Shown piece by piece: positions 1 through 64,000 of a DNA stretch of 64,000 nt. Below the pieces are notes generated by a model. The model had not been told where the DNA came from. It made no database searches and saw only the letters and a program-made list of their open reading frames with translations. This stretch comes from an uncultured Flavobacteriales bacterium (GTDB taxonomy: Bacteria > Bacteroidota > Bacteroidia > Flavobacteriales > Flavobacteriaceae). Every line of letters starts with the position of its first letter. The stretch's first letter is position 1. Location: positions 62,001-126,000 of the forward strand of contig CAJWBA010000001.1 in assembly GCA_913020155.1 (NCBI GenBank). The letters are read 5' to 3'. The position numbers and the translations under genes are program-made.

Positions 1-1
1 T

Positions 2-2884
2 GGTGTTCAAGACTTCGAAGTAGAAGTCTCCCTGGACCTTTTGAAAATGAATGCAGCTACTGTATCTTTTGATGATGTCATTAACTCAATTGCACGTGGA
101 AACAAAACCATATCTGCAGGAAATATTGTTGGGGATGGTCTACGACGAAACATCCGTGTTTTAGGGGAAATCAAAAGCCCCAAGGAACTCGAAAACTTTG
201 TGATTAAAACACAAAATGGCGTGCTTTACCTAGGTGATGTTGCAACAGTTACTTTTAAAGAAAAAGAAAAAAACTCTTTTGCCCGACTGGATAGAGAAGC
301 AGCAATTGTTCTGGACATAAAAAAACGCAGTGGAAAAAACTTAATCCAATCTGTAGAAAAAATTAGAGCTATCGTGGATGAAGTCGTTGCAAATGATTTT
401 CCATCCTCAATCAAAGTTGACATTTCTAATGATCAATCGAATACGACCAAAAACATTATAAGCGACTTAGCGAACAACATAATTTTTGGAGTAATATTGG
501 TAATTACAGTCTTGATGTTTTTCCTTGGGTTTCGCAACGCCTTATTTGTTGGTTTTGCAATTCCAATGTCTATGTTCATGTCTTTTATGATTTTAGGGTT
601 TTTGGGACAAACCATAAATACCATGGTGCTTTTTGGCCTCATTATGGGGCTAGGAATGCTGGTTGACAACGGTATTGTTGTTGTAGAAAACGCATACCGT
701 TTGATGGAAAAAGAAGGGATGACCGCCATTGAAGCTGCAAAAAAAGGAATCGGCGAAATCGCTTACCCTATTATCATATCCACCGCAACAACTATTGCGG
801 CATTTGTCCCCCTTGGCTTCTGGCCAGGAACCATTGGAAAATTTATGGTCTTTTTTCCCATAACCCTTTCAATTGTTTTGGGATCTTCACTAATTGTAGC
901 TATCTTTTTTAATTCTATGTTGGTTTCTAAATTCATGGAAATTGAAGATCGTGAAATCAGCCAAAAGAGTCTTTGGCGATTAACCTTCATATTAGGAGGT
1001 CTGGGTCTTATTTTAGTTTTCAATAAAGGAACAATCAGAGGATTGGGAACAATAATGCTTCTGACAACTCTATTGTTTTGGACCTACAAATTTTTAATTA
1101 AAAATTGGGCTCTTCATTTTCAAAACGTAACTCTGATTGAGCTAGAAAAGGCATACACCAAAGTTTTGCGATTTGCTTTAACTGGAAGAATGCCCTATGT
1201 TTTTTTATTTTCAACCATTGGACTTCTTTTTTCCTCTTTTGTAATACTGGGGTTGGCTTCTCCAAAAGTGGAGTTTTTTCCTGAGAATCAACCCCAACAA
1301 ATTTTTATTTACATTGAATATCCCGAGGGAACCTCGATAAATAAAACCAACGAGGTCACTAAACTAATTGAGGCAGAAGTTTTAAAAGTAATAACACAAG
1401 ACAAATATATCGATCCAGATTCTGGTTCCAACTTTATGATCGATTCGAACGTAACCATGGTTGGGGCTGGAGCACAAAATCCAGAAACTGACAAGGGTGG
1501 AGATCAAGACATGCCACATAAAGGTAAAATTACCCTTACCATGTCAGAATTCAAACTTAGAAAAGGATTCTCAAGTGAAGATTTGAGAACCGATATTCAA
1601 GCCAAGCTTCACGATCATTTTGCAGGATTGTCTGTCTCTGTTGAAAAAGAAGCCGCTGGACCACCAGTGGGCTATCCTGTAAACATTGAACTCAAAGGAG
1701 ATAATTACGATGAATTAATTTCGGTTGCTGAACAACTAAGAATTTACTTGGGGAGTGAAAACATTTTAGGAGTAGAAGAAATTAAAATTGACGTAAACAA
1801 AAGTAAACCTGGACTAGCCATTCATATCGACAGAAAAAAATCGGGTGCCCTTGGCGTAGCTGGGGGACAAATTGGTCAACAACTGAGACGATCAATATTT
1901 GGTGAAAAAGCTGGTATTTTCAAAAAAGACGGAGAAGATTATGACATTAGTGTCCGGTTTGATGAATCCGACAGAATCAACACCACCGCTCTCTTGGATC
2001 AATATATTGTGTTTAGAGATCAAGCTACTGGAAAAATAAAAGAAATTCCAATAAGTGCTATTGTAAATATGGATAATTCGGTTTCTTTCAGCTCCATAAA
2101 ACACAAAGAGCTAAGACGGGTAGTTACTGTATATTCGGATGTACTTGCAGGGTACAATGCCAATGAAGTTGTAGATCACGTCAAAGAAAGCATAGAAGGA
2201 TTCAATGGTTTCCCGAATGGAATTGATTTTGAGTTTACTGGAGAGGTTGCAGAACAAGAAGCCAACATGAATTTCCTATTAGGAGCATTGGCTACTGCCT
2301 TAGGTTTTATTTTATTTTTATTGGTATTGCAGTTCAACTCAATTTCCAACCCGCTCATTATTCTCCTTTCAATATTTTTGAGTTTTACGGGAGTATTGTA
2401 TGGAATCAGTATGTTTGGAATGCCTTTTGTCATCATGATGACTATGATGGGAATCATTTCTCTTTCTGGAATTGTAGTAAACAATGGAGTTGTTCTAATC
2501 GACTACACCCAACTCCTAATTGCTCGAAAAAAAGAAGAATTGGGCATACCCTTTGAACAAATGCTTCCCAGAATAGAAGCTAGAGAGGCAATTGTATTGG
2601 GAGGAGCAGCGCGACTAAGACCTGTACTACTTACCGCAATAACAACCATTTTGGGGCTTATTCCACTTGCAACGGGACTTAATATTGATTTCTTTTCCTT
2701 GGTAACCCAATGGGATCCCAAAATTTATATTGGAGGAGACAACGTGATTTTCTGGGGACCACTAGCATGGACTGTTATTTTTGGACTAACCTTTGCTACT
2801 TTTCTAACTTTGGTAATTGTTCCAGCTTGTTTTTACCTCGTTTATCGATTAAAATTAAAGATTAAAGCGTTTAGTTCCTCATAA
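2..2884 (+). CDS. RND-family efflux permease, 5' end cut off by window edge
   Basis: Inner-membrane proton-driven export permease of the AcrB-like RND superfamily, which works with a periplasmic adaptor and an outer-membrane channel. The frame is open back to the window edge and porter-domain sequence ([17 protein letters not shown]) begins before the first ATG at 41, so the true start lies upstream. About 960 residues are visible against roughly 1,050-1,150 for the family. They show a first membrane cluster with the TM4 motif [13 protein letters not shown], a large periplasmic loop, and a second cluster with [14 protein letters not shown]. The AcrB relay Asp-Asp/Lys reads Asp-Asn/Asn here, so energy coupling may follow a variant scheme. 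The adaptor gene is probably just outside the window. The substrate cannot be told. Confidence 0.9.
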
Positions 2885-2899
2885 AAAGAGTTATCTTAA

Positions 2900-2907
2900 T
2901 ATCTTTG
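2900..2907 (+). promoter_or_regulatory. Putative -7 box of the aspS promoter
   Basis: TATCTTTG matches the Bacteroidota -7 consensus TAnnTTTG and lies 17 bases before the aspS ATG. No good TTG/TTTG -33 element is seen at the expected spacing, so only the -7 box is supported. Confidence 0.45.
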
Positions 2908-2924
2908 CAAAGAATTTTCAAATT

Positions 2925-4679
2925 ATGTTAAGAACAAATAATTGTGGAGAGTTAAACCTCTCTCATGTAGGTAATAAAGTTACCCTTTCGGGTTGGGTAC
3001 AAAAAACACGAAACAAAGGCTTTGTAATTTGGGTAGACCTTCGTGATCGATACGGGATTACTCAGATCATTTTCGATGAAGAGCGTACCGACAAAAAAAT
3101 GCTGGAAAAAGCACAAAGCCTTGGTCGAGAATTTGTGATACAAGTTCGAGGAACGGTAATTGAACGTGTTTCCAAAAACCCAAAAATTAATACCGGTAGC
3201 ATTGAAATTCTGGCAAAAGATTTGAAAATTCTGAATGCCTCAAAAACTCCCCCTTTTACTATTGAAAATGAAACAGATGGTGGAGAAGAATTACGCATGC
3301 AATACCGTTATCTGGATATTAGAAGAAATACTGTTCGAGAAAATTTGATTTTTCGCTCCAAAGTAAGTTTAGCCATTCGAAATTACTTATCTGCTCACAA
3401 TTTTATTGACGTTGAAACTCCCTACTTGATCAAGTCAACTCCAGAGGGGGCTCGAGATTTTGTGGTACCCTCTCGAATGAATGCAGGTGAGTTCTATGCC
3501 TTACCTCAATCTCCTCAAACCTTCAAGCAACTTCTTATGGTTGGGGGAATGGATCAGTATTTTCAAATTGTTAAATGCTTTCGTGACGAAGATTTACGTG
3601 CTGATCGACAACCTGAATTTACACAGATAGACTGTGAAATGACCTTTGTAGAACAAGAAGATATTTTAGTTTGTTTCGAAGGCCTTTTAAAACATTTACT
3701 CCAAGAAATTAAAGGAATAACCGTTGATGAATTTCCAAGAATAACCTACAGCGAAGCAATTCAAAAATACGGTAATGACAAACCTGATATCCGTTTTGAG
3801 ATGCAGTTTGCCGAACTCAACGAACTAGCCAAAGGAAAAGGGTTTCAAGTTTTTGATCAAAAAGAATTAATCGTTGGAATTGCGGTTCCTGGAGCTGCAA
3901 CCTTCACAAGGAAACAAATTGATGCATTAATTGATTGGGTTAAAAGACCTCAAATTGGAGCCAATGGTCTGATTTGGGTAAAATGTAACGAAGATGGTAA
4001 TTACAAATCTTCCGTTGATAAATTTTACACCCAAAGCGACCTAGAAAACTGGGCAACAGCAACACATGCATCAGCCGGAGACCTTATGTTGGTTATGGCT
4101 GGAGACAATGATAGTACTCGTGCTCAACTTTCAGCACTTCGAATGGAGTTGGGCGAACAACTTGGACTTCGAGATCCAGATGTGTTTGCACCTCTTTGGG
4201 TGGTAGATTTTCCTCTCTTGGAATGGGATGAAGAAAGCAAACGTTTTCATGCCATGCATCACCCCTTTACAGCTCCCAAGTCAGAACAACTAGAACTGTT
4301 GGCAACAAATCCAAAAGCAGTAAACGCAAATGCCTATGATTTGGTTCTGAACGGTAATGAAATTGGTGGAGGTTCTATTCGGATACACGATTCAAAAACA
4401 CAAGAAATTATGTTTGATCTTCTCGGCTTTACAAAAGAAGAAGCTCAAGCTCAGTTTGGATTTTTAATGGAAGCTTTCCAATATGGTGCTCCTCCTCATG
4501 GTGGAATTGCCCTTGGCTTAGATCGATTGGTTGCCCTTTTGGGTGGACAAGAAACCATCCGAGATTTCATTGCTTTTCCAAAAAACAATAGTGGACGTGA
4601 TTTAATGATAAATGCGCCAGCTAAGATTGATACCACTCAATTGGAAGAACTTAATCTCAAACTTAAACCAAACGAATAA
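2925..4679 (+). CDS. aspS: Aspartyl-tRNA synthetase
   Basis: Class IIb aminoacyl-tRNA synthetase that charges tRNA-Asp in the cytoplasm. At 584 residues it has the normal bacterial length. An N-terminal OB-fold anticodon-binding domain (about residues 1-110) is followed by the class II core with motif 2 ([18 protein letters not shown], near residue 220), a GAD-type insertion, and motif 3 ([15 protein letters not shown], near residue 527). The start follows a TATCTTTG promoter box. The TAA stop overlaps the ATG of the downstream ClC gene by one base (TAATG), which suggests co-transcription and reinitiation. Discriminating versus non-discriminating tRNA recognition cannot be judged here. Confidence 0.97.
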
Positions 4680-6472
4680 TGTTATTACAGGGGAATTTGA
4701 TACTAAAAAAATTCCTGATTTGGAGAATCAAACACATTCCGAATAAGCAATTCATTCATTTGATCAGCATTGTCGTCGGCATAACTTCGGGGTTGTTCGC
4801 TGCTATAATGAAAAACACTACCTATTTTTTTCAAGATTTGATTACCAATGTAAACATTGAATATAAATCGCTGTTTTATTTTATTTTCCCAATAATCGGT
4901 GTCATTATTACCCTTGGGATTATTCGCTATGGAATAAAAAAAACTGTAAATCATGGAATCCCGTCGGTTTTATATTCTTTATCGAAACGCAAGGGAATCA
5001 TTCCTGCTTATCAAATGTTTTCCTCAATCTTAACTGCCCCAATTACTATTGGATTTGGGGGGTCAGCTGGATTAGAGGGCCCAACGGTATCGGGAGGAGC
5101 AAGCATTGCATCCAACTTATCTCGATTGCTACACCTCAATCAAGCTACTCGAAGTTTGATGATTGGTTGCGCCGCTGCCGGAGCAATGTCTGCAATTTTT
5201 AAAGCTCCGATTGCAGCAATAATATTTGCAATTGAAGTATTCAGTTTAGATTTAACCTTAACCTCTTTATTACCCTTACTATTCGCATCGGTATCAGCAC
5301 TTCTAACCACCTATTTCTTTTTTGGATCAACACGGCTCTTACCCTTTGAACTAATTGACCTTTTCAATCTCAATCACATCGGATACTACATGATTTTTGG
5401 AGTAGTCGCTGGGCTTAGTGCAATTTATTTCACTCAAGTTTATTTATGGATTGAACAATTTTTTGAACTAAAACTCAAAGGTTTTCAGCGGGTATTGATT
5501 GGTGGACTTCTATTGAGTTTGCTCATTGTTGCTATTCCTCCTTTGTACGGCGAAGGCTTTACAACCATAAATAATTTGCTCAGAGAAGACTATAGTGCTG
5601 CTATAGGAACCTCTTTTTTAATCCAAGATTTTGATCAAACATGGATAGTTATTTTCTTGCTTATTGGACTTGTCGTTTTTAAAGTAATTGCAACAAGTCT
5701 TACTTTTGGCGCTGGTGGAAAAGGAGGTGTGTTTGCTCCTGCCTTATTTATGGGATCTGCACTTGGACACACTTTTGCAAAAGTCATCAATGCTCTTGGA
5801 ATACCAAACATTCCTATTTCAGTGAGTAATTTCACACTTGTTGGAATGGCAGGAATGATTGCTGGTATTCTGCATGCACCACTTACTGCAATTTTCTTAA
5901 TTGCGGAACTTACTGGAGGCTATGCCTTATTTTTGCCTCTAATGATATCGGCTTCACTAGCTTTTGCTATTTCTAAATATTTTTTGCCCACAACCGTTTA
6001 CACCAAAGAATTAGTTCAAAAAGATGCTTTGCTGACCCATGACAAAGACGATACAGTGCTTTTACTCATGCAATTGGACAAATTAATTGAAAGAAACTTT
6101 TGTACACTTGCTCCATCAATGACTTTGGGAACCATGCTTAAAGAAGGTGTAGCCAAATCAAAAAGAAACCTATTCCCTGTACTAAACGAAGAAAAAGCAC
6201 TGCTGGGAATTGTACTTCTCGACGACGTAAGAGAATTTATGTTCAATACCTCACTGCACGAAACACTTTTTGTTCGTTCCATTATGCAAAGTCCACCTAG
6301 TGTAATCCACTATGAAAAGGACAGCATAAAAATAATTATGCGTAAATTTCAAGACAGCAGTGCATGGAATTTACCCGTATTAAAGAATGGAACCTTCATG
6401 GGGTTTGTATCGAAATCTAAACTATTATCAGTTTACCGAAGAGAATTAATTAGAATTAGTGAATTGACTTAA
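4679..6472 (+). CDS. ClC-family chloride channel/transporter with CBS domains
   Basis: Polytopic inner-membrane anion channel or H+/anion antiporter of 597 residues: a ClC membrane domain (about 25-435), then a cytoplasmic pair of CBS domains (about 450-590). Signature segments are NHGIP (91-95), GGSAGLEGPTV with the gating Glu at 133, and GGKGGVFAPALF. Two positions differ from the E. coli prototype: the Ser of GSGIP is His, and the second Glu of IEE, the inner proton glutamate, reads Val (IEV). This makes a passive or differently coupled anion pathway possible. The start overlaps the aspS stop by one base. Family assignment is firm; ion preference is not. Confidence 0.93.
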   Translation: MLLQGNLILKKFLIWRIKHIPNKQFIHLISIVVGITSGLFAAIMKNTTYFFQDLITNVNIEYKSLFYFIFPIIGVIITLGIIRYGIKKTVNHGIPSVLYSLSKRKGIIPAYQMFSSILTAPITIGFGGSAGLEGPTVSGGASIASNLSRLLHLNQATRSLMIGCAAAGAMSAIFKAPIAAIIFAIEVFSLDLTLTSLLPLLFASVSALLTTYFFFGSTRLLPFELIDLFNLNHIGYYMIFGVVAGLSAIYFTQVYLWIEQFFELKLKGFQRVLIGGLLLSLLIVAIPPLYGEGFTTINNLLREDYSAAIGTSFLIQDFDQTWIVIFLLIGLVVFKVIATSLTFGAGGKGGVFAPALFMGSALGHTFAKVINALGIPNIPISVSNFTLVGMAGMIAGILHAPLTAIFLIAELTGGYALFLPLMISASLAFAISKYFLPTTVYTKELVQKDALLTHDKDDTVLLLMQLDKLIERNFCTLAPSMTLGTMLKEGVAKSKRNLFPVLNEEKALLGIVLLDDVREFMFNTSLHETLFVRSIMQSPPSVIHYEKDSIKIIMRKFQDSSAWNLPVLKNGTFMGFVSKSKLLSVYRRELIRISELT

Positions 6473-6498
6473 ACAATAAGTGTCTACAAAAACCCTTC

Positions 6499-6744
6499 AT
6501 GAAATACGTACTTAAAATTTTATTTCTCACTTTCTTAATTGTTCTCTGCAGAGGGTATTATGTAAAAGAAACACTGGATTACAACCAAGGTGAAAAAATA
6601 ATTGGAACAGGAGTTTTATTTGGAGCTTTTATCTATTTACCCCTATTCCTTTATCATCGGTGGAAAGACAAAAAAATATCAAACTACACTCTTACTAGAG
6701 AAAATTTAAGCAAAATGAATGTGAAAAAAGATAAAAAAAATTGA
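6499..6744 (+). CDS. Small two-helix membrane protein, unknown function
   Basis: An 81-residue protein with two hydrophobic stretches (about 4-19 and 36-54) separated by a short polar loop, and a Lys/Asn-rich tail ending KKDKKN. Positive residues between HRWKDKK and the end suggest a cytoplasmic C-terminus. It starts 26 bases after the ClC stop, so it probably shares that transcript. No family is recognised. Such short membrane proteins are common beside flavobacterial transporters, but no role can be assigned. Confidence 0.65.
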   Translation: MKYVLKILFLTFLIVLCRGYYVKETLDYNQGEKIIGTGVLFGAFIYLPLFLYHRWKDKKISNYTLTRENLSKMNVKKDKKN

Positions 6745-6770
6745 ATTTTATTTTTTTAATAAATTTAATG

Positions 6771-6799
6771 TTTGATTTTCAAACAAATACGTAAATTTG
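6771..6799 (+). promoter_or_regulatory. Promoter of the cold-shock protein gene
   Basis: A TTTG at 6771-6774, 17 bases, then TAAATTTG at 6792-6799 forms a full Bacteroidota -33/-7 pair. It lies just upstream of the ATG at 6829 and overlaps the alternative in-frame ATG at 6772, which argues that translation begins at 6829. Confidence 0.7.
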
Positions 6800-6828
6800 T
6801 ATATTCATTAATTATCGTTATCATTATC

Positions 6829-7020
6829 ATGACAGGTACAGTAAAGTTTTTTAATCCATCAAAAGGTTATGGTTTCATAACCAATGATGAAACAGGTGAG
6901 GACATTTTTGTCCACGTAACGTCTCTTGACGGGGTAAATCTCAATGAGGGCGACAAAGTAGAATATGTTGAGGAAGAAGGTAGAAAAGGAAAAGTTGCAG
7001 GACAAATTCAAATTCTATAA
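6829..7020 (+). CDS. Cold-shock domain protein
   Basis: Small nucleic-acid chaperone that binds single-stranded RNA/DNA and melts RNA secondary structure. The 63 residues form one OB-fold cold-shock domain with RNP1 (KGYGFIT) and RNP2 (DIFVHVT). An upstream in-frame ATG at 6772 would add 19 hydrophobic residues, but that stretch lies inside the promoter, and cold-shock proteins normally begin MxxGTVKFF as here (MTGTVKFFNPSKGYGFI). It is monocistronic, bounded by its own promoter and a strong terminator. Confidence 0.93.
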   Translation: MTGTVKFFNPSKGYGFITNDETGEDIFVHVTSLDGVNLNEGDKVEYVEEEGRKGKVAGQIQIL

Positions 7021-7042
7021 AACATTTTATTTTGATTATTTA

Positions 7043-7070
7043 AAAGCACTCGGGTAGAGTGCTTTTTTTT
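7043..7070 (+). terminator. Rho-independent terminator after the cold-shock gene
   Basis: Stem AAAGCACT (7043-7050) pairs with AGTGCTTT (7058-7065) around a 7-base loop and is followed by a T-run. It reaches the stop codon of the convergent tadA gene and may also act on that side. Confidence 0.8.
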
Positions 7071-7503
7071 ATCTCTTTTTTTTAAAAAAATCTCCCAAAA
7101 TTAGCGCAGAAGCTTCCGCCAAAATCCCTCCTTGAACTTGGGTTTTGGGGTGGGCTTGTATTCCTTTTGCGACAAAACCTCTTTTAGGGTCTGCTGCTCC
7201 ATAAACAATTCTATCCAATTGACTCCAGTACAGTGCTCCCATGCACATTACGCAAGGTTCAAGGGTAACGTAGAGTGTGCATCCTTTCAAATACTTCCCA
7301 TTTAAAAAATGAGCTGCAGCGGTTATGGCTTGCATTTCGGCATGTGCCGTAACATCTTTCAAACGCTCGGTAAGGTTACAAGCCTTGGCAATAATTCGCT
7401 GATCAATTACTACTAAAGCTCCAACGGGAACTTCATCCACCCCATAAGCTATTTCTGCTTGCTCAAGGGCTTTCTTCATAAAATACGCATCATCCAATTC
7501 CAT
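7069..7503 (-). CDS. tadA: tRNA(adenine-34) deaminase TadA / nucleoside deaminase
   Basis: Zinc-dependent deaminase that converts A34 to inosine in the tRNA-Arg anticodon. From the chosen ATG (MELDDAYFMKKAL) it has 144 residues, normal for TadA. The catalytic HAE motif is at 54-56 (H54, E56) and the second zinc motif PCVMC at 83-87 (C84, C87). An upstream in-frame ATG at 7524 would add seven residues (MKCLLLR) not seen in the family, so 7503 is preferred. It is divergent from dxs. Guanine deaminase is an alternative, but the overall sequence fits TadA better. Confidence 0.9.
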   Translation of the reverse strand: MELDDAYFMKKALEQAEIAYGVDEVPVGALVVIDQRIIAKACNLTERLKDVTAHAEMQAITAAAHFLNGKYLKGCTLYVTLEPCVMCMGALYWSQLDRIVYGAADPKRGFVAKGIQAHPKTQVQGGILAEASALILGDFFKKKR

Positions 7504-7548
7504 CCTTAAAAGTAAGCATTTCACAATTCATAATACTGAATTTACTCC

Positions 7549-7556
7549 TACCTTTG
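7549..7556 (+). promoter_or_regulatory. Putative -7 box of the dxs promoter
   Basis: TACCTTTG matches TAnnTTTG and lies only four bases before the GTG start of dxs, which would give a nearly leaderless mRNA. No clear -33 element is visible. Confidence 0.4.
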
Positions 7557-7560
7557 TTCT

Positions 7561-9336
7561 GTGAAGCAAAAATCAATTTTAAGAAAAATCAATACTCCCG
7601 AAGCACTTCGGAAACTCAATGTTGAGGATTTAATTCGACTAGCACATGAGTTGCGTCAAGAAATTATTGATGTAGTCTCAACTAAAGAGGGGCACTTGGG
7701 AGCCAGCCTGGGTGTAGTTGAGCTTACTATTGCTCTTCATTACGTATTTGAAACTCCAATTGATCAGCTCATCTGGGATGTTGGTCATCAGGCCTATGGC
7801 CATAAAATCATAACGGGAAGAAGGAATCAATTTTCTTCAAACCGTCAGTTGGGTGGACTCAGTGGCTTTCCCAATCGAAAGGAAAGTGTTTATGATGCTT
7901 TTGGAACTGGGCACGCATCAACCTCAATATCAGCAGCTTTAGGAATGGCTCTGGCTAATCAACAAAACAATTCTCAAACTCATATTGCAGTAATTGGTGA
8001 TGCATCTATCGCTGGAGGAATGGCATTAGAAGCACTCAACCACGCTGGAATTACAGAAGCAAATTTAATCATTGTTCTCAACGATAATGCTATTGGAATT
8101 GACCCAAGTGTAGGCGCGCTCAAATATTATTTTGAGAAAGTTAAAAAAGAGTTTTCTGATTCTAACAATGTTTTTCAAGCCCTCAATATTCCGTATAATG
8201 GGCCCATAGACGGTCACGACCTAAAAAGCTTAATTACTACTTTCCAAAAACTAAAAAAACAAAAAGGTCCCCGCCTCATACATGTAGTAACCACAAAAGG
8301 AAAAGGACTTGAACCCGCAGAATTGGATCAGGTAACCTATCATGCTCCGGGAAAATTCGATCGTAAAACGGGAATTCTAATTACAAAAACAGACCGTCCT
8401 ACCTCAAAATATCAGGATGTTTTTGGAGAAACTTTAGTAGAATTAGCAAGTCAAAATGAATCCATTGTCGGGATAACTCCAGCAATGCCCACCGGAAGTT
8501 CAATGAAACTGATGATGGATGCTTTTCCAAAACGTGCTTATGATGTTGGAATTGCAGAACAACATGCAATAACCTTTGCTGCTGGTATGGCAACAAAAGG
8601 GAAACTCCCCTTTTGCGCCATTTATGCCACCTTTTTGCAAAGAGCTTATGATCAAGTTATTCATGATGTTGCCCTTCAAAATTTAAGAGTTGTATTTTGC
8701 TTGGATCGCGCTGGATTGGTAGGACAAGATGGCCCAACACATCACGGTGTTTTTGACATGGCAATGCTGAGAACAATACCCAACATACGCATACTAGCTC
8801 CGAGAAACGAAATTCAGCTCAGGCAAACACTTTACACCCTTCAATTGGGAATTAAGAATCCTGTTGCAATTCGATATCCACGAGGTTACGGTAAAATATC
8901 CGACTGGAAAGTTCCTTTTAAAGAAATTGAATTATATAGGGGAAGCTGCCTCAAAAAAGGAAAACAAATCGCGGTTATTTCTGTTGGAACAATGGCTGAT
9001 AATGTAGGAGAAGCATTGTATATCATCAAAGAAAAATGTACTCCCGCTCACTACGATCTTGGAAGTATCAAACCATTGGACAAAAAGCTTTTACAAGTTA
9101 TCTTTAAAAACTATACTACAATTATCACGGTAGAGGATGGAGTATTGGCTGGAGGTGCTGGAAGTGCAATATTAGAATGGGCAAACGAAAATGGAAAGCC
9201 CAATCCCATAAAAAGAATTGGAATTCCCGATCGATTTATTTCTCACGGAGCTACAGCTCTATTACAAAAAGAAATAGGGATGGATTCGGCAGGTATAGCA
9301 GCGTCAATATTAGCCCTTCATCAAAAGATTTCTTAG
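7561..9336 (+). CDS. dxs: 1-Deoxy-D-xylulose-5-phosphate synthase
   Basis: Thiamine-diphosphate enzyme that condenses pyruvate and glyceraldehyde 3-phosphate, the first step of the MEP isoprenoid pathway. It has 591 residues, slightly short because the loop after the TPP site is reduced compared with E. coli. The TPP motif GDASIAGGMA...LNDN is near 150-175, the catalytic AEQH segment near 332, and there is a C-terminal transketolase-like domain. The start is GTG; the N-terminus (ILRKINTPEALRKLNVEDL) aligns with the family from here. It supplies isoprenoid precursors, including those for the undecaprenyl carrier that the glycan locus of this window would need, but there is no direct linkage. 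Confidence 0.95.
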   Translation: MKQKSILRKINTPEALRKLNVEDLIRLAHELRQEIIDVVSTKEGHLGASLGVVELTIALHYVFETPIDQLIWDVGHQAYGHKIITGRRNQFSSNRQLGGLSGFPNRKESVYDAFGTGHASTSISAALGMALANQQNNSQTHIAVIGDASIAGGMALEALNHAGITEANLIIVLNDNAIGIDPSVGALKYYFEKVKKEFSDSNNVFQALNIPYNGPIDGHDLKSLITTFQKLKKQKGPRLIHVVTTKGKGLEPAELDQVTYHAPGKFDRKTGILITKTDRPTSKYQDVFGETLVELASQNESIVGITPAMPTGSSMKLMMDAFPKRAYDVGIAEQHAITFAAGMATKGKLPFCAIYATFLQRAYDQVIHDVALQNLRVVFCLDRAGLVGQDGPTHHGVFDMAMLRTIPNIRILAPRNEIQLRQTLYTLQLGIKNPVAIRYPRGYGKISDWKVPFKEIELYRGSCLKKGKQIAVISVGTMADNVGEALYIIKEKCTPAHYDLGSIKPLDKKLLQVIFKNYTTIITVEDGVLAGGAGSAILEWANENGKPNPIKRIGIPDRFISHGATALLQKEIGMDSAGIAASILALHQKIS

Positions 9337-9773
9337 TTCGAAATTATTACTGAATTTCCCCTGTTTTCTGTTTGATAAAAGAGCAAAGGATAATGTTTTA
9401 CGTCGTGTTCCTCTGATGAGTTTAGCAACTGACCTGTTGCAAGGCTGTATTGAAATTTTTCACAAGAACACTCTGCCAATACTCCTTTGATTTGAGTTTG
9501 AGAACAACTATTCGGGAGATGGTTGGGACAACTCGCTTCCCATGCAAAAAAATCATTTCCATTTAAATTAAAAACCAAAACTCCTTTGTTGCCCAGTTGG
9601 GGAATCAAAATCGAACCACCGGCATACCTTAGGTCATCGTATTCTGGTAAATTCAAATTGACTTGAAACTGAAAAGAAAATTCAGATAAAAAAGGATTTC
9701 GCTCCAAATTAGAGGTTGAACAAGACATCAAAAAAGTAAGAATCAAAAGACTTTTGAGAAACTTCTTTTTCAA
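9333..9773 (-). CDS. Rieske-like lipoprotein with degenerate cluster ligands
   Basis: Predicted exported lipoprotein with a C-terminal Rieske-like fold, a small family frequent in flavobacteria. From a TTG start at 9773 the first 18 residues (MKKKFLKSLLILTFLMSC) form a textbook lipoprotein signal with Cys18. The only ATG in frame, at 9878, would add 35 residues without signal character and overlap greA, so the TTG is preferred but not proven. The canonical CxH...CxxH reads C82-P-N84 and C102-S-C104-E-K-F107. Both His ligands are replaced, although His85 lies next to the first site. It is convergent with dxs, overlapping it by four bases. A [2Fe-2S] cluster is doubtful. Confidence 0.75.
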   Translation of the reverse strand: MKKKFLKSLLILTFLMSCSTSNLERNPFLSEFSFQFQVNLNLPEYDDLRYAGGSILIPQLGNKGVLVFNLNGNDFFAWEASCPNHLPNSCSQTQIKGVLAECSCEKFQYSLATGQLLNSSEEHDVKHYPLLFYQTENRGNSVIISN

Positions 9774-9799
9774 AAATAGGCTTAAATCACTCAAATTCT

Positions 9800-9807
9800 T
9801 ATATTTG
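9800..9807 (+). promoter_or_regulatory. Putative -7 box of the greA promoter
   Basis: TATATTTG matches TAnnTTTG. The predicted start of transcription would fall at about 9813, exactly at the foot of the leader hairpin. The -33 element is not evident. Confidence 0.5.
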
Positions 9808-9812
9808 TTTAT

Positions 9813-9841
9813 AAACCCTTCCTTACGGCAGGGTTTTTTAT
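9813..9841 (+). terminator. Terminator-like hairpin in the greA leader
   Basis: AAACCCT (9813-9819) pairs with AGGGTTT (9830-9836), with inner CC/GG pairs around TTAC, followed by a run of T. It lies between the greA -7 box and the greA ATG, so it would act as a leader attenuator rather than an end-of-operon terminator. No gene on the plus strand ends just upstream. Confidence 0.6.
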
Positions 9842-9862
9842 TATTAATAAAACTAAGTAAAA

Positions 9863-10339
9863 ATGAGTAAAACTTCATATTATACCGAAGAAGGTTTAAA
9901 AAAACTAAAAGAAGAGCTCAATCATTTAAAAGATATTGAACGTCCCAAAGCTTCTCAAGCCATAGCTGAAGCAAGAGACAAAGGAGATTTGAGTGAAAAT
10001 GCCGAATATGATGCTGCTAAAGAAGCTCAGGGAATGCTCGAGATGCAAATTGCAAAAATGGAAGAGAATTATGTAAACGCTAGGCTCATTGATGAATCTC
10101 AATTAGACGTATCCAAAGTTTTAGTTTTATCCACTGTCGAATTGGTCAACAAAAGCAATGGAATGAAAATGATCTACACCTTGGTTGCCCAAAGTGAAGC
10201 TGATTTAAAAACTGGAAAAATCTCGGTAAACTCCCCAATTGGAAAAGGATTACTAGGCAAAAAAGTAGGAGAAATGGCTGAGATAGCGGTGCCAAATGGA
10301 ACCGTCCAACTCAAAATTACCAAAATCAGTAGATCTTAA
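9863..10339 (+). CDS. greA: Transcription elongation factor GreA
   Basis: Binds in the RNA polymerase secondary channel and stimulates cleavage of backtracked RNA. The 158 residues match the family: an N-terminal coiled coil (about 1-75) with the acidic tip in LSENAEYDAAKE, then an FKBP-like C-terminal domain (about 80-158). The start context fits (MSKTSYYTEEGLKKLKEEL). Its TAA stop overlaps the ATG of the HIT gene by one base. The leader carries a terminator-like hairpin that may limit readthrough into greA. Confidence 0.96.
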   Translation: MSKTSYYTEEGLKKLKEELNHLKDIERPKASQAIAEARDKGDLSENAEYDAAKEAQGMLEMQIAKMEENYVNARLIDESQLDVSKVLVLSTVELVNKSNGMKMIYTLVAQSEADLKTGKISVNSPIGKGLLGKKVGEMAEIAVPNGTVQLKITKISRS

Positions 10340-10731
10340 TGGCCAGTATTTTTTCAAAAATTATTGATGGAGAAATTCCCTGCTACAAAGTCGCTGAAGA
10401 TCAAAACCACATCGCCTTTTTAGATATTAATCCAAATGCTAAAGGGCACACTTTGTGTGTTCCAAAAAAAGAGGTCAATAAGCTTTTTGATCTTGGCCCT
10501 CAAGCCTATTCTGAATTGATGGAGTTTTCGAGAACCGTTGCCCTTGGACTTCGTAAAGCAGTTCCCTGCCAGCGCATCGGAATGATGGTAATTGGACTAG
10601 AGGTTCCGCATGTTCACGTGCATCTAATTCCCTTGAACACCATTAGTGATGCTACCTTCACCAAAAAAGAACAGGTGGATAAAAGTCAAATTTTTGAACT
10701 TGCAAAACATATTGCAACCAAAATCGGATAA
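10339..10731 (+). CDS. HIT-family nucleotide hydrolase (histidine triad protein)
   Basis: Small HINT-type nucleoside phosphoramidase/hydrolase of 130 residues. The catalytic triad HVHVHLIP has His91, His93 and His95. The N-terminal SIFSKIIDGEIPCYKVAED is the usual HIT opening. It overlaps the greA stop by one base, so the two are co-transcribed, a pairing also common in other flavobacteria. The exact substrate is not predictable; related proteins act on AMP-lysine or other adenosine phosphoramidates. Its stop lies one base from that of the convergent kinase gene. Confidence 0.92.
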   Translation: MASIFSKIIDGEIPCYKVAEDQNHIAFLDINPNAKGHTLCVPKKEVNKLFDLGPQAYSELMEFSRTVALGLRKAVPCQRIGMMVIGLEVPHVHVHLIPLNTISDATFTKKEQVDKSQIFELAKHIATKIG

Positions 10732-10732
10732 G

Positions 10733-11896
10733 CTAAGTTGATTTTTTTAAAGTAATTTGAAAACTGGTTCCCTTTTCCAATTTAGTTTTTAAAACTTCAA
10801 TGCTTCCCTTGTGATAATCTACAATAATTCTTCGAACTAAAGATAAGCCAAGCCCCCAACCTCTTTGCTTTGTGGTAAAGCCCGGACTAAAAATACGTTT
10901 TATGTTTTTAGACGAAATTCCACTGCCACTGTCCGAAACGCGAATCAATACTTTTTTTTCGAATTCCAGTAACTCAAGAGTTAATTTTCCTTGGCCCTTC
11001 ATCGCATCGATTCCGTTTTTAATCAGGTTTTCAAGGGTCCAACCGTACAAAGGAAGGTTCATAGGAATCAAGATTTCTTTTTGGGGAAGTTTCCAATTCC
11101 ATTCGATCAATTGCGAACTTCTTTTCTTCAAATACAGCAATGCCTCTTCGGTAGCTTTTACAAGGTCGTTTTCTTGCAATTCAGGTAAAGAACCAACCTT
11201 AGAAAAACGCTCCGTTATGACCGACAAACGCTCAACATCTTTCTCCATTTCCTCAACGGAAGCTGGTGCAATGTTTTGTTCTTTAAGTAAAGTAATCCAT
11301 CCCATCAGAGAACTCAAGGGTGTTCCTATTTGATGCGCTGTTTCTTTTGCCATTCCAGCCCATAGTCGATTTTGCTCTGATGCTCTTGAAGTTTTAAAAA
11401 AGAAAAAAAGTACCCCTCCAAACAAAGCGATAATTAACAAAAGTGCTAAGGGGTAATATTGTAATTTTTTTAAAAGTCTAGAATCACCATAATAAAGGGT
11501 CTGATTTACAATGTCTTTGTATTTAATGGGAATTGGATCATTCTCCTGTTTTAATTGATTTAATAAGGCATATAATTTTAAAGAATCAGAGTTTTGATTC
11601 CAATCCCAGCTGATGTTTTTAAAGTCTTTGATGTAGCCCAAAGCATTTACACTGATCATGGGAGTTTTTCTAGTTTTTTGAATGACTTCAAAAGTCAAAA
11701 CTCCATAATCGCGGCTCAAATCTGAGTTTTTGATTAACTCTTGCTGCGCTGTAGCCCAAAGTTCCATTTTAATTCGTTCTTCTTTTTTTAAAATTTGAAA
11801 AAGAATGTTCGTATTCCACAAAATCAAAGCAACAATCCCAAAAATGCAAATTAACATCCAAGGTTTAATCTTTGTTTGAGAAAAAAACGTCAACAT
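10733..11896 (-). CDS. Membrane sensor histidine kinase
   Basis: Two-component sensor kinase of 387 residues from the preferred ATG (MLTFFSQTKIKPW); an ATG 48 bases upstream would add MPFSFLSYL-type sequence. Membrane segments lie at about 13-30 and 148-167, enclosing a roughly 115-residue extracytoplasmic sensor region of unknown ligand. The dimerisation/phosphoacceptor helix is AGMAKETAHQIGTPLSSL with His188. The HATPase domain has an N box (LENLIKNGIDAM), G1 (VSDSGSGIS), an F box and G2 (GWGLGLSLVRRI). There is no response regulator beside it, so the partner is unknown. It is convergent with the HIT gene and divergent from the DUF3127 gene. Confidence 0.88.
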   Translation of the reverse strand: MLTFFSQTKIKPWMLICIFGIVALILWNTNILFQILKKEERIKMELWATAQQELIKNSDLSRDYGVLTFEVIQKTRKTPMISVNALGYIKDFKNISWDWNQNSDSLKLYALLNQLKQENDPIPIKYKDIVNQTLYYGDSRLLKKLQYYPLALLLIIALFGGVLFFFFKTSRASEQNRLWAGMAKETAHQIGTPLSSLMGWITLLKEQNIAPASVEEMEKDVERLSVITERFSKVGSLPELQENDLVKATEEALLYLKKRSSQLIEWNWKLPQKEILIPMNLPLYGWTLENLIKNGIDAMKGQGKLTLELLEFEKKVLIRVSDSGSGISSKNIKRIFSPGFTTKQRGWGLGLSLVRRIIVDYHKGSIEVLKTKLEKGTSFQITLKKST

Positions 11897-12004
11897 AAAA
11901 TAGAATTCTAAAAGACTAAGATAAGATAAAAAGGAAAAAGGCATTGTGTATGCGTAGCTCTCTAAATTTTTATACTTTTATGCTTTGTTAAATTTTAAAA
12001 AATT

Positions 12005-12379
12005 ATGGAAGTAGAAGGGAAAATAAAATGGTTAGATGAAACTAAAACCTACGGGAGTAATGGTTTCAGAAAACGCGAGGTAGTAATTACCACCGAAGAA
12101 CAATATCCACAACATATTTTAGTGGAATTTGTTCAAGACAAATGTGATTTATTAAACTCTTTTAACATAGGTCAAGCCGTAAAAATCGGAATCAATCTTA
12201 GAGGAAGAGAATGGGTAAATCCCCAAGGGGAAACCAAGTATTTTAATTCTGTTCAAGGATGGAGAATAGAGGGACAAGCAGCAGCAGCAGCCTCAGAAAT
12301 GCCTCCTATGCCTCCTGCATCCTCTTTCGAAGTTTCAAACGAAAACGACAAAGAAGTAGAGGACGATCTTCCGTTCTAA
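12005..12379 (+). CDS. DUF3127 protein with SSB-like acidic tail
   Basis: A 124-residue protein of the Bacteroidota-wide DUF3127 family, predicted OB-fold-like and related to small single-strand-binding proteins. Residues 1-90 form the core (GKIKWLDETKTYGSNGFRKR opening, NPQGETKYFNSVQGWRIE near the end). An Ala/Pro/Met-rich linker then leads to the acidic tip EVEDDLPF, which resembles the SSB C-terminal DDDIPF peptide that recruits repair and replication proteins. It stands alone between a divergent kinase and the rplM operon. A role in DNA or RNA transactions is inferred; the tail similarity is seen directly. Confidence 0.82.
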   Translation: MEVEGKIKWLDETKTYGSNGFRKREVVITTEEQYPQHILVEFVQDKCDLLNSFNIGQAVKIGINLRGREWVNPQGETKYFNSVQGWRIEGQAAAAASEMPPMPPASSFEVSNENDKEVEDDLPF

Positions 12380-12466
12380 ACAACTTTCGTTTGTCATAAA
12401 AATTCTTTAACATTGAAGACTAGGTAGCTGCTAGCCAAGTTTTAGTAAAAAAAGATTCGTTGCCTA

Positions 12467-12496
12467 TTGCCCAAAAAAAAAAAATTGGTACATTTG
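12467..12496 (+). promoter_or_regulatory. Promoter of the rplM-rpsI operon
   Basis: TTG at 12467-12469, a 19-base spacer, then TACATTTG at 12489-12496. This predicts a 5' leader of roughly 37 bases before the GTG start of rplM. Confidence 0.65.
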
Positions 12497-12539
12497 CAGC
12501 CCTTTAATACGGGAAAATAAAGTATAAAAAACATATATT

Positions 12540-12995
12540 GTGGATACACTAAGTTACAAAACCATCTCTGCTAATAGCAATACCGTCGACAAACAATGGG
12601 TTTTAGTAGATGTTGCAGGAATGCCTTTAGGAAGAATGGCTTCAGAAGTTGCCAAAATTATTAGAGGTAAAAATAAATCCAATTTCACTCCTCATGTTGA
12701 CTGTGGAGATAACGTGATTGTTATCAATTCTGATAAAATTGAATTATCGGGAGATAAGTGGAGACAAAAAGAATACATTCGTCACACAGGTTATCCAGGT
12801 GGTCAACGTAAATTGACTGCAGAACAGTTGTACAAAAAAAGTTCTACACGTTTGGTAGAAAATGCTGTACGTGGAATGTTGCCCAAAAACAAATTGGGAG
12901 CTGTTTTGTTCAAAAACCTTAAAGTATTTAGTGGTGCGCAGCACACGCACGAAGGACTAAATCCTACTACAATTAAATTAAGTAAACTCAAATAA
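12540..12995 (+). CDS. rplM: 50S ribosomal protein L13
   Basis: Large-subunit protein that assembles early on 23S rRNA. It has 151 residues and starts at GTG; the N-terminus [20 protein letters not shown] is the usual flavobacterial form. Core motifs are [23 protein letters not shown] and the C-terminal [11 protein letters not shown]. The TAA overlaps the ATG of rpsI by one base, the classic rplM-rpsI coupling. Confidence 0.97.
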
Positions 12996-13381
12996 TGGAG
13001 GTAATACACACAATCGGACGTCGTAAGACTTCAGTAGCTCGAATATTCATTTCAGAAGGAAAAGGAGCAATTTCCGTTAATAAAAAAGACTACGCAGAAT
13101 ATTTTCCAACATCGACATTGCAATACAAAGTTGTTCAACCTTTTGCACTTACAGGTACAGAAGGTGCATATGATGTTAAAGTAACTGTTGTAGGTGGAGG
13201 AACAAACGGGCAGGCAGAAGCCGTTCGTCTTGCTATTTCACGTGCTTTATGCCAAATCAATGAAGAAAATCGTGAATCACTTAAGCCTGAAGGGCTGTTG
13301 ACACGTGATCCTCGTATGGTTGAGCGCAAGAAATTCGGTCAAAAGAAAGCTCGTAAGAAATTCCAGTTCTCTAAACGTTAA
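12995..13381 (+). CDS. rpsI: 30S ribosomal protein S9
   Basis: Small-subunit protein whose C-terminal tail reaches the P-site tRNA. It has 128 residues, [11 protein letters not shown] near the start, and the typical basic end [17 protein letters not shown] with the conserved terminal Lys-Arg. It is translationally coupled to rplM. About 157 bases separate it from rpsB, so rpsB may be read from the same transcript or from its own leader. Confidence 0.97.
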
Positions 13382-13538
13382 TATTTTTTGCCCTTTTAAC
13401 TAAAAGGGTTCGTTCATATTTTAATCAATCCCGTTGCCCACTCGTGAAAGCGAGAATTAGTTTAGCATCTAAATGGTAGAGGTCTTTCCAAAAAAAGCCA
13501 CTTTACTGTTGCTAACTACGGAACGTAAACTAACAACA
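13382..13538 (+). other. Structured rpsI-rpsB intergenic region, possible S2 leader
   Basis: Two hairpins are visible: CCCTTTT/AAAAGGG around AACT (13391-13408), and CTCG...CGAG around 13441-13454. Neither is followed by a T-run, so they do not look like terminators. No TAnnTTTG box is seen. An autoregulatory leader bound by S2, as known in other bacteria, is possible but not shown. The apparent extension of rpsB into this region (ATG at 13473) lacks S2 similarity. Confidence 0.35.
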
Positions 13539-14531
13539 ATGGCAAACATCGACGTAAAAGACCTGTTAAATGCAGGCGTACATTTCGGTCACTTAACTCG
13601 AAAATGGAATCCCAACATGGCTCCTTACATCTACATGGAGCGCAATGGTATTCACATCATCAACCTTTACAAAACTGCAGCAAAAATAGACGAAGCGTCA
13701 GACGCAATGAAAAAAATTGCAGCTTCTGGTCGCAAGATCTTATTCGTCGCAACTAAAAAACAAGCCAAAGACATCGTTGCAGAAAAAGCTGCTACAGTCA
13801 AAATGCCTTACATTACAGAGCGTTGGCCTGGAGGAATGTTAACCAACTTCATTACCATTCGAAAAGCAGTTAAAAAAATGGCTGCAATTGACCGCATGAA
13901 AAAAGATGGTACATTTGAAACGCTTTCTAAAAAAGAAAAATTACAGGTAAATCGTTTGCGTGCTAAACTTGAGAAAAATTTAGGTTCAATTTCAGAAATG
14001 ACGCGTCTTCCTGGAGCACTCTTTGTAGTTGATATCAAGCGCGAACACATCGCAATCAAAGAAGCTCAAAAATTGAAAATACCGATTTTTGCAATGGTCG
14101 ACACAAACTCTGATCCTAGAGATGTAAATTTTGTCATTCCTGCTAATGATGATGCTTCAAAATCCATTGATAAGATTTTGACTCTTGTAACTGAAGCTGT
14201 AGGAAATGGCCTTCAAGAGCGTCAATCTGAAAAAGATGCCGCAAGCAAAGGACAAGAAGAAGCTTCGAAAGTAGAAGCTACGCCGGTTGAAAAGGCTGCA
14301 CCGGTTGATGAGGCTGCTCCAAAGGCAGAAGCTACGCCGATTGAAAAAGCTGCACCAGTTGAGGAGACTGCTCCAAAGGCAGAAGCTGCACCAGTTGAGG
14401 AGACTGCTCCAAAGGCAGAAGCTGCATCAGTTGAAAAGGCTGCTTCAAAAGCTAAACCAAAACAAAAAAAATCGGTCGCTAAGACCTCTACCAAAAAAGG
14501 AGACAAAGCACCTGATGAAACTGAATCTTAA
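13539..14531 (+). CDS. rpsB: 30S ribosomal protein S2 with repetitive C-terminal extension
   Basis: Small-subunit protein placed late in 30S assembly. The chosen start gives MANIDVKDLLNAGVHFGHLTRKW, the normal S2 N-terminus; the in-frame ATG at 13473 would add 22 unrelated residues. The core ends near residue 235 (VTEAVGNGL), followed by about 95 residues rich in Ala, Glu, Pro and Lys built from a six-residue repeat, then a Lys-rich tail and an acidic end. The total of 330 residues against 230-260 usually makes this an extended S2. It is followed 25 bases later by tsf. Confidence 0.95.
   Translation: MANIDVKDLLNAGVHFGHLTRKWNPNMAPYIYMERNGIHIINLYKTAAKIDEASDAMKKIAASGRKILFVATKKQAKDIVAEKAATVKMPYITERWPGGMLTNFITIRKAVKKMAAIDRMKKDGTFETLSKKEKLQVNRLRAKLEKNLGSISEMTRLPGALFVVDIKREHIAIKEAQKLKIPIFAMVDTNSDPRDVNFVIPANDDASKSIDKILTLVTEAVGNGLQERQSEKDAASKGQEEASKVEATPVEKAAPVDEAAPKAEATPIEKAAPVEETAPKAEAAPVEETAPKAEAASVEKAASKAKPKQKKSVAKTSTKKGDKAPDETES
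14277..14456 (+). repeat. 18-bp coding tandem repeat in rpsB
   Basis: Ten in-frame copies of an 18-base unit encode six-residue blocks such as AAPVEE, TAPKAE and ATPVEK. Longer 36-base units at 14349-14384 and 14385-14420 are identical, which points to recent slippage or unequal exchange. The repeat also opens long meaningless frames on the other strand. Confidence 0.85.
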
Positions 14532-14556
14532 TTGATTTTTTAAATAAATTATACCG

Positions 14557-15378
14557 ATGAAAATTAGTGCATCAGAAGTAAATAAATTACGTCAGGCCAC
14601 AGGAGCTGGAATGATGGATTGTAAAAAAGCGCTTGTAGAAGCGAAAGGTGATTTTGACCTAGCAGTCGAAAATCTAAGAAAAAAAGGACAAAAAGTAGCC
14701 GCTAACCGCGCGGATCGCGATTCAGCAGAAGGTGCTGTGCTTGCGAAAGTTAATGCAGAAAATACTGCTGCTGTAGTCGTTTCTGTAAACTGCGAAACAG
14801 ACTTCGTAGCCAAAAACGACAGCTACCTTGCACTTGCAAACAAAATTCTTGATTTAGCAATAGATCAAAATTCACTAGAAGGGCTTTTAGCTGCAGACTT
14901 TGACGGAATGTCTGTAGCCAATAAGCTAACTGAACAAACTGGAGTGATTGGTGAAAAAATCGAAATCGGTGGTTTCGAACGTATCGAGGGCTCTTTTGTA
15001 GGACATTACATACATGCAGGAAACAGAATAGCAACAATCGTTGGACTTTCTGCTGCTGTAGATGGTGCAGCTGAAGCTGCTAAAAATGTTGCTATGCAAG
15101 CTGCTGCGATGAATCCAATTGCCCTGAATGAAGACGGAGTAGATGCATCAGTAATCGAAAAAGAAATTGAGATTGCCAAAGATCAACTCCGTGAGGAAGG
15201 AAAACCAGAAGCCATGTTAGACAATATTGCAAAAGGAAAATTAAAACGCTTCTTCAAAGACAACACTTTAGTAAATCAAGCTTACATTAAAGACGGTAAG
15301 CAAAGTGTTGCACAATACGTTAAGTCTGTAAATGCAGATCTAAACGTTACAAATTTCAAACGTTTGGCCTTGGGTTAA
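14557..15378 (+). CDS. tsf: Translation elongation factor Ts
   Basis: Guanine nucleotide exchange factor for EF-Tu. It has 273 residues with an N-terminal UBA-like domain (VNKLRQATGAGMMDCKKAL), the TDFVAKN segment that inserts into EF-Tu (near residue 80), and a duplicated core. It lies 25 bases after rpsB in the conserved rpsB-tsf order and ends in a strong terminator. Confidence 0.97.
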   Translation: MKISASEVNKLRQATGAGMMDCKKALVEAKGDFDLAVENLRKKGQKVAANRADRDSAEGAVLAKVNAENTAAVVVSVNCETDFVAKNDSYLALANKILDLAIDQNSLEGLLAADFDGMSVANKLTEQTGVIGEKIEIGGFERIEGSFVGHYIHAGNRIATIVGLSAAVDGAAEAAKNVAMQAAAMNPIALNEDGVDASVIEKEIEIAKDQLREEGKPEAMLDNIAKGKLKRFFKDNTLVNQAYIKDGKQSVAQYVKSVNADLNVTNFKRLALG

Positions 15379-15400
15379 AAATCTTTTTCAAACGCATTAT

Positions 15401-15429
15401 AAAAATCGCTCTTTGGAGCGATTTTTTTT
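15401..15429 (+). terminator. Rho-independent terminator after tsf
   Basis: A perfect 11-base stem (15401-15411 with 15416-15426; core ATCGCTC/GAGCGAT) encloses a TTTG loop and runs into eight T. It closes the ribosomal protein operon. Confidence 0.92.
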
Positions 15430-15443
15430 GGAATACTTCGTCT

Positions 15444-15583
15444 TGATCTCGATACAATTCATCTTCGATTAGTCACTCGATCAGAGGACGGGTAAATCAA
15501 ATCAGGTAGAGTGTTTCCCTTGGGAAGTAAATACATACTGTCACTTCGAGTGTTTCCCGAAGGGAAGTGTATCGAGAAGTGAC
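15444..15583 (+). repeat. Palindromic intergenic repeat cluster (flavobacterial REP-like)
   Basis: At 15540-15583 outer arms GTCACTTC and GAAGTGAC enclose an inner TTCCC-GAA-GGGAA palindrome. A second inner unit, GTTTCCC-TT-GGGAA, is at 15513-15526, and a degenerate unit containing CTCGATACAATTC and AGTCACTCGA spans 15448-15480. Nested, TCGA-bearing palindromes of this kind recur between genes in flavobacteria. It is non-coding and lies between the tsf terminator and the polA promoter. Confidence 0.65.
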
Positions 15584-15617
15584 TAGGTGTACTCGGAATG
15601 AATCTTTCAATCTACAT

Positions 15618-15649
15618 TTTGAATTCCAAATGCATTTTGTATCTTTTTG
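15618..15649 (+). promoter_or_regulatory. Putative polA promoter
   Basis: TTTG at 15618-15621, an 18-base spacer, then TATCTTTTTG from 15640, which is a TAnnTTTG box with extra T. It lies 18 bases before the polA ATG. Confidence 0.5.
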
Positions 15650-15667
15650 GTGTAAAACAACTTTGTA

Positions 15668-18505
15668 ATGCCATCACCAAAACGCCTTTTTTTACTGGAT
15701 GCTTTTGCCTTAATTTTTAGAGGTTACTACGCTTTCATCAAAAACCCAAGAATCAATTCCACAGGGATGGATACCTCAGCAATATTTGGGTTTATGAACT
15801 CTTTATTGGATGTCATCAAAAGAGAGAAGCCCGATCATCTGGCAGTTTGCTTCGACAAAGGAGGATCTGACTTTAGAACTAAACTTTATGGAGAATACAA
15901 AGCTAATCGAGGTGAAACCCCCGAAGCAATTAAAATTGCTGTTCCTTACATTCAAAAAATTCTAAGGGGAATGAATATCCCCGTGATTGAAAAAGCAGGT
16001 TATGAAGCCGATGACATCATAGGAACATTGGCGAAACAAGCTGAAAAAGATGGGTTTCAAACTTTTATGGTAACCCCAGACAAAGACTTTGCACAATTGG
16101 TTTCAGAAAACATTTTCATGTACCGCCCCGCAAGAATGGGTAATGGTATTGAAATCTGGGGAATTCAGGAAATACAAGCCAAATTTGAAATTGAACGCCC
16201 CGAACAAGTTGTAGATTATTTGGGAATGATGGGAGATAGCGCTGACAATATCCCAGGACTACCCGGAGTGGGAGATAAAACGGCTAAAAGATTCTTGAAA
16301 GAGTACGGGAGTATGGAGGCTCTTCTGGAAAACACTCATGAGTTGAAAGGGAAAATGAAAGAGAAAATTGAAGCCAATAAAGAATTGGGAATGCTCTCCA
16401 AGGAATTGGCGAAAATTCTATTGGATGTTCCTGTAACTTTTGAGGCAGATTCTTACAAATTGAGTGATCCTGATTATGGCTCCGTTCAAACCGTTTTTGA
16501 AGAATTGGAGTTCCGAAGGATGCAAGAAACCCTTCAACGGATTTTTAGTGATACTCCAAAAACAGAAATTGAACCTGCTAAAAAGAATGAAGAATATAAA
16601 CTTACCACCCCTACGAATAAAGGTCAAATGGATTTGTTTGCAACCGCAGGTTCAGGATCTGTTTCAAATACAACCGAAAATTTTTCATCCAAAAGCAACT
16701 TGTACAATACCGATCACGCCTATCAGTGTGTAGATTCTGAACTGGCACTAAAACTGTTCCTAGAAAAACTGACTACCCAAAGTAGTGTTTGTTTTGATAC
16801 CGAAACTACAAGTTTAAATGCACTAAAAGCCGAATTGGTTGGAATCGCTTTCAGTTGGGGAAATAACAAAGGATACTACCTTCCCTTTCCCGAAGATCAA
16901 AATGCTGCCCATGAACTGATTGAAAAAATTCGCCCTTTCTTTGAAAATGCAACTATTGAAAAAATTGGTCATAATCTCAAATACGCCCTCAAAGTTTTAT
17001 CCAATTACGATCTTGAAGTAAAAGGTCCTCTTTATGATACATTAATTGCCCATTACATCATCAATCCAGATCGTCGTCATGCACTGGATATTCTGGCGTC
17101 AAATTACCTAAACTACGAACCACAACCCATTTCAAAATTGATTGGTAAAAAAGGTAAAAACCAAGGTTCTATGCGTGACATTCCCCTGAAAGATCAAACA
17201 CAATATGCCGTTGAAGATGCCGATATTACTTGGCAATTAAAACAACATTTTGAAAAGGAACTGACCGCCGCAAATAACCAAGAGCTGTTTAGGGCTGTTG
17301 AACTGCCGCTTGTTCCCGTTCTTACTTATATGGAGAAAGAAGGGATCAACCTTAACGTTCCTTTTTTAAATGAATTCGCAATTGAACTTAAACAGGATAG
17401 TTCCCGTCTTCAATCCAAAATTTTTGAACAGGCCGGTGAGGAGTTCAATTTGGCATCGCCCAAACAATTGGGTCCCATTTTATTTAATAAACTCAAATTG
17501 ATTGACAAACCCAAAAAAACCAAAACAGGACAATATTCAACAGCAGAGGATGTCTTATCTTATCTTGCTAAGGATCATGAAATAGTAGCTGATATTCTCA
17601 ATTGGCGATCTACTCAAAAACTTTTAAGTACTTATGTAAATGCCCTACCCGAAGAAGTTCATCCCAAAACGGGACGGATTCATACGGTTTATAACCAAGC
17701 TGTTGCAGCAACGGGTCGTTTGAGTAGTAATGCTCCCAATTTGCAAAATATTCCCATAAGAACAGAACGAGGACAGCAAATACGAAAAGCATTTATTCCC
17801 CGAAATTCCAATCATGTACTGCTTGCTGCAGATTACTCTCAAATAGAGTTGCGAATTATTGCCGCACTAAGCAAAGACCCTTCTATGGTTTCTGCTTTTC
17901 AGAACAATGAAGATATTCATGCAACTACAGCTGCCAAAGTATTTAATGTTCCTCTGGAAAAGGTTACTCGCTCACAAAGGAGTAATGCAAAAACTGTCAA
18001 TTTTGGTATTATTTATGGCGTATCTGCTTTTGGTTTAAGTCAGCAAACCGATTTAAGTCGTTCAGAGTCCAAAGAGTTGATCAATACCTATTATGAGAAC
18101 TATCCTCAACTTAAAGCATACATGAGTTCTCAGGTAGATTTTGCTCGAGAAAATGGGTATGTTTCAACAGTTTTGGGACGCAGACGTTACCTTAAAGACA
18201 TTCTTTCTCAAAATGCAATTGTACGTGGTGGTGCAGAGCGAAATGCTGTCAACGCCCCTATTCAAGGAAGTGCTGCCGATATTATTAAACTAGCGATGAT
18301 CAAAATTCATAATCGAATGAAAAATGGAGATTGGGAAGCAAAAATGCTCTTACAAGTACATGATGAATTGGTGTTTGATGTTCCAAAAAATGAAATTCAC
18401 TCACTCAGTACAATGGTAAAAGAAGAAATGGAAAATGCTTTTAAATTAGAAGTGCCTTTGGTGGTTGATATTGGGGTAGGAAATAATTGGCTGGAAGCAC
18501 ATTGA
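15668..18505 (+). CDS. polA: DNA polymerase I
   Basis: Repair and Okazaki-fragment processing polymerase of 945 residues. It has an N-terminal 5'-3' exonuclease (about 1-290; ITGTLAKQ-type helix, GDSADNIPGLPGVGDKTA), a middle 3'-5' exonuclease domain (about 345-545) that keeps the DTET motif near residue 377, so proofreading is probably active, and a polymerase domain with motif A (DYSQIELRI, near 721), motif B (RSNAKTVNFGIIYG, near 770) and motif C (QVHDELVF, near 897). It is monocistronic, and palindromic repeat remnants lie on both sides. Confidence 0.97.
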   Translation: MPSPKRLFLLDAFALIFRGYYAFIKNPRINSTGMDTSAIFGFMNSLLDVIKREKPDHLAVCFDKGGSDFRTKLYGEYKANRGETPEAIKIAVPYIQKILRGMNIPVIEKAGYEADDIIGTLAKQAEKDGFQTFMVTPDKDFAQLVSENIFMYRPARMGNGIEIWGIQEIQAKFEIERPEQVVDYLGMMGDSADNIPGLPGVGDKTAKRFLKEYGSMEALLENTHELKGKMKEKIEANKELGMLSKELAKILLDVPVTFEADSYKLSDPDYGSVQTVFEELEFRRMQETLQRIFSDTPKTEIEPAKKNEEYKLTTPTNKGQMDLFATAGSGSVSNTTENFSSKSNLYNTDHAYQCVDSELALKLFLEKLTTQSSVCFDTETTSLNALKAELVGIAFSWGNNKGYYLPFPEDQNAAHELIEKIRPFFENATIEKIGHNLKYALKVLSNYDLEVKGPLYDTLIAHYIINPDRRHALDILASNYLNYEPQPISKLIGKKGKNQGSMRDIPLKDQTQYAVEDADITWQLKQHFEKELTAANNQELFRAVELPLVPVLTYMEKEGINLNVPFLNEFAIELKQDSSRLQSKIFEQAGEEFNLASPKQLGPILFNKLKLIDKPKKTKTGQYSTAEDVLSYLAKDHEIVADILNWRSTQKLLSTYVNALPEEVHPKTGRIHTVYNQAVAATGRLSSNAPNLQNIPIRTERGQQIRKAFIPRNSNHVLLAADYSQIELRIIAALSKDPSMVSAFQNNEDIHATTAAKVFNVPLEKVTRSQRSNAKTVNFGIIYGVSAFGLSQQTDLSRSESKELINTYYENYPQLKAYMSSQVDFARENGYVSTVLGRRRYLKDILSQNAIVRGGAERNAVNAPIQGSAADIIKLAMIKIHNRMKNGDWEAKMLLQVHDELVFDVPKNEIHSLSTMVKEEMENAFKLEVPLVVDIGVGNNWLEAH

Positions 18506-18613
18506 TTTTATGAGGATTGATTGATGTCTGATACAATTCGCAGAACGCGGATCACTAGAAATGACTTTATACAACAAAAAACAACTCAAGCGGATCATAC
18601 AAATAATAATTGT

Positions 18614-20839
18614 TTAAAATTTAAATGTAGCCCCTAACAGGAAATTAGTTCCCGCTTGAGGATAATACCCCACACCTTCAATTGTAACAACCTCACCAGG
18701 TGTAGAAGAGTCGTCATCATAGAAGTAGAAAAAACCGTTAGAACTATATTTTTTATCAAAAATATTGTTGATCAACAACGAAAATTGTACTTCTTTGATC
18801 CATGAATCGGGAATCCAAACATAACTGATGTTGGTGTCATTTGTAAAATAGGACTCTAGTTTGGAAAGCGCTGCATCAATATTTCCCATGTACTGCTCGC
18901 CAACGTATTTAGTCAATAGTGCAATTCGAAATACAGTACTCGGACTGTACACCAAATTACTTGCTGCAATCACACTAGGAGCATAGGAGATATTTGTCTT
19001 GCCTAAGTTTTGTTGTATGCCATTTTTTCTAAAATAAAAGTTTTTGTTTTTATTGGTACTCAAAGCCATGTTGGATTGCCACACCCACTGATCACTTAAT
19101 TGAATAGCGGCATCAACCTCTAGTCCAAAGCGGTAACTATCCCCACTGTTGGTTCTAATGGGTTCACCAACTGCATCAAGTGCCCCCGTAAGTACAAGTT
19201 GATTTTTGTAATCCATGTAATAAAGGTTTGCGGATAGTTGGATTTTTTGCTTCTTGAATCGCCATCCCGCTTCAAAATCATGAAGGGTTTCAGATTTTGG
19301 GGTTCCGTTTTCGTAATCCGAACGATTAGGTTCTCGTTGCGCTTTTGCATAAGAAAAATAGTATCGTGAAGCTTCAGAAGCTTTGTAAGTAATTCCAGCT
19401 TTAGGGTTGAAAAAAGAGAGTTGATCGTCAAAATCTATTTCACTTGGCCCTTTTACTGTTCCTTTAGAATTATAAATTACCGAACGGTATTGCAAGTCTA
19501 CATAAAGCGTCCAAGCGTTGTTGAATTGATGGGTTACTTTTGAATAAAAATTGAAATCATTTTTATCAGCAGTGCTTTCATAAAAGCGATGATTAGGAGC
19601 TGCATTACTTGTGTACTGTGTCCATACTAAATTTCCAAAATGACTACCCTCATATCTGCTAAAAGAGCCACCAAATACGGCACTGGTAAGGGTCTTGTCA
19701 TAATTCAAAGAAAAAGTGGCTACATAGAAATCGTTGTCTAACCATTTTCGACTTATGTTTTCAGAGGAATTGATTGTTTCTCCTCCAATAGTAATTGGAT
19801 TGATCTGAAGGTAATCGAAATTCAATTCATCTTCAAAGGTTATGTTTTGAATTTTCCATCTATCATTGTACTCCTCGTAATAACCCTCCCCGTGTGTAAA
19901 ATTTAAGCCAATATTTGAAGACCAAAAGGAGTTATATTGTTGTATCCAGTGAATTTGAAAATGGTCTTGTTTGTAATTGTCAAATTGATTGTCATAAAAT
20001 CCAATTAAATTTCCCAAATCGTCATAAATCTCTCCAGCAGGGTTGTAGCGTCTGTTTGAGGCAAGAGTTGCTGGATCTAATCCAACCCAAGAGTGGTAAG
20101 TGATTTCATGCCCTCCAAAACTGAGTGCTTTAACCAAGGTGTTTTCGTCTTGAAATAAACCCTGAAAAAAATATGATTTTAAATCGGACGTAGCTCGGTC
20201 CACATAACCGTCAGATTTTATGGTAGCTACTCTCCCAGAAAACTCAAAATGATTGTTCAATAGACCTGTTGAAAATTTGAGGGTGTTTTTGAGTGTTCCA
20301 AAACTACCTGCACTGCTTGCAATTTTTGCAAAAGCATCTGCTGATGGTGCGCTTGTAGTCAAGTTGAGACTTGCGCCAAATGCTCCCGCTCCATTGGTTG
20401 ATGTTCCTACACCTCTTTGAAGTTGAATGCTTTCAACCGAAGAAACAAAATCAGGTAAGTTTACCCAATAAGTCCCTTGAGATTCTGAATCGTTGTAGGG
20501 AATTCCATTGATGGTAACATTTACCCGAGAAGCATCACTTCCACGTACACGAATCCCCGTGTAACCGATTCCAGCTCCAGCATCACTAGTGGTTACTACT
20601 GCTGGTAAAAAATTGAGTAGGATTGGTAAATCTTGACCTAGGTTTCGTTCTTTTAAAGCTTCTGCTTGAACTTCTGAGAAAGTTAATGGTTGATTTTCAT
20701 TTATTCTTAATCCTGCTAAACTTACTTCTTCAAGGCTTATTAGCGAATTGGTTAAAGAATCTGATACTTGTTTTTTTTGTTGAGCAAAAAGAAAAACACT
20801 TCCAATTACCCAAGCAGATAGCACATGACATTTTTTCAT
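18614..20839 (-). CDS. TonB-dependent outer-membrane receptor, probable thiamine uptake
   Basis: Outer-membrane beta-barrel importer of 741 residues from MKKCHVLSAWVIGSVFLFAQ, a signal peptide; the ATG nine codons upstream only adds MLFVKFIFR. The plug domain lies at about 50-165 (RVRGSDASRVNVTINGIPYND) and the barrel fills the rest, ending in a terminal Phe (LLGATFKF). It has no N-terminal carboxypeptidase-like domain and no SusD partner, so it is not a polysaccharide-utilisation SusC. A TPP riboswitch 62 bases upstream makes thiamine or a precursor the likely cargo. The substrate is inferred from regulation, not from the protein itself. Confidence 0.92.
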   Translation of the reverse strand: MKKCHVLSAWVIGSVFLFAQQKKQVSDSLTNSLISLEEVSLAGLRINENQPLTFSEVQAEALKERNLGQDLPILLNFLPAVVTTSDAGAGIGYTGIRVRGSDASRVNVTINGIPYNDSESQGTYWVNLPDFVSSVESIQLQRGVGTSTNGAGAFGASLNLTTSAPSADAFAKIASSAGSFGTLKNTLKFSTGLLNNHFEFSGRVATIKSDGYVDRATSDLKSYFFQGLFQDENTLVKALSFGGHEITYHSWVGLDPATLASNRRYNPAGEIYDDLGNLIGFYDNQFDNYKQDHFQIHWIQQYNSFWSSNIGLNFTHGEGYYEEYNDRWKIQNITFEDELNFDYLQINPITIGGETINSSENISRKWLDNDFYVATFSLNYDKTLTSAVFGGSFSRYEGSHFGNLVWTQYTSNAAPNHRFYESTADKNDFNFYSKVTHQFNNAWTLYVDLQYRSVIYNSKGTVKGPSEIDFDDQLSFFNPKAGITYKASEASRYYFSYAKAQREPNRSDYENGTPKSETLHDFEAGWRFKKQKIQLSANLYYMDYKNQLVLTGALDAVGEPIRTNSGDSYRFGLEVDAAIQLSDQWVWQSNMALSTNKNKNFYFRKNGIQQNLGKTNISYAPSVIAASNLVYSPSTVFRIALLTKYVGEQYMGNIDAALSKLESYFTNDTNISYVWIPDSWIKEVQFSLLINNIFDKKYSSNGFFYFYDDDSSTPGEVVTIEGVGYYPQAGTNFLLGATFKF

Positions 20840-20900
20840 TCGAAAAATAAATTTTACGAATAACAAAGGGCAACTATTCTTGGTACATTAATTAAAAAAA

Positions 20901-20983
20901 CTACTTCCCTTAGCAGCATTACCTGCTCAGGTTCATAGGGTATGATCTCAGCTCGTTATTTTGAGCACCCCTTTGAGAAAGTA
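20901..20983 (-). ncRNA. TPP riboswitch (thi element)
   Basis: Read on the minus strand, the segment contains the conserved thi-box parts in order: AAAGGGGTGCTC, the CTGAGA of helix P2/P3 (GAGCTGAGATCATACCC), and ACCTGAGCAGGTAATGC, closed by complementary ends (TACTTTCTC near 20983 with GGGAAGTA near 20902). It sits between its own promoter and the TonB receptor gene, so thiamine diphosphate should repress receptor synthesis. Confidence 0.95.
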
Positions 20984-21013
20984 CAAATTTAACTCTTTTT
21001 TTGTTCTAAACAA
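20984..21013 (-). promoter_or_regulatory. Promoter of the TPP riboswitch-receptor transcript
   Basis: On the minus strand, TTG (21013-21011), a 19-base spacer and TAAATTTG (20991-20984) form a good Bacteroidota promoter. It starts inside the last codons of the upstream DUF4301 gene and would start RNA just at the riboswitch. Confidence 0.7.
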
Positions 21014-22503
21014 TCATTTATTGTTTTTAACGAACGAAATGTTGACTGTGGAATTTTTACAAAAATTGAATTCCAATACGCCATACTTCCATTCCAAAGA
21101 CCCGGATATTCAAATATTTTGATTGTCCTGCCTTTGTGAACCTTTTTAGAAATAATGTAGCGATCATCGTCTTTAAACTTTTCTAAATCCCAAGGCTTTT
21201 GATCGAAATTTTTGAGACCACAAACCATATTAACAGGGTTAAAAAAAGAACTGTCTTTAAGGGTGTATGGTTTGTCTTCGAGTTCACTGGATTCAACAAT
21301 TTGTAAATACCGTTGTTCATCTTTTTCAACCCAAAAAGGAGCACCCCCATGTTTCCCAGAATTGAGAATCATTCCGCAAACCCGAAGCGGTCTGTTTAAA
21401 AATTCCATAAGGAATATTTTTTTTTCTTCAAGTGTTGAAGAGCTTAAGCGTTGATTCAGATCAATGTGGAAACTTTCTTTGATGAATGATAAAGTATTTT
21501 CAACTGCGTTTGGTCCATTTTCTTTGAGGTAGTTTAAAAGCGATTCAATCTTATTTAAATTTTTTAGGTAAAGACCTCCTAAGGTTTTTTGAGAGTTTAC
21601 ACAGCTGTTATCATCAGGCCAAACACTATCTACTGTTTTAATAAAAACTAAGTCGGATTGAATTCGTTTTATGTTTTCTAAAAGGGCACCATGACCAGCT
21701 TTTCTGAAAACTATTTGATTTTTTTTGTCCCTCAAAATAGTATTATTTTCGTTCAGAGAAACACTATCTGTATTTGTGTTTTGAAAAGAATAATCGATTT
21801 GTAGACGCTTTTGGTCTCGCATAGAAAGTTGCTTACAAAACTCTTTTTCTAAAGCAATAAATTCTAAGAGCTGATCTGGATCAATTGCAAAATGTATCTT
21901 AACATTTGAAGTATTCGAAAAAAGGGAAAGTGCTTCTAAAATTTGAAATTCATATGCTGTTTTATTTAATTCTTTAGATGAATTGAATATTGGTAAAAGT
22001 GCTTTTGCCTTTCCCTCCATTCCCAAATTTTGATCTTCAAGTAGAGTTTGAACAAAATGAAAAAAAAATTGCCCTCGATTCTTAAAGGGTCCCTTCTTTT
22101 TATCTATGTAGTTTTTTATGCCTAAATAAAACGGGTATTCTTCTAAATGCTCAACAAAAAACTGCAACTCTTTTTTATGCCCATCAGCAAAATAGTTTTC
22201 GATTGAAACTTTCAATGGATCAAAAGAGTCGATGAATTCTCTAAGAAATAAAAACATCCTTGAAGCTAATCCTGAGGCGGGAACAAATTTTAAAGGACTG
22301 ATAGTAGATCCATGTTGATCAAAATATGCTTGAAACAGGGTTTGTTCTTCGGAGCTAAATTCTTGGATACCCTCTCCCAAAGCTGCTGGTTTAACTATGG
22401 AAAAGTCACTTTTTTCAGCTCTTAATTTGAGCAACTGTTCTTGAATCAACAGCGTGTTTTTATTAATAGAATTTAAGGCCTTAAAGTCTTTCTGAGTCAG
22501 CAT
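20989..22503 (-). CDS. DUF4301 family protein
   Basis: A 504-residue soluble protein of a Bacteroidota-restricted family without assigned activity. Recognisable conserved blocks are PLKFVPASGLASRMF (near 77-90), FRKAGHGALLENI (near 260) and SGKHGGAPFWV (near 385). The Gly/Lys/His-rich blocks recall nucleotidyltransferase-like sugar-phosphate enzymes, but no catalytic set can be assigned. It overlaps the NadR-like gene by 23 bases and precedes the riboswitch-controlled receptor, which suggests a cofactor or salvage link. Function is unknown. Confidence 0.85.
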   Translation of the reverse strand: MLTQKDFKALNSINKNTLLIQEQLLKLRAEKSDFSIVKPAALGEGIQEFSSEEQTLFQAYFDQHGSTISPLKFVPASGLASRMFLFLREFIDSFDPLKVSIENYFADGHKKELQFFVEHLEEYPFYLGIKNYIDKKKGPFKNRGQFFFHFVQTLLEDQNLGMEGKAKALLPIFNSSKELNKTAYEFQILEALSLFSNTSNVKIHFAIDPDQLLEFIALEKEFCKQLSMRDQKRLQIDYSFQNTNTDSVSLNENNTILRDKKNQIVFRKAGHGALLENIKRIQSDLVFIKTVDSVWPDDNSCVNSQKTLGGLYLKNLNKIESLLNYLKENGPNAVENTLSFIKESFHIDLNQRLSSSTLEEKKIFLMEFLNRPLRVCGMILNSGKHGGAPFWVEKDEQRYLQIVESSELEDKPYTLKDSSFFNPVNMVCGLKNFDQKPWDLEKFKDDDRYIISKKVHKGRTIKIFEYPGLWNGSMAYWNSIFVKIPQSTFRSLKTINDCLEQKKS

Positions 22504-23056
22504 TCAACAAAAATATACTATCTATTGCTGTCTGGGCTGATTTAATTCTATTTTCTCTGCTCCCTTTAATATGTTTGTACTCTAAATTTCTTTTAATCAG
22601 ATTTTTATGAAAATATTTAAACATTTTTTTTCGATCATTAGGGCGGTCTCTTAAGTCATCTTTTTCCCACGGAACATCAATTCCAGTAAGCAGGTAAAGA
22701 TCGTAATAAACTTGCTCTGCTGCTTGCTTAATCAAGGGGTCGCAATACCCATCAAAATGAGTTTCAGACCAAATCTGAGTTACCAGAATATTCGTGTCAC
22801 AAAACAATATTTTGTTGGCTTTGGTGATCTGTTGATTCTCTAATTCCATCTGACCTTTTGCTATCAAGGGTAGCTCATCTAAGGAACAAAATTCTTTTTT
22901 TTGATCCCACTTGTTTTGCAAATACGATCGAGCAAATTCTGGAACCCACTCAGTTTTGTAATGAGCTGCAAGATCTTGACACAAGGTTGTTTTTCCAGTG
23001 CTCTCAGAACCATAAACCACTACACGAAATATTTTAGATGGTTTTTGATGAATCAA
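22481..23056 (-). CDS. P-loop ATPase/kinase of the NadR (nicotinamide riboside kinase) type
   Basis: A 191-residue P-loop kinase resembling the C-terminal ribosylnicotinamide kinase domain of NadR. The Walker A motif GSESTGKTT is at 16-24, followed by WVPEFARSYL, CDTNILVTQIW and a lid-type DLRDRPNDRKKMF. There is no nicotinamide mononucleotide adenylyltransferase domain. NAD salvage is the family role. Its position between a thiamine-binding-type protein and a TPP-regulated receptor leaves room for a vitamin kinase with another substrate, which is inference only. It overlaps the downstream DUF4301 gene by 23 bases. Confidence 0.85.
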   Translation of the reverse strand: MIHQKPSKIFRVVVYGSESTGKTTLCQDLAAHYKTEWVPEFARSYLQNKWDQKKEFCSLDELPLIAKGQMELENQQITKANKILFCDTNILVTQIWSETHFDGYCDPLIKQAAEQVYYDLYLLTGIDVPWEKDDLRDRPNDRKKMFKYFHKNLIKRNLEYKHIKGSRENRIKSAQTAIDSIFLLNADSERL

Positions 23057-23068
23057 TACTGATATCTA

Positions 23069-23329
23069 TTAAAAATTAGGAATATAGTTACTGCGGTCAC
23101 TTTTTACTATTTTCAAATTCACTACACCAGATTCTATGTTTCCAAAACTATCTTCTATTGAATTAACTAGAAAATTCATTAAAGATAAATAGGGTCCATA
23201 AATCTGGGTGCTGAGAGGATTCTCCAAAACTTTAAACTCTGATGCTCGTAAAACTTTTATGAACTCCTTGATGGAAGTTTCGTACTCATTTTGTAGCGGT
23301 AATAAAGTTATTTCAACTGAAATATTCAT
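23069..23329 (-). CDS. UPF0045/MTH1187-type thiamine-binding protein
   Basis: An 86-residue ferredoxin-like-fold protein of the MTH1187/YkoF-related family, members of which bind thiamine. The opening MNISVEITLLPLQNEYETSI and the LSTQIYGPY segment are characteristic. It lies between the phosphopantetheinyl transferase gene (3 bases apart) and the NadR-like kinase (12 bases apart), in a minus-strand group whose next transcript is TPP-riboswitch controlled. Binding of thiamine or a pyrimidine precursor is inferred from family and context. Confidence 0.75.
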   Translation of the reverse strand: MNISVEITLLPLQNEYETSIKEFIKVLRASEFKVLENPLSTQIYGPYLSLMNFLVNSIEDSFGNIESGVVNLKIVKSDRSNYIPNF

Positions 23330-23332
23330 CTT

Positions 23333-23962
23333 TTATGAATTTAAAATAGCCATACACAACTGACCATTATTTATTGATTGAAAATGTAAAGTAAATGAAT
23401 ATTCTTTTTCCAAATGGGTCAAAGTTGCAAAACCTTTTTTGTCGATCATGGAAAAAGAATGTACTTCTATTTGTGTTGAAAAATGTATTCCAGCCATTCC
23501 AAAAGCTTTGTAAACAGCTTCTTTTGCCGTCCAAAGCCGGGTTAAAGAAAAGATTTGATTTTCATTGTGCAATGCAAACATTTCTTTTTTGTGGACAAAC
23601 TTGGGTGCGATCTTGACAATTTTTCCTCGGTGAGTTTCTAGGTCTATTCCAACTTGCTTTTGAGAGACTATAGCAGCTGCATAATTTTGGGTGTGGGATA
23701 ATGAACAGTGTTTTTGAGTATCTAAATATGGTGCTCCGCTTTCTTTGAAATGAAGATTATTTATTGAAACTCCCAGGGAGCTTAAACTGGCTCTAGTGGC
23801 TAAAAACTCGAGTCTATGATTTGGAGTTTTCCTGTTTTCTAATTTTTGCATCTCTGATGGGGGTAAATCCAAAAGATGAATTAATTCCTGTTCTGTCTCT
23901 TCGATTTTCCAAAGAATTAATTTGGTGTTTGAATCTAATTGAATCTCTTGGAAAACTGGCAT
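23333..23962 (-). CDS. 4'-Phosphopantetheinyl transferase superfamily protein
   Basis: Sfp-like enzyme that moves phosphopantetheine from CoA to a carrier-protein serine. It has 209 residues with VGIDLE at 104-109 (Mg-binding Asp107 and Glu109) and WTAKEAVYKA at 144-153 (Glu148, Lys152). No carrier protein or synthase gene is nearby, so it may serve fatty-acid ACP or a remote pathway. It is divergent from ahcY, with only 63 bases between the two start codons. Confidence 0.9.
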   Translation of the reverse strand: MPVFQEIQLDSNTKLILWKIEETEQELIHLLDLPPSEMQKLENRKTPNHRLEFLATRASLSSLGVSINNLHFKESGAPYLDTQKHCSLSHTQNYAAAIVSQKQVGIDLETHRGKIVKIAPKFVHKKEMFALHNENQIFSLTRLWTAKEAVYKAFGMAGIHFSTQIEVHSFSMIDKKGFATLTHLEKEYSFTLHFQSINNGQLCMAILNS

Positions 23963-23984
23963 TTTTTAATTCTTTGAAAATCCT

Positions 23985-23992
23985 TACTTTTG
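23985..23992 (+). promoter_or_regulatory. Putative -7 box of the ahcY promoter
   Basis: TACTTTTG matches TAnnTTTG, 33 bases before the ahcY ATG. There is no well-placed TTG -33 element. Confidence 0.45.
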
Positions 23993-24025
23993 CAAGGAAA
24001 TTATACTAAGATAAAAATAAAAACT

Positions 24026-25342
24026 ATGACTGAAAAAATCGCACATCTAGCTTACAAGGTAAAAGATATTTCGCTTGCCGATTGGGGAAGAAAGGAAATT
24101 GAACTCGCAGAAGCTGAAATGCCAGGGCTTATGGCCTTGCGAAAGCAATATGGCGAATCCAACCCTTTGGCTGGTGCTCGAATTGCTGGGTGTTTGCACA
24201 TGACGATTCAAACTGCTGTTTTAATCGAAACTCTTGTTGCTCTTGGAGCTGACGTGACTTGGAGTTCTTGTAACATTTTCTCTACACAAGATCATGCTGC
24301 TGCTGCAATCGCTGCTGCAGGAATACCAGTTTATGCATGGAAAGGAATGGACGAAGAGGAGTTTGACTGGTGTATTGAGCAAACCCTATTTTTTGGTGAA
24401 GATCGAAAGCCTTTGAATATGATTTTAGATGATGGAGGTGATTTAACCAACCTTGTATTAGATCATTACCCAAAGCTAGTTAAAGAAATAAAAGGATTAT
24501 CTGAAGAAACGACGACTGGAGTTCATCGTTTGTATGAACGAATGAAAAATGGAACCCTCCCTTTACCTGCAATCAATGTTAATGATTCGGTTACTAAATC
24601 AAAATTTGACAATAAATACGGATGTAAAGAAAGTGCTGTTGATGCTATTCGAAGAGCAACCGATGTAATGTTAGCAGGGAAAAGAGTAATTGTTGCTGGT
24701 TATGGTGATGTAGGTAAGGGTACTGCTGCTTCTTTTAGAGGTGCTGGATCTATCGTTACCGTAACAGAAATCGATCCTATTTGTGCGCTTCAGGCTGCAA
24801 TGGATGGTTTTGAAGTTAAAAAAATCAGTTCTATTGTTGAGAATGCTGACATCATAATTACAACAACAGGAAACAAAAACATTATTCGAGCAGAACACTT
24901 CTTGAATATGAAAGACAAAGCAATTGTTTGTAACATTGGACATTTTGATAATGAAATTGACATGTCCTGGTTGAACGATACTTATGGAGCTTCCAAAGTT
25001 GAAATCAAACCTCAGGTGGATAAATACACGCTTGAAAATGAAAAAGAACTTATTGTTTTGGCAGAAGGTCGTCTGGTAAACTTAGGCTGTGCAACTGGTC
25101 ACCCAAGTTTTGTGATGAGTAATTCGTTTACCAATCAAACCTTAGCGCAATTGGAACTTTGGAATAATTCGGAAAAATATGATAAAAAAGTATACATGCT
25201 TCCCAAACATTTGGATGAAAAGGTTGCAGCGCTTCATCTGAGTCACCTAGGGGTTGAATTGGAAGAACTTTCACAAGAGCAAGCAGAATATATTGGCGTA
25301 ACCGTGGAAGGGCCGTTCAAACCGGAATACTATCGCTATTAA
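24026..25342 (+). CDS. ahcY: Adenosylhomocysteinase
   Basis: Hydrolyses S-adenosylhomocysteine to adenosine and homocysteine, clearing the product of SAM methylation. From [21 protein letters not shown] it has 438 residues; an upstream in-frame ATG at 23990 overlaps the promoter box and is rejected. Substrate-domain segments ([16 protein letters not shown]) and the NAD-binding [17 protein letters not shown] near residue 230 are intact, as is the C-terminal KPEYYRY. It is monocistronic with a strong terminator. Its activity would support the several methyltransferases of the glycan locus. Confidence 0.97.
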
Positions 25343-25353
25343 GATGTTTTTAC

Positions 25354-25400
25354 AAAAAAAGAAAAGCCGAGCACATAGGGGGCTCGGCTTTTCTTTTTTT
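25354..25400 (+). terminator. Rho-independent terminator after ahcY
   Basis: A perfect stem with core GAAAAGCCGAGC (25361-25372) and GCTCGGCTTTTC (25382-25393), extended by seven A/T pairs, ends in a T-run. Confidence 0.93.
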
Positions 25401-25429
25401 GTTATCATGTATCCAAAAACTAATTTTTT

Positions 25430-26644
25430 ATGAGATCCTTATTACCGTTATTTTTATTTTTTTTAGCTGTTCTTCCTCAAAGTAGTTTTGCCCAATCTCA
25501 ACTCAATGTTCAAAAAATGGTGCCCTTTGAAAACTTTTTAAAAGAAGAAATTAAAAATTTGAATATCGGTGGAGCAGAAGTGTTAATTTATAAAAACAAA
25601 GAAGTTGCATGGCACAAAGCATTGGGATATGTGAATTTAACAACCAAAGAGCCTCTCAATAAAAATAGCATCTATTACATTCAATCCATGACCAAACCCA
25701 TCATCAGTGTTGCAATAATGCAACTTGTAGAAAAAGGATTGGTTGATCTTGAAGATAGAGCTCAAAAGTATGTTCCTGAGCTTGCGAACTTGAGAGTAAA
25801 CATTGATTCGAGTATGGGTGTTGAGGGTCCTACCGAAGACCGTGAAAGCGATATTACAATTAAACAACTGCTTACCCACACTGCTGGCTTTTCTCATGGT
25901 TTGGAAACAACACAATTTGATCTGGAACTGTTTAAGCTGATGTATAATGATTTGTTTAATCCTAGAGAATATACAAAAATCGAAGAACGTATTGATCAAC
26001 TTTTGAAAGCCCCATTAATAGGGCAACCAGGAAAGCAATGGGAATACAGTGCTTCTCCTGATCTTTTAGCATTAATTCTTCAGCGAGTATCTGGTCAGAG
26101 CGTAAATACGTATTTAAAGGAATTTATTTTTGAGCCCTTAGGTATGACCGAAACAGGGTATAATGTGTCTCCTTCTAATGCAAATAGAGTTATGTTGGTT
26201 TACCTAAAAAATGAGGCACAGGAATTGATCCCCAGCCCATACCAAGTTCCGACTCAAGGAAATACTGTTTATGGAGGAACCCACGGATTATTTTCTTCAA
26301 TGGAAGATTATTTACGCTTTTGTAAAATGGTTTTAAATAACGGTAGTTTGAATCGAAAATCGATTCTAAAACCAGAAACCATTGCTTTGATGGAACAAAA
26401 CCATGTTGGTTCTATGCTGGGAGGTGCAAGAGGTTTTGGACTTGGATTTGGAGTTTTGGTTGATACCGATAAAGACCCTAGTCCGGGCAGTAGTGGACAA
26501 ATTTATTGGGGAGGTTTTTTCAAAACACACTTTTTTATCGATCCTGCAGAAGATTTGATTGCTATTTTTATGACACAAAAATTTCCAAGTAATGAAGAAT
26601 ATGTGATTGCTATGAATCGCTATGTTTACTCTGCATTGGAATAA
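25430..26644 (+). CDS. Exported serine hydrolase (beta-lactamase/esterase-like)
   Basis: Penicillin-binding/class C beta-lactamase-like hydrolase of 404 residues. The signal peptide is about 1-21 (LPLFLFFLAVLPQSSFAQ). Catalytic SxxK is SMTK at 86-89, the Tyr motif is YSAS near 206, and the third motif reads GGTHG in place of KTG. That pattern fits family VIII esterases and related D-amino-acid peptidases rather than true beta-lactamases. It stands alone between ahcY and rpmA. It is probably periplasmic; the substrate is unknown. Confidence 0.88.
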   Translation: MRSLLPLFLFFLAVLPQSSFAQSQLNVQKMVPFENFLKEEIKNLNIGGAEVLIYKNKEVAWHKALGYVNLTTKEPLNKNSIYYIQSMTKPIISVAIMQLVEKGLVDLEDRAQKYVPELANLRVNIDSSMGVEGPTEDRESDITIKQLLTHTAGFSHGLETTQFDLELFKLMYNDLFNPREYTKIEERIDQLLKAPLIGQPGKQWEYSASPDLLALILQRVSGQSVNTYLKEFIFEPLGMTETGYNVSPSNANRVMLVYLKNEAQELIPSPYQVPTQGNTVYGGTHGLFSSMEDYLRFCKMVLNNGSLNRKSILKPETIALMEQNHVGSMLGGARGFGLGFGVLVDTDKDPSPGSSGQIYWGGFFKTHFFIDPAEDLIAIFMTQKFPSNEEYVIAMNRYVYSALE

Positions 26645-26658
26645 AGGTGGTTTTTGTC

Positions 26659-26688
26659 AAAAAAATCAGGCTATTGCGAGGTTTTTTT
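26659..26688 (+). terminator. Weak bidirectional terminator candidate
   Basis: Seven A (26659-26665) can pair with seven T (26682-26688), closed by one C-G pair and one T-G wobble around a 12-base loop. It is AT-rich and of low stability, but it lies exactly between the convergent hydrolase and rpmA genes. Confidence 0.3.
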
Positions 26689-26707
26689 ATGAATAGTCGT
26701 TTGATCT

Positions 26708-26968
26708 CTACGATTCAAAAGGAATAACAGACACGTATGATCTGTTGTTTCTCTTTTTAGTAAAATGTACTAATCCATCTACTTTTGCATGAAGGGTATG
26801 GTCTTTTCCTAGATAAACGTTTTCACCAGGATTGTGAGCCGTACCTCTTTGACGTATGATGATGTTTCCAGCTCTAGCTGCTTGTCCACCGAAGATTTTT
26901 ACTCCGAGTCGTTTCGATTCTGATTCTCTACCATTCTTCGAACTACCTACTCCTTTCTTGTGAGCCAT
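26708..26968 (-). CDS. rpmA: 50S ribosomal protein L27
   Basis: Large-subunit protein near the peptidyl-transferase centre. It has 86 residues and starts [22 protein letters not shown], the typical form without an N-terminal cleavage peptide. [13 protein letters not shown] is also typical. It lies 22 bases after rplU in the standard rplU-rpmA operon. Confidence 0.97.
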
Positions 26969-26990
26969 ACTGTTTCTTTTTAGTGATAAA

Positions 26991-27494
26991 TTATGCCTTC
27001 AATGCGGCAATTAAATCTGCTTTTTTCATGGCAGAAATTCCCTTTATTCCTTTTGCTTTGGCAAGGCTTTTTAACTCTGTTACTGTTTTTCCCATAAGAT
27101 CTTGTGCTTTGGGAGCTGCAGCCTTCATAGCTGGTGCCTTTTTTGCTGAACCCTCAGGAACAGCTGCTTTTTTAGCATCTTCTTTTGAAGAAATATTTTC
27201 AATTAAAATTTCTGTTAAGGCTTGACGGTGTCCATTTTTAACACGATACCCTTTTCTACGTTTTTTCTTGAAAACGATTACTTTGTCACCTTTAAGGTGT
27301 TTTACTACTTTCGCTTCTACTGAAGCTCCAGTAATAGCCGGGGCGCCAAGAGTTACTTGTGTACCATTGTCCAAAAGGTAAACTTTATCGAAAGAAACTG
27401 AGCTTCCTTCCTCACCTTGTAAACGATGTACATAGACTTTTTGATCTTTTGCAACTTTGAATTGCTGCCCTGCTATCTCTACGATTGCATACAT
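26991..27494 (-). CDS. rplU: 50S ribosomal protein L21 with C-terminal Rho_N/SAP-like domain
   Basis: Residues 1-102 are a normal L21 ([29 protein letters not shown]). An Ala/Lys linker (103-131) then leads to about 35 residues (132-167; [27 protein letters not shown]) that match the helix-extended-helix of Rho N-terminal/SAP nucleic-acid-binding domains. The total of 167 residues exceeds the usual 100-105. It is first gene of the rplU-rpmA operon, with its own promoter and a leader of roughly 13 bases. Confidence 0.95.
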
Positions 27495-27513
27495 TTTATT
27501 TATTTTAAGACTG

Positions 27514-27544
27514 CAAATTTACAGTTTTATTGTAGACTACCAAA
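27514..27544 (-). promoter_or_regulatory. Promoter of rplU-rpmA
   Basis: On the minus strand, TTTG (27544-27541), a 19-base spacer and TAAATTTG (27521-27514): the best match to the Bacteroidota consensus in this window. Confidence 0.8.
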
Positions 27545-27625
27545 CCCTCCGATGTATTTTATGCAATATTGGTATTTCAAAAGAATGTTTGTTTTGTTAA
27601 AAAATTAGATAGCCATATTAATCCT

Positions 27626-27633
27626 TATCTTTG
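27626..27633 (+). promoter_or_regulatory. Putative -7 box for the 27652 lipoprotein gene
   Basis: TATCTTTG matches TAnnTTTG, 18 bases before the ATG at 27652. The -33 element is unclear. Confidence 0.45.
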
Positions 27634-27651
27634 AATTATATATTTAAAGTA

Positions 27652-28644
27652 ATGCGTAGGGTTGTTGTCTTATTTTTGGTGAATGTTTTTTTGTTTTCTT
27701 GCAGCAAGGAATTTGTTCCTCTATTAGAATCAGATGATCAAACAACTACGTCTTCTATCATAGGTCCATCAAACGATCCCAATCATAAATCAGGTTCTCT
27801 ACAAGCTAGTTTTCTTTCTACAAATAGTGTTTTTACAGTTGCGAGTAGTACACTTTCAAGCGTAGCTTTTCCTATTACCTTCATCTCTACCTCCGAAAAT
27901 AACGACAGTCTTGTTTGGATTTTTGAGGGAAGTACAGCAAGTCCTACAACTCTTAGAGGGAACATTTCCTCACCTAGCGCGGTAGCTACCAGGGTTTATT
28001 ATCGAGATTTTGGTCGCTTTGATGTGGTTCATGCAGTAGCCAACAAAACTAATATTGATATCATTACTAAAAAAGATTATGTTACCTATGAGTTTCTAGA
28101 CAACTTAACCATTGATTCTAGTAATGACGACAGTTGGGAAGTTACCTCAGCAGAATCCATTGGATGGATTGCTCCTAATGCTGACTATTTTTACGAAGGC
28201 TGTAAAGATGCTCTAATCTCTTTTCATACCCTAAGGGATCAAATTACAGGAAATATTCTTCCAAACAATAATGTAAACCATGTTCTGAGTAAGAGTTTTA
28301 GATCCTTTGGGACAAAACCCAAAAATCTAGTTTTTGAATACAAAATGGAGTTCATTGCCCTACCCACTGTTATTGACTCCAATATGAAGGTTTTGTTATC
28401 TTACAACCCTATTATTGATCTTGGTTCAGGAGTTGCAAGTTCAACTCAATCGGCATCTTATGAACTTTGGAGTGATTCGAGTTATGATGTTACCAATTTT
28501 AGACAGGTTGTGATACCTTTACCCAATCTTACGGATTTTGATTTAATTTTTACCAAATACCCTTCGGTTCTGGATATAGAAAATAATCAAATACATCCTT
28601 TTACTGTTTGTATTAGAGGTATACGAATCGTTACTGCTGAATAA
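27652..28644 (+). CDS. Surface lipoprotein, PKD-like beta-rich, unknown function
   Basis: A 330-residue predicted lipoprotein. The signal MRRVVVLFLVNVFLFSC has a lipobox with Cys17, followed by an acidic, Ser/Thr-rich segment typical of flavobacterial surface lipoproteins. Residues 60-130 (SSVAFPITF...SLVWIFEGSTASP...YYRDFGRFDVVHAV) resemble a PKD-type beta sandwich, and the remainder is beta-rich with few Cys. The TTG at 27631 is inside the promoter box and is not the start. Its end lies 8 bases from the stop of the convergent pglF homologue. Ligand and role are unknown. Confidence 0.8.
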   Translation: MRRVVVLFLVNVFLFSCSKEFVPLLESDDQTTTSSIIGPSNDPNHKSGSLQASFLSTNSVFTVASSTLSSVAFPITFISTSENNDSLVWIFEGSTASPTTLRGNISSPSAVATRVYYRDFGRFDVVHAVANKTNIDIITKKDYVTYEFLDNLTIDSSNDDSWEVTSAESIGWIAPNADYFYEGCKDALISFHTLRDQITGNILPNNNVNHVLSKSFRSFGTKPKNLVFEYKMEFIALPTVIDSNMKVLLSYNPIIDLGSGVASSTQSASYELWSDSSYDVTNFRQVVIPLPNLTDFDLIFTKYPSVLDIENNQIHPFTVCIRGIRIVTAE

Positions 28645-28652
28645 AACAAACC

Positions 28653-30485
28653 TTAGCCATCCAATTTTTCATAGATTGAATTCATCGACTTAAATTCAGG
28701 TACAATGTTTTTCATTTGCTGTACCAAAATTTCATTTGATCTCCCTTCCTCTGCTTCTTTGATCAGTTGATCAATTTTAAACAATTTTTCTTTTGGAAAA
28801 CTTTCTTTTTGAGCGATGTAAATCAGTTCATTGTGCGATGGTTTCAAGTTTTCATTATCTGTTAGTAATTCCTCGTACAACTTTTCCCCTGGCCTTAAAC
28901 CCGAGTATTCTATTTGAATATCTTGATTTTCGATCAAGCCCGAAAGTCGAATCATACTAATTGCAAGGTCCTTTATTTTTACAGATTCTCCCATGTCAAA
29001 AACATAAATTTCGCCACCAGTTCCTGTTGCACCTGCTTCAAGTACAAGTTGACAAGCTTCGGTTATGGTCATAAAAAAACGCGTAATTTCTGGGTGAGTA
29101 ACCATTACTGGTCCTCCCCTTGCAATTTGCTTTTTGAATATGGGTACTACAGACCCATTAGATCCTAATACGTTTCCAAAACGTGTAGTTATCAACTGTG
29201 TTTGTCTGGTTTCGGCTTTATTGGCAACATAAATTTCGGCAATTCGTTTTGACGCTCCCATTACGTTTGAGGGGTTTACTGCCTTATCGGTTGAAACCAA
29301 TACAAAATGTGAAACTTTGTGTTCAATAGCAACATCAACTACATTCTTTGTGCCTAAAATATTATTGAGGATTGCGGAAGCTGGTGTTGTTTCTGTCATG
29401 TAAACATGTTTGTATGCAGCTGCATGAAAAACTATATCAATTGCATGGGTCTTGAAACATTGATCTACTGATGCACGATTTACTACCGAACGCAATAGAA
29501 ACTCAAAATTGGTGCTTGAGTTTTTATTGAATAGTTGATTTTTTATGTCAAACAAAGGAGTTTCCGCTTGATCCAATAAGATTATTTTGTGGGGTTTGAA
29601 CTTCAGTAATTGATATACAATTTCGCTTCCAATAGATCCTGCAGCTCCGGTTACCAAAATCGTTTTGTCCTGATACTGCAGTACGTTTTTCTGAAGGTCA
29701 ATGTCAATGGCATCTCTGCGAAGAAGGTCTTCAATGATAATGGGTTTTAAATTTCCTTCTATTCCTTTACCTTTAGCCCATTGATCAATTGCAGGAACTG
29801 TAAAAATTTTGATTCCTTGCAGTTTAAAAAACTCAAAGACTTCATTTTTTCTTTTTTGGGATATTTTATCCGTGGTAATGATTACTTGATCGATGCTGCG
29901 CTGTTCAATAATTATTTTTAATTTTTCGTCCATTGCAAAAACCGAAATCCCCTCAATACTTCTACCTACTTTAACTTTATCATCATCAATAAAAGCGATT
30001 ACATTTACCGAGTTGCTATCGTCTAGAGCTCGCTTAGCCTTTAGACCGTTGTTGCCTGCTCCAAATAAAATTGTAGCTGTTAGCTTTTGTTCTTTAGAAA
30101 CTTTTGCATAAAGAAGCTTTATAATAAGCCTGTAAAGAGACAACAGGGATAAACTAAAGTAAAAGAGAAGCAATAAGTAGTTGTAGTGAGACCTGGTATT
30201 TGCTTTAACATACAATGCATAAAGAACCATTGTCAGAGCTAAACCCATTGTAATTTTCCCTATGTCAATAAAGGTTGTGAATCTTAGCATCATTCGATAT
30301 CCTCTGGCTAGGGTCAGACAAACTAGGGCCAAAACAATAAAAGTGATTTTATCCGATAGGGAACGAATAACAATATTAGAACCGTTGAGAAACAATAAAA
30401 TTTCTACAGCCAGTAACAAACAAATCCCATCCAATACATAGGAGTATTTTTTTGAATAATGGTACTTGAATATTTTTTCAAACAT
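28653..30485 (-). CDS. pglF: UDP-GlcNAc 4,6-dehydratase, PglF/WbpM type
   Basis: Membrane-anchored NDP-sugar 4,6-dehydratase of 610 residues, making the 4-keto-6-deoxy sugar that leads to bacillosamine. Four N-terminal membrane helices (about 15-115) are followed by a Rossmann-like sensor domain (ATILFGAGNNGLKA) and the SDR domain with TGAAGSIGSE and VSTDKAVNPSNVMGASKR. Met replaces Tyr of the YxxxK motif, as in WbpM/PglF. It is the last gene of the minus-strand glycan locus, 11 bases after the pglE homologue. Confidence 0.92.
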   Translation of the reverse strand: MFEKIFKYHYSKKYSYVLDGICLLLAVEILLFLNGSNIVIRSLSDKITFIVLALVCLTLARGYRMMLRFTTFIDIGKITMGLALTMVLYALYVKANTRSHYNYLLLLFYFSLSLLSLYRLIIKLLYAKVSKEQKLTATILFGAGNNGLKAKRALDDSNSVNVIAFIDDDKVKVGRSIEGISVFAMDEKLKIIIEQRSIDQVIITTDKISQKRKNEVFEFFKLQGIKIFTVPAIDQWAKGKGIEGNLKPIIIEDLLRRDAIDIDLQKNVLQYQDKTILVTGAAGSIGSEIVYQLLKFKPHKIILLDQAETPLFDIKNQLFNKNSSTNFEFLLRSVVNRASVDQCFKTHAIDIVFHAAAYKHVYMTETTPASAILNNILGTKNVVDVAIEHKVSHFVLVSTDKAVNPSNVMGASKRIAEIYVANKAETRQTQLITTRFGNVLGSNGSVVPIFKKQIARGGPVMVTHPEITRFFMTITEACQLVLEAGATGTGGEIYVFDMGESVKIKDLAISMIRLSGLIENQDIQIEYSGLRPGEKLYEELLTDNENLKPSHNELIYIAQKESFPKEKLFKIDQLIKEAEEGRSNEILVQQMKNIVPEFKSMNSIYEKLDG

Positions 30486-30496
30486 AAACTTTGAAT

Positions 30497-31633
30497 TTAC
30501 TTACTCAAAAAAGAATGAATGGATTTTTTAATTCTTTCTTTTTCGTCGGAAGTTAAATTACTACCCGAAGGTAAGCATAATCCCTTTTGAAAAAGTTGTT
30601 CTGAGACTTTTCCACCAAAATACAGAGCATCTTTGTAAAGTGGTTGCATGTGCATGGGTTTCCATAATGGACGGCTTTCTATGTTATTTCTTTCCAAATG
30701 TTTTCTAAAAGGTTCTGGAGACAAATTGGGGTTTTTGGGCTGATCAATTAATATACAGCTTAACCATCGGTTTGAATAAAATCCTTGGGGTTCCTTTAAA
30801 AATTCTACACCTTCCACTCCACCAAATATCTTTTTGTAAAAGTCATGATTTTCTCTTCTAGCTTTCACACGATCCTTTAATACTTGAAGCTGTCCTACTC
30901 CAATGGCTGCTGAAATATTGGACATTCGATAGTTGTATCCCAGGATTGAATGCTCGTAATGAGGTGCTGTATCTTTGGCTTGTGTTGCAAGAAATCTGGC
31001 TTGAGTAATCGCATTTTCATCATTCGACAAAAGTGCTCCGCCTCCAGATGTTGTAATAATTTTGTTTCCATTGAAACTCAATATTCCAAATTTCCCAAAA
31101 GATCCACAGGCTTTGCCATCAATAGTTGAACCTAAAGCTTCGGCTGCATCCTCTATGATTGGAATTTCGTAGCGGTCTGCTATCGCCGTTATTTCTTTCA
31201 TCTTAGCAGGCACTCCATAAAGGTGAACAACAATTATCGCCTTGGGGGTTTTTCCTTTATTTAAATGGTACTTGATTGCTGTTTCTAATGCCTCTGGACA
31301 CATGTTCCAAGTTTCTTTTTCAGAGTCTATAAAAACTGGAACGGCATTTTGATAGGTAACGGGGTTAGAAGACCCTATAAAAGTAAAAGACTGGCACAAA
31401 ACAACATCATCTGGACCAACTTCTAATATGCGAAGTGCTAAGTGAATTGCTGCAGTACCGGAATTAACTACTGCTGCATGTTTTACTTGTGTGTATTCGG
31501 ATAAATTTTTTTCGAATTGGTTAATGAAAGGCCCAACGGGTGCAACCCAATTTGTTGCAAAGGCTTCTTGAATATTTTTAATTTCTTCTGTTCCCATATG
31601 GGGGGAGGACAGCAATATTTTTTCTTCCTGCAT
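30497..31633 (-). CDS. pglE: DegT/DnrJ sugar aminotransferase, PglE type
   Basis: PLP aminotransferase of 378 residues, predicted to add the 4-amino group to the PglF product. The PLP Lys is in SFNGNKIITTSGGG near residue 190. The segment QSFTFIGSSNPVTYQNAVPVFIDSE fits the PglE/LegC branch. Its start overlaps the stop of the PglD homologue by one base. With PglF and PglD it completes UDP-diacetylbacillosamine synthesis. It could also serve as the 3-aminotransferase that the wbpB/wbpD/wbpI genes lack, though the dedicated WbpE is not seen. Confidence 0.92.
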   Translation of the reverse strand: MQEEKILLSSPHMGTEEIKNIQEAFATNWVAPVGPFINQFEKNLSEYTQVKHAAVVNSGTAAIHLALRILEVGPDDVVLCQSFTFIGSSNPVTYQNAVPVFIDSEKETWNMCPEALETAIKYHLNKGKTPKAIIVVHLYGVPAKMKEITAIADRYEIPIIEDAAEALGSTIDGKACGSFGKFGILSFNGNKIITTSGGGALLSNDENAITQARFLATQAKDTAPHYEHSILGYNYRMSNISAAIGVGQLQVLKDRVKARRENHDFYKKIFGGVEGVEFLKEPQGFYSNRWLSCILIDQPKNPNLSPEPFRKHLERNNIESRPLWKPMHMQPLYKDALYFGGKVSEQLFQKGLCLPSGSNLTSDEKERIKKSIHSFLSK

Positions 31634-32247
31634 TACTTTACAATTATTTTCCCTGGATTACCTAAGACTGTTGCTCCATCTGGAATATCTTGATTTATTA
31701 TCGCTCCAGCTCCAATAATTACATTGGAACCGATTGAAATTTGTGGAATAATCACAGCTGCTGCTCCAACTAAAGTTCCAAAACCTATTTTAACTCCTCC
31801 ACAAACGGTTGTATTCGGTGCTAGGTGAACGAAGTCGCCGATTACACAATCGTGATCAATACTACTTGAGGTATTGACGATACAATGCTTGCCTATTTTT
31901 GTGTTTCTTTGAATTACTGCATTGTGCATTACTACCGAACCAACATCAATCGAACTCAATCGGTCTATTACTGAAGTTGAATGCACGAGATTTCCGAAGC
32001 TGTGATCTATTGTTTTAGCTATTTTTTTTCTGAGTTGATTATCCCCAATTGCAATAATTGCTGTTGCATCTTTGAACAAGTCGGAAGAGTAGCTTCCAAA
32101 ATTTTTAATTCCGTCCAATGATTTTATTTTTTCATTGTGATCAAAAACACCTTCAACTTTTAGAATATTATTATTTTCAGCAATACTGATTAGGACTCGA
32201 GCATGACCTCCACTACCAATAAATATAAGTTTAGTTGCTTCCATCAA
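31633..32247 (-). CDS. pglD: Sugar N-acetyltransferase, PglD/NeuD family
   Basis: Left-handed beta-helix acetyltransferase of 204 residues that would acetylate the 4-amino sugar using acetyl-CoA. The N-terminal Rossmann-like part has LIFIGSGGHARV; hexapeptide repeats follow from about residue 85, with the likely catalytic His in NTSSSIDHDCVIGDFVHLAP. It overlaps the PglC gene by 17 bases and the PglE gene by one. Other NeuD-family acyltransferases are possible alone, but the neighbours favour PglD. Confidence 0.9.
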   Translation of the reverse strand: MMEATKLIFIGSGGHARVLISIAENNNILKVEGVFDHNEKIKSLDGIKNFGSYSSDLFKDATAIIAIGDNQLRKKIAKTIDHSFGNLVHSTSVIDRLSSIDVGSVVMHNAVIQRNTKIGKHCIVNTSSSIDHDCVIGDFVHLAPNTTVCGGVKIGFGTLVGAAAVIIPQISIGSNVIIGAGAIINQDIPDGATVLGNPGKIIVK

Positions 32248-32836
32248 AGCGATCCATTGTTATTTGATTAGAAGCATTTACTTCTTGAGTATAAAAAATT
32301 TTGTTTAAGGTCATAAAAAGTATTTTAATATCCAATTTAAAGCTCTGATGCTCTAAATACCATTTGTCGTATTCAAGTTTTTGTTGCCAACTAATCGCAT
32401 TTCTACCATTTACTTGAGCCCAACCCGTAATTCCAGGTTTAACTAGGTGACGTTTTTGTTGCTCTGTGTTGTATAAAGGTAGGTATTCTGGCAATAATGG
32501 ACGCGGTCCTACAAAACTCATTTCACCTTTGAGAATGTTCCATAGTTGCGGCAACTCATCTAAAGAAAGCTTTCTGATGATTTTTCCTATTGCAGTTAGC
32601 CTTTGATTATCGGGTAATAAGTTACCTTGATCATTTCGGGTATCTCGCATGGTTTTGAATTTGTAGATGGTAAAAAGTTTGCCGTTTTTACCCGGACGGA
32701 TTTGTTTAAAAAAAGGGGTACCGATGTTTTGTATGGATAAAAAAATAGCTAAAAGAATTAGTGTAGGCAATATGAAACAAAGGGTTATCAAAGCGAATAA
32801 AAAGTCAATTGTTGGTTTTATGAAAATTTTATACAT
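32231..32836 (-). CDS. pglC: Phosphoglycosyl transferase, PglC type
   Basis: Monotopic phosphoglycosyl transferase of 201 residues that moves phospho-bacillosamine to undecaprenyl phosphate and so starts glycan assembly. The re-entrant membrane helix is at about 8-33; KFKTMRDT, the Asp-Glu dyad in SLDELPQLWN (near 92-94), SFVGPRPLLPEY and GITGWAQVNGRN are all present. It overlaps the upstream glycosyltransferase by 8 bases and the PglD gene by 17. The short form without a WcaJ-like N-terminal domain supports PglC. Confidence 0.93.
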   Translation of the reverse strand: MYKIFIKPTIDFLFALITLCFILPTLILLAIFLSIQNIGTPFFKQIRPGKNGKLFTIYKFKTMRDTRNDQGNLLPDNQRLTAIGKIIRKLSLDELPQLWNILKGEMSFVGPRPLLPEYLPLYNTEQQKRHLVKPGITGWAQVNGRNAISWQQKLEYDKWYLEHQSFKLDIKILFMTLNKIFYTQEVNASNQITMDRFDGSN

Positions 32837-33983
32837 TTTTTCCCAAAGTTTTATATTCTTTCAATAGTAACTCCCAGAAAACTTCTCGTTCAAACTTTGA
32901 CTTAATGAAATTACGAGTCTCGGAATTCGAAGCCTTCAAATGATTGGGGTTTTCTAGTAACAACTCCATTTGTTGCTTTAAAATTAGGCTATTTTTTACA
33001 GGAATAATTAAACCGTTATCTCCTTGCCTAATAAGTTCGTTACAACCGTTAATGTCAGAAACTATGCAGGGAACTCCCATTGCGTTTGCCTGAAGTATCA
33101 CGTTGGGAAATCCTTCCCGATAGCTGGGAAAAGTAAATACATCTGCGATTGCCAAATATGGACGAATATCTTTTTGAAAACCTACCTCAATGATTCGCTC
33201 ATTAAATTCGATGTTATGCAGTGTTTCAGGAAGGAGTGGATCTAAATCCGCTTCGGTATGCCCTACAATTAGAAGCTTTAGATTGGAGTGTTTTTTTGAA
33301 ATCTGAACAAAAGCATCAATCAATTCATTAATCCCTTTGTTTCTAACCAATCGACCCGCAAAACAGAAAACAAAATCTTTTGGTCCTATGCTTAATTTAT
33401 TCTTTAGCTCAACTTGTTGAGCTGAGGAAACCTGTTTTGGGTCGAAGTATGAAGTATCAATACCATTTGAAGAACCACTCCCAATTACTTTTAATTTTTG
33501 TGGAGAACAGAATTTATTTTGAAGTATAATCTCTTGCATTCCTTTTGAGTTAGGATATACTTTTGTTGCACACATGTAGGTTAACTTTTCAACCCAGTTC
33601 AATAATATTCTTTTAAAACCAGTAGCTTCCATTAAAGGTAAGCCTGCTACCGTGTGCATACGAACGGGTACTCTTGCAATGAAGGCAGCGAGCATCCCAA
33701 TAATTCCTGCTTTAGGAGTATGACTGTGAACATAGTGAGGCTTTTCCTGACGTAAAAAACGGACCAATTGAACCAAACACTTTAAATCTTGAAAAGGGGT
33801 AATTTTCCGTGTAAGAGGGAGGAAGAACACTGGGGCTCCTTGATTGATTCCTATTTGTTTTAATTCTTTTTTTTGAGAAGAAACAAGAGTTACTTCAAAA
33901 TACTGGCTAAAAAAACGGGCTTGATTCTCCAATAATTTTTCAAGTGATAAAGGAACTGTTGTTATCCGTATTAGCTTTTGCAT
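32829..33983 (-). CDS. GT4 glycosyltransferase, PglA-like
   Basis: GT-B fold glycosyltransferase of 384 residues, probably adding the second sugar to the lipid-linked bacillosamine. N-terminal GPGI-like and HSHTPKAGIIGMLAA segments and a C-terminal donor domain (FAGRLVRNKGINELIDAF) are visible. The usual EX7E motif reads EGFPNVILQ, with Gln for the second Glu, which may affect donor handling. Its position directly before PglC mirrors pglA in Campylobacter. The sugar is not predictable. Confidence 0.88.
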   Translation of the reverse strand: MQKLIRITTVPLSLEKLLENQARFFSQYFEVTLVSSQKKELKQIGINQGAPVFFLPLTRKITPFQDLKCLVQLVRFLRQEKPHYVHSHTPKAGIIGMLAAFIARVPVRMHTVAGLPLMEATGFKRILLNWVEKLTYMCATKVYPNSKGMQEIILQNKFCSPQKLKVIGSGSSNGIDTSYFDPKQVSSAQQVELKNKLSIGPKDFVFCFAGRLVRNKGINELIDAFVQISKKHSNLKLLIVGHTEADLDPLLPETLHNIEFNERIIEVGFQKDIRPYLAIADVFTFPSYREGFPNVILQANAMGVPCIVSDINGCNELIRQGDNGLIIPVKNSLILKQQMELLLENPNHLKASNSETRNFIKSKFEREVFWELLLKEYKTLGKNV

Positions 33984-34005
33984 ATTTTAAAGTTAGTTCA
34001 TAATC

Positions 34006-35049
34006 TTAATTAAAAAGAAAATGTAAATACTCTTTTACGGTTTCTTTGAAGTTCAATTTCATTTGTTGATGTTGCGCAGCTTTTTTTCTTTGATCAAAAG
34101 TTGGGGGCTGATTTTCTATTTCTTGGAGTTTATCTAGAAACTTTTTTTTACTTGAAACGGAATATCCTAAACTGTATCGATCTAAAATATATTTAGAATC
34201 TCCTGCTTCAAATCCAATAATGGGGAGCCCAGAAACAGCTGCTTCTACCAAAACGTTTGGATAGCCTTCGCTGAAGGAAGTAAATAATAGTACGGATGCT
34301 TTTTGATATAATTCTTCAATATTACTAACATTTCCTTGTAACTGGACTTTATTCTTAATTACATCGGGTATCTGGTTTTTATTCCAACCTTCACCAGCAA
34401 TGATTAATTTACTTGTATTGTTTTTTTTAAAATATTTTAAAGCAATATCAATAAGTCGATCTGGACCTTTTGCAAGATTGTGGCGTCCAACATAAAGTAA
34501 AAAAGAGTTTTCGAAATATTGATTTTCGATGGTTGTAGGCTTTATTTTTTTAGCCAATCGGTTTTGGATAACCGTTCTTTTCTTTTTTGAAAAAAAGTAC
34601 TGTTCGTGAACCTTTTGTGAACGATACGAACAATACATAATCTTTGGAGCAACCAAATGAGAATAAAGTCCAAATCCAAATAAAGCTAATTTTTGATACA
34701 GCTGGTTCCATCTGAAACTAGAATGTCTAATATTCCAAGTAATTGGATGTTTAGTTCTTAGACGTTTCTTTAGCTTATGAGCAAAAAATATTGAAGGGTA
34801 CATCCATGCCAAAATTGGACTTTTGGTTTGTTCAATTATCAGTGCTTCTATGCTCTTGGAGTTTCTTTTCCAATCTAAGATTCTGCAATATTTTTTAATG
34901 GATTCATAATGAAAATCGGATGTTGATCCCTTGAGTGTAATTACAGTTTGTTCAATATTATTTTTTGAAAACTCTTCAATTATCGCAGAAAGTACTGTTT
35001 CGGCACCTCCATTTTGTAAAGTTGGGATAATATGTATGATTTTTTTCAA
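34006..35049 (-). CDS. GT4 family glycosyltransferase
   Basis: GT-B fold transferase of 347 residues. The N-terminal IIPTLQNGGAETVLSAII is the typical acceptor-domain start; the donor domain has YVGRHNLAKGPDRLIDIA and an intact EX7E (EGYPNVLVE) near residue 265. It lies 22 bases before the PglA-like gene and 5 bases after the tviB homologue, so it is co-transcribed. It may transfer the GalNAc uronic acid made by the two upstream enzymes; donor and linkage are unproven. Confidence 0.88.
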   Translation of the reverse strand: MKKIIHIIPTLQNGGAETVLSAIIEEFSKNNIEQTVITLKGSTSDFHYESIKKYCRILDWKRNSKSIEALIIEQTKSPILAWMYPSIFFAHKLKKRLRTKHPITWNIRHSSFRWNQLYQKLALFGFGLYSHLVAPKIMYCSYRSQKVHEQYFFSKKKRTVIQNRLAKKIKPTTIENQYFENSFLLYVGRHNLAKGPDRLIDIALKYFKKNNTSKLIIAGEGWNKNQIPDVIKNKVQLQGNVSNIEELYQKASVLLFTSFSEGYPNVLVEAAVSGLPIIGFEAGDSKYILDRYSLGYSVSSKKKFLDKLQEIENQPPTFDQRKKAAQHQQMKLNFKETVKEYLHFLFN

Positions 35050-35054
35050 AACAA

Positions 35055-36317
35055 CTAGAGGTAAAGAAAATCTGTGTCTTTATAAAAACCTTTAACGTCA
35101 AAAACAACCCCATCTTCTTTTATTAATTCCTTGGGATTAACCTCTCTGAAGCAATCGTGGGATACTGCTAATATGACTACGTCGTAATGACTCTTTGACA
35201 GGACCGATAATTTTTGAAAACCGTATTCTTTTATGAATGTTTCAGAATCTGCTTCGGGGTCAAAAATATGAGTCTTGAAACCAAATTCTTTGAGTTCTTG
35301 GAATACATCAAATACCTTGGAATTTCTTAGATCAGGACAGTTTTCTTTAAAGGTTGCTCCCAAAATCAAAGCGGGAGCATCTTTAATGTTCTTATTTTGG
35401 CTTAATAAATGTTTTACAATTTGGTTAACAATAAAAGTTGGCATGTGGTCATTGATTCTTCGACCTGCTAAAATCATTTCTGGTGTGTAGCCCAATTCTT
35501 GGGATTTGTATGCCAAATAGTAGGGGTCTACTCCAATGCAGTGTCCCCCCACAAGTCCTGGGAAAAAGTTTAAAAAATTCCATTTCGTTCCAGCTGCTTT
35601 GAGGACCTCGTTGGTGTCGATTCCCATTTTACTGAAAATAATAGATAATTCATTTACGAAAGCTATGTTGATGTCGCGTTGAGTATTTTCAATTACCTTG
35701 GCTGCTTCGGCTGTTTTGATTGTTGGTGCCTCATAAATTCCAGCTTCAATGATAGAACCATAAAGTTCGGATAAGAAACGGAGTGTCTCTGGAGTGGAGC
35801 CCGAGACTACTTTGGTGATTTTTGTTATGGTATGTTTTTTATCTCCCGGATTGATTCGTTCTGGGCTGTATCCGACAAAAAAATCATAATTGTATTTTAA
35901 TCCCGATTTTTCTTCTAAAATAGGCACACATACTTCTTCGGTTACACCCGGATAGACCGTTGATTCATAAACAACTGTATCGCCTTTTTTAAGAATAGAG
36001 GCTACCGATTCACTTGCTTTTATTACTGGAGTAAGGTCAGGGCTTTTACTAGAAGTTACTGGAGTAGGAACTGTAACGATAAATATATTACAGTTTGCTA
36101 TGTCTTCTAAAGAGGTTGTAAGGGTTAGAGAAGTTCCTATAACTTCTTTCAATTGCTCTGTACTTAGTTCATTTGTATAGTCAAGTCCAGAATTGAGTTC
36201 GGAAATACGTTTTGTGTAGATGTCAAATCCAACAACTTTATATTCATTTGCAAAGGCTGCTGCTAGTGGAAGCCCAACATAGCCTAGTCCAATTAATGCA
36301 ATTTTAGGGTTATTCAT
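35055..36317 (-). CDS. tviB: UDP-N-acetylhexosamine 6-dehydrogenase, TviB/WbpO type
   Basis: NAD-dependent four-electron oxidation of a UDP-HexNAc to its uronic acid. From MNNPKIALIGLGYVGLPLAAAFA it has 420 residues; the ATG eight codons upstream lies in the preceding gene. Key parts are ESTVYPGVTEEVCVPIL, GYSPERINPGDKKH and the catalytic Cys in GGHCIGVDPYYL. These blocks fit TviB/WbpO, which make UDP-GalNAcA, more closely than UDP-glucose dehydrogenase. The start overlaps the stop of the epimerase gene (ATGA), indicating tight coupling. Confidence 0.92.
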   Translation of the reverse strand: MNNPKIALIGLGYVGLPLAAAFANEYKVVGFDIYTKRISELNSGLDYTNELSTEQLKEVIGTSLTLTTSLEDIANCNIFIVTVPTPVTSSKSPDLTPVIKASESVASILKKGDTVVYESTVYPGVTEEVCVPILEEKSGLKYNYDFFVGYSPERINPGDKKHTITKITKVVSGSTPETLRFLSELYGSIIEAGIYEAPTIKTAEAAKVIENTQRDINIAFVNELSIIFSKMGIDTNEVLKAAGTKWNFLNFFPGLVGGHCIGVDPYYLAYKSQELGYTPEMILAGRRINDHMPTFIVNQIVKHLLSQNKNIKDAPALILGATFKENCPDLRNSKVFDVFQELKEFGFKTHIFDPEADSETFIKEYGFQKLSVLSKSHYDVVILAVSHDCFREVNPKELIKEDGVVFDVKGFYKDTDFLYL

Positions 36318-37282
36318 TGTTTCAAGTTGTTGTAGTACCAAGTTAAGGATTCTTTTAGACCTTTTGAGAAATTATGAGTTGGTTTATAATTTAATAAATT
36401 CTTGGCCTTTTTAATACTGGCTTGAGAATGTGGAATATCGCCTGCTCTATTGGGCCCTTTTATGATTTCAATCTGTCTAATCCTGGGGTCAAATTCTGAG
36501 AGACCTTCCCTAATAAACTCGGCTATTTCTCCAATGCTAATCCGATCACCAACTGCAGTATTGTAAACCTGATTGATCGCCTCTAGATTGGATGTGGACA
36601 TCGCTAATTCGTTCATTTGAATTACATTATCAATGTATGTAAAATCTCTTGAAAAAGTTCCATCTCCATTGATTACTGGACTATCCCCTTTTAAAAATAG
36701 TCCGACAAATTTTGGGATTACTGCAGCGTATGCACCATTGGGATCTTGTTTCCTTCCAAAAACGTTAAAATAACGCAATCCAATAGTTTCTAATCCGTAG
36801 GTATTGGAATAGATTTCTGCGTATAGTTCGTTAACGTACTTGGTTATGGCATAGGGTGATAAAGGTTTTCCTATATTTTCTTCTACTTTAGGTAAGGCTT
36901 TTGAGTCGCCATAGGTTGATGAAGAGGCTGCATAAACAAAACGTTTTATCTGATTTTGTTTGGAAGCTTCGAGCATATTCAAAAAACCATTAACATTTAC
37001 CTCATTGGAAGTAATTGGATCTTTTAGGGAACGAGGAACCGATCCAAGAGCTGCTTGATGTAAAACATAATCTGCGTTTTGAGTTACTTTTAAACAGGTT
37101 TCTAGGCTTCTAATATCTCCTTCCATGAAAGAAAAATTAGGATGCTTATTTAAATCATTTAAATTGTAAGCATGTCCCGTTGCAAAGTTGTCTAAACCAA
37201 TAACAATATGTCCTTTTTTTAGCATATACTCGCAAAGATTGGCACCTATAAATCCTGCTGCTCCAGTAATTAGAATTTTCAT
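36314..37282 (-). CDS. wbpP: UDP-GlcNAc 4-epimerase, WbpP/TviC type
   Basis: SDR epimerase of 322 residues interconverting UDP-GlcNAc and UDP-GalNAc (or their uronates). It has TGAAGFIGANL, QAALGSVPRSLKDPI, the SPYAITKY catalytic Tyr/Lys and YFNVFGRKQDPNGAYAAVI. The ALGSVPRS and GRKQDPNGAYAAVI blocks are hallmarks of the WbpP/TviC branch. It is coupled by ATGA to the dehydrogenase gene, so together they give UDP-GalNAcA. Confidence 0.92.
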   Translation of the reverse strand: MKILITGAAGFIGANLCEYMLKKGHIVIGLDNFATGHAYNLNDLNKHPNFSFMEGDIRSLETCLKVTQNADYVLHQAALGSVPRSLKDPITSNEVNVNGFLNMLEASKQNQIKRFVYAASSSTYGDSKALPKVEENIGKPLSPYAITKYVNELYAEIYSNTYGLETIGLRYFNVFGRKQDPNGAYAAVIPKFVGLFLKGDSPVINGDGTFSRDFTYIDNVIQMNELAMSTSNLEAINQVYNTAVGDRISIGEIAEFIREGLSEFDPRIRQIEIIKGPNRAGDIPHSQASIKKAKNLLNYKPTHNFSKGLKESLTWYYNNLKQ

Positions 37283-37291
37283 TTTAGTAAA

Positions 37292-38104
37292 TTATTTTTT
37301 AATAAAAACATATTCAACACAACCCAGTCTTCCTCCACAGGTTTTTAATTTTCTCAAATGATAGCCTTTGCTTATAAAATAATGTATTACATCTTCGGGT
37401 TTGGCAACTTCAAAAGGATACCCTCCCATCCAATCAAGAACGTCGTGATGAGGGGACATTCCACGTCGATTTTTATATTCTTTCCAACGTTTGAATGGTT
37501 TGAATTTTAAAAAATCAATTATGAAAAAAGGAACCCAAAAAATCATGTATCCCATTAAAATTATGAAAGGTCTTAGGAATGGAACTTTTATATATGTTTT
37601 TTTTATGCTAAGCCATATTCTGGATATTCTTCTTTGATCGTTGTAAATTGCGATAAATAATAATCCTTGAGGTTTTACATTGTGGTCTACATTTTCAAAA
37701 GCTTTGTACATATGACCTGTATGATGTAGTACTCCCCAAGAATAAACGACGTCAAAAAGTCCAAGTTTACTTGTGAATTTTTTGTCTAAGGCAGATCCTT
37801 GACTAATTTGCCAGTCTTTATCTTTTTCAAAATATCTCCTTTTTAATTCTTTGGTACATTCAACAGAATCTATGTCATAGTCATATGAATAAACTTTTGC
37901 TCCCGATTTTTTTGCCACAAGTGAAGATAAACCACTTCCACTTCCTACATCTAAAAAGGATTTCTCTTTAAGATTTTGAACATCTAGCATAGATAAAAGA
38001 CTTGATGATGAATTATTTATTCTCTCGTCATTTAAATTTTTTAAAAACTGTTTCCAGTTATTTCCAAATTTAAATCTTTCTTTAGTATCGAGTGATTGGT
38101 TCAT
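37292..38104 (-). CDS. Class I SAM-dependent methyltransferase
   Basis: A 270-residue methyltransferase with the SAM site FLDVGSGSGLSSLVAKKSGA (near 54-73) and VVYSWGVLHHTG, followed by a hydrophobic stretch (about 165-200, RPFIILMGYMIFWVPFFI) that may place it on the membrane. It lies between the asparagine-synthase-like and epimerase genes. Methylation of a sugar or lipid-linked glycan is likely from context; the acceptor is unknown. Confidence 0.85.
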   Translation of the reverse strand: MNQSLDTKERFKFGNNWKQFLKNLNDERINNSSSSLLSMLDVQNLKEKSFLDVGSGSGLSSLVAKKSGAKVYSYDYDIDSVECTKELKRRYFEKDKDWQISQGSALDKKFTSKLGLFDVVYSWGVLHHTGHMYKAFENVDHNVKPQGLLFIAIYNDQRRISRIWLSIKKTYIKVPFLRPFIILMGYMIFWVPFFIIDFLKFKPFKRWKEYKNRRGMSPHHDVLDWMGGYPFEVAKPEDVIHYFISKGYHLRKLKTCGGRLGCVEYVFIKK

Positions 38105-38162
38105 TTTCTTTAATTTTATTTTATTCTTTCACAAATAATTTAAGTTTGAAAGTATTAAATAT

Positions 38163-39971
38163 TTATAAACTTACTTTATTCTTTTTTATCCAAGTTGATA
38201 AAACAAATGCCCTCCAAATATAGAGAGAATAATCACCTTTATTTTCAAGATGAAGTTTTAAATATCGATGTAATTTTTTGGTGTCTAAATTTGGTATTTT
38301 ATCAAAATGATTGCTTGAAAACTCACTTTTAATTTTTTCTTTTAATGATCCTCGTATCCAATCTGCTAACGGAACTGAAAATCCTTTTTTTGGAACGTCA
38401 AAAATTGATTTTGGAATGTACTCCTCCAAGATATCCTTTAAAATTCTTTTTCTGATTCCTTTAGAAAAACGAAATGAAACTGGTAAACTCCTTGCAAATT
38501 CTATGATTCGATAGTCTAAAAAAGGACTACGAACCTCGACAGAATATGCCATACTCGCTCGATCAACTTTTACATTGCTATCGTTTTCTAACCATAGTTT
38601 TAAACCTAAATCAGCAGTTTTTTGCAACTTATTTTTGGACAACAAAATATATTTTAAATATGGTTCTATCCAATCCGCATTGGTTTTAATCATTAAACTT
38701 TCAAAACCACTAAAAACACTTATGATAAAATTATCTAAGCTCTTCATTTTGAAAATATTTTTCAAAGAAACGGCTCTTTTTCCAAGCCAGTTGAAGGGTA
38801 CAAAAAAAGCAATTGCCTTTCTAACAAATAGAGGAAGGAAAAAGAAAAATTCAGCTTTTTTAACCCATGCAAAATGATTATAGCCTAAAAAACTTTCATC
38901 TCCACCGTCTCCTGATAGTACAACCGTTGCAATGGGTTTTGTTATTTTATTTAACAATAAAGATGGAATTGCAGAAGAATCGGAAAACGGTTCGTCATAA
39001 ACTTTAAAAAAATCATCTAAAAGGTTGAGTAATTCTTTTTCAGAGCAAATAGTATTTTTATGTTGAGTGCCAAGAATTTCCGAAAATTTTTGCGCGAGAG
39101 AACTTTCGTCATAGTCTTTATTTTGAAATCCAATAGTAAGTGTTTTCAAGGGTGAATCCAAAACCTTACTCGCCAGTGATGAAACTAATGCAGAGTCAAT
39201 TCCACCCGAGAGGAAACATCCATAAGGAACATCTGCTTGTAATCTAATTTTTACTGCGTCAAGGAGTAATTTGTGAAGTTCATCTTTTGCTTGTTCGTAT
39301 GGGATTTTTTTTGATTTCACTTGATTTAAATCCCAATAAGTATAAGTTTTGTAGTTTTTTTTATTTAAATCAAAAAAAGCATAAGTCCCCGGAGAAAGTT
39401 TTTTTATGTCATTGTAAATACTTCTTGGACTGGGAATATATCCAGTTTGTAAATACGCTCCAATGGCCAAATGATCAAGTTTACCGTTCGTTTCCATTGG
39501 AGATAGTTGACTACAAAGCTCTAATTTACCGTCCTCCCAAGAATAATATAAAGGCTTTACCCCTAATCTATCACGAGCTACAAAAATGCTATTTTTTGCT
39601 TGATCAAATATTGCAAAAACAAACATTCCGTTTATTTTTTGCAAAACTTTTTCTCCCCATACATGATATCCCTTGATCAAAACTTCTGTATCGCTTGTTG
39701 TTGTAAATACGACACCTTCTTTTTGAAGTTCTTTTTTTATATCTAAATAGTTATAAATCTCACCATTGTATACTATTGTTAAATCCTCAAAAAACATAGG
39801 CTGATTGGCTCTTTCTTCAAGATCAATGATAGATAATCGATTATGTCCAAATCCAATGTTATGAGCAACTCTTATTCCTTGATTATCAGGTCCTCTATGT
39901 TTAATAAGATTAAGCTTCTGCTTAATTCTATTTTCATCTAATTTATTATTAGTCAAATAAATTCCGCACAT
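38163..39971 (-). CDS. asnB: Asparagine synthase-type glutamine amidotransferase
   Basis: A 602-residue glutamine-dependent amidotransferase: an N-terminal Ntn glutaminase domain with catalytic Cys2 (MCGIYLTNNK), and an ATP-pyrophosphatase synthetase domain with LSGGIDSALVSSLA near residue 255. Within O-antigen loci such proteins (WbpS-like) amidate the carboxyl of uronic acids, and a GalNAcA pathway is encoded two genes downstream. Free asparagine synthesis is the alternative. The 58 bases before the next gene contain no clear promoter. Four bases separate it from the upstream glycosyltransferase. Confidence 0.9.
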   Translation of the reverse strand: MCGIYLTNNKLDENRIKQKLNLIKHRGPDNQGIRVAHNIGFGHNRLSIIDLEERANQPMFFEDLTIVYNGEIYNYLDIKKELQKEGVVFTTTSDTEVLIKGYHVWGEKVLQKINGMFVFAIFDQAKNSIFVARDRLGVKPLYYSWEDGKLELCSQLSPMETNGKLDHLAIGAYLQTGYIPSPRSIYNDIKKLSPGTYAFFDLNKKNYKTYTYWDLNQVKSKKIPYEQAKDELHKLLLDAVKIRLQADVPYGCFLSGGIDSALVSSLASKVLDSPLKTLTIGFQNKDYDESSLAQKFSEILGTQHKNTICSEKELLNLLDDFFKVYDEPFSDSSAIPSLLLNKITKPIATVVLSGDGGDESFLGYNHFAWVKKAEFFFFLPLFVRKAIAFFVPFNWLGKRAVSLKNIFKMKSLDNFIISVFSGFESLMIKTNADWIEPYLKYILLSKNKLQKTADLGLKLWLENDSNVKVDRASMAYSVEVRSPFLDYRIIEFARSLPVSFRFSKGIRKRILKDILEEYIPKSIFDVPKKGFSVPLADWIRGSLKEKIKSEFSSNHFDKIPNLDTKKLHRYLKLHLENKGDYSLYIWRAFVLSTWIKKNKVSL

Positions 39972-39974
39972 AAC

Positions 39975-41159
39975 TTATCTCTTAGGGAAGTTTATTAAAA
40001 GTTTTTTCAGTTCACCATACTGATTGGAGCGTGAGTATTTTAAACAATTTTCATTATTTCTCAATCTATCAGCATCAATGAATTCACTGAGCTCTTGCAG
40101 TGATGATACAATTGAACCTGTGTTTGTTTCTTTGATGACTTTACCAATATCAGAATTGGTGTTGCATGAAACTAAAATTGGTTTTTCTGAACTAAAATAT
40201 TCATAAATTTTAGCTGTTAAATTTTCATTTCCATTTGAAGTAAGATCTTCTAACAGTAATAAAATATTACTTTTTTCTTTTTCTCTTTTAAGTTCTTTTT
40301 GAGACAAAAATCCTAGCCATTTTATTTTAATTTTGTCATGATCTTTTTCACTAAGAAAATCAAGTGGATTATCTTGACTTGCAAAACGAACTGTAATTTT
40401 AGTTTTATCATTTTGTTTTGCAAATTCATTTAAAATATGAATTATATATTTTGGATTACGGTTAATTCCAAGTGTTCCAGTATAAATTAAGTTAAGGTTT
40501 TTCTTGTTTTTGATAGTTAAATCAGAATTTTTTAAATCAATTGGAAAAGAAAACCCGTTAAAAATTAGTCCGACTTTTCTCCTGTAGAAACTTTTTGCTT
40601 TTTTTTGACCAGTAGACGAAACTGTTAAAAATAAATCTGCTTTTTTAGTTAGAAACTTATCCACCTTTTGATCAAAAAAATGGATGAATGGCAACTTTAA
40701 TTTTTGACCTTGAATGGATATCAAATCTCTAAGATCCAGAACAAAGGGAGCATTAAATTTTTTCTTAGCATAATTACCAACTAAAATATTTGACAGGGGC
40801 CCATAAGATGCGACTATGTAATCGTAATTTTTGTGTTGATTTTCGTCTATCCAGTTTTTACACTTTTCAATCCATGAGGAAAAAAATGACTTATCTATTG
40901 AGCGAATAAATAAGGAAGGGTGAAGTATGCTGTTTTTTAAGTTTATCTTTTTTTGGAGAGAATATGAAGGCGATCTATTCTGAATATCTCCCAAGTATTT
41001 GACGTTGTTATCTTGTATTTTATCGCCTGGCCAATTCGCAGATAAGACATCAAATTCAAGCTGATCGTCTTGTTTTGAAAGTTTATAAAAATCTGACCAT
41101 CTTTTTGATCCAACAACATTTGCTGGAGAAAAACAATACGTTATCAATAGTACTTTCAA
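39975..41159 (-). CDS. Glycosyltransferase, GT4-like
   Basis: A 394-residue GT-B type protein. The N-terminal MKVLLITYCFSPANVVGSKRW is typical of WbuB-like transferases, with a central FVLDLRDLI segment and a C-terminal LIYTGTLGINRNP donor-domain start. A clear EX7E motif is missing; EYFSSEKPIL is found where the donor loop is expected. It overlaps the WbpI-like gene by 4 bases. Donor and acceptor are unknown. Confidence 0.82.
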   Translation of the reverse strand: MKVLLITYCFSPANVVGSKRWSDFYKLSKQDDQLEFDVLSANWPGDKIQDNNVKYLGDIQNRSPSYSLQKKINLKNSILHPSLFIRSIDKSFFSSWIEKCKNWIDENQHKNYDYIVASYGPLSNILVGNYAKKKFNAPFVLDLRDLISIQGQKLKLPFIHFFDQKVDKFLTKKADLFLTVSSTGQKKAKSFYRRKVGLIFNGFSFPIDLKNSDLTIKNKKNLNLIYTGTLGINRNPKYIIHILNEFAKQNDKTKITVRFASQDNPLDFLSEKDHDKIKIKWLGFLSQKELKREKEKSNILLLLEDLTSNGNENLTAKIYEYFSSEKPILVSCNTNSDIGKVIKETNTGSIVSSLQELSEFIDADRLRNNENCLKYSRSNQYGELKKLLINFPKR

Positions 41160-42223
41160 ATCGTAGCTTTCTTTAATTCAGAAATAATTAAACTCGTTAT
41201 GTTATTACCACCATAAAGCTCAAGTGAAAAATCATCATTAAACTTATGAGAAGTTAAAGCATGAATTATTTTATCATAATTCGATCCTACTAAAACATTA
41301 AAATTATTATTTACCAATTCTTTCCATTCTGTTTCATCTCTCAAGGTAACGCATGGTTTAGAAAAAAAATAAGCTTCCTTTTGAAGGCCTCCGCTGTCCG
41401 TAATAACACCGTCACAATTATTAATCATCCAGATCATTTCAATGTATCCTAGAGGATCAATGATTTCTATGTTGTCTGTATTTATTTTCAGTTCATCCAC
41501 TCTTTTTTTTGTTCGAGGGTGAATTGGCATAATGATCCGTGATGAGTTTCCCAATTCATTCAATGCCTTGAAAATTGTGAAAAGTTTATTTGAATCATTC
41601 GTGTTTTCTGCTCTGTGAATAGTCACAAGTTTAAAGGGTTTGTCAAAAATAATATTTGGTGGAGGGGTTGCAAAAGATCTAAAATATCTAGCTCCCTCTT
41701 TCATAATATCTCCAACTTGAACAATTTTACATTGATAATTTAAAAATCCTTCTTTTATTAGATTCTCCTCAGCAGCTATTGTTGGACAAAACAGAAGATC
41801 ACTTATCCTATCGGTTAAAATACGATTTATTTCCTCTGGCATTTGATTATTAAAACTTCTTAATCCAGATTCAATATGTGCAATTTTGATGTTTAATTTT
41901 GTAGCTGCAAGTGCACCAGCTAAAGTTGAATTTGTATCCCCAAAAACAATAACCCAATCAGGTTTTTCTTTTATGAGAATCTTCTCAAGTTTAATAAGCA
42001 TTTTCCCAGTCATTTCGGCGTGAGTTCCTCCTCCTATGCCCAGTTGGTATTTTGGTTCAGGGATTTTCATTTCTTCGAAAAATACGGAACTCATATTTTC
42101 ATCATAATGTTGTCCTGTATGAACAATTATCTCCTCAATATCTGAGTCTTTTTGTATTGCCCTACTGAACGTACTTGCCTTTATGAATTGTGGTCTTGCA
42201 CCTAAGATAGTAACAATTTTCAT
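41156..42223 (-). CDS. wbpI: UDP-sugar 2-epimerase, WbpI/WecB type
   Basis: Non-hydrolysing 2-epimerase of 355 residues. It has GARPQFIKAS, VHTGQHYDENM, FGDTNSTLAGALAA, SGLRSFNNQMPEEINR and HRAENTND. The Phe in PQFIKAS, the long insert region and the C-terminal LYGGNN resemble WbpI, which converts UDP-GlcNAc3NAcA to UDP-ManNAc3NAcA, more than WecB. wbpB- and wbpD-like genes just upstream support WbpI. It overlaps both neighbours by 4 bases. Plain UDP-GlcNAc epimerase remains possible. Confidence 0.88.
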   Translation of the reverse strand: MKIVTILGARPQFIKASTFSRAIQKDSDIEEIIVHTGQHYDENMSSVFFEEMKIPEPKYQLGIGGGTHAEMTGKMLIKLEKILIKEKPDWVIVFGDTNSTLAGALAATKLNIKIAHIESGLRSFNNQMPEEINRILTDRISDLLFCPTIAAEENLIKEGFLNYQCKIVQVGDIMKEGARYFRSFATPPPNIIFDKPFKLVTIHRAENTNDSNKLFTIFKALNELGNSSRIIMPIHPRTKKRVDELKINTDNIEIIDPLGYIEMIWMINNCDGVITDSGGLQKEAYFFSKPCVTLRDETEWKELVNNNFNVLVGSNYDKIIHALTSHKFNDDFSLELYGGNNITSLIISELKKATI

Positions 42224-42765
42224 TTGTTATTTTGCTTTTTAATGGATCCATAATTAGGAATTTTCTTTATTTTTTTTGCTGGATTTCCTGCAATAACTTG
42301 ATTTTTTAATGGAAATGATTTTGTTACGACAGCACCTGCGCCAACAACAGTATGATCTCCAAGAACAACATCAGGTAAAATGATTGCTCCTCCTCCAATC
42401 CAACTATTACTACCTATTTTAATAGGATTAGTTGTTTGGTATTCAGTGAAATTTAATAAATCATGATTTTGTGAAATTATTTTTACACTAGGTCCTATCC
42501 ATACATTTTCTCCAAAAACAATTCCATTTCTGCCATCTAAATAAACATTCTTTGAAGATGCTCTAAAGTTTTTACCACGTTTTATTTTTCTAGGTTCTAA
42601 AACGGATGACGACCAGTGTACCTGCCAATTCACTTTTCTGTTGAATCCCAATAATTTTTGAAAAAAAAAGAGTTTAAAAACAGCACTAAAGCTTGAATTT
42701 AAAATATCACCAAAAGGCAAGCTTTTGTAAAAAAGATGAATTATTTTGTAAAGAAAGAGTTTCAT
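42220..42765 (-). CDS. Hexapeptide-repeat acyltransferase (maltose O-acetyltransferase-like)
   Basis: Left-handed beta-helix acyltransferase of 181 residues. The N-terminal hydrophobic segment (about 1-42) may anchor it to the membrane, and repeats follow from about 80 (GIVFGENVWIGPSVKI) with the catalytic-type His in ISQNHDLL and the C-terminal VVGAGAVVTKSFP...AGNPAKKIK. It probably O-acetylates a glycan residue. It overlaps the WbpI-like gene by 4 bases and follows the WbpB-like gene by 13. Confidence 0.85.
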   Translation of the reverse strand: MKLFLYKIIHLFYKSLPFGDILNSSFSAVFKLFFFQKLLGFNRKVNWQVHWSSSVLEPRKIKRGKNFRASSKNVYLDGRNGIVFGENVWIGPSVKIISQNHDLLNFTEYQTTNPIKIGSNSWIGGGAIILPDVVLGDHTVVGAGAVVTKSFPLKNQVIAGNPAKKIKKIPNYGSIKKQNNK

Positions 42766-42778
42766 TTTGGTTATAGTT

Positions 42779-43678
42779 TTATTCTTTTTTATTTCTAATT
42801 GAAGTTACAATTTCAAGAGAATTTATTGCGTCTTTTAAACAATAACCTTCTCCATTAAGAATACTAGAATAACTTATCGTATGAAGATCTGTAAACCCTT
42901 TACTGAATTCAATTTCTTCTTCTCCGATAGTCAAATTTCTGAATGTTGTCACTCCTTTAGCCTTTACTTTTGATGGTAAATTATCTGAATTAATACTCAA
43001 ATACCAATTTACATTGGCGTTTTTTAATTGTAAAGTCCCTGCATTTGTCTCGTTGGTTTTTTCATCAATAGTAAAGTCTTTCATTGGTCCAAATATCCAT
43101 TGTAACATGTCGAAAAAATGTATTCCAATATTAGTAGCTATGCCTCCAGATTTTTTCTGGTCTCCTTTCCAAGAGGTGAAATACCAATTACCTCTAGAGG
43201 TAATGTATTTTAGATCAATTTGATAAAATTTATTCTTTGCTTGTTTTTCTATTTTTCTCTTCAGGTCAATTATTGATTTGTGATGTCGTAATTGTAAAAT
43301 CGTATAAACTTTATTTTTAGATTCTTTTTCAAGCTGAATCAAAGCATCTAAATTCCATGGGTTCAATACAATTGGTTTTTCACAAATAACATTTGCTCCA
43401 ATTCTCAAACCATATCGAATATGTGAATCATGTAGGTAATTGGGAGAACAAATAGAAACAAAATCAATTTTTATTCCACTCCTTTTTATTTTTTCAATAT
43501 GTCGGTCAAAACGTTCAAACTCTGTGAAAAAATGCGCATTTGGAAAATAACTGTCAATGATTCCTACTCCATCGTATGGATCATACGCTGCAATAAGATT
43601 ATTCCCTGTTTCTTTTATCGCTTTCATATGTCTTGGAGCTATGTAACCCGAAGCACCTATCAATATAAAGTTTTTCAT
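42779..43678 (-). CDS. wbpB: UDP-GlcNAcA 3-dehydrogenase, WbpB/WlbA type (Gfo/Idh/MocA)
   Basis: NAD-dependent sugar oxidoreductase of 299 residues, predicted to oxidise C3 of UDP-N-acetylglucosaminuronic acid. MKNFILIGASGYIAPRHMKAI, ICSPNYLHDSHI, CEKPIV, YITSRGNWYFTSWKGD and NIGIHFFDMLQWIFG follow WbpB/WlbA block by block. Its start overlaps the stop of the WbpD-like gene by 4 bases. The next enzyme (WbpE aminotransferase) is not seen next door. Confidence 0.92.
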   Translation of the reverse strand: MKNFILIGASGYIAPRHMKAIKETGNNLIAAYDPYDGVGIIDSYFPNAHFFTEFERFDRHIEKIKRSGIKIDFVSICSPNYLHDSHIRYGLRIGANVICEKPIVLNPWNLDALIQLEKESKNKVYTILQLRHHKSIIDLKRKIEKQAKNKFYQIDLKYITSRGNWYFTSWKGDQKKSGGIATNIGIHFFDMLQWIFGPMKDFTIDEKTNETNAGTLQLKNANVNWYLSINSDNLPSKVKAKGVTTFRNLTIGEEEIEFSKGFTDLHTISYSSILNGEGYCLKDAINSLEIVTSIRNKKE

Positions 43679-44271
43679 TTTTTAATGATTAAATTATTTT
43701 CTTGTAACAGGTATTTTTCCTGTGTTTCTTTACAAATAGCTGTTTTTGAATCATCAAAAATTAAACGATTCCCATATTCACTGACCCACCCAATTTGTCT
43801 AGCGGGATTCCCCACCATTAATGCATAGGGTTGAACATCTTTAGTTACAACAGCGCCTGCTCCAATCATTGAAAATGAACCGATTGTAGTTCCACAAATA
43901 ATTGTTGCATTGGCTCCAATTGAAGCCCCCTTGCAAACCTTAGTTTGTTGAAACTGATTTTTTCTTACAACTGCTGCTCTTGGATTAATAACATTAGTAA
44001 AAACCATTGAGGGACCCAGAAAAACGTCATCTTCACAAAACACACCCGTATAAATTGAAACATTATTTTGAACCTTAACATTATTACCTAAAACCACCTT
44101 GGGTGATACTACAATATTTTGTCCCAAATTACAATTCGAACCAATAATAGCTCCACTCATTATGTGGGTAAAATGCCATATTTTGCTGTTTTCACCTATC
44201 GTACATCCAGGGTCTATTACAGAGGTTTCGTGTGCGTAAAAATTTTCTTCACTTCCCATAGTTTCTTTCAT
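43675..44271 (-). CDS. wbpD: UDP-2-acetamido-3-amino-glucuronate N-acetyltransferase, WbpD/WlbB type
   Basis: Left-handed beta-helix N-acetyltransferase of 198 residues with the WbpD/WlbB blocks IWHFTHIMSGAIIG, GPSMVFTNVINPRAA, GASIGANATIICGTTIG and ALMVGNPARQIGWVSEYG. It acetylates the 3-amino group formed after WbpB and WbpE. Its start may be at 44271 or four codons later (MGSEENFY). It overlaps the WbpB-like gene by 4 bases. Confidence 0.92.
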   Translation of the reverse strand: MKETMGSEENFYAHETSVIDPGCTIGENSKIWHFTHIMSGAIIGSNCNLGQNIVVSPKVVLGNNVKVQNNVSIYTGVFCEDDVFLGPSMVFTNVINPRAAVVRKNQFQQTKVCKGASIGANATIICGTTIGSFSMIGAGAVVTKDVQPYALMVGNPARQIGWVSEYGNRLIFDDSKTAICKETQEKYLLQENNLIIKK

Positions 44272-44274
44272 GAT

Positions 44275-45657
44275 TTAAATCGCGGTTTCTTTGATATAAA
44301 ATCTCAAATAACTTGCCATGTTCGATAAGTTTTGTTTTGCAAATAATGTTTTTTTATGAATTCCGTTTATCTTGGGAGGAGAGTACAAAAGAAACTCTCC
44401 GCTCGTTTTCAATATTTCAACTAAAAAATCTTGTGCTGAAGCTTCTGGGTTTATCTTTAAGTACTCACTTAATAAATTTGAGCCCAACATATGCCATTTT
44501 TTTCCTAATAAAAAAGCCTCCATGCATGCAGTCCCAGTTACTGAATAAGTACACACAGCTTTTAAAATAAGTTCTTGACTATTGAATTTTTTATTTATGA
44601 TTCGAACAAAAGGTTTTTTCTTTAAAAGACTGTAAAAGGAAAAATTTCTTTTCAAATACATTGAAGGATGTTCCTTAACAAGTAACACATGATTTGCTTT
44701 TCTATTTAGCATAATTTCATCAATAACTCGCATCTGGTCTATGTAATATGGTGAAGGAGTATTGATTGATGACTCGGGAGAAAAATGCAGTGGGAAGTAA
44801 TCAAATTTTTCTGGAAGCAATTTCAACGGTCTTAAATAAATTGACTCAAAAATCAAATATAATTGCTTCTGGATCGGCAAAACTATTCGTTCTAAAGTCA
44901 CCAAAATTTTAACATAAAAAAGTGATAATTGGTTCCATTTTTCTTTTCCAGCTTTTATTGAAATATTTGTAAATAAACGAATTAAAATATTTTTACTTTT
45001 AGTGTATGATTCCTGACTTTTATCCTCGAAGTCCAAATAGAGTTCTTCAATTTGTTTTGCATAGTTCACTTTAACAGGATTATTTATGTAATTTTCTATA
45101 AATTCATTTGCCCATTCTAAATGTTGATCAGTCGTAGGTATTTTATTTTTAAATCTGGGTAGTATATCCAGGTATGAATCTGAAAAATATGATCTATAAA
45201 TTTGTCTTGCATGTCCATAACAAATGGTTTGAATGTTTTTGGATTTAGCTAAATAATATAAAAGCATTGAGTCAATTGATTCAATTATTGGAAGAAAAAT
45301 ATAATTAGGTTTTGCCCTTTCTAACCAATTATCCATAATTGAATACATTGTGAAAATTATTTTTTCTTGTTTCTTGCCAGATAGTCTTTTAAAATGTGCT
45401 TTATCGCGAATCAAAGTCCCAAAAAGGTTGAAAGAAACCTCCTCTTTAAGTTTATTTATATCTAAAGAATTAATCCTATCATTAAAATCTTCGTAAAGGT
45501 AAAATGAGCGCTCAAAAGAATTTACATCTTTACAAATATGATATGAATTATGATTTTGACAGAATGCAAAAAATTCAAAATCCTGCATGTGGGTTGGAAG
45601 ATGCTTGAGGATCTCAGCATAATTCCCGGACATGTATAAGGCTATTTTTTTTTTCAT
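44275..45657 (-). CDS. Capsule-type glycosyltransferase, KpsS/KpsC-like
   Basis: A 460-residue protein with the C-terminal signature of capsule polysaccharide synthesis transferases: FPLHFSPESS near 297, LLVKEHPS near 338, and a final TYSVTGTACMEAFLLGKK near 398. This organisation recalls Kdo transferases KpsC/KpsS and related sialyl/nonulosonate-linked enzymes. The N-terminal half is diverse. No capsule exporter (KpsMT, KpsE, KpsD) is in the window, so it more likely transfers an acidic sugar in this locus, possibly the nonulosonic acid, which is inference. It lies 3 bases before the wbpD homologue. Confidence 0.72.
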   Translation of the reverse strand: MKKKIALYMSGNYAEILKHLPTHMQDFEFFAFCQNHNSYHICKDVNSFERSFYLYEDFNDRINSLDINKLKEEVSFNLFGTLIRDKAHFKRLSGKKQEKIIFTMYSIMDNWLERAKPNYIFLPIIESIDSMLLYYLAKSKNIQTICYGHARQIYRSYFSDSYLDILPRFKNKIPTTDQHLEWANEFIENYINNPVKVNYAKQIEELYLDFEDKSQESYTKSKNILIRLFTNISIKAGKEKWNQLSLFYVKILVTLERIVLPIQKQLYLIFESIYLRPLKLLPEKFDYFPLHFSPESSINTPSPYYIDQMRVIDEIMLNRKANHVLLVKEHPSMYLKRNFSFYSLLKKKPFVRIINKKFNSQELILKAVCTYSVTGTACMEAFLLGKKWHMLGSNLLSEYLKINPEASAQDFLVEILKTSGEFLLYSPPKINGIHKKTLFAKQNLSNMASYLRFYIKETAI

Positions 45658-45740
45658 TTTAACATTACTTTTATTAATAAACTACTTCTACTATGAAACA
45701 TAATTTGCAAAAAAATCTACTTAATAATATTTTTAAAAAT

Positions 45741-46358
45741 TTAAAACTCAATCGAAGATAAATTGAAAAAGTGATTTCTATTGATTAGAGTGCTTTTTTC
45801 AATTTCATTAATCCATAAATCATTTGCATATAAAATAATGGATTTATTATTTCTAAGATTTTGTTCATTATTATTTATAAAATTATTTAAAGTTTTTACT
45901 CCAAATGGGTTAAACATAAATAAAAGTTGGGGTTTTTCTTCGAGTCTTTTTTCATTCGCATTAGCCACTTCAAAATTTATTTTTTTACCGATATTATTTT
46001 TGATATAATTGGCTTCTCTAATCAATTTTTTATTAAAATCAAATCCACAATAGGATTTTAAATTATATCTAAGTGCAAAGTATATTGTAGAAATGCCAAG
46101 CCCACAACCCACATCACATAAATGATAGTTCTCTAATTTTATATTATCGGGAATCAACTCCATTAAACGGTCAATATTTTTCAACCAAACGGTCATATAA
46201 GAAGTTGAATCACTATCTATATCTTTATTGTTTACAGCTTCATATTGTTTAATATCTAGATCTAATTTTAACGAATTTAAAAATATTTGATTAAAATTTT
46301 CTTCCTCCTCGCGAATTAAACCAGAAATTAAATTATTATGTTTAAATTGATATTGCAT
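45741..46358 (-). CDS. Class I SAM-dependent methyltransferase, small
   Basis: A 205-residue methyltransferase with the SAM-binding segment LCDVGCGLGISTIYFALRYN (near 85-104) and LLFMFNPFG, where NPFG sits at the catalytic NPPF/DPPY-like position. Strongly AT-rich. It is separated by 83 bases from the KpsS-like gene downstream and by 36 from the FemAB-like gene upstream, an unusually loose spacing in this locus. N- or O-methylation of the glycan or its acyl group is likely; the substrate is unknown. Confidence 0.75.
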   Translation of the reverse strand: MQYQFKHNNLISGLIREEEENFNQIFLNSLKLDLDIKQYEAVNNKDIDSDSTSYMTVWLKNIDRLMELIPDNIKLENYHLCDVGCGLGISTIYFALRYNLKSYCGFDFNKKLIREANYIKNNIGKKINFEVANANEKRLEEKPQLLFMFNPFGVKTLNNFINNNEQNLRNNKSIILYANDLWINEIEKSTLINRNHFFNLSSIEF

Positions 46359-46394
46359 AGATATTTATATTAAAATTAATTTATAAAATGTGTC

Positions 46395-47348
46395 TTATTT
46401 AAAGACCCCTGTTTGGAAAAATTCATCATTTTCTTTTTCAATTAAAATTGATTTTTTTAGTTTATTGGTGAATCCAGATTTAAACAAGAAAATCTTATCA
46501 ACTTTAGTTTTAGGTTTATTAAGATCTCTTCCAAAGCCAATATAAAAATCATGAATGCCTAATGATTTCAATTTAAGAATTGATTCCCAAATAATTATAT
46601 GGGCCGAAGGCAATTTAGATTGTAATTCCCTTTGTGAAACTGAAATTGAATATTGGGCGGTTTTATTGTTTAAATTAAAAAAAGAATAGCTTGTTAGATT
46701 TTTTTCATAATACGCTTCGCATACGATTAGCTTACGGTCGTTAAACATTCTCTCTTGATACTCCCATGTTAAATTGCTTCGTGTAATTCTCCCACTAACT
46801 TCATAATGCAACTGTTTATAAAGGTCAATGTTGAAATTCTCTGGAAATTTAATTTCAAATTTATCATGATTTTTTTTTATTAGGTTACGATACGAACTTC
46901 TTAAGTTACCCCAAAGTTCGCTCTTACTCTTTGTGATATCTGCCCAAAGTTCAAAAATTGGATTCAGCAAAAAACTCTCTCTTAAGTAAGAATAAAACAC
47001 ATCCGATTTTTCAGAATGGCAATATTCTTTCAAACACATTAATTCTTCTGAATTATTTAAATCTATTAAAACTTGTTTAGATATATTTTTTAAAATATTT
47101 AAATTATAAGTTGTTTTGTCAGAAAAAAAAATTTGGCTGAAGTAAGTTTTAGCTTCAGATTTATATATTTTTACTAAGGCTATTTCATCTAAGTGCTTTA
47201 TATAATAACTCTCGTTTATTGATTTATAATATTCTTGCTCATACCTAATAATGTCATAACTAAATAGTAAATTATCAGTATAGTTTTTACTTAAAAATAA
47301 ATCCCATTCAGTTTTTTCGAAATCTTTAAAAAAATATTTTTTTATCAT
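46395..47348 (-). CDS. FemAB-like GNAT acyltransferase
   Basis: A 317-residue protein resembling the FemAB/GNAT-fold group. A central SELWGNLRSSYRNLIKKNHD (near 143-162) matches the (R)SxxRNxIRKA-type block of these proteins, followed by ITRSNLTWEYQERMF and SAHIIIWESILKLKSLG with FYIGFGRDLN near the end. Family members add amino acids or acyl groups, sometimes from aminoacyl-tRNA. Next to WbqC and a methyltransferase, it may decorate an amino sugar. Very AT-rich. Function is inferred. Confidence 0.72.
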   Translation of the reverse strand: MIKKYFFKDFEKTEWDLFLSKNYTDNLLFSYDIIRYEQEYYKSINESYYIKHLDEIALVKIYKSEAKTYFSQIFFSDKTTYNLNILKNISKQVLIDLNNSEELMCLKEYCHSEKSDVFYSYLRESFLLNPIFELWADITKSKSELWGNLRSSYRNLIKKNHDKFEIKFPENFNIDLYKQLHYEVSGRITRSNLTWEYQERMFNDRKLIVCEAYYEKNLTSYSFFNLNNKTAQYSISVSQRELQSKLPSAHIIIWESILKLKSLGIHDFYIGFGRDLNKPKTKVDKIFLFKSGFTNKLKKSILIEKENDEFFQTGVFK

Positions 47349-47376
47349 TTTTTATATATTATTAAATAAAATCCGC

Positions 47377-48102
47377 TTAATAGTTAAGGTGATTTCTCCC
47401 TGATCTTATAATTTTTAGGCAGTTATCTTTTCCAACATTAAACAATAAATCAATGATTGATAAATGAGAAATAAAATTATCACCAATCTGATTGTATATG
47501 GGATGATTGTAATCATTATATACTAAATTGATATTTGAATTTAAAAATGCACCATATTTATTATTTTTCTCTATGTATTCGAAAGAACCCTTGGGAGAAA
47601 TATAAAACTCTGCATTTAATTCGCTACAAATCTGAACCAAACGATTATCTTTCGTACCCTGTTTAGATTTTAAAGAACTGCTTTTTTTAAACTTGGTTTG
47701 AATACCAATTCGCTCGCTTATTTTAGAAATAATGTTTTCATTAAAATCAGATAGCATAAAATTAGACTTACTAATTATAAGATTTTCGATGAAATCTATA
47801 TTTTCTTTGAAAAAGTCTGATTTGGAATAAAATTGTCTGATTGATTTAATTTGTTTGTTCCTCCATTTAAAATCTTTGCTAATAAGGGTATTATTGTAAA
47901 AGCATTCTTTGAATCCATTTATTTTTAATAATGAAACTGTTAAATATAAAAACTCATGATTTGATTTGATTTTATTTCTGACTCCCCATGATTGTTTTTC
48001 AATTTGTACATCATCATAAAAAATAAAATTATCGACTTGATCAATTAAATCAAAATAACCGAGCCAAGGGAAAAAAGTTGGTTGTGATATAGCACAAATC
48101 AT
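47377..48102 (-). CDS. WbqC-family protein
   Basis: A 241-residue member of the WbqC family, found in O-antigen and nonulosonate loci. The opening MICAISQPTFFPWLGYFDLI and DDVQIEKQSWGVRNKIK are diagnostic. The family has no firmly established activity; roles in attaching glycine or other acyl groups have been suggested from context. It overlaps the pseI stop by 4 bases, closing the chain of overlapping genes that starts at pseB. Confidence 0.88.
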   Translation of the reverse strand: MICAISQPTFFPWLGYFDLIDQVDNFIFYDDVQIEKQSWGVRNKIKSNHEFLYLTVSLLKINGFKECFYNNTLISKDFKWRNKQIKSIRQFYSKSDFFKENIDFIENLIISKSNFMLSDFNENIISKISERIGIQTKFKKSSSLKSKQGTKDNRLVQICSELNAEFYISPKGSFEYIEKNNKYGAFLNSNINLVYNDYNHPIYNQIGDNFISHLSIIDLLFNVGKDNCLKIIRSGRNHLNY

Positions 48103-49118
48103 TTATTAATTGATTTTAAAACCTTTTCATTAATAGGGGTGTGTTTTGAAATATCGAATGGTACTATCTCACCAATAAGTTTCTCAAAATACTTAGGATG
48201 AATTCCTAAATTAGGCCTCATTACACTTAAGTTTTTTTCTGAAAAAACTTCTCCTTTTTTAATGTTATTAATTGCAAAAATACTTCTTAAATTTTGCCTA
48301 GCATCAAAAAGAGTTTTTTCGTCATGAACCTTAAGTTTGATTGCTTTTTCCGTAGCCCTTATGTCTTGTACTAATGATTCAAAAGCTTTAGGAATCAAAC
48401 TAAAAAATGAATCCGGACTATCAATCTTATTATTTAGTTTGAAATGCTTTTCAATAACTTGAGCTCCTAATGAAGTTGCAATAATAGATGTCAAATTTGA
48501 TGTTGTATGATCCGATAATCCAACCTTAACTTGATAATTATCTCTAATTTTAGTCATGTTATTTAAATTGGCATCTTCAACCTTAGATGGATATTTTGCA
48601 GTACATTGTAAAACGGTAATATCTTTATTTTTATTCTTCCTTGCAGTATCTATAAATAATCTAATGTCATTTTCAAGAGCAGCTCCGGTACTAAAAATAA
48701 CAGGTTTTTTTAATTTTGTTACTAGTTCAATCAAAGGGATATGGTTAACTTCGGAACTGGCAATTTTGTAAATCGGATTATTTAGATTCTCTAAAAACTT
48801 TGCTGATTTCAAATCAAATGGTGATGAAAAACATAACAAATCTTGCTTATAACACTCCTCAAATATAAATTCATGCCATTCCCATGGCAAATGAATTTTT
48901 TTATACAATTCAAAGTGATTATATCCTTTCCATATGCCTTTTTTTATAACATATCTTTCATCTTTTGTGTTTAAAGTCATTTGATTTAAATCAAATGTTT
49001 GAATTTTAAAGGCATCTGCACCTGAATTTTTTGCGGCTTTTATTGTATCAATAATTACTGCCTTATTATTCATGTGATTTGCGGACAATTCAGCTACTAT
49101 AAATACTTTTTTATCCAT
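48099..49118 (-). CDS. pseI: Pseudaminic acid synthase (NeuB family, PseI type)
   Basis: PEP-dependent condensing enzyme making a nonulosonic acid from a 6-deoxy diacetamido hexose. It has 339 residues: a TIM-barrel NeuB domain (FIVAELSANHMNN start, ADAFKIQTFDLNQMTLN, YKIASSEVNHIPLIE, GLSDHTTSN, VIEKHFKLNN) and a C-terminal antifreeze-like SAF domain (IFAINNIKKGEVFSEKNL, RPNLGIHPKYFEKLIG). The SEVNH and RPNLGIHPKYFE segments fit PseI better than NeuB or LegI. It overlaps both neighbours. Confidence 0.9.
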   Translation of the reverse strand: MDKKVFIVAELSANHMNNKAVIIDTIKAAKNSGADAFKIQTFDLNQMTLNTKDERYVIKKGIWKGYNHFELYKKIHLPWEWHEFIFEECYKQDLLCFSSPFDLKSAKFLENLNNPIYKIASSEVNHIPLIELVTKLKKPVIFSTGAALENDIRLFIDTARKNKNKDITVLQCTAKYPSKVEDANLNNMTKIRDNYQVKVGLSDHTTSNLTSIIATSLGAQVIEKHFKLNNKIDSPDSFFSLIPKAFESLVQDIRATEKAIKLKVHDEKTLFDARQNLRSIFAINNIKKGEVFSEKNLSVMRPNLGIHPKYFEKLIGEIVPFDISKHTPINEKVLKSINK

Positions 49119-49656
49119 CGATATCTAAATTATTTTTAGAGAGTAGATTATTATTATTTAATAAATCAAGTTCGTAAGTTAATTTTTCAATTTTTTTATC
49201 AAATAATATATCAGTACGGGAGTCTACTCTATTAAATCCAACCTTATCATGCAAAAATATTGATCCTTTATTAAAGGAACCAATATTTGCTGTCAATTTA
49301 TTAATCCCCTTCACAACTGATTTTATCATAATTAACTTATAAGATCTTTTAGCATAACCCTTACCAGTAAAAGATTTATCTCCGATATAAATCCACGATT
49401 CAGCAGTTTTTTTTATATCATCTATGTGTTTAAGCCCTATATTCCCAATATGTATACCATCAACATTAATTGTGTATATTTTCTGAGTTATGTCTTTGGT
49501 ATAAAGATCATACCAAATTATGTGTTGATCCCAAGAAATATCCCTTTCAAAAAGAAAATCTTTTTGAAAGTCCTTATTGTTGACCCAATTGAATGTTTTT
49601 AAAAGATTTTCCTCACTAAAATCTTTTAAATCAATACTTTTTTTTTGGTGTAGCAT
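49111..49656 (-). CDS. pseH: GNAT N-acetyltransferase, PseH-like
   Basis: A 181-residue GNAT acetyltransferase, predicted to acetylate N4 of UDP-4-amino-4,6-dideoxy-N-acetyl-altrosamine after PseC. FNWVNNKDFQKDFLFERDIS resembles the PseH/RimJ-type N-terminal part, and the acetyl-CoA loop GDKSFTGKGYAKRSYKL lies near 93-109. The C-terminal 25 residues are Asn/Leu-rich. It overlaps the upstream methyltransferase by 26 bases and pseI by 8. Because other groups could replace acetyl, the donor is open. Confidence 0.8.
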   Translation of the reverse strand: MLHQKKSIDLKDFSEENLLKTFNWVNNKDFQKDFLFERDISWDQHIIWYDLYTKDITQKIYTINVDGIHIGNIGLKHIDDIKKTAESWIYIGDKSFTGKGYAKRSYKLIMIKSVVKGINKLTANIGSFNKGSIFLHDKVGFNRVDSRTDILFDKKIEKLTYELDLLNNNNLLSKNNLDIDG

Positions 49657-50530
49657 AAACAGTAATTTGTCTTCCTAATTCTAGCTCAGCAAGCTTTTCA
49701 TAAAATTCATATAGCTTTTCTTTATGTCCGTTTTTAATCAGTCGCTCTTCAAATTTTTTTCTTTTTTCATGACACTTAATACCTGTTCCACTATTTCCAA
49801 CATATACCTCTCCAAAAAGCAAAAACATTTCCATTGGAAAAGAAGATTCTTTTACTTTAATTTCAAAACCGGTTTTTTCTAATAAATCAACTAAGGATTT
49901 GACTGTAAAATAATTTATATGACCTGGAGGATTAATCCACCATTCTTTTAAATCAAGCTCGGTATTTGCAACTTCTTGAAATGTGTTAAATTCATTTGGA
50001 ACATCTATTACCAAAACTCCTTCTTCTTCAAGTAAATTATGATTAATCTGCTTTAATACGTTGGCAGGATTTCTCAAGTGTTCCAGAACATTAATCAAAA
50101 GCACTATGTCTTGTTTTGAATTATTTTCATAGGTTTTATCTCCTTCTATATCACCTACAAAAACATTATCAATCCCTTTCTGCTTAGCATATTTAACTGC
50201 CTCACTAGATGGCTCCATACCTGAACAAATTAACCCCTTACTTTTATAAAATATTAGTGCTTGAGCAAAACCAAAACCTATATCATAAACTTTTTTGTTA
50301 TTAAGATTCCCCAATATAGAATTACAAACATCATAAATTCTATTCCATCGACTGTCAAAAAAATATTTATCTTTTGTTTGTATCTCTAAAGAGGAGTCAT
50401 TGATCTGTGATTCATTTCGTTCGGTATAAAAGTCCTCTTTATAAAAATTTTCAACCTCTTCTTTGGAGGGTTTTGGATCTACTCTTAAATATCCATACTC
50501 TGGATCAGCAATTAGTTGATATTTTTTCAT
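49631..50530 (-). CDS. Class I SAM-dependent methyltransferase within the pse genes
   Basis: A 299-residue methyltransferase of the SAM class I fold with VYDIGFGFAQALIFYKSKGL near 90, GMEPSSEAVKYAKQKG and LLINVLEHLRNPANVL. The N-terminus (MKKYQLIADPEYGYLRVDPKP) lacks zinc-binding Cys residues of C-methyltransferases. It lies between the dioxygenase and the PseH-like gene with overlaps of 4 and 26 bases, so it probably acts on the same sugar product. The acceptor is unknown. Confidence 0.82.
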   Translation of the reverse strand: MKKYQLIADPEYGYLRVDPKPSKEEVENFYKEDFYTERNESQINDSSLEIQTKDKYFFDSRWNRIYDVCNSILGNLNNKKVYDIGFGFAQALIFYKSKGLICSGMEPSSEAVKYAKQKGIDNVFVGDIEGDKTYENNSKQDIVLLINVLEHLRNPANVLKQINHNLLEEEGVLVIDVPNEFNTFQEVANTELDLKEWWINPPGHINYFTVKSLVDLLEKTGFEIKVKESSFPMEMFLLFGEVYVGNSGTGIKCHEKRKKFEERLIKNGHKEKLYEFYEKLAELELGRQITVYATPKKKY

Positions 50531-51351
50531 GGTAATTTATATTTATTGATTGAAGTTTCAAAACCTGGTGATCTCCTGGTTAATCTGGTAAACTCGTCAA
50601 GAGGCGGTGCCGAATTAAAGCCCAAAAGCGCTTTTTGAGCATCAGTTAGGTTATCATAAATTTCTGGAGGAGTGTTGGCCAAAAGGTCAAATGAAGGCTT
50701 AATAAACCATCTGCCATATCCTAGAACAAGTCCCCATCTAGTTTTTGTTGATTTATTTGTTCCTCCTCCATGCCATAGCGATCCGTCAAAAACCAAAGCA
50801 GACCCTCTTTTACCTTGAATAATAATTTCGTCGTTATAAGTCTTATTATCTTCTGCATAAGAATTAAACTTATGACTTCCAGGAACAATTCTTGTTGCTC
50901 CATTTTCGATAGAAAAATCCTCTAACATCCATAAAACAACAATTATTAATGGGTAACTTCCTCCAGGTAGATTGCTGTCTAAGTGAAGCTGCTGTTTGTT
51001 CCCATTAATTTGTGGTGACCTAGCAGAAATATTTAACAAGTTATAAGGTTCTGAGTTTTTATAGGATCCTGATTTGAGTAAAATATCAAGAATTTTTATA
51101 ATTGTACTATTCTCAAAAAGGTTAAACCATTTTAAATTTTTATTATGGAGGTTATAAACCACTTTTTCCCTTGATTTATCACTTAAAGAAGAAGATGATA
51201 AAGAATTTTTATTTGCATAATATTTTGAGAATTTTTCATTGTCTTTTTCAAGTAAGTCTACATACTGATCACATTCCTCTGGACTAATCAAATTCTCAAT
51301 AATTGAATATCCCTCAGACTTAATTTTATTAACATGATTATCTATATTCAT
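50527..51351 (-). CDS. Phytanoyl-CoA dioxygenase (PhyH) family protein
   Basis: Fe(II)/2-oxoglutarate-dependent oxygenase of 274 residues. The metal triad is visible: LHLDSN (His-x-Asp, near 123) and distal His in LWHGGGTN (near 192), with the 2-oxoglutarate Arg in TRWGLVLGY. It should hydroxylate or desaturate a small substrate. It is co-translated with PseG-like and methyltransferase genes (4-base overlaps), which suggests hydroxylation of the sugar or its acyl group, possibly before methylation. This is inference. Confidence 0.85.
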   Translation of the reverse strand: MNIDNHVNKIKSEGYSIIENLISPEECDQYVDLLEKDNEKFSKYYANKNSLSSSSLSDKSREKVVYNLHNKNLKWFNLFENSTIIKILDILLKSGSYKNSEPYNLLNISARSPQINGNKQQLHLDSNLPGGSYPLIIVVLWMLEDFSIENGATRIVPGSHKFNSYAEDNKTYNDEIIIQGKRGSALVFDGSLWHGGGTNKSTKTRWGLVLGYGRWFIKPSFDLLANTPPEIYDNLTDAQKALLGFNSAPPLDEFTRLTRRSPGFETSINKYKLP

Positions 51352-52274
51352 ATTTCACTTTTTATTTTGTTAAGACTATTTTTTTTAAAAAATTGATTTT
51401 GTGTTCTAATAACTTTTCTTGAGTTTTTCATGACAGAATCGAAGTCAAGACCTTCAAAATTATCCCACAAACCAACATAATTACAGAGGTTTAATTTTTC
51501 GAATTTCTTTGCTACTTTTATTTGTCCTTCATTCAAACAGCCAATAACAGAATTCCTGCCTACCTTAAACACTTCATATGAAATATTCCCTGGCGTAATT
51601 AAACACAATTCACTTAGAGATATTAAATTAAAAATTTGTTTAGCAGATATGTTGTTAAAAACATCAGAATTTATTGACTTGATTTTTTCTTTGTAAACAA
51701 TATCTATCATATTAGGTTCATATCCTTTTGAAACCAAAGATTCGTGTATTCTAATGATTATTTTTTTTATGTCATCAGAATTTCCCAGACAAATAAAAAC
51801 TCTTCCATTGCTAATGACAGGTTTATTATAGAATTCATTTCTAATGATCGCATATTCTGTACCTAAAAAAAATTTAGTTTTTTTCTTCGATTTATAATCA
51901 TTTTTATTGGCCCATGGCAAATGATTTATTACAATATCTGTTTCGGGGATTTTGTTATGAATGTCTGCGATAAAAAAAGATTTTCTACAATTTCCAATTG
52001 CTTTATTTATGTCATCTAAATTTAATGAGTAAAAGTCCATAATAACCGTTGTATTTTTTAAATCAAAATTTAATATTTCATTAGTCTGATTTATAAAATG
52101 AATTTTATTTTCAAAAACAAAATCATTTACCAAGTTATTTGTTTTGCTGTGATTCATTAAAATTGGCACAACATCCTTAATAATATTCAAGTTTTTGCAT
52201 AAGGTATATGATCTATATAAATGACCAAAACCAAAGCTCCCACCGAACTCCGTTATTAAGTAAATTTTAGACAT
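51348..52274 (-). CDS. pseG: PseG-like UDP-sugar hydrolase
   Basis: A 308-residue GT-B fold protein resembling PseG, which releases UDP from UDP-2,4-diacetamido-2,4,6-trideoxy-altrose. The N-terminal GGSFGFGHLYRSYTL carries the expected catalytic His (His18), with VIMDFYSLN and the C-terminal LITPGNISYEVFKVG nucleotide-binding block. It is divergent from Campylobacter-type PseG but is the only candidate for this step in the locus. It overlaps its neighbours by 8 and 4 bases. Confidence 0.8.
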   Translation of the reverse strand: MSKIYLITEFGGSFGFGHLYRSYTLCKNLNIIKDVVPILMNHSKTNNLVNDFVFENKIHFINQTNEILNFDLKNTTVIMDFYSLNLDDINKAIGNCRKSFFIADIHNKIPETDIVINHLPWANKNDYKSKKKTKFFLGTEYAIIRNEFYNKPVISNGRVFICLGNSDDIKKIIIRIHESLVSKGYEPNMIDIVYKEKIKSINSDVFNNISAKQIFNLISLSELCLITPGNISYEVFKVGRNSVIGCLNEGQIKVAKKFEKLNLCNYVGLWDNFEGLDFDSVMKNSRKVIRTQNQFFKKNSLNKIKSEI

Positions 52275-53592
52275 ATTTTCTGAAAACTGGTTTAATTACT
52301 TCATTTTCATCAATCTCGAAGTGATCTCTTTTAACCATTTCACTGAAAGTATGTAAGCTTTTTTCAAATCCATTTAAGAAGTATTCAATCTCTGAATCTC
52401 CATGACTAAAAGAAGGCACTATTGCTCCTTGAAAAAGTATTTTATTAGAAATCATTTCTTTTAAAAAAACTGTTTTCAATTTGAGGCTATGATGACTTTT
52501 ATAATTGTTAAAAAACCATATTGGTGTCCAAGTTGTATTTGAAACAGTAATTAGTTTTTGTAAGTTATATTTTGCTATGAGAGTTCTGGAAGAATTAATT
52601 ATACGGTTTCCTTTCTCATTAATTTTCTCAATAACATTGTTTTCTGTGTAGAAATCTATCGTGGATATTAAAGCTCTTAGACTATGTGTTTCTCCTCCAT
52701 GGGTTGTTGAAGTAAGAAAAACTTTTTCTGCCCCTATGGTCAATATAGATCCTAAGTTCATTATTTCTCTTTTACCAACTAAAGAACTACATGAGAACCC
52801 ATTCGCAATTCCTTTTCCATAAGTTATAAGGTCTGGCTTTAAGTCATATTTTTTGACTGCTCCTGGAAGTTCAATTTTAAATCCGCTAACCATTTCATCA
52901 AGAATAAAAACAATGTTATTTTCATTACATATTTTTATAACTTTTTTTACATACTCAAAAGGTGATAAAGAACAATTACAGTTACCACATGAAAATTTTT
53001 GTGGCTCCATTATTATACACGCTAATTGATCTTTTTCCTTTAAAATTAATTCCTTGAACGAGTTAATATCACAACTTTTAAATTTAATCGAAAGGGAATC
53101 GTAAACTTTTGGAATACCCTTACTACATTCTTTTGAAGAAATAAACCAGTCATCAAATGAAAAGAAGGGGTGATCTTCAGGAAATGCAATTTTATTTTTG
53201 CCAGTATATGCTCTTGCTAATTTTATAGCGGCAGTTGTTGAATTACTCCCATTTTTGCTGAATTTTATCATATAATCTTCATCAAATAACGACAAAAACT
53301 TTTCAGCTGCTTCAAGTTCAATATAGGATGGTCTTTGAAAATTAATACCGCTCTCCATCTCTTTCACAACTTTATTTACAATTGGTTTAAATGCGTGCCC
53401 TAACGTTACCGACCCAAGTCCCATGCTACAATCTAAATACTTATTACCTTCTATATCCCAAATCCAAGCTCCTTTTCCTTTTTTTATCCCTCTAGGTGCA
53501 TTATCCGGAAACTGATCATCACCTTTTGAGTATGTGTGAGATCCACCAGGTATAGAATTATGTAACAATTCGCTAAATTTGCTATCCTTCAT
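52267..53592 (-). CDS. Class III aminotransferase (GSA aminomutase-like)
   Basis: PLP enzyme of 441 residues of the glutamate-1-semialdehyde aminomutase branch: IPGGSHTYSKGDDQFPDNAP opening, GNKYLDCSMGLGSVTLGH, FSKNGSNSTTAAIKLARAYTG, PLP Lys in LITYGKGIANGFS near residue 260, and THGGETHSLRAL. A heme-pathway role is unlikely, because it sits between spsF-like and pseG-like genes with overlaps of 4 and 8 bases. It may aminate an aldehyde on a side chain or sugar; the substrate is unknown. A Cys cluster (SCGNCNCS, near 200) is unusual. Confidence 0.87.
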   Translation of the reverse strand: MKDSKFSELLHNSIPGGSHTYSKGDDQFPDNAPRGIKKGKGAWIWDIEGNKYLDCSMGLGSVTLGHAFKPIVNKVVKEMESGINFQRPSYIELEAAEKFLSLFDEDYMIKFSKNGSNSTTAAIKLARAYTGKNKIAFPEDHPFFSFDDWFISSKECSKGIPKVYDSLSIKFKSCDINSFKELILKEKDQLACIIMEPQKFSCGNCNCSLSPFEYVKKVIKICNENNIVFILDEMVSGFKIELPGAVKKYDLKPDLITYGKGIANGFSCSSLVGKREIMNLGSILTIGAEKVFLTSTTHGGETHSLRALISTIDFYTENNVIEKINEKGNRIINSSRTLIAKYNLQKLITVSNTTWTPIWFFNNYKSHHSLKLKTVFLKEMISNKILFQGAIVPSFSHGDSEIEYFLNGFEKSLHTFSEMVKRDHFEIDENEVIKPVFRKYV

Positions 53593-54326
53593 TGTTTCTT
53601 TATGTTTCTAGTTGTTTTTTGATTAGAAAATTCGTCTGGATTTTCAATAATATAATTAGCATATGTTTGCCACGTTTGATTTGTGCCTAGTTTCAAAATC
53701 AAATTATATAAACATTCAAAGTCATCAATATAATCCAGTGTCATTCTTATATTTCCATAATTTTTATGAGAGATAATGTCTTCAGAAGAAAACATATCTC
53801 GTTGAAAAAAATTTGAATTATCAATAATAAATTTTGTGACATGTTCTCTGTCTTCTTTTTCAAGAGATTTCTGCCATGCCTTTTCAAGTGTTTTAAATCT
53901 AAAAACCTCTATATCTTGTCCATCTGGAAAATCATGACTTAAAACATTTGAGGTGTAATCTTTTTTATTGTCAATTGCAGTAGCTATAATTTCATCCATC
54001 AAGACAGGATCAAGTAATGGACAATCTGAAGTTACACGAACAATATAATCTGGATTTCGGTCTTTTGCAGCATTATAGAATCGCCCCAAAACATCATCGG
54101 TATCTCCCTGATAATACTCTACATGAACTGAGTTGGCAATCTTTATAATTTGCTCCACTCCATCTTCGTATGTTGTAGCCACAACGAGATTATCACCATA
54201 ACGAGATTTTTTAAGGCGCTCTAAATGAATTTGAAGTAACGATTTTCTTTCAATTTTTTTTAAAATCTTTGAAGGCAAGCGTGTGCTTCCAATTCGTGCT
54301 TGTGTTATTATAATTACATTTACCAA
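53589..54326 (-). CDS. SpsF-like cytidylyltransferase, candidate CMP-nonulosonate synthase
   Basis: A 245-residue nucleotidyltransferase of the SpsF/COG1861 group. It has ITQARIGSTRLPSKIL at 7-22, VVATTYED, EYYQGDTDDVLGRFYNA, VRVTSDCPLLDP and RMTLDYIDDFE. In nonulosonic-acid loci this type takes the place of PseF/NeuA and activates the sugar with CTP. No other cytidylyltransferase is in the window, so it is the best candidate. It overlaps the aldo/keto reductase gene by 7 bases and the aminotransferase gene by 4. Confidence 0.87.
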   Translation of the reverse strand: MVNVIIITQARIGSTRLPSKILKKIERKSLLQIHLERLKKSRYGDNLVVATTYEDGVEQIIKIANSVHVEYYQGDTDDVLGRFYNAAKDRNPDYIVRVTSDCPLLDPVLMDEIIATAIDNKKDYTSNVLSHDFPDGQDIEVFRFKTLEKAWQKSLEKEDREHVTKFIIDNSNFFQRDMFSSEDIISHKNYGNIRMTLDYIDDFECLYNLILKLGTNQTWQTYANYIIENPDEFSNQKTTRNIKKQ

Positions 54327-55177
54327 AGTGAGGGGTTTAAAAGGTTGTCATTTTGAATAGAAATCGTATTGATTTCATCTGATGTTTCCCTTGAGATTGT
54401 TTTGGTCAAAGCACTCAAATTCGTTCTTAATTGACCCAACGAATCTACACCAATCAAAACGTTATCAATAAAATCCATAGATAACGCATAACTAATTGCT
54501 AATTCTTCCATTGTTAATGATTCAGACTCTGCAATTTTTTTTAACTTTTCGAGGGGTTCTCTAAGAAGTTCCAAATAAGGTGGTAATTTATTAGTGTCTT
54601 TAAAAAAAAGTCCCTGCAAAAAAACAGAACGTGTATCTATTATTTTTCCTTTAGATTTAATATCTGCATATCTTTCTCCTCTCTTCAGCTCATTGTCTAA
54701 AAGATTAAAAGGGGTTTGTATTCTATCAATGACGAGATCTGAACTAATCACACCGACTTCTTCATTAGTATAAACAGAGACTCCTAGTTTATTGAAGAAT
54801 TTCCCTTTATTTTTTTGGCAAAATAATGGGAGTTGAGATTTGAATTTTTCATATAACCCAAAGGAATGCAGCATCAATACTTCTACTTTATCAACTTTCA
54901 ATTTTTGGAGGCTTTCATGAAGTTGTTTTTCCAGTGAAATCTTTGAAGAATTCACTTTAGTTATGATCTCAAACTTTTTATTAGGATTAGAAACTAAATA
55001 ATCTCCAATAATTTCTTCTGAATCTCCATAACCAGAAGCAGTGTCTAAAGTCATAATACCTTTGGAATAAGCAAAATCTAAAATAGGATGAACTTCTTGA
55101 ATGGGTGTTTTCCCACGAGTATTATTGATCCCATAGTTTGAGCCAAACTGTACAGTTCCAAGAATGATGTTAGACAT
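54320..55177 (-). CDS. Aldo/keto reductase in the pse operon
   Basis: NAD(P)H-dependent (alpha/beta)8-barrel reductase of 285 residues. The catalytic set is readable: TLDTASGYGDSEEIIG (Asp and Tyr), IITKV (Lys), LMLHSFG (His). GTVQFGSNYGINNTRG at the start is typical of the branch found with SpsF-like genes in glycosylation islands. It could reduce a keto-sugar or a side-chain carbonyl. It overlaps pseC by 8 bases and the spsF-like gene by 7. Confidence 0.87.
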   Translation of the reverse strand: MSNIILGTVQFGSNYGINNTRGKTPIQEVHPILDFAYSKGIMTLDTASGYGDSEEIIGDYLVSNPNKKFEIITKVNSSKISLEKQLHESLQKLKVDKVEVLMLHSFGLYEKFKSQLPLFCQKNKGKFFNKLGVSVYTNEEVGVISSDLVIDRIQTPFNLLDNELKRGERYADIKSKGKIIDTRSVFLQGLFFKDTNKLPPYLELLREPLEKLKKIAESESLTMEELAISYALSMDFIDNVLIGVDSLGQLRTNLSALTKTISRETSDEINTISIQNDNLLNPSLW

Positions 55178-56330
55178 GATTTTGCTTGTAAAATTGGACG
55201 ATAGTTTCGATTACGTAGTCTTGGTCGTTACTTGAAAGTGAAGGATACATTGGGATACTTATACAACGCTTATAATATTTTTCTGCATGTTTAAAAACTT
55301 GCTCGCCATATAGCTCAACATAATAAGGCTGTTTATGAACTGGGATATAATGAATCTGAGCACTAATACCATTTCCTTTTAGATAGTCATAAAGGGCTTT
55401 ACGTTCGTCCACCTGAATCACAAACAAATGAAAAGCATGGCCCTGATGAAGACTACTTTTGGGAATTGTAACGGGAAGGCCTGAAAATGCTTCTATATAT
55501 TTTTTAGCTATTTCTCTTCTAATTTTCAACCCTTCCTCTGCGCGATCTAATTGAGATATTCCCAGAGCACAAAGTAAGTCGGGCATTCTGTAATTATACC
55601 CCAAACTTTGGATTTCATAATACCAACCTCCATCATTTTTAGTTAATTCATTTGGATCCTTTGTGATTCCATGAGAACGCAATAAAAGTAACTTTTCGTA
55701 AATATATTGATCATTGGTGGTTATCATTCCTCCTTCTCCACAAGCAATATGTTTAACAGGGTGAAACGAAAAGATAGCCGCATCTGCAAAACTACCTCCT
55801 CCACATTTTTGAACTCCATTGTTACTATCTCTAAAAAAGCCTCCTGGCGCATGGCAAGAATCTTCTAATATCCACAAGCCATATTTATCCGCTAATTTTC
55901 TGAAAGACTCCATATCAACCGCATAACCCGCGAAATCAACAGGAATTATTCCTTGATAAGTACCTCTTGGAGCTGACTCCAATTTTTCTCTAACTTTGGA
56001 AATATCTAAACATAGTGTATCTGGATTAATATCACAAAGTTCAACTTCTCCCCCACAGTAACGAATACAATTTGCAGATGCAGCAAATGTTATGGGTGAA
56101 GTAATAACTTTACTTTTTTGATTTACTCCCAGTGCTAATGCTGAAAGATGAAGCGCAGCTGTACCATTTGAAACTGCAACTGCATAATTGGAACCTACAT
56201 ATTGAGCAAATTTTTCCTCAAACTCCTTTACCCTGGGTCCTTGAGTCAAAAAATCCTCTTGCAACACAGAAACAACAGCCTCAATGTCCTGTTCTGATAT
56301 ATGCTGTTTTCCGTAGGGTATTGGTTTCAT
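55170..56330 (-). CDS. pseC: UDP-4-amino-4,6-dideoxy-N-acetyl-altrosamine transaminase
   Basis: PLP aminotransferase of the DegT family, 386 residues, second step of pseudaminic acid synthesis. MKPIPYGKQHISEQDIEAVV, SNGTAALHLSALALGV, ITFAASANCIRYCGGEVELCDI and the PLP Lys in SFHPVKHIACGEGG (near 192) match PseC. It shares one base with the pseB stop and overlaps the aldo/keto reductase gene by 8. PseC rather than PglE is favoured by FAASANCIRYCGG and by the adjacent pseB. Confidence 0.94.
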   Translation of the reverse strand: MKPIPYGKQHISEQDIEAVVSVLQEDFLTQGPRVKEFEEKFAQYVGSNYAVAVSNGTAALHLSALALGVNQKSKVITSPITFAASANCIRYCGGEVELCDINPDTLCLDISKVREKLESAPRGTYQGIIPVDFAGYAVDMESFRKLADKYGLWILEDSCHAPGGFFRDSNNGVQKCGGGSFADAAIFSFHPVKHIACGEGGMITTNDQYIYEKLLLLRSHGITKDPNELTKNDGGWYYEIQSLGYNYRMPDLLCALGISQLDRAEEGLKIRREIAKKYIEAFSGLPVTIPKSSLHQGHAFHLFVIQVDERKALYDYLKGNGISAQIHYIPVHKQPYYVELYGEQVFKHAEKYYKRCISIPMYPSLSSNDQDYVIETIVQFYKQNHV

Positions 56331-57343
56331 TAGATCAATTTAAAATTAGGATCAACATTTCTTTTAATTAAAGATCTAAGTGAAGGAACTGATAACCATT
56401 CCGTATTGTCTGCAGAATTGTATGAAAAATTATCTTCTACCTTTTGTGCTGAAAAATGAGCAATAAATTCATTCAAATTAAATATTGGATGCTGTGGGAG
56501 TATTACAAAATATTTCCCTAAATCATATGAAGTAAAGGAATCTGATTTTGTAAGCATCTCTTCATGAATTTTTTCACCAGGTCGAATTCCAATTATTTTA
56601 TGCTCGCAATCCGGTGCTATGGCTTCAACGATATCTGTTATTTTGTATGAAGGAATTTTTGGTACAAAAATTTCCCCTCCCCAAGCATTCTCCAATGCAT
56701 GCAAAACCATATCTACACCTTCGGCTAAAGAGATATTGAAACGAGTCATTTTAGGGTCTGTAATAGGCAATATTCCTGAATTTCTTTTATCCAAGAAAAA
56801 TGGAATTACAGATCCATTGGATCCCATTACGTTCCCGTAGCGTACTACAGAAAAATTGATGTTCTTTCCCCCGCGGATATTATTTGCTGCAATAAAAAGT
56901 TTGTCAGATGTCAGTTTTGAAGCTCCATAAAGATTAATAGGTGCCGCTGCTTTATCTGTTGATAAGGCTACCACTTTTTGAACACTAGTCTCCAAACATG
57001 CATTGATTAGGTTATCTGCTCCCAAAACATTTGTTTTAATACACTCCATAGGATTGTATTCTGCAATATGAACGTGCTTCATAGCTGCAGTGTGGATGAC
57101 GTAGTCGATTCCATTTAAGGCGCGTAAAACCCTTTTAAAATCCCTTATATCTCCTATAAAATAACGTAACATTTTATATTTGGAATCTGGAAATTCTTGA
57201 GCCATCTGAAATTGCTTTTGCTCGTCTCTAGAAAAAATAACAACCCTTTTTACGGATGGGTGTTTTTTAAGAATACGACGAACTAACTCTTTCCCTAAAG
57301 ATCCTGTACCCCCTGTAATTAAAATTGATTTATTTTCTAGCAT
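56330..57343 (-). CDS. pseB: UDP-GlcNAc 4,6-dehydratase (inverting), PseB
   Basis: Soluble SDR of 337 residues that dehydrates and C5-epimerises UDP-GlcNAc, opening the pseudaminic acid pathway. It has MLENKSILITGGTGSLGKELVRRI, AAMKHVHIAEYNPME, LSTDKAAAPINLYGASKL with Tyr-x3-Lys intact (in contrast to the Met form of the pglF homologue here), and RYGNVMGSNGSVIPFF. It is first in a chain of overlapping genes through WbqC. No clear promoter is seen in the 38 bases before it. Confidence 0.94.
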   Translation of the reverse strand: MLENKSILITGGTGSLGKELVRRILKKHPSVKRVVIFSRDEQKQFQMAQEFPDSKYKMLRYFIGDIRDFKRVLRALNGIDYVIHTAAMKHVHIAEYNPMECIKTNVLGADNLINACLETSVQKVVALSTDKAAAPINLYGASKLTSDKLFIAANNIRGGKNINFSVVRYGNVMGSNGSVIPFFLDKRNSGILPITDPKMTRFNISLAEGVDMVLHALENAWGGEIFVPKIPSYKITDIVEAIAPDCEHKIIGIRPGEKIHEEMLTKSDSFTSYDLGKYFVILPQHPIFNLNEFIAHFSAQKVEDNFSYNSADNTEWLSVPSLRSLIKRNVDPNFKLI

Positions 57344-57381
57344 ATTTTATAATTAACGATTGATTTTTTGTCAATGAATAT

Positions 57382-59121
57382 TCACTTGTTTTTTTCAAGG
57401 TTTAATTTGCCTTGTTCCAGTTTATAAATCTGTTCACAATTTTTCAGAGTAATCATTCTGTGAGTAACAATAATAATAGTTTTCTTTCCTTTGAGTAGAT
57501 CTACTGAAGACATAATTTCATGTTCAGTTTCTGTATCCAAGGCGCTAGTAGCTTCATCTAAAACCAAGACTTCAGGTTTTTTGTACAAAGCTCGTGCTAT
57601 CCCAATTCGCTGTTGTTGTCCTCCTGAAAGTTGAACCCCGCGCTCGCCTGCCTCGGTGTAATAACCGTTTGGTAAAGATTCTATTAAATCTGTCAATTGA
57701 GCTTGGTCTAAAACTTTATCTACTAAATCATAGTCTATTTTTTCTTTTTCAATTCCAAAAGCAATGTTCGAAACTATACTATCGTCCGCTAAAAAAACAT
57801 CTTGAGAAACATATCCTATTGAATTTTGCCACTTCCTTAAATTATTTTTTTGTATTTCGATATTATCTACTAAAACTCCTCCTAAATCTGGTTTTAGTAA
57901 ACCAACCAGAATATTTATTAAAGTACTCTTACCAGCACCAGAGGACCCTATTATTCCTATAGTTGAACCAACTTTAATATCCAGATTAACATTTTTTAAT
58001 ATTTCATTTTTTGTTTCTTTAAACATGAAACATAGGTTATCAAATGAAATTTTTTCTTTAGGTATTATTTGATTTATTTCGTCAATTAAATAACTTTCCT
58101 TCAATGAATTATCGGTTGACATAAACTCTGTGTAGATAAGATCAATACTTGCTTTATAAAATTTAATGTTTTGTAATGAAGAAAGTATTCTGTTGATTGA
58201 AGGAAGAATTCTAAAAGTAGCGGCTACAAAAACACCCAGGGTTACAATTACGTTTTCAATATTTCTATTTTGAATAACCATAATGAAAATAAATCCAACT
58301 AAAGAAAATACAGATAATAACTCCAAATAATACCTTGGAACTTGCCTTAAAGTCAAATTTTTTGTGCTAATCGAAGCCTTGATCGAGTTGTTTTCTTCTA
58401 TTTTAGAAAAAAAATAAGATTGTCGACCTGCAAGAATTACTTCCTTAATGCCAGAAAATCCCTCCAATACAATTTTAGATATGTTAGAATCAATTTGCTC
58501 CCTAACACTGCCCCATTTGCTTATTTTTTTTTTGGTGAAATTATAAAATAATAGAGATACAACTCCAAAGAAAATCAGTACAACTAGAGTTCCAAAAGGT
58601 TCAATCAGAAATAGTGTTAAGACAACAGACAAAGCCAAAGTTACCTCCGTAATTAATAGAATCGTAGAAACCAGAAAATTAGTGAAATAAGTAATTTCAA
58701 CTTGAAAGTTTTTGATTAAATCAGAACTGTTTCGTTTCAAATGAAAAGTGTAAGACTGAAAGAGATAGTTTTTAAATAATCTGTTTGAAAGTTCTGCTGA
58801 CAATCTGGAAATAAACCTATTTTGATAATGGCTTAAGTAAAGTAAATAGGCTGATTTAATCGTGTAAATAAACAAGAGTGTAATCAATGCTGTACCTACA
58901 ATTTGATCAGGCTCTATGATATCAAAAAAATAAAAAATATCTTTAATTATTTGGTTTTCAAATAATATTTCGGGATTTAAAACAGCCGTGAGTATTGGCA
59001 AAAGAACACCGATCCCCATAATCTCGAAAACCATTCCAATAAGAAGTAAAAAAAATAAAACAAATGCTTTACTTTTTTCTTTTTTTGAAATTAATTTATT
59101 GATTTTTTGATGCGCTTTCAT
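57382..59121 (-). CDS. ABC transporter, PglK-like lipid-linked oligosaccharide flippase
   Basis: A 579-residue half-transporter with fused membrane and ATPase domains, acting as a homodimer. Six membrane segments lie in residues 20-330. The ATPase has Walker A (GSSGAGKST near 398), signature LSGGQQQR, Walker B VLVLDEATSALD and the H loop VTHRMI. In a pgl-type locus without a Wzx flippase it is the probable lipid-linked glycan flippase (PglK/WlaB), though an exporter of something else is possible. It lies 38 bases before pseB. Confidence 0.88.
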   Translation of the reverse strand: MKAHQKINKLISKKEKSKAFVLFFLLLIGMVFEIMGIGVLLPILTAVLNPEILFENQIIKDIFYFFDIIEPDQIVGTALITLLFIYTIKSAYLLYLSHYQNRFISRLSAELSNRLFKNYLFQSYTFHLKRNSSDLIKNFQVEITYFTNFLVSTILLITEVTLALSVVLTLFLIEPFGTLVVLIFFGVVSLLFYNFTKKKISKWGSVREQIDSNISKIVLEGFSGIKEVILAGRQSYFFSKIEENNSIKASISTKNLTLRQVPRYYLELLSVFSLVGFIFIMVIQNRNIENVIVTLGVFVAATFRILPSINRILSSLQNIKFYKASIDLIYTEFMSTDNSLKESYLIDEINQIIPKEKISFDNLCFMFKETKNEILKNVNLDIKVGSTIGIIGSSGAGKSTLINILVGLLKPDLGGVLVDNIEIQKNNLRKWQNSIGYVSQDVFLADDSIVSNIAFGIEKEKIDYDLVDKVLDQAQLTDLIESLPNGYYTEAGERGVQLSGGQQQRIGIARALYKKPEVLVLDEATSALDTETEHEIMSSVDLLKGKKTIIIVTHRMITLKNCEQIYKLEQGKLNLEKNK

Positions 59122-59159
59122 CGTATTTAATATGTGTTACATCTTATTTCTTCTTAAGT

Positions 59160-59184
59160 AATATCTAATTACCTAGTAGATATT
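59160..59184. promoter_or_regulatory. Inverted repeat upstream of the ABC transporter gene
   Basis: AATATCTA (59160-59167) and TAGATATT (59177-59184) are perfect 8-base arms separated by 9 bases, in the 134-base gap between the regulator and the ABC gene. No exact TAnnTTTG box is seen nearby. It could be an operator or a weak hairpin. Confidence 0.35.
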
Positions 59185-59255
59185 GTTTTTTAAATTCTTT
59201 CATAATCACAACCATAATTGAGTTCTACGAATAGCTCTAACCAATAACACAAATA

Positions 59256-59768
59256 TTATCTGCTTTCATACAATATAATACTATCTTGATTAGGGTTGTA
59301 TTTTGTTGCTAAATAAAAACTGACTTTGCGTTCTATTACGCTTTCTATTTTTTCTTCAAGAGCTTGAATGTACTCTGTATTTAATTTACTCCCTATCAAC
59401 ATCACTTCAATATTCCCCGAGTCTAAGCCTTTTGCATAATCACCAACCAAAAGAATTTGATTGACAGGACCCATACGCTCCAAAACTCGTTCTATAATTT
59501 CTTCAAGTCCCAAATGTTTATAAACAACTTTTTGAAGGATTTCAAACAAGGGATGATTCGTGTTGGCTTTATAAGCAACCTTATTTTGATCTTTAAATTT
59601 TTCTAGATAACCAGCCTCTGAAAGATGATTCAGCTCTTTACGAATGGAATTTGAAGACTCCTTGAATTCTGAAGCTAATCCATTCAAATACCCGCTATTC
59701 GCTTGATTAATAAAAAATTTTATCAGCAAGCGAAGGCGGGTTTTGGATGTAATCAGTTTATTAAGCAC
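59256..59768 (-). CDS. Winged-helix regulator with pseudo-nucleotidyltransferase domain
   Basis: A 170-residue protein starting at GTG (LNKLITSKTRLRLLIKFF). Residues 1-70 form a winged helix (LASEFKESSNSIRKELNHLSE is the helix-turn-helix, AYKANTNHPLFE the wing end). Residues 100-165 resemble a minimal nucleotidyltransferase fold (ILLVGDYAKGLDSGNIEVMLIG), but the catalytic GS...DxD reads GD...NIE, so activity is unlikely. Such proteins are widespread in Bacteroidota glycan loci. It probably regulates this locus and itself through a palindrome on its promoter. Confidence 0.85.
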   Translation of the reverse strand: MLNKLITSKTRLRLLIKFFINQANSGYLNGLASEFKESSNSIRKELNHLSEAGYLEKFKDQNKVAYKANTNHPLFEILQKVVYKHLGLEEIIERVLERMGPVNQILLVGDYAKGLDSGNIEVMLIGSKLNTEYIQALEEKIESVIERKVSFYLATKYNPNQDSIILYESR

Positions 59769-59784
59769 TATAAATGTATTAATC

Positions 59785-59803
59785 TAAGTACCAAAAGTAC
59801 TTA
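59785..59803. promoter_or_regulatory. Palindrome over the regulator promoter, candidate operator
   Basis: TAAGTAC-CAAAA-GTACTTA is a perfect inverted repeat with 7-base arms. Its minus-strand centre contains the -7 box TACTTTTG. A dimeric winged-helix protein bound here would block RNA polymerase. Confidence 0.55.
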
Positions 59804-59822
59804 AAATAAATGTATAATGCAA
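59792..59822 (-). promoter_or_regulatory. Promoter of the winged-helix regulator gene
   Basis: On the minus strand, TTG (59822-59820), a 20-base spacer, then TACTTTTG (59799-59792), giving a leader of about 17 bases before the GTG at 59768. Confidence 0.6.
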
Positions 59823-59823
59823 C

Positions 59824-62145
59824 TTAGTTTCTGCAATATTTTTGAAATTCTTGTTGATACATCCGTTTAGGATACGTATTCATTAGCCTTAAGAAAACTT
59901 CGCAGGCCTCTGGAGCTTTCCCAATTTTATTCAATGACAGTCCCTTGTATCGAAGTGCTTTTTCTTTTAAAGCTGTTTTACGAGAACTTTGCGTAATATC
60001 AAAATAACGAATTGCTTCTTCAAACTGATTGTTTTGATATAGAGCTAGTCCGCTGTTGAGTGCGTAAGTGTATTCGAGTGGATCTAAATCAAAAGCTTGT
60101 TTAAACTGTCCAGAAGCAACTTCAAAATTTGAAGCATTGTAAGATTCTGTGCCACTTTTGTATGACTGTTCTGCTTGAACTACACGTTGTTGACCATAGG
60201 TAAGTATTCTGTATAGATTGAAGATATCCTTATCTTGTGGATAAAGCTTAAACGCCTCTGAAGCTTTATCCATTACAAAAGGATCTCCCAAAGAAGAAAC
60301 TTGAGCTAAAGCGCGCAGGTATATTACCCATATTATAGCGGTATTCCCAGCAATAGATCGAACATGTTCAAAAGCTGCATTTATACCTTCTCTTTCTCTT
60401 TTAGCGGTCAATGCATTCATATAAACATTGTAATGTGGCATATTATTGGGGAGATTGAAAAAGGCCAATTTTGAATAATGATAAGCACTATCAATCTTTT
60501 GTTCTTGAAAAAAGAATTGTGCTCTTAAATTCTCTCCAAAATAAATTTGTGGATTGTCTTTTGAGCCAAGTTTTGCATATTCATGTGCTTTTTCTTTCAG
60601 ATTATTGAGATAAAAATAACGAGCCTTCATCGCTTTAATAGGCATAGCTGTTTCTGTTAAATTTGGAAAATCGTCCTCTATTTCTTCAAGCTGGCTTATA
60701 GATAAATTAAATTTCCCTGAATTGAATTCATATAATAAAATTCCTTGCTGTTTCAGTGACTGAAAAGACAAAAAATGTATCACCAAACCTGGAATAAGCA
60801 ATAATAAGGATAAACCAAATATAAGTTTAGAAGTATTCTTTTTTATGGATTTAATATCTTTTTTGGAAAATCGATTAAGATAAATAGACAACAAGAGCCC
60901 CATGTACAAGGCTAATGAAGATTGCATTAATGGGCGAGCTACTGGAAAATTCAATCCCGCATCTATTCCATATATAATAAAAGGTAAAACCAGCAAAAAC
61001 AAAGAAAAATCAGTGTTTCCATCTTCTTTGCGCTGTACATAAAGTAGACGGAAAAGATAAAAAGTCAATATCAAAAATAGACTTAGATAAGCGACACCCC
61101 CTAAAATACCAACTTCAGCAAATACATGAATAAAATCATTGTGAGCATGGTAGGGCACTGTGTAGCCTTTAACATGTTCTTTACCGTAGGAGATCGAAGC
61201 AATTTTCCAATTCCCAAGACCTGAAGCGGTGATGGGGTTATCAGTGACATAGTCGAATGCATCTCCCCAATATTGAAAACGCCCATTTGAAGATTGTTCT
61301 GTAAACTCAATATCACCCAATTGACTTCCAATGTTACTCTTTTGTTGAGAATTAGTAAAGGCTATATTAACTAGAATAGCCAACAAGTAGGGAGTAAGGG
61401 TTAGACCAATATTTGCTAGGTTTTTTCTTCTGTCATTTTTATTGTTGACTAAAGTAAAAGACAAGAAGATTATAAAAATGAAAAATACTATGGAAGAACT
61501 TAAAATTGCTGATCGAGCATAAAGTATGGAAACCGCAAAAGCTGCTAAAAATAACATGATGAATAAAATTGCTTTTACTAGTTTTCTGGAAGCTGTGATT
61601 AAAGAATACAATACAAACGGAATTTTAAAAGCAATTGAGGCTGAAGTAATATTCTTATTTCCAGCTACTCCTTTTAAATTCATTGAAACAAAATCAGGAG
61701 ATTTTAATTCCGTAAAAAAATCACTGTAAAAAGAGGACAATTCAAAGAGCAAAAACCCAAGGAAAATACGATTAATAATTTGTACTTTATTTTCTAGATT
61801 ATGAAGTAAGAGAAAACAAAAAAACACTGCAAAAAATGTATTTCCTACTCTTGGGATATTAAGCAAGGTTTCGGTAGAATTAATCGCATAAAAATAAGAT
61901 AATCCCGACCATATAAAATAGAACAGATATACATATATATAACCCGATTTTAACAGCTTAGTTAGACCCTTGTTGACAAATGAATTCGTGTTAAAAAGGA
62001 AAAACAAACATGTTAGAATATTTATCGACCCCAAATAAACCCATTGCGGTGCCAAAATATCAATAGCTCCATTGTTACCTAAAGAACCTGTAATGATATA
62101 AAGAATAAGTAGGATGTAATTAGGTAAATTTTGATTTAAATTCAT
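59824..62145 (-). CDS. O-antigen ligase/PglL-like membrane protein with TPR domain
   Basis: A 773-residue Wzy_C-family protein. About ten to twelve membrane helices fill residues 10-455. The large periplasmic loop carries YHAHNDFIHVFAEVGILGG near 330, the ligase motif with the functional His. Residues 490-770 form tetratricopeptide repeats (TYALNSGLALYQNNQFEEAIRYFD, ALRYKGLSLNKIGKAPEACEVF). It should transfer finished lipid-linked glycan either to lipid A core or to proteins. The TPR fusion is common in Bacteroidota. Polymerase (Wzy) function is an alternative. Confidence 0.87.
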   Translation of the reverse strand: MNLNQNLPNYILLILYIITGSLGNNGAIDILAPQWVYLGSINILTCLFFLFNTNSFVNKGLTKLLKSGYIYVYLFYFIWSGLSYFYAINSTETLLNIPRVGNTFFAVFFCFLLLHNLENKVQIINRIFLGFLLFELSSFYSDFFTELKSPDFVSMNLKGVAGNKNITSASIAFKIPFVLYSLITASRKLVKAILFIMLFLAAFAVSILYARSAILSSSIVFFIFIIFLSFTLVNNKNDRRKNLANIGLTLTPYLLAILVNIAFTNSQQKSNIGSQLGDIEFTEQSSNGRFQYWGDAFDYVTDNPITASGLGNWKIASISYGKEHVKGYTVPYHAHNDFIHVFAEVGILGGVAYLSLFLILTFYLFRLLYVQRKEDGNTDFSLFLLVLPFIIYGIDAGLNFPVARPLMQSSLALYMGLLLSIYLNRFSKKDIKSIKKNTSKLIFGLSLLLLIPGLVIHFLSFQSLKQQGILLYEFNSGKFNLSISQLEEIEDDFPNLTETAMPIKAMKARYFYLNNLKEKAHEYAKLGSKDNPQIYFGENLRAQFFFQEQKIDSAYHYSKLAFFNLPNNMPHYNVYMNALTAKREREGINAAFEHVRSIAGNTAIIWVIYLRALAQVSSLGDPFVMDKASEAFKLYPQDKDIFNLYRILTYGQQRVVQAEQSYKSGTESYNASNFEVASGQFKQAFDLDPLEYTYALNSGLALYQNNQFEEAIRYFDITQSSRKTALKEKALRYKGLSLNKIGKAPEACEVFLRLMNTYPKRMYQQEFQKYCRN

Positions 62146-62159
62146 TCTATAAATTTTCT

Positions 62160-62167
62160 CAAAGATA
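62160..62167 (-). promoter_or_regulatory. Putative -7 box for the ligase gene
   Basis: Minus-strand TATCTTTG lies 14 bases before the ligase ATG at 62145. No TTG -33 is seen; instead an inverted repeat covers that region. Confidence 0.4.
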
Positions 62168-62185
62168 ACAAAAAAATAAGCTGTC

Positions 62186-62207
62186 TATTAACGAACCTTT
62201 GTTAATA
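62186..62207. promoter_or_regulatory. Inverted repeat in the -33 region of the ligase promoter
   Basis: TATTAAC (62186-62192) and GTTAATA (62201-62207) are perfect 7-base arms around 8 bases. CGAAC/GTTCG arms (62192-62196 and 62213-62217) overlap it. It may be an activator or repressor site; the rest of the 193-base gap shows nothing else. Confidence 0.4.
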
Positions 62208-62338
62208 AGATTGTTCGGTTTTTATAAATTAAAAAATCTGGTTTTTTTGATATTGCTTGTTGATTAAAACAATTCAAATATTTCTAACTATTTACATTGA
62301 AACTAGGTTTTACGTACTAACTTAATTCATAATTAAAA

Positions 62339-64000
62339 CTATTCTGTTCGGTATAACTCAGGATCGACAAAATCTTTACTAATGTGAAATCTATCTGTAC
62401 TTTCAATAAAAAATTCAATTCTTTTCCCGTAAATGTTCGAATTCAGTATTGGGGTTATGGTATCATTTATTGATTTATATCTCTGTATTGATTCCTTATC
62501 GTTTTCATATATAAATTGATTTTTTTTCATGTCAATGAAATGATTTGTAGAATTTCCAGCTCCAGGTATTAAAAGTCCTAAAACTATTATAGATAGCAAA
62601 AGATTTCTAATTTTATCATCAGGAAAAATAAAATTAGATTGATTAATTAACAGAAATAATATCGATGAATTGATGAAATAATAATTTGGAATTCCAACTC
62701 CTCCTCCAAATATAATTATATTTATAATTGATGCTGCGAAATAAATTAATCCCAAAAAAACATACCGCCTTTTTAACAAGTGTTTATGAAAATTTAATAA
62801 GTAAATTGGATATAAGAACACCAGAAAAGAATTAAACAAAAACAAACCAAGGGTTGTATTACTATAATTAGAAAATTTTCCTGAAAAGTTATTATCCATT
62901 TTGATAGAAAAAATGAGAATAACAGAGGATAATAAAGTTAAAATCAATAAAGTTTTATTGTTCTTATTCTTCTGTTTGTAAATAATCATTATCAATAAAA
63001 ATGTAGAAATCAATTCAAGAATTAAATTGAAACTGATATCATAATTATATAAGCTGCTTATGGAATAGGTTGGAATATTTTGAAAAAGAAAAGTTGTCCA
63101 ACCCCCATAAAAAAATCCTCCTAAGAATTTTCCATCAAGAAAAAAACTGGGGTCAATATTTATTGGGGAATGACCACTAAATATCATTGCAAGTATATTT
63201 AAAGTTGGAGGAATATATAAAAAGAAATGTGTGGTTTTAAATAGAACCTTGTAATGATTAAAAAAGAACCATAACGAAACTAATGTAGCTGGAAACACAT
63301 GTCTGGAGAGGGATGAAGAAAAAAAGAGTAAAAATAAAAATGAGTAGGCGTATTTTTTTTCAATGTAAAGAAAAACTGATGCCGTAAAAAATAACAACGA
63401 AAAACCTCCATTAGTTAAAAAAAACCATAATACTATGGGTATTGAAAGTAAGAGAGTATAATAATAACTTTTTTTCTCTCTATGTTCTCCTAAAAACTCC
63501 TCCAAACTAAAAACCCCCACCACAACGAAAATAATTTTCAATAGCTTAAATAAAAAGATGTTTTTTAATCCAGAAAATAATAAAAATAAAGAAAATGTAG
63601 ATCCGACAAAAAAATGATATTTTGACCAAACTTTGGGGTAATTATCCCAAATTTTAATTCTTGAAAAATAATTTCCCTCTATTATTTCAAAAGGTATTCC
63701 ATAAAAATATGGATCATGGCCATCGTAAAAGAAAGTGAAATTTAGATTGTAAATCGTATAAACTAACATCAAAATTCCACACAAAAATAAAAACTTAACA
63801 AGTTGAATTTTATGCTTTAAAAAATGAATAAATGAAGGTTTTATTTTAAGCTTGTACAAAAACAATGTAAATGTTAATGCATAATAAAAATACAGGAAAA
63901 ACTTCCCTAAGTTTAAATTATAGCTTATGGATGTTGATATTGTAAAACCAAAAGTAGAAATGACAATTAAAAATGAGGTGTATGGTTTGTTTTTAATTAA
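62339..64000 (-). CDS. Polytopic membrane protein, 5' end cut off by window edge
   Basis: At least 553 residues are visible. The frame stays open through base 64000, and the sequence upstream of the TTG at 63865 is still membrane-like (SFLIVISTFGFTISTSI; FFLYFYYALTFTLFLYK), so the start lies outside. There are about twelve hydrophobic segments. A loop FFYDGHDPYFYGIPFEIIEG near the N-terminus resembles the acidic first periplasmic loop of GT-C transferases, and a soluble tail follows the last helix. It could be a polymerase or a GT-C enzyme of the locus; no family is firmly recognised. Confidence 0.72.
   Translation of the reverse strand, partial: LIKNKPYTSFLIVISTFGFTISTSISYNLNLGKFFLYFYYALTFTLFLYKLKIKPSFIHFLKHKIQLVKFLFLCGILMLVYTIYNLNFTFFYDGHDPYFYGIPFEIIEGNYFSRIKIWDNYPKVWSKYHFFVGSTFSLFLLFSGLKNIFLFKLLKIIFVVVGVFSLEEFLGEHREKKSYYYTLLLSIPIVLWFFLTNGGFSLLFFTASVFLYIEKKYAYSFLFLLFFSSSLSRHVFPATLVSLWFFFNHYKVLFKTTHFFLYIPPTLNILAMIFSGHSPINIDPSFFLDGKFLGGFFYGGWTTFLFQNIPTYSISSLYNYDISFNLILELISTFLLIMIIYKQKNKNNKTLLILTLLSSVILIFSIKMDNNFSGKFSNYSNTTLGLFLFNSFLVFLYPIYLLNFHKHLLKRRYVFLGLIYFAASIINIIIFGGGVGIPNYYFINSSILFLLINQSNFIFPDDKIRNLLLSIIVLGLLIPGAGNSTNHFIDMKKNQFIYENDKESIQRYKSINDTITPILNSNIYGKRIEFFIESTDRFHISKDFVDPELYRTE

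Follow-up and report, generated by a model that had tools for sequence, protein, structure and literature searches.

A pseudaminic acid locus of an uncultured Flavobacteriales bacterium may encode an 8-amino nonulosonic acid

What sugar is made by a pseudaminic acid (Pse) locus that carries an aldo/keto reductase (AKR), a class III aminotransferase, a PhyH-family dioxygenase and a methyltransferase among its Pse genes? Such a locus lies at 45741-57343 of the window, the 64,000-nucleotide stretch of DNA analysed here, which belongs to the 80% complete genome of a marine bacterium. Pfam matches above the gathering scores for all four proteins agree with the initial annotation of this DNA, which had placed them there. 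Its inference that the locus makes a modified nonulosonic acid is supported by our comparisons of gene content, which indicate that it very probably does so; the product is also unassigned as it had claimed, in that no paper examined assigns a product to this set of genes. The features are as follows:

56330-57343, minus strand: PseB, inverting UDP-GlcNAc 4,6-dehydratase (TIGR03589, 495 bits; passes the cut-off of 408)
55170-56330, minus strand: PseC, C4 aminotransferase of the DegT family (TIGR03588, 478 bits; passes the cut-off of 424)
54320-55177, minus strand: AKR of a pse-locus subfamily, proposed C8 alcohol/ketone redox enzyme (PF00248, 105 bits)
53589-54326, minus strand: SpsF-type cytidylyltransferase, proposed CMP-nonulosonate synthetase (PF02348, 95 bits)
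52267-53592, minus strand: class III aminotransferase, subfamily A, proposed C8 aminotransferase (PF00202, 129 bits)
51348-52274, minus strand: PseG-like UDP-sugar hydrolase (TIGR03590, 79 bits; below the cut-off of 154)
50527-51351, minus strand: PhyH-family Fe(II)/2-oxoglutarate dioxygenase, proposed hydroxylase (PF05721, 84.5 bits)
49631-50530, minus strand: SAM-dependent methyltransferase, proposed to O-methylate the new hydroxyl (PF13489, 60 bits)
49111-49656, minus strand: PseH-like GNAT N-acyltransferase (TIGR03585, 46 bits; below the cut-off of 93)
48099-49118, minus strand: PseI, pseudaminic acid synthase (TIGR03586, 381 bits; passes the cut-off of 340)
47377-48102, minus strand: WbqC-like protein (PF08889, 205 bits)
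46395-47348, minus strand: protein without a Pfam match, 28% identical to a gene in L053, the locus of the nearest relative
45741-46358, minus strand: second methyltransferase-like protein, 60% identical to a gene in L053

The 11 open reading frames (ORFs) from pseB to wbqC form an unbroken chain, in which all ten junctions overlap, by 1, 8, 7, 4, 8, 4, 4, 26, 8 and 4 bases when each ORF start is set at the first possible start codon (TTG in the case of SpsF); our recount thus reproduced the ten consecutive overlaps of 1-26 bases reported earlier. Under the same gene-calling, 11 of 34 same-strand junctions overlap elsewhere in the window, and at that rate ten overlaps in a row have a chance of about 1e-5. 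The two genes at the 3' end stand apart from the chain, with gaps of 28 and 36 bases, and their counterparts in L053 occur in swapped order. The segment running from the aminotransferase through WbqC does look exchanged, since the nearest named relative matches in the upstream flank but differs here; the GC content of the segment (0.26-0.32 versus 0.31-0.37 upstream) bears no clear mark of foreign origin. A WbqC-like gene is also found in five other loci (L094, L112, L131, L146 and L148).

The proposal that candidates for all six Pse steps are present holds at curated cut-offs for PseB, PseC and PseI. PseG and PseH are homologous and in the expected neighborhood, yet score below theirs, and the activator is a CTP_transf_3 protein of the SpsF type rather than of the PseF type (PseF model TIGR03584, 19 bits against a cut-off of 206). 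A genome-wide profile search of the 80% complete genome found no PseF site over the cut-off, the best reaching 34 bits. The AKR retains D45, Y50, K74 and H104, which we take to be the AKR tetrad, in all 86 alignment rows, and the aminotransferase retains D232 and K260, the latter assigned by motif as the PLP lysine, in all 77; the HxD...H pattern of PhyH was seen by eye in 4/4 aligned sequences. DepB and a DON 3-epimerase chain are among the PDB relatives of the AKR, and C-6' aminotransferases among those of the class III enzyme, and these relatives count in favor of the proposed C8 chemistry. The AlphaFold model of the aminotransferase, built with nine sequences, was poor (pLDDT 65). Glutamate-1-semialdehyde 2,1-aminomutase was rejected as its identity, given scores below the cut-offs (NF004856, 464 against 486 bits; HemL TIGR00713, 186 against 527 bits) and the nonulosonate context.

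We examined the neighborhoods of 80 named AKR loci, the best 80 of at least 564 AKR relatives; 63 have both 6-kb flanks complete and 17 do not. Two of the loci, L036 and L110, are apparently one contig (18,598 bases, AKR identical). The extra genes were not found regularly in loci lacking pse genes: homologues of pseB, pseC or pseI are present in 75 of these 80 AKR loci, and all six other matches to the methyltransferase in 394 genomes of the class have a NeuB/PseI homologue no more than 4.2 kb away. PhyH of the window's kind was found in four loci, always adjoining the methyltransferase; in three of them pseB occurs together with pseI, and the 6-kb contig L081, the fourth, carries a PseG-like gene as well as the AKR, the aminotransferase and SpsF. 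The order pseB-pseC-AKR-spsF-aminotransferase recurs in 43 of the 58 AKR loci with a class III aminotransferase. The same order, pseB, pseC, reductase, pseF, class III aminotransferase, pseG, (pseH), pseI, is described in passages of PMC7874193 for the flagellin glycosylation islands of Aeromonas groups IA and IB, a likeness of description rather than of sequence. The passages on these flagellar islands of a gammaproteobacterium state no function for the two extra genes and do not list PhyH; the window differs in having PhyH and the methyltransferase between pseG and pseH. For the 403-Da sugar of A. hydrophila AH-1, the top formula of its authors is without nitrogen, which counts against the 8-amino product proposed below. 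The initial description of these enzymes as foreign is not supported and was rejected: the four recur in the same slots of pse loci, and the AKR and aminotransferase belong regularly to a pse-locus type that is widespread.

The AKR is usually accompanied by one of two partners. A six-frame recount of the 80 loci (best of at least 564) gave an aminotransferase in 58, a short-chain dehydrogenase (SDR) in 12, both in one and neither in nine; among the 63 with complete flanks the counts were 49, 9, 1 and 4 (Fisher p 2.8e-7 with the loci treated as unrelated, a value that is too small because loci with the same partner type group together on the AKR tree, with 22 changes against a shuffled mean of 37.6). 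Those 22 changes, counted for five partner types on a quick tree in which the SDR locus L113 is unlabelled, include seven between aminotransferase and SDR, and starred branches force at least four changes for the SDR. No SDR-profile match above about 30 bits was found near the AKR, in six frames, in the 58 aminotransferase loci; the exceptions to exclusivity are L122, with both partners, and L033, in which an AKR and the aminotransferase occur with a weakly scoring SDR (57 bits). In the window, no gene in 47377-57343 has SDR as its best Pfam family, and AKR and SpsF adjoin the aminotransferase instead.

The SDR version of this set has a characterized parallel: in passages of PMC12053666, EpaA (CTP_transf_3 plus Aldo_ket_red, the latter, in its C-terminal half, being the Pfam domain of our AKR) together with the SDR EpaB converts Pse to 8-epi-Pse, as established by NMR. 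It differs from the window in that AKR and SpsF are fused rather than adjacent, the partner is an SDR rather than an aminotransferase, and an epimer is formed, not an amine. Our link to EpaA is by domain make-up and by an SpsF-AKR fusion on a Maritalea plasmid, not by the EpaA sequence; that fusion is accompanied by an SDR 34-41% identical to the SDRs of the present loci. Among the records listed (20 of 23), one other match to the fusion has SpsF-AKR length (Marinovum, 46%), and in phages only its C-terminal part was matched. Similarly, passages of PMC7371886 on Vibrio sp. B9-25K2 describe an SpsF-AKR protein in a pse locus, followed, unlike the window, by a dehydrogenase as in EpaA/EpaB, and a PseAc2 isomer that differs in retention and MS/MS. 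As to mobile elements more generally, the AKR had no match in phage records and three distant ones in viral contigs (25-26% identity), PhyH had no relatives in viral contigs and matched 99 plasmid records (15 listed ones 25-29% identical), and SpsF matched 28 plasmid records.

As AKR/SpsF with an SDR is the make-up of EpaA/EpaB, and the aminotransferase replaces the SDR near the AKR, we infer an 8-keto intermediate, and posit that the window's product is CMP-activated 8-amino-8-deoxy-Pse, a 5,7,8-triamino nonulosonic acid, subsequently hydroxylated and methylated; we put the probability of this reading at roughly 0.55. By homology, PseB, PseC, PseH, PseG and PseI would make Pse by the usual route. 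The AKR would then oxidize the C8 alcohol to a ketone, which the aminotransferase would aminate, so that an amino group replaces the C8 hydroxyl, and SpsF, judging from its slot and homology, would couple the sugar to CMP before or after these steps. PhyH might hydroxylate a C-H position and the neighboring methyltransferase O-methylate the new hydroxyl, as their adjacency suggests. AKR, SDR and aminotransferase would share one ketone intermediate, such that AKR with SDR yields the 8-epimer, and either redox enzyme with the aminotransferase the amine. The Kdo8N pathway resembles this scheme: Shewanella KdnB/KdnA reportedly oxidize C8 of an ulosonic acid and then transaminate it, on the eight-carbon Kdo and with other enzyme families. 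In the open-licence literature no title among the matches listed names an 8-amino or triamino nonulosonic acid, and the passages of PMC7281560, PMC11257890 and PMC9912281 hold only 8-amino-8-deoxy-Kdo, in a reference title of the last, and unrelated uses.

An aminotransferase-anchored set of 20 loci (the 12 best and 8 weaker of 45 matches outside the window) gave AKR in 5, SDR in 11, neither in 3 and no call in 1; the redox genes of this set, and the fusions of SpsF with the aminotransferase described below, favor the scheme. The 3 loci without either redox gene, and the 9 of 80 AKR loci without either partner, are evidence against the 8-amino product. Eight of the set (L045-L052) lack pseB/pseC within 6 kb, and L045-L051 have a gene resembling Kdn-9-phosphate phosphatase.

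Pse and Leg often bear hydroxy- or amino-acid N-acyl chains, and the AKR and aminotransferase might instead build such a chain, loaded on N5 or N7 by PseH or another transferase. This is the most serious of the alternatives, and unlikely. The glyceroyl of Tannerella forsythia, whose locus has PseH and an FkbH protein (278 bits), speaks for it, but FkbH is itself already a possible glyceroyl source there. Moreover, in 11 fused proteins (SpsF-aminotransferase in ten loci, AKR-SpsF-aminotransferase in one) these domains fill the entire ORF, the Kdn-like locus L047 has no acyltransferase among the genes scanned, and AKR/SpsF with an SDR epimerizes C8 according to passages of PMC12053666. We consider it improbable that the amine is placed on another carbon of the finished sugar, C4, C7, or C9 after PhyH. 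The EpaA/EpaB parallel (PMC12053666, in the same passages) is the only pointer to C8, and class III enzymes differ in substrate; however, exchange with the SDR suggests one common site, and only 2 of the 58 aminotransferase loci have such a PhyH near the AKR, so that C9 hydroxylation by it is no prerequisite. Three aminotransferase subfamilies, and a DegT enzyme in two loci, occupy the slot, so that loci may differ in where the amine is placed or in its stereochemistry.

That DegT enzyme, in L103 and L116, which have no separate PseC, would also suit a role for the aminotransferase as a second PseC acting on the hexose before condensation, as would L073, with PseB and no PseC, and the 8 of 58 aminotransferase loci without PseC within 6 kb, some of them on short contigs. 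Nevertheless, PseC and the aminotransferase occur together in the other 50, the Kdn-like loci have neither PseB nor PseC nearby, and we regard this as the least probable of the readings. Scarcely more credible is the synthesis of plain Pse5Ac7Ac, with the extra genes idle or acting elsewhere: PseB, PseC and PseI are indeed standard, but the subfamilies of the four extra genes accompany nonulosonate genes almost wherever they were seen, the catalytic residues checked are conserved, and the genes form one overlapping chain.

The 8-amino reading may also bear on a sugar already described. The CMP-Pse locus of T. forsythia ATCC 43037 (L107) shares with the window pseB-pseC-AKR-SpsF-class III aminotransferase ... 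pseG-pseI (identities: PseB 60%, PseC 56%, AKR 37%, and SpsF 45%, to the gene that by gene order is pseF Tanf_01200); its aminotransferase is of subfamily B, 29% identical to the window's, and, apart from having FkbH, it differs in that PhyH or a methyltransferase of the window's kind was not found there. No homologue of the WbuX amidotransferase (TIGR03573), to whose family we take PseA to belong, was found at E 0.001 in the three genomes searched (the window's, 80% complete, T. forsythia and Arcticimaribacter), and WbuX-type amidine synthesis in the window's genome was rejected on this ground. The T. forsythia residue is C14H25O9N3, 361 Da, and was assigned from its NMR data as a Pse with acetamidino and glyceroyl substituents at N5 and N7 (PMC4030854), and its authors offered the AsnB-like Tanf_01265 for the amidine. 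By our calculation a triamino core with one acetyl and one glyceroyl gives 361.149, and its CMP form 683.193 against the reported 683.2; the two structures are isomers that mass cannot tell apart. It is conceivable, though we lean against it, that triamino nonulosonic acids form a so far unrecognized class, comprising 8-amino-8-deoxy-Pse as well as Kdn-like analogues and spread across Bacteroidota and beyond, made through swappable AKR, SDR and aminotransferase, any two acting through one C8 ketone, and that some reported acetamidino-Pse, such as that of T. forsythia, are 8-amino isomers.

The proposal offers a testable function for two pse-locus genes of many bacteria, which had been left without one in Aeromonas or set aside as irrelevant in Tannerella, and a new reading of the T. 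forsythia sugar, whose third nitrogen has no settled enzyme in the literature examined. Gene content alone would predict, strain by strain, the 8-epimer, the 8-amine or plain Pse. A C8 amine, free or acylated, would alter the charge and recognition of this sialic-acid mimic.

We observed overlaps at 10 of 10 junctions between the eleven minus-strand genes running from pseB to wbqC, so the unbroken chain described in the initial annotation is real; elsewhere in the window, 11 of 34 same-strand junctions overlap.

57343 to 47377, minus strand: pseB, pseC, aldo/keto reductase (AKR), spsF, class III aminotransferase (AT), pseG-like, phyH, SAM-dependent methyltransferase (MT), pseH-like, pseI and wbqC

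Among the proposed candidates for steps of the pseudaminic acid (Pse) pathway, PseB, PseC and PseI are upheld at the NCBIfam cut-offs, which PseG, PseH and the activator miss. The genome is 1.70 Mb and 80% complete, and the nearest named relative at this locus, among the best 80 of 564 AKR relatives, is Candidatus Arcticimaribacter forsetii (L053; AKR identity 73%). Upstream, a 170-aa protein (59256-59768), 84% identical in L053, resembles by eye a winged-helix plus nucleotidyltransferase-like regulator. WbqC-like genes are recurrent (window 47377-48102, L094, L112, L131, L146 and L148).

The AKR and AT form a recurring cassette in pse loci. In an AKR-anchored scan of genome contigs, the 80 named loci (the best 80 of 564 AKR relatives) carry a pseB, pseC or pseI homologue in 75 cases within the DNA covered, so the view of the extra enzymes as foreign was wrong; an SpsF homologue is likewise present in 75. 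The order pseB-pseC-AKR-SpsF-AT within 6 kb recurs in 43 of the 58 loci of this set with an AT and no SDR (short-chain dehydrogenase), 40 of these 43 having a PseI homologue beyond the AT. By record these 80 loci are mostly from Bacteroidota; AKR-SpsF-AT also occurs under the labels Spirochaetia (L120), Desulfogranum (L130), Nitrospirae (L131) and archaeon (L108). On a Pseudosulfitobacter plasmid the genes run pseB-pseC-AKR-GNAT-hypothetical-[SpsF-AT fusion]-pseG-pseI. Extracts of PMC7874193 give no function to the extra genes of Aeromonas islands with the same order, and those of PMC3694923 group PseG, a "glutamate-1-semialdehyde aminomutase" and a cytidylyltransferase in Legionella pneumophila serogroup 6.

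Counting partners in six frames within 6 kb of the AKR, we found an AT only in 58 of these best 80 loci, an SDR only in 12 (L113 being one SDR locus seen this way), both in one (L122) and neither in 9. For the 63 with both 6-kb flanks the figures are 49, 9, 1 and 4 (Fisher p 2.8e-7, kinship ignored), a p value that is too small because partner types cluster on a quick AKR tree (86 rows; 22 changes versus a shuffled mean of 37.6). Switches between AT and SDR make up 7 of the 22 changes, and for the SDR at least 4 are required by starred branches; the AKRs of the window (AT subfamily A) and of L053 (AT subfamily B) are sisters on this tree. Within the 58 AT loci, SDR-profile matches near the AKR stay at about 30 bits or below (best 30.1), and the top five of these weak matches all fall in the pseB region, upstream of the AKR; stronger ones in L112 and L129 are >8 kb away from it. 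In two loci a DegT-family enzyme (Pfam run on L103) occupies the AT slot.

L103:11601-12776 and L116:11598-12791: DegT-type aminotransferase in the class III slot; PseB present, no separate PseC

An RmlD-like gene lies close to this enzyme in L103. The partner rule, any two of AKR, SDR and AT, is new here.

Searching from the AT, we obtained matches in 45 of 395 genomes of the phylum and in 2 of 100 relatives; each figure includes the window's own genome. Of 45 matches outside the window, 20 were analysed: the AKR is near in 5, an SDR in 11, neither in 3, and one has no AT call; L033 combines an AKR with a weak 57-bit SDR. Eight loci (L045-L052) each hold SpsF, AT, SDR and a NeuB-type synthase, with no pseB or pseC seen within 6 kb. 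In L047, where the AT is at about 8.5-9.8 kb, a fatty-acid-hydroxylase-type gene follows this set. A phosphatase gene is present in 7 of the 8, the L047 copy reaching 163 bits with the model for Kdn-9-phosphate phosphatase, whose cut-off is 180. Their AT probably acts without the PseB/PseC product, and we suggest that these Kdn-like loci make an amino-Kdn, possibly on lipid.

The partners are also physically joined, with SpsF-AT fusions in ten loci, an AKR-SpsF-AT triple fusion in L118, and an SpsF-AKR fusion preceded by an SDR on a Maritalea plasmid.

L154:2474-6045: SDR and adjoining SpsF-AKR fusion (915 aa), Maritalea plasmid

The C-terminal part of the Maritalea fusion matches proteins annotated as sialidase family, and sialyltransferase and cytidylyltransferase genes are nearby. 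On a contig labelled archaeon, two fusions, PseC-AKR and SpsF-aminotransferase, occur in a pse locus (L108:9145-11235 and the preceding 733-aa ORF).

In Acinetobacter prophages, EpaA (CTP_transf_3 plus Aldo_ket_red) and EpaB (an SDR) convert Pse5Ac7Ac to 8-epi-Pse5Ac7Ac, as established by NMR of the complemented capsule (PMC12053666); C8 oxidation followed by re-reduction is the natural reading. In line with this reading, a Vibrio strain in which a dehydrogenase comes after an SpsF-AKR protein makes a PseAc2 isomer with different retention time and MS/MS (PMC7371886). A PLP aminotransferase in the SDR's place would trap the C8 ketone as an amine, giving 8-amino-8-deoxy-Pse. All 77 AT rows retain K260 and D232, and the tetrad of the AKR is intact in all 86 of its rows. 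Among PDB entries, relatives of the AT include C-6' aminotransferases, whose substrate is a CH(OH)CH3-derived ketone, and those of the AKR include DepB, which takes part in epimerisation via a ketone. By computation 8-amino-8-deoxy-Pse5Ac7Ac is an isomer of Pse5Ac7Am, so mass alone cannot separate them. Five AKR-AT loci (L054, L068, L069, L078 and L093) also have WbuX, so amidine and the proposed amine may co-occur; ~205-aa and ~261-aa genes follow, HisH/HisF-like by size alone, with a small ORF between in two loci.

According to excerpts of PMC6120980, Tannerella forsythia ATCC 43037 has pseB (Tanf_01185), pseC (01190), 01195, pseF (01200) and 01205, and further on pseH (01225), pseG (01235) and pseI (01240). 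In our T. forsythia locus (L107) the AKR, an SpsF-type protein and the class III AT follow pseC, and by order we equate them with Tanf_01195, 01200 and 01205; the same excerpts put Tanf_01195 and Tanf_01205 aside, no carbohydrate function having been found. The sugar, a 361-Da residue of C14H25O9N3, was assigned Pse5Am7Gc and afterwards Pse5Am7Gra (PMC4030854, PMC6388019), and passages of a review call its modifying enzyme not reliably identifiable (PMC6388019). A triamino core with acetyl and glyceroyl groups has, by computation, the same formula (361.149; CMP form 683.193); this reading is opposed by the published NMR assignment, Pse5Am7Gra. For the amidine the AsnB-like Tanf_01265 was put forward (PMC6120980). 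The glycan also includes a uronamide, which such an enzyme could make instead. A search of the T. forsythia genome for WbuX gave no homologue at E 0.001. FkbH makes glyceryl groups. The glyceroyl group, for which PMC6120980 terms the gene elusive, may thus come from the FkbH protein of the locus (L107:14730-16346, 278 bits).

Nominal masses come from Aeromonas: excerpted reports give plain Pse for A. caviae Sch3 (m/z 317.1; PMC9290775) and 403 Da for A. hydrophila AH-1, the authors' top formula being nitrogen-free (PMC4691044). The group II strain A. piscicola AH-3 has 376 Da, also nominal. An odd nominal mass entails an odd count of nitrogens. We infer that AH-1 is of group I and therefore carries the AKR and AT, and that Sch3 and AH-3 are without them.

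No PhyH homologue was found at 1e-15 in 389 other phylum genomes. PhyH occurs in four loci (window, L061, L081 at 58%, and L146), adjoining an MT of the window's family in 4 of 4, with the pair in four different positions; AKR-SpsF-AT is present in three, and not in L146 within its 15 kb, and L081, a contig of 6 kb, has no pseB, pseC or pseI. MT matches at 1e-25 came from 6 of the 394 other genomes of the class, and all lie 0-4.2 kb from a NeuB/PseI homologue. Since PhyH and the MT travel as a pair, they may catalyse successive steps, a hydroxylation followed by an O-methylation. Compared with L053, identity is 78% for PseB, 79% for PseC, 73% for the AKR and 60% for SpsF, versus 28% for the AT, 44% for PseI and 22% for PseH against a longer GNAT protein, and PseG, PhyH, MT and WbqC have no match in L053; beyond this stretch, a second methyltransferase is 60% identical and its neighbours 28%, with two genes in swapped order. 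Because identity falls from the AT on, the locus seems to have had its modifying half exchanged as a block.

For the window's genome we infer all of this chemistry, and the prediction of an 8-amino sugar is new here. The proposal that the locus makes a modified nonulosonic acid is likely to hold, and this sugar is probably destined for a surface glycan, since an ABC transporter lies directly upstream of the locus and hexapeptide and Epimerase_2 genes downstream.
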